Shown piece after piece: positions 1 to 7,953 of a stretch of 7,953 nucleotides of DNA; the first letter of the stretch is position 1; each line of letters opens with the position of its first letter. A model generated the notes under the pieces. It ran no database searches and had not been told where the DNA came from. It worked only from the letters and a program-made list of their open reading frames with translations. Source of the DNA: Candidatus Latescibacterota bacterium (GTDB lineage Bacteria; JAAXHH01; JACQVL01); NCBI GenBank assembly GCA_016209865.1, contig JACQVL010000300.1, positions 1-7,953 on the forward strand, written 5' to 3'. The translations under genes and the position numbers were made by a program.

Positions 1-1127
1 ATGACGAGGCTCTGGTACACCCCCGTCCCGTCGAGGTCGGCCGGATAGACATGGCTGACGGTGGCGACCTGGCGGTTCCGGTCGAACGGCCCCGGCGCGG
101 GCAGGGGCGTCCGCGCTAATAATTCCCCGTCGGTGGCGCGGTGGACGGTAATCCCGCCCGTCCACAGGCTGATGATCTCCTTCACGCCGTCCCCGTCGAC
201 ATCCGCGAACTTGCTCTCGTTCCGGGTCCATCCGGCCTCGGGCGCGGTTGCAGACCAGCGATGCTTCCCGTCGAGGTCGAACAGCCGCAGTTCTTGGGTT
301 GATGTCACGACGAAGATATGGGGAGCACCCCGCTCCTCAAGCCGGAAGAAGTGCACCGTTCCCATTCCCAAGGCGTTCGCATCGTAGCTCCGCCAGACGA
401 CCGGTTTCGGGATCGTCTCCCTCAGATCTGCCAGCCGTCGCTGCGTCGCGTTCATCCGGGCGACCGAGGCTGCGTGTCCCTCTTCCCAGGTCGAGACCAC
501 GATCCCCCGAAACCGGCAGATGGAGTTCATCCGGAGACCGGCAAGCCCCGCCGGATACGTCTGATCGTGTACGTTGGCGACCAGCCGGCCGTCGCACCAG
601 CACCGAATCCGGTCCCCGCACGCCTCGGCGATCAGGTGGTGATACCGCGTCTGGTCGAGAGGAAACCGCTCCTCGCCGAGGACGACGCGATCGTAGTCCC
701 CCCGTCGATAGAGCACCACCCGATCGTAGCCCTCGAGACAGAGCTGATAATACCGCCGCAGGTCCTGCATCCGGAAGACCAGACCGTTGCGGGAGACGCG
801 ACAGTACTCGTCATCGCAGTTGGGGAACGCGCCGGGGATGAACGACCGGACGTGCGCCTCGACCCGGTAGTCGGTCAGATGCGGGTCGGTCGTGACGATC
901 GTCGCCTCGCTCTTGGCGATCTGTTCGAGCGCCTTCCCTTCCTCATCCTCGATGATGAAGAGGTACGTTTCGCTGCGCCAGTGGGGATGGTTGAGCGGGG
1001 CTTCCATGCCCGCGAAGTAGGTGCCCTCACGAGCCTGGCTGGTTTCCCGCCCGCGAAAGAGGAAGCCGACGGGACAGCCGTCGATGTCCGGTTTCACGAG
1101 CGTACGAGTGACGGGAATGGGGGTCAT
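1..1127 (-). CDS. LamG-like / FG-GAP (VCBS) repeat protein, partial (C-terminus off the left edge)
   Basis: I read an uninterrupted minus-strand frame of 375 codons from the ATG at 1127-1125 to the window edge. Residues ~60-215 look like a concanavalin A-type jelly roll (LamG or DUF1080-like): an RVEAHVR strand, then RYYQLCLEGYDRVVLYRR at 125-142, then a GDRIRCWCDGR turn near 171-181 followed by YPAGLAGLR. From ~245 the chain resembles an FG-GAP/VCBS beta-propeller, with calcium-loop-like DVDGDGVKE at 309-317 and DLDGTG at 364-369. No signal peptide or membrane segment is visible at this start, which is odd because such folds are often secreted. The start is fixed by an AAGGAG 5 bases upstream and an ATGA overlap with the kinase gene. 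Cysteines are frequent in the jelly roll (C104, C109, C130, C170, C176, C178, C204). The fold is fairly secure. Substrate and cellular site are unknown, and a carbohydrate-related binding or lyase role is only a guess. Confidence 0.8.
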   Translation of the reverse strand, partial: MTPIPVTRTLVKPDIDGCPVGFLFRGRETSQAREGTYFAGMEAPLNHPHWRSETYLFIIEDEEGKALEQIAKSEATIVTTDPHLTDYRVEAHVRSFIPGAFPNCDDEYCRVSRNGLVFRMQDLRRYYQLCLEGYDRVVLYRRGDYDRVVLGEERFPLDQTRYHHLIAEACGDRIRCWCDGRLVANVHDQTYPAGLAGLRMNSICRFRGIVVSTWEEGHAASVARMNATQRRLADLRETIPKPVVWRSYDANALGMGTVHFFRLEERGAPHIFVVTSTQELRLFDLDGKHRWSATAPEAGWTRNESKFADVDGDGVKEIISLWTGGITVHRATDGELLARTPLPAPGPFDRNRQVATVSHVYPADLDGTGVYQSLV

Positions 1128-1138
1128 GCTGGCTCCTT
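1124..1138 (-). promoter_or_regulatory. Shine-Dalgarno AAGGAG and ATGA stop/start overlap
   Basis: AAGGAG (1133-1138, minus) sits 5 bases before the ATG at 1127-1125. The last base pair positions of the kinase gene form TGA at 1126-1124, so stop and start share ATGA. This is the classic layout for translational coupling. It fixes the start of the FG-GAP gene and places its ribosome-binding site inside the last kinase codons. Confidence 0.85.
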
Positions 1139-2614
1139 ATTTACCTCACGAAACCACTCCTTCAGGATCGGGTACAGGCGGCAGTACTGCCGGTAACTCT
1201 GCTCGTACCGCGCCGCCCGTTCGGCGTCAGGCCGGACCATCTCGCCGAGCTGGATCGCCCGGTCGCACGCCGTCTCAAAGCTGTCGTACACCCCCGTGCC
1301 GACGCCCGCGATGAGCGTCGCCCCGATGGCGGAGGCGTCGTGCAGTTCCATCATCCGTCCGTCTTGCCCGAACACGTCCGTGAGGATCTGCCGCCAGAGG
1401 GGGGACTTGCTCCCACCCTCGCCGAGGCGAATCTCGTGGAGAGGGAGGTTCAACCGTTTGAACCCTTCGAGCGAGTGGCGCAGGTCGAACGCCACGCCCT
1501 CCATCAGAGCGCGCACCATGTGCGCTTTCGTGTGATGGAGCGCCAACCCCAGCCAGCCGCCGCGCGCGTGCGCGTCGGGATGCGGGGTGGCCGCCCCGGC
1601 CAGCCAGGGCATGAAGAACAGCCGGTCACTGCCCGCCGGGACGTGCTCCGCCTGGGCGGTCAACGACTCAAAGCTCTCCCCCCACTGTTCACTCAGCCAC
1701 GACAGGCTGCCCCCGCCGGTGTACGTACAGCCGAGCCAGAAATACTTGCCCGGCACCGCATGGCACATCGGCCAGAGCTGATTGAACGCCGCGTCGTTGA
1801 CTTCTTCCGCGAAGGTCAGCGCGTGTCCGGCCGTCCCGATCCCCACGCCGACGATGCCCGGTTTAATCGCCCCGCTGCCCACGGCCATGCACGCCATGTC
1901 CCCGCCCCCCGCGCACACCGGCGTGCCCGCTGCCAGTCCGGTTTCCTCAGCCGCCTGCGCGGTGATCGTTCCGACGACAGTGGTCGATTCGAACACCGGA
2001 GGGAACAGGTCGCGCCGCACCCGGAGGGCGTCCAGGATGGCGTCACTCCAGTCCCGCGTGTAGAGGTCGAGCGCCGCTGAGACCGACCCGTCCGAGACGT
2101 CTGACGCGAACATGCCGGTCAGCTTCAACCGGACCCAATCCTTCGGGATGAGCACGTACGCCGCCTGCGCGTAACACTCCGGCTCGTGCTCCCGCGCCCA
2201 GAGGACTTTCGCCAGGGTGTTGATGGGGTTAAGGACGTGCAACGCCCGGTCGCGGAGCAGGTCGCCCGCCCGCGCGTTCGCGTCGTCACACTCCCGCTGG
2301 GAGCGGCCGTCGAGCCACAGGATGGCAGGACGCAGCGGCCGGCCGGCCCCGTCCACGAACACCGCCCCGTTCATCTGGCCGGAGAGGGCAATCCCTGTGA
2401 TGTCACGGGACGACGCCCGCAGCGCCTGAACGACCTGGCGGATCGTCTGGCGGACCGCCTGCCACCAGTCGTCCGGCTGTTGCTCCACCCAGGCCGGCTG
2501 CGGGGTCTGAAGGGAATAGCTGGCGCTGGCGGTCGCCACCACCTTCCCCGCCTCGTCCATCAGCATCGTCTTCGTGCTCGACGTCCCCAGGTCGATGCCC
2601 AGGGCCAGAGGCAT
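1124..2614 (-). CDS. FGGY-family carbohydrate kinase, xylulokinase-like
   Basis: This 496-residue cytoplasmic kinase is predicted to transfer phosphate from ATP to a sugar or polyol. The N-terminal phosphate loop is DLGTSSTK (8-15). SGQMNG is at 78-83, IPKDWVRLKLTG at 156-167, the catalytic-base motif GGGD at 236-239 (D239), and TPHPDAHARG at 343-352. EGVAFDLR (372-379) and LGEGGSKSPLW (397-407) complete the C-terminal FGGY ATP-binding domain. Length matches XylB-type kinases (about 480-510). In typical xylulokinases the substrate motif is SGQMHG. Here His is replaced by Asn at 82, and the GTSG-type motif reads GTAG (260-263), so a substrate other than D-xylulose is plausible. I therefore give no gene symbol. 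A TTG at 2632 in the same frame would add six residues, but a strong TAGGAGGT lies within that stretch just before the ATG at 2614, so the ATG is chosen. It is coupled to the next gene by ATGA. Confidence 0.93.
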   Translation of the reverse strand: MPLALGIDLGTSSTKTMLMDEAGKVVATASASYSLQTPQPAWVEQQPDDWWQAVRQTIRQVVQALRASSRDITGIALSGQMNGAVFVDGAGRPLRPAILWLDGRSQRECDDANARAGDLLRDRALHVLNPINTLAKVLWAREHEPECYAQAAYVLIPKDWVRLKLTGMFASDVSDGSVSAALDLYTRDWSDAILDALRVRRDLFPPVFESTTVVGTITAQAAEETGLAAGTPVCAGGGDMACMAVGSGAIKPGIVGVGIGTAGHALTFAEEVNDAAFNQLWPMCHAVPGKYFWLGCTYTGGGSLSWLSEQWGESFESLTAQAEHVPAGSDRLFFMPWLAGAATPHPDAHARGGWLGLALHHTKAHMVRALMEGVAFDLRHSLEGFKRLNLPLHEIRLGEGGSKSPLWRQILTDVFGQDGRMMELHDASAIGATLIAGVGTGVYDSFETACDRAIQLGEMVRPDAERAARYEQSYRQYCRLYPILKEWFREVNKEPA

Positions 2615-2617
2615 GGT

Positions 2618-2625
2618 ACCTCCTA
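2618..2625 (-). promoter_or_regulatory. Shine-Dalgarno TAGGAGGT deciding the kinase start
   Basis: The minus strand reads TAGGAGGT four to five bases before the ATG at 2614-2612. Its position inside the longest possible reading frame rules out the upstream TTG at 2632 as the real start. Confidence 0.85.
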
Positions 2626-2632
2626 AGGGCAA

Positions 2633-2711
2633 TGAAGAGTGAAGAGTGTAGAGTTAAGAGTGAAAGGCCAAAAACTTGCACCACGTCGTGTTTTCCACTC
2701 TTCACTCTTCA
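2633..2711. repeat. Heptamer-based palindromic repeat between phosphotriesterase and kinase genes
   Basis: The left part holds four tandem heptamers on the plus strand: TGAAGAG (2633-2639), TGAAGAG (2640-2646), TGTAGAG (2647-2653) and TTAAGAG (2654-2660). The right part holds two reverse-complement heptamers, CTCTTCA at 2698-2704 and 2705-2711. The segments 2633-2648 and 2696-2711 are perfect 16-base inverted copies around a 47-base loop, so RNA from the operon could form a long hairpin. No T-run follows on the minus strand, so it is not a textbook terminator. The right arm extends over the phosphotriesterase stop codon. It may be a dispersed intergenic repeat family, a transcript processing or stability element, or an attenuator. 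Sequence alone does not decide. Confidence 0.85.
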
Positions 2712-3628
2712 CTTGTTAAGAACCGGCGCGGATTATGGATGAGGAGGTCATCGATGGCGGCAGGACTGAACCCTTCCGCCCGCAGGCGGGGGATGAACTT
2801 CGTCAACACGAAATCCAGTCCCGGCCCGCCGCCGTAGCTGCGCCAGTAGCTCGGCCGGCCCAGGTCGTTGCCCAGGAGGATGCGCGTGCCCAGTCCGGCG
2901 TCGATCAATCGCCGCAAGACAGTGTTGCGCAACTCATCCGGGCCGTACTTGATCTTGCCGGGACAGTCATACCCTACGTACGCGCCCGTCTCCGCGATCC
3001 GCCGGTGCTCCCAGAAGTCCGGGTTGCGGTCGATGTGACTCAGACAGATGCGGTGCGGTTCCACACCGAATGACGTCAGGTACTCCACCTGCTCGTACCC
3101 CATCGTCCCGGCTTCGGTGTGGGTGATGATCGGAACACCCGTCTCCAGGTGGACTTTCGCCGCGATGCGCAACAGTTTTTTATCGCGTTCGGTGAACGTA
3201 TTGTACCCCGTCCCGCCCTTCATGATGCCCGCCTTGATGCCCGTCCCGTCGATCCCCTCGGTGATATCCCGCACACATGCCCGGATCAGGTCGCTCTCGT
3301 CCGTCTGCCAGACCGACCGGTCGCAGTAATACGGCTTGTTGTACCCGGTGATGACGATGATGTGGACGTTGGGCACCAGATCGGACACCCGTTTCACCTT
3401 ATGGATGTTCCGCCCGAAGTCGATCGCGGACATCTCGATGATCGTTCGCCCGCCCGCCTGCATCCACGTTTCCAGCTCCTCGGCGGACTTCTCCACGTCG
3501 TTCAACCGGAAGTCCCGGTCTTCCCGCAGCAGCCATTCGGGCGCATCGAACGCTAAGTGCTCATGGTAATCGACGATCCCCAGGTCCCGTCCGGCCACTT
3601 CGCCGCGTATGGGCATCACAGATGCCAT
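2702..3628 (-). CDS. Phosphotriesterase-family metal-dependent hydrolase (probable lactonase)
   Basis: This 308-residue amidohydrolase-superfamily TIM barrel has the full binuclear metal set of the phosphotriesterase family. H22 and H24 are in YHEHL, K137 (the lysine expected to be carboxylated) is in AGIMK, H170 is in THTEAG, H198 is in LSHIDRNPD, and D255 is in LGNDLG. The SYWRSYGGGPGL segment (260-271) and the TFTERDKKLLR/TGVPIITHT region resemble the bacterial phosphotriesterase-like group whose studied members open phosphorylated sugar lactones, rather than true organophosphate hydrolases. Lactonase activity is therefore inference. No signal peptide is seen, so it is probably cytoplasmic. 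The start is the ATG at 3628, 6 bases after AGGAGG. A TTG eight codons upstream would place the Shine-Dalgarno site inside the gene. The last codons (Ser-Glu-Glu-stop) lie in the heptamer palindrome, so the C-terminus was probably shaped by that repeat. Confidence 0.93.
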   Translation of the reverse strand: MASVMPIRGEVAGRDLGIVDYHEHLAFDAPEWLLREDRDFRLNDVEKSAEELETWMQAGGRTIIEMSAIDFGRNIHKVKRVSDLVPNVHIIVITGYNKPYYCDRSVWQTDESDLIRACVRDITEGIDGTGIKAGIMKGGTGYNTFTERDKKLLRIAAKVHLETGVPIITHTEAGTMGYEQVEYLTSFGVEPHRICLSHIDRNPDFWEHRRIAETGAYVGYDCPGKIKYGPDELRNTVLRRLIDAGLGTRILLGNDLGRPSYWRSYGGGPGLDFVLTKFIPRLRAEGFSPAAIDDLLIHNPRRFLTSEE

Positions 3629-3633
3629 GCCAT

Positions 3634-3642
3634 TCCTCCTCT
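3634..3642 (-). promoter_or_regulatory. Shine-Dalgarno AGAGGAGGA deciding the phosphotriesterase start
   Basis: The minus strand carries AGAGGAGGA with its AGGAGG core at 3635-3640, six bases before the ATG at 3628-3626. This favours that ATG over the upstream in-frame TTG at 3652. Confidence 0.85.
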
Positions 3643-3660
3643 GCAATCGCAAAGAACACT

Positions 3661-3766
3661 TTCACCACAAAGACACAAAGGACACCAAGAAGGATCAATA
3701 TGTGAATTCCCTTTGTGCTCTGTGTGCCTTTGTGGTGAACACACCGTTACACCCTCTGTGGTTAAC
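3661..3766. repeat. CCACAAAG-type imperfect palindromic repeat between creatininase and phosphotriesterase genes
   Basis: TTCACCACAAAG (3661-3672) and CTTTGTGGTGAA (3728-3739) are perfect 12-base inverted arms. The complementarity continues imperfectly inward for roughly 18 more bases (ACACAAAGGACACC against GTGCTCTGTGTG). A third, direct unit CCTCTGTGGTTAAC (3753-3766) matches CCTTTGTGGTGAAC (3727-3740) at 12 of 14 positions and contains the creatininase stop codon. From memory, sequences built on CACAAAG/CTTTGTG words are a recurrent intergenic repeat in many environmental bacterial genomes. Short open frames across it read as repetitive Thr/Lys- or Cys/Leu-rich peptides and are not genes. 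A hairpin could form in the operon RNA, but no T-run marks it as an intrinsic terminator. Confidence 0.85.
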
Positions 3767-4517
3767 AATGATGTTCCAGGAATTCCTGCCACACCTTCAC
3801 GATGCTGGCCACGCACGCGTGAAACCAGCGCTCGCCTTTGGCGGCCGTGGCCACCGTCGCGTCCCCGAACACCCCCGACTGGCTCAACGCGCCCATCGGG
3901 AGCGAGGACATCTCGTAATCCATCGAACGCGGCGGGTATTCCCGCACCACCCGGTCGATCCGCACGAGCTCCGGACGCAGGTAGAGCATGAGGGACGTCT
4001 CGAATTCGTCCGCATGAAAATTCATCGGCATCCACATCGGGGATTCAGCATCGCTGAGGATGTCACGCAGGTTGGGATAGAAGGCGTTCAGGATGTTCAG
4101 GGCGAGTTCGTCCGACAGGTCGCGCATCGCGTACTTGAGCGGCTGCTGGTTCGCGCCGTGGGCCGACAGCAGGAGTAGCGCCCGGCAGCCGTTGCGGTGA
4201 AGACTGCGGGCGATGTCTTTGATCACGGCGAGGAACGTGTTGAGCGAGAGGGTGAGCGAGCCGGGATAGTCGCGCCAGACCCATGAATAGCCGATCGGAA
4301 GGGCGGGCAGCACCAGGCCAGTGGTCTGTTCCGCCACGCGGGCGGCCAAGCCTTCGGCGAGGATCGTGTCCGTATTCTGCGGGAGATGCGGCCCGTGCTG
4401 TTCCGTCGCGCCGAGCGGCAGGATCGCGTACGGGTGACGGGCTAAGAATTCTCGGCAGTCCAGCCAGGTGGCGGTCGCGGCGTCGAGCCAGCGAGGGTGA
4501 TCAGATGGGTGAGCCAT
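3762..4517 (-). CDS. Creatininase-family (creatinine amidohydrolase superfamily) metal hydrolase
   Basis: This 251-residue protein has the usual family length and fold signals. PLGATEQHGPHLP at 34-46 contains E39 and H41, and D50 is in QNTDT. SAHGANQQPL (118-127) contains H120, and FHADEFETS (167-175) carries E171 in the place of the usual HAGEFETS block. These are the conserved metal and catalytic positions of the family, which hydrolyses cyclic amides or, in some branches, ring ketones. No signal peptide is seen, so it is probably cytoplasmic. The ATG lies only 7 bases after the DUF5916 stop. I see no Shine-Dalgarno motif in front of it, so translation may depend on ribosomes finishing the upstream gene. 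True creatinine hydrolysis is unlikely to be the role in this setting. A branch acting on diketo-inositol (IolN-like) is one possibility, given the sugar kinase downstream. The stop codon lies in a repeat unit. Confidence 0.92.
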   Translation of the reverse strand: MAHPSDHPRWLDAATATWLDCREFLARHPYAILPLGATEQHGPHLPQNTDTILAEGLAARVAEQTTGLVLPALPIGYSWVWRDYPGSLTLSLNTFLAVIKDIARSLHRNGCRALLLLSAHGANQQPLKYAMRDLSDELALNILNAFYPNLRDILSDAESPMWMPMNFHADEFETSLMLYLRPELVRIDRVVREYPPRSMDYEMSSLPMGALSQSGVFGDATVATAAKGERWFHACVASIVKVWQEFLEHHC

Positions 4518-4524
4518 GATGGAG

Positions 4525-7008
4525 TCACACGTTCAGCCAGTAGTTGAACTTAACCAGGAAGAGATTCGTTCCTTGCCGTAAGTCACTGAAGCCCTGCTGC
4601 AGCCCCTGAAATGAGCGGGCGAATGAGGGATCCTGGGAAAAGGCACTCCAGGATCGGGACCAGACGAAGAACATCGTGCTGCCCGGCCGGTACTCCCAGC
4701 GGAGGACGGTGTTGCTCCGCAGGGATCGGGAGCTGAAATCGGGGTTGAAAGAGACGCCGGTGTAGGAGGTGAACTCATAGGACGCGGCGCGTGCCAGTTC
4801 CTTGAAATTCTTGTACGCTCCGACGGCCACGAACGGTTGCATGTAGAACTGCAAGGTCAGATTGCGATTGAAGAGCACATCCGCCCGCGTCGTCAGATCC
4901 AGCACCTGACTCGTTAATTCCCCGTAGGCATAGTGATCATTGATCCCATCTCCGTTATCATCGACGTTCGTGACCCATTGCGCGTTATTGAAGTACCAGC
5001 TATACCGGGGTCCGGTGCTGACCTCGAAGCGGGTCGAAGGGCGGATGGTGATGTACGGGCTCAACGAACGCCAGGAACTACCACCGGTGTTGGAGCCCCA
5101 AGAAGAGGAGAAGTTCGCCCGCACCGGTTTGCGGCTATCCGTCGAGAGAAAGACGAAGAAACTGTGACTCGCCGGGTTGATGATGGAAGGGCCGCCACGA
5201 GTGTCCAGATCATCCAGCGTCTGGAAGTTTCCGTTCACCCCACCCCCGACAAACCAGAAATTCTGCAATTCCCCGTTGAAGAAGACGCCGAGCCCTCGCC
5301 CCAGGTTCGCCCGTTTGTAGTTCCATTGATTCCACTGGTTCATACTCGCGAACATGCGGCGGAAGGGGCCCCAATTTCGGCTCTTCTGCAGTCCCAGCCA
5401 GAGTCGTGCGTTGATCTGGTTTACCCGGAAGATAAACCCCAGGTCGCTGGCGTTAAACTGGGGCGAGAGGGCTTCAAACGACACTTCTCCCGTGAGCCAT
5501 CCATTCCGTTTCGCCAGCTCGACCTGTCCCGCGTAGCCACTCTGCCGATTCGTGAAGCTTCCGGCCCGGCTGCCCGCGACCTGGCCTGAGATGCCGTACG
5601 TGTTCTGATGCCACTTCAGGTTCCAGTCGACCCCTCCGGTGTAGGCGGGTTCGGCATCGTGCCGGTTGACCGCGGTTGCGATGATCCCCACGTTGGAATT
5701 CCCGCCCATGATGTCCTGCTGGACTCGCCCGATCAGGTAGTTGGTCAACGGCTCGATCCGCGCGTGCTGCCGCTCGGTGCGCGTCAGCCCGGTCACCGGG
5801 TCGGTGATCGTCTGTTCGACCGTCGCCTCTTCGGAGGACGTCACCGCTTCCAGGAGGCCGAACGTCGTCTTGTGCTCTGTCTTTCCGGTCAGCTTGGCCG
5901 CCCCTAAAATCGTCGTGAAGTCGGGCTGATCAACAGGGATAGCGCCAGCGGGGATGGACAAGTATCCCGGCCGCCGGCCAATCCGGCGGGAATAGAACAG
6001 TTGGAACGGTGTCTGGAACGTACTCGACCCCTCGACGAAGAACGGACGCCGTTCCTGGTAGTACGTCTCGAACACAGACAGGTTGAGCACAGCCGGGTCA
6101 GCATCCACCTGCCCGAAGTCCGGGTTGAACGTGGCGTTCAGGGAGATATTAGAGGTCAGGCCATAGCGCACATCCACGCCCGCGTTGGAGAAGTATTTTC
6201 GGCCGTCGGGGTTCGCCGTGAGATTCTTCGGCTCGAACGTCGAGCGGGTGACGGCATACGGGAGCACTTCCAGATGAGTCGGGGGATGAATGCCCCTGAT
6301 CCCCTCCAGATGGCCGAACAGGGAGACCCACCCGCGCTTCTGGAGGGGCTTCAACACCCACTGATCCCACTCCCGTTTCCGGCTGATAGTCCGGTTGATG
6401 TTGATCCCCCAGGTATATTCCTCCTTCGGACTGAAGCGAAGGTTGTAGTACGGGATCTTGAACTCTGTACTCCACCCTTTCTCGTGGATGGCGACCCGGA
6501 CGTCCCACACCCCATCCCATGTCCAGTCATCCCAGTCATCATTAGACGTAGACCCGTCCTGCACTGATCCACTGGCCATCACCGCGAACCAGTACCCGGT
6601 CTGATGGTCAAGATAGGGATCCAGGCTGATGGAAATCCGATCCGCATCGACAAACTGGTCTCGCCGGGCCAACCGGGTCACGATCTTCTCCGGCTCCCGG
6701 TCGTAGGCCATCACTCCGATGTAGAGAGCTTCGTCGTCGTAGGCGATCTGGATGGTCGTGGATTCGGTGGGGGCGACCCCTTCGGTCGGTCGCTGCTGGA
6801 CGAACCCGGAGGCGACGGGCGCGTACTGCCAGATTTCATCGTCGAGGAGACCATCGATTTTAGGGGGGGTTGGGTTCACCCGAACGGCGGTCATGATTTT
6901 TTCAGGGTGGGTTTTCCCTGTTTCTTCGGCTGAGAGAGGGGGAGAAAGACCGAGCACAATGAGAAGGAGAACGACCGGGCAACACCTCATGCGATACGTC
7001 GCATCCAT
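4525..7008 (-). CDS. CBM9 / DUF5916 outer-membrane beta-barrel protein
   Basis: This is an 827-residue exported protein. An N-terminal signal peptide (1-27) has a basic start, a hydrophobic VVLLLIVLGL core and probable cleavage after LSA. A CBM9-type beta-sandwich follows (~42-220), with KIDGLLDDEIW at 50-60, then YDDEALYIGV and DRISISLDPY. The rest is DUF5916, recognised by NPDFGQVDADPAVLNL, YYQERRPFFVEG and LFYSRRIGR in the middle, and by LQFYMQPFV and LRWEYRPGSTMFFVW near the end. The C-terminus alternates aromatic and polar residues (KFNYWLNV), as in outer-membrane barrels. The loop DDNGDGIND looks able to bind calcium. The frame stays open for 248 codons upstream, but that part runs antisense to the DUF362 gene and across the promoter region. 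The ATG at 7008 is chosen because GGAGG lies 8 bases before it and a signal peptide begins there. A second Met at residue 7 would also work. Role in carbohydrate binding or uptake is inferred. Confidence 0.93.
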   Translation of the reverse strand: MDATYRMRCCPVVLLLIVLGLSPPLSAEETGKTHPEKIMTAVRVNPTPPKIDGLLDDEIWQYAPVASGFVQQRPTEGVAPTESTTIQIAYDDEALYIGVMAYDREPEKIVTRLARRDQFVDADRISISLDPYLDHQTGYWFAVMASGSVQDGSTSNDDWDDWTWDGVWDVRVAIHEKGWSTEFKIPYYNLRFSPKEEYTWGININRTISRKREWDQWVLKPLQKRGWVSLFGHLEGIRGIHPPTHLEVLPYAVTRSTFEPKNLTANPDGRKYFSNAGVDVRYGLTSNISLNATFNPDFGQVDADPAVLNLSVFETYYQERRPFFVEGSSTFQTPFQLFYSRRIGRRPGYLSIPAGAIPVDQPDFTTILGAAKLTGKTEHKTTFGLLEAVTSSEEATVEQTITDPVTGLTRTERQHARIEPLTNYLIGRVQQDIMGGNSNVGIIATAVNRHDAEPAYTGGVDWNLKWHQNTYGISGQVAGSRAGSFTNRQSGYAGQVELAKRNGWLTGEVSFEALSPQFNASDLGFIFRVNQINARLWLGLQKSRNWGPFRRMFASMNQWNQWNYKRANLGRGLGVFFNGELQNFWFVGGGVNGNFQTLDDLDTRGGPSIINPASHSFFVFLSTDSRKPVRANFSSSWGSNTGGSSWRSLSPYITIRPSTRFEVSTGPRYSWYFNNAQWVTNVDDNGDGINDHYAYGELTSQVLDLTTRADVLFNRNLTLQFYMQPFVAVGAYKNFKELARAASYEFTSYTGVSFNPDFSSRSLRSNTVLRWEYRPGSTMFFVWSRSWSAFSQDPSFARSFQGLQQGFSDLRQGTNLFLVKFNYWLNV

Positions 7009-7010
7009 AA

Positions 7011-7021
7011 GAGGATCCTCC
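7011..7021 (-). promoter_or_regulatory. Shine-Dalgarno GGAGG in a palindrome, DUF5916 start
   Basis: GGAGG (7017-7021, minus) is 8 bases before the ATG at 7008-7006. It decides this start against the long upstream open frame. Most of it lies in the perfect 10-base palindrome GAGGATCCTC (7011-7020). Confidence 0.75.
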
Positions 7022-7077
7022 GTGTCTGCTCCTGTCCGCCAATCAGGTTGAGCAGAAGAAATCTCCTCACTTTTCTC

Positions 7078-7106
7078 TTGCCACAAGTTTATTCGGTGTG
7101 TATCAT
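7078..7106 (+). promoter_or_regulatory. Sigma70-type promoter for the DUF362 gene
   Basis: TTGCCA (7078-7083) matches the -35 consensus at five of six positions. TATCAT (7101-7106) matches the -10 consensus at five of six. The spacer is exactly 17 bases. Predicted transcription starts near 7113, giving a leader of roughly 100 bases before the ATG at 7217. Confidence 0.6.
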
Positions 7107-7152
7107 CTACAGTATAGACGCGCCTGACCTCCAAAAGTTCATAGTACTCTCC

Positions 7153-7181
7153 TACATACCGTACCTTGTCGGTAAAGTCAA
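7153..7181 (-). promoter_or_regulatory. Weak candidate promoter for the minus-strand operon
   Basis: On the minus strand TTGACT (7176-7181) is a good -35, followed after 17 bases by TATGTA (7153-7158), a poor -10. An alternative -10, TATACT (7111-7116, minus), is better but lacks a -35 at the right distance. Either would serve the operon, and the choice is uncertain. Confidence 0.35.
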
Positions 7182-7202
7182 GAGGAAAACAGGGCTTCCG
7201 CA

Positions 7203-7216
7203 CGGAGGGACCTCCG
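7203..7216 (+). promoter_or_regulatory. Shine-Dalgarno in an inverted repeat before the DUF362 start
   Basis: CGGAGG (7203-7208) is followed by GA and then CCTCCG (7211-7216), directly against the ATG at 7217. The GGAGG at 7204-7208 is correctly placed as ribosome-binding site (8-base spacing). In RNA the same bases can pair as a 5-bp CGGAG/CTCCG stem with a GGAC loop, which would hide the site. Confidence 0.65.
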
Positions 7217-7953
7217 ATGATACAGACACGCGCGACTGTCGGCCTGGCGGCGGGGACAGACCGCCGGGCGAACGTCCGGGCTGCGCTGGAGCACGTCCGG
7301 GAGAGTCTGATCACCGCCGTCCGTGATCGGGTCATGATCAAACCCAACTTTCTGTCGAGCTCCAACCCGGTGGCCTGCACGCACGCGGATGCGGTGCGGG
7401 GAGTGCTCGACGTCCTGGCGACCCTGCCACGCAAGCCGAAGCGGGTGATGATCGCGGAAGGGGGGAACGAATCGTACTCCGGCGAAGCGTTCAAGAACTT
7501 CGGGTACACCAGCCTGCCGGAGGAGTATGACCTCCCCATCCGGTTGATCGACCTCAACCAGGAGACACGCTGGCAACCCGCCCGGGTGTATCTCGTGGAC
7601 GGCAGCATCGCGTTCGTCCGGATGCCCCGGACGGTGCTCGACTGTCCCTGCACGATCTCCGTCGCCGTCGCCAAGACGCACGACGCCGCCATCGTGACGC
7701 TCGCGCTGAAGAACATGATCATGGGGACGCTCCGGAAGAAAGACCGGATCAAGATGCACGGCTATCGGTCGCACGGACAGCGGATACTCCCGCGCGAGGC
7801 CCAGGTGCTCAACCGCAACCTCATCCGCGTTGCCCGGTTCCTCGCCCCGGATTTCGCGGTCATCGACGGGACGGTCGGCCTGCAGGGCAACGGGCCGGGC
7901 GGGACGGATACCACTCCCCTCGGCCTGGCGGTGGCGGGCGCGGACGTGTTCGC
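7217..7953 (+). CDS. DUF362 domain protein, partial (C-terminus off the right edge)
   Basis: A plus-strand frame of 245 codons is open from the ATG at 7217 to the window end. It shows the DUF362 pattern: MIKPNF at 40-45, THADAVRG soon after, then CPCTISVAVAKTHD, then TLALKNMIMGTLRKKDR, and near the edge IDGTVGLQGNGPGGT followed by a PLGLAVAGAD strand. No signal peptide is seen at this start. Many DUF362 proteins are associated with iron-sulfur clusters and some carry a C-terminal ferredoxin domain. That part would lie beyond the window, so it cannot be checked. The biochemical role of the family is not settled. The gene is divergent from the operon and may share its control region, but a functional link is only positional. 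Confidence 0.9.
   Translation, partial: MIQTRATVGLAAGTDRRANVRAALEHVRESLITAVRDRVMIKPNFLSSSNPVACTHADAVRGVLDVLATLPRKPKRVMIAEGGNESYSGEAFKNFGYTSLPEEYDLPIRLIDLNQETRWQPARVYLVDGSIAFVRMPRTVLDCPCTISVAVAKTHDAAIVTLALKNMIMGTLRKKDRIKMHGYRSHGQRILPREAQVLNRNLIRVARFLAPDFAVIDGTVGLQGNGPGGTDTTPLGLAVAGADVF

Follow-up and report, generated by a model that had tools for sequence, protein, structure and literature searches.

A conserved CRN-PTE-FGGY gene trio in uncultured bacterial phyla: a putative catabolic cassette for a sugar-derived compound

Gene layout and intergenic repeats

The window, meaning the whole 7,953-base stretch of DNA analysed, is an entire contig (C269), one of 356 in a fragmented MAG of 3.75 Mb that is 83% complete and that we provisionally place as Poribacteria-type. 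Five minus-strand open reading frames run in the order DUF5916 protein, creatininase-family protein (CRN), phosphotriesterase-family hydrolase (PTE), FGGY carbohydrate kinase and FG-GAP protein (Table 1). A DUF362 gene (7217-7953), divergent from this run, is also cut by a contig end. Open reading frame and Pfam analysis bore out the arrangement described in an earlier note on this DNA, namely the five genes, their order, a 7-base gap between the DUF5916 and CRN genes (4518-4524), and an ATGA overlap between the FGGY kinase and FG-GAP genes (1124-1127). Between CRN and PTE lie 133 bases (3629-3761), and between PTE and FGGY a further 87 (2615-2701). The short gaps and common strand suggest that the five genes could be read as a single transcript, and the DUF5916 and FG-GAP genes may be co-transcribed with the three between them in the window. 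Scans of the window for promoters and terminators gave results close to chance level, hence they neither support nor break an operon.

Table 1. Features of the window, with their coordinates and supporting scores
Feature	Position	Strand	Details
Levanase-type ConA-like module with FG-GAP repeats	1-1127	-	FG-GAP_3 28.9 bits; gene cut by contig end
FGGY carbohydrate kinase, XylB-like but divergent	1124-2614	-	496 aa; FGGY_N/C 236/85 bits; TIGR01312 448.6 bits
Second dispersed palindromic repeat, PTE-FGGY gap	2633-2713		Tandem and inverted repeat; fold z -4.2; at least about 8 further copies
Phosphotriesterase (PTE)-family hydrolase, phospho-furanose-lactonase-like	2702-3628	-	308 aa; PF02126 189.5 bits
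Dispersed palindromic repeat, CRN-PTE gap	3661-3739		29-bp arms; RNA fold z -4.5; at least about 30 further genome copies
Creatininase-family metallohydrolase (CRN), cassette gene 1	3762-4517	-	251 aa; PF02633 226.5 bits
CBM9-like/DUF5916 outer-membrane-type protein	4525-7008	-	Pfam DUF5916 (PF19313) 265 bits

Both wide gaps hold palindromes repeated across the genome, hence gap width is little guide to operon boundaries at this locus. The two palindromes belong to different dispersed repeat families, with copy numbers that are lower bounds, as 40 of 211 candidates were scored. The repeat in the PTE-FGGY gap extends into the PTE gene, providing its final codons and stop. No RNA family was found in the window using Rfam. 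At two other loci (L043 and L046, 9828-10000 in each), the CRN-PTE gap is a single long imperfect hairpin of about -90 kcal/mol, with a sequence unlike the window repeats.

The earlier note held that all five family assignments rested on intact motifs. Pfam backs those of the PTE, creatininase, FGGY and DUF5916 proteins, but CRN has an alanine at position 122, CBM9_1 falls below threshold in the DUF5916 protein (19.9 against 23.4 bits), FG-GAP_3 was narrowly passed (28.9 against 26.9 bits), and the LamG domain claimed for the truncated FG-GAP protein has no Pfam match up to E 10. Instead, the N-terminal half of this protein matches the levanase ConA-like module of structures 4azz and 4b1l (E 2.9e-7), which we take to be CBM66. 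An AF2 model of the FG-GAP protein, built without an alignment, had a pLDDT of 32 and was set aside.

Conservation of the three central genes

The search of genome contigs for PTE returned 17 loci, of which one (L054, from Marmoricola, at 30% identity) was set aside as distant. The other 16, together with the window, give a sample of 17 genomes, and the addition of G172 makes 18. CRN and PTE genes are adjacent on the same strand in 14 genomes (the window, L039-L047, L049, L050, L052 and L055), and in 11 of these, counting the window, FGGY follows directly, giving a fixed same-strand order of CRN-PTE-FGGY. The carriers are Poribacteria, Latescibacterota, Gemmatimonadota-labelled MAGs and Armatimonadota, with named Poribacteria MAGs among the nearest. 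FGGY lies on a separate contig from CRN-PTE at three loci (L039, L040 and L052), the three genes are on three different contigs in G048, and at L051 PTE-FGGY is present but the contig stops short of where CRN would lie. At L053, PTE-FGGY is accompanied by no CRN detectable in the genome (G053) at E 1e-50, and in G172 a GNAT gene separates PTE from FGGY, with no CRN on the contig carrying them. The FGGY subfamily is present in each of the 18 genomes; a search of 16 PTE genomes found it in all of them, unlinked cases included.

The same association emerges from gene content. Among 64 genomes from the phylum of G044, PTE occurs in seven; CRN was found in six of these seven and in none of the other 57, and the PTE of the seventh is cut at a contig start. 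High-scoring FGGY kinases occur in all seven PTE genomes and in seven others, such that FGGY is also found without PTE and CRN in this phylum. Fisher tests gave p 9e-8 for PTE with CRN and p 6e-6 for PTE with FGGY, although the genomes are related and the draws therefore not independent. In the window's own phylum, where the comparison relatives were 15 genomes of one order, high-scoring forms of CRN, PTE and FGGY are confined to the same three genomes. Pairwise protein distances are correlated between CRN and PTE (r 0.82), PTE and FGGY (0.74) and CRN and FGGY (0.72), each matched in 0 of 5000 permutations, a pattern that fits shared inheritance or block transfer, with co-evolution and shared descent not separated by the permutation test. 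Where FGGY occurs without PTE and CRN in MAGs from the G044 phylum (L098-L104), a DAO-type FAD oxidoreductase precedes it, and WelO5-type and Gfo/Idh/MocA genes are often close by.

The earlier note had proposed a functional unit of five genes, of which the middle three are conserved, whereas tblastn searches with the DUF5916 and FG-GAP proteins found neither at any other cassette locus. The DUF5916 protein is also multicopy, with eight matches across seven contigs of the window's genome; for the FG-GAP protein, no close relative was found in the same genome. Hence both are local neighbours outside the conserved module. That all five genes might still form an operon, with substrate entering through the DUF5916 barrel and the FG-GAP protein assisting, gains from the common strand, the 7-base gap, the ATGA overlap, and the proximity of another DUF5916 copy to sugar-acid genes; this is nevertheless unlikely, given the absence of the outer genes from the other loci, the multicopy nature of the DUF5916 gene, and an FG-GAP protein start that, on inspection of its sequence, has no obvious signal peptide. 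The other DUF5916 gene (L096, contig C278 of G000, 5437-13300) is 61% identical to that of the window, and its neighbours encode a galactonate dehydratase (373 bits against a cut-off of 311), a Gfo/Idh/MocA protein and a kinase-PD40 fusion.

Relationships of the three enzymes

CRN has both the superfamily score (PF02633) and the fold of the creatininase family, with its AF2 model matching creatininase structures at a TM of about 0.72 (E 7e-16), while falling under every equivalog cut-off. It resembles creatininase (1j2t), MftE and IolN in having most of the metal-ligand motifs, with E39, H41, D50, H120, H168, E171 and E173 invariant across 12 sequences. However, Glu122 of creatininase is replaced by alanine in all 12, and CRN scores 141.1 bits on the creatininase model TIGR04448 (cut-off 235), 118 bits on MftE (also below its cut-off), and 66.4 bits on the IolN model NF041098 (cut-off 245). 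The last of these gives no support to the analogy drawn in the earlier note with the Thermotoga IolN inositol pathway, which includes a creatininase-family hydrolase. An IolN-type route for inositol, a cyclic polyol, would account for the proximity of a creatininase-family protein and a kinase, and for the MDR or Gfo/Idh/MocA dehydrogenases close by in some relatives. Yet it is an improbable reading, as IolN is the poorest of the three scores and the neighbouring dehydrogenases scanned are below the equivalog level of IolG (98 against 355 bits, at a locus without CRN) and IolM (24 and 55 against 450 bits).

The nearest solved structures to PTE are 3pnz (258 bits), which we take to be from Listeria, and 3msr, presumably from Mycoplasma synoviae, as is 3ovg. 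The ligand set of PF02126 is intact, with H22, H24, K137, H170, H198 and D255 invariant in 14 sequences, as are K227, R258 and Y261, which align with identical residues in 3pnz and 3msr; in E. coli PHP, the lysine and tyrosine of this trio are absent. Work on 3msr reportedly found that this Lys, Arg and Tyr trio holds the substrate phosphate, and K227, R258 and Y261 presumably do likewise. The window PTE therefore shares its binuclear-metal ligands and Lys/Arg/Tyr set with the phospho-furanose lactonases (NF045706; 3msr, 3ovg and 3pnz), but differs from them in the genes it is linked with, one creatininase-like and the other for an FGGY kinase, and in scoring 208.2 bits on NF045706, so far under the cut-off of 630 that the claim is one of working like a phospho-furanose lactonase, not of membership. 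Quorum-quenching or detoxifying lactonases exist within the PTE family (e.g. PMC3781021, PMC4068969), and PLL structures match the window PTE at about 160 bits. That it is an enzyme of this type, linked to its neighbours by accident, is nonetheless highly improbable, as the PLLs score far under 3pnz and do not align at K227, R258 and Y261, and PTE keeps its link with a sugar kinase in several phyla.

The kinase is a full-length FGGY protein that, like xylulokinase XylB (2itm), passes the XylB model TIGR01312, with 448.6 bits over a cut-off of 380. On this basis the locus might serve ordinary D-xylose catabolism. However, a paralog on contig C199 of the same genome reaches 602 bits, such that the window kinase is not the genome's best xylulokinase candidate, and in a tree the cassette kinases split from three xylulokinases of the C199 type with 100/100 support, on a long branch of 2.14. 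Furthermore, the XylB motif GQMH, whose histidine we take to be a substrate-site residue, is GQMN in the window kinase, with asparagine in 11 of 11 kinases of alignment A3 (N82, invariant among the aligned cassette kinases), whereas paralogs retain GQMHS. Xylose isomerase is absent from the window. Hence the xylose reading is very unlikely. The idea in the earlier note of a carbohydrate kinase acting together with a lactonase-type enzyme is supported.

A putative route and its variable partners

CRN-PTE-FGGY is supported as a cassette by its conserved gene order, by the co-occurrence of the three genes and their correlated divergence, and by metal-ligand residues that are intact. From the sequences, it is probable that these three genes encode a cytoplasmic catabolic cassette acting on a sugar-derived compound, most likely a sugar acid or lactone. 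The FGGY kinase would phosphorylate a keto-sugar, sugar acid or lactone at its terminal hydroxyl; the PTE-family enzyme, with its two-metal centre, would hydrolyse a sugar lactone, probably phosphorylated; and the creatininase-family enzyme would hydrolyse another intermediate in this route, either cyclic or amide-like. The products would then enter central metabolism via variable partners, such as the dehydrogenases, enolase-superfamily enzymes and transporters encoded near the cassette in some relatives. Weighing against the cassette reading are the variability of these neighbouring metabolic genes, the occurrence of FGGY without PTE and CRN, and the two PTE-FGGY genomes showing no CRN (G053, and G172 on its contig).

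The earlier note envisaged an undescribed catabolic route for a cyclic polyol or a sugar lactone, of which the former shares the poor support of the inositol reading, leaving a module of three genes that most likely serves a sugar acid or lactone. More tentatively, it is possible that the cassette represents an undescribed catabolic pathway, sporadic across uncultured phyla. A sugar-derived lactone or keto-sugar would here be processed sequentially by a ring-opening hydrolase of the creatininase family, a phospho-sugar lactonase and an FGGY kinase with a substrate other than xylulose. A literature search on the gene combination, DUF5916 and the creatininase family found nothing describing such a cassette.

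As the earlier note observed, no dehydrogenase or transporter is in view within the window, but in some relatives the cassette has neighbours of the dehydrogenase, dehydratase-like or transporter kind. A sugar-type ABC binding protein and permease follow PTE-FGGY at L053, an SSF symporter follows FGGY at L049, an MDR dehydrogenase gene is directly upstream of CRN at L041, and an amidohydrolase and an aldo-keto reductase adjoin an unlinked FGGY at L093. None of the neighbouring metabolic genes is constant, hence neither a full nor a single pathway can be read from context. Enolase-superfamily proteins are encoded near L040, L042, L049 and L055; the possibility that they supply a constant partner for the pathway was rejected, as the members match different subfamilies, nearly all below cut-off.

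This tightly conserved and uncharacterised set of three enzymes from uncultured phyla, all of them soluble-looking proteins, lends itself directly to substrate screening. Knowledge of its function would annotate the cassette in 18 genomes, as well as one more branch of the creatininase family. Several of the MAGs carrying the cassette appear to be marine, judged by isolate name.
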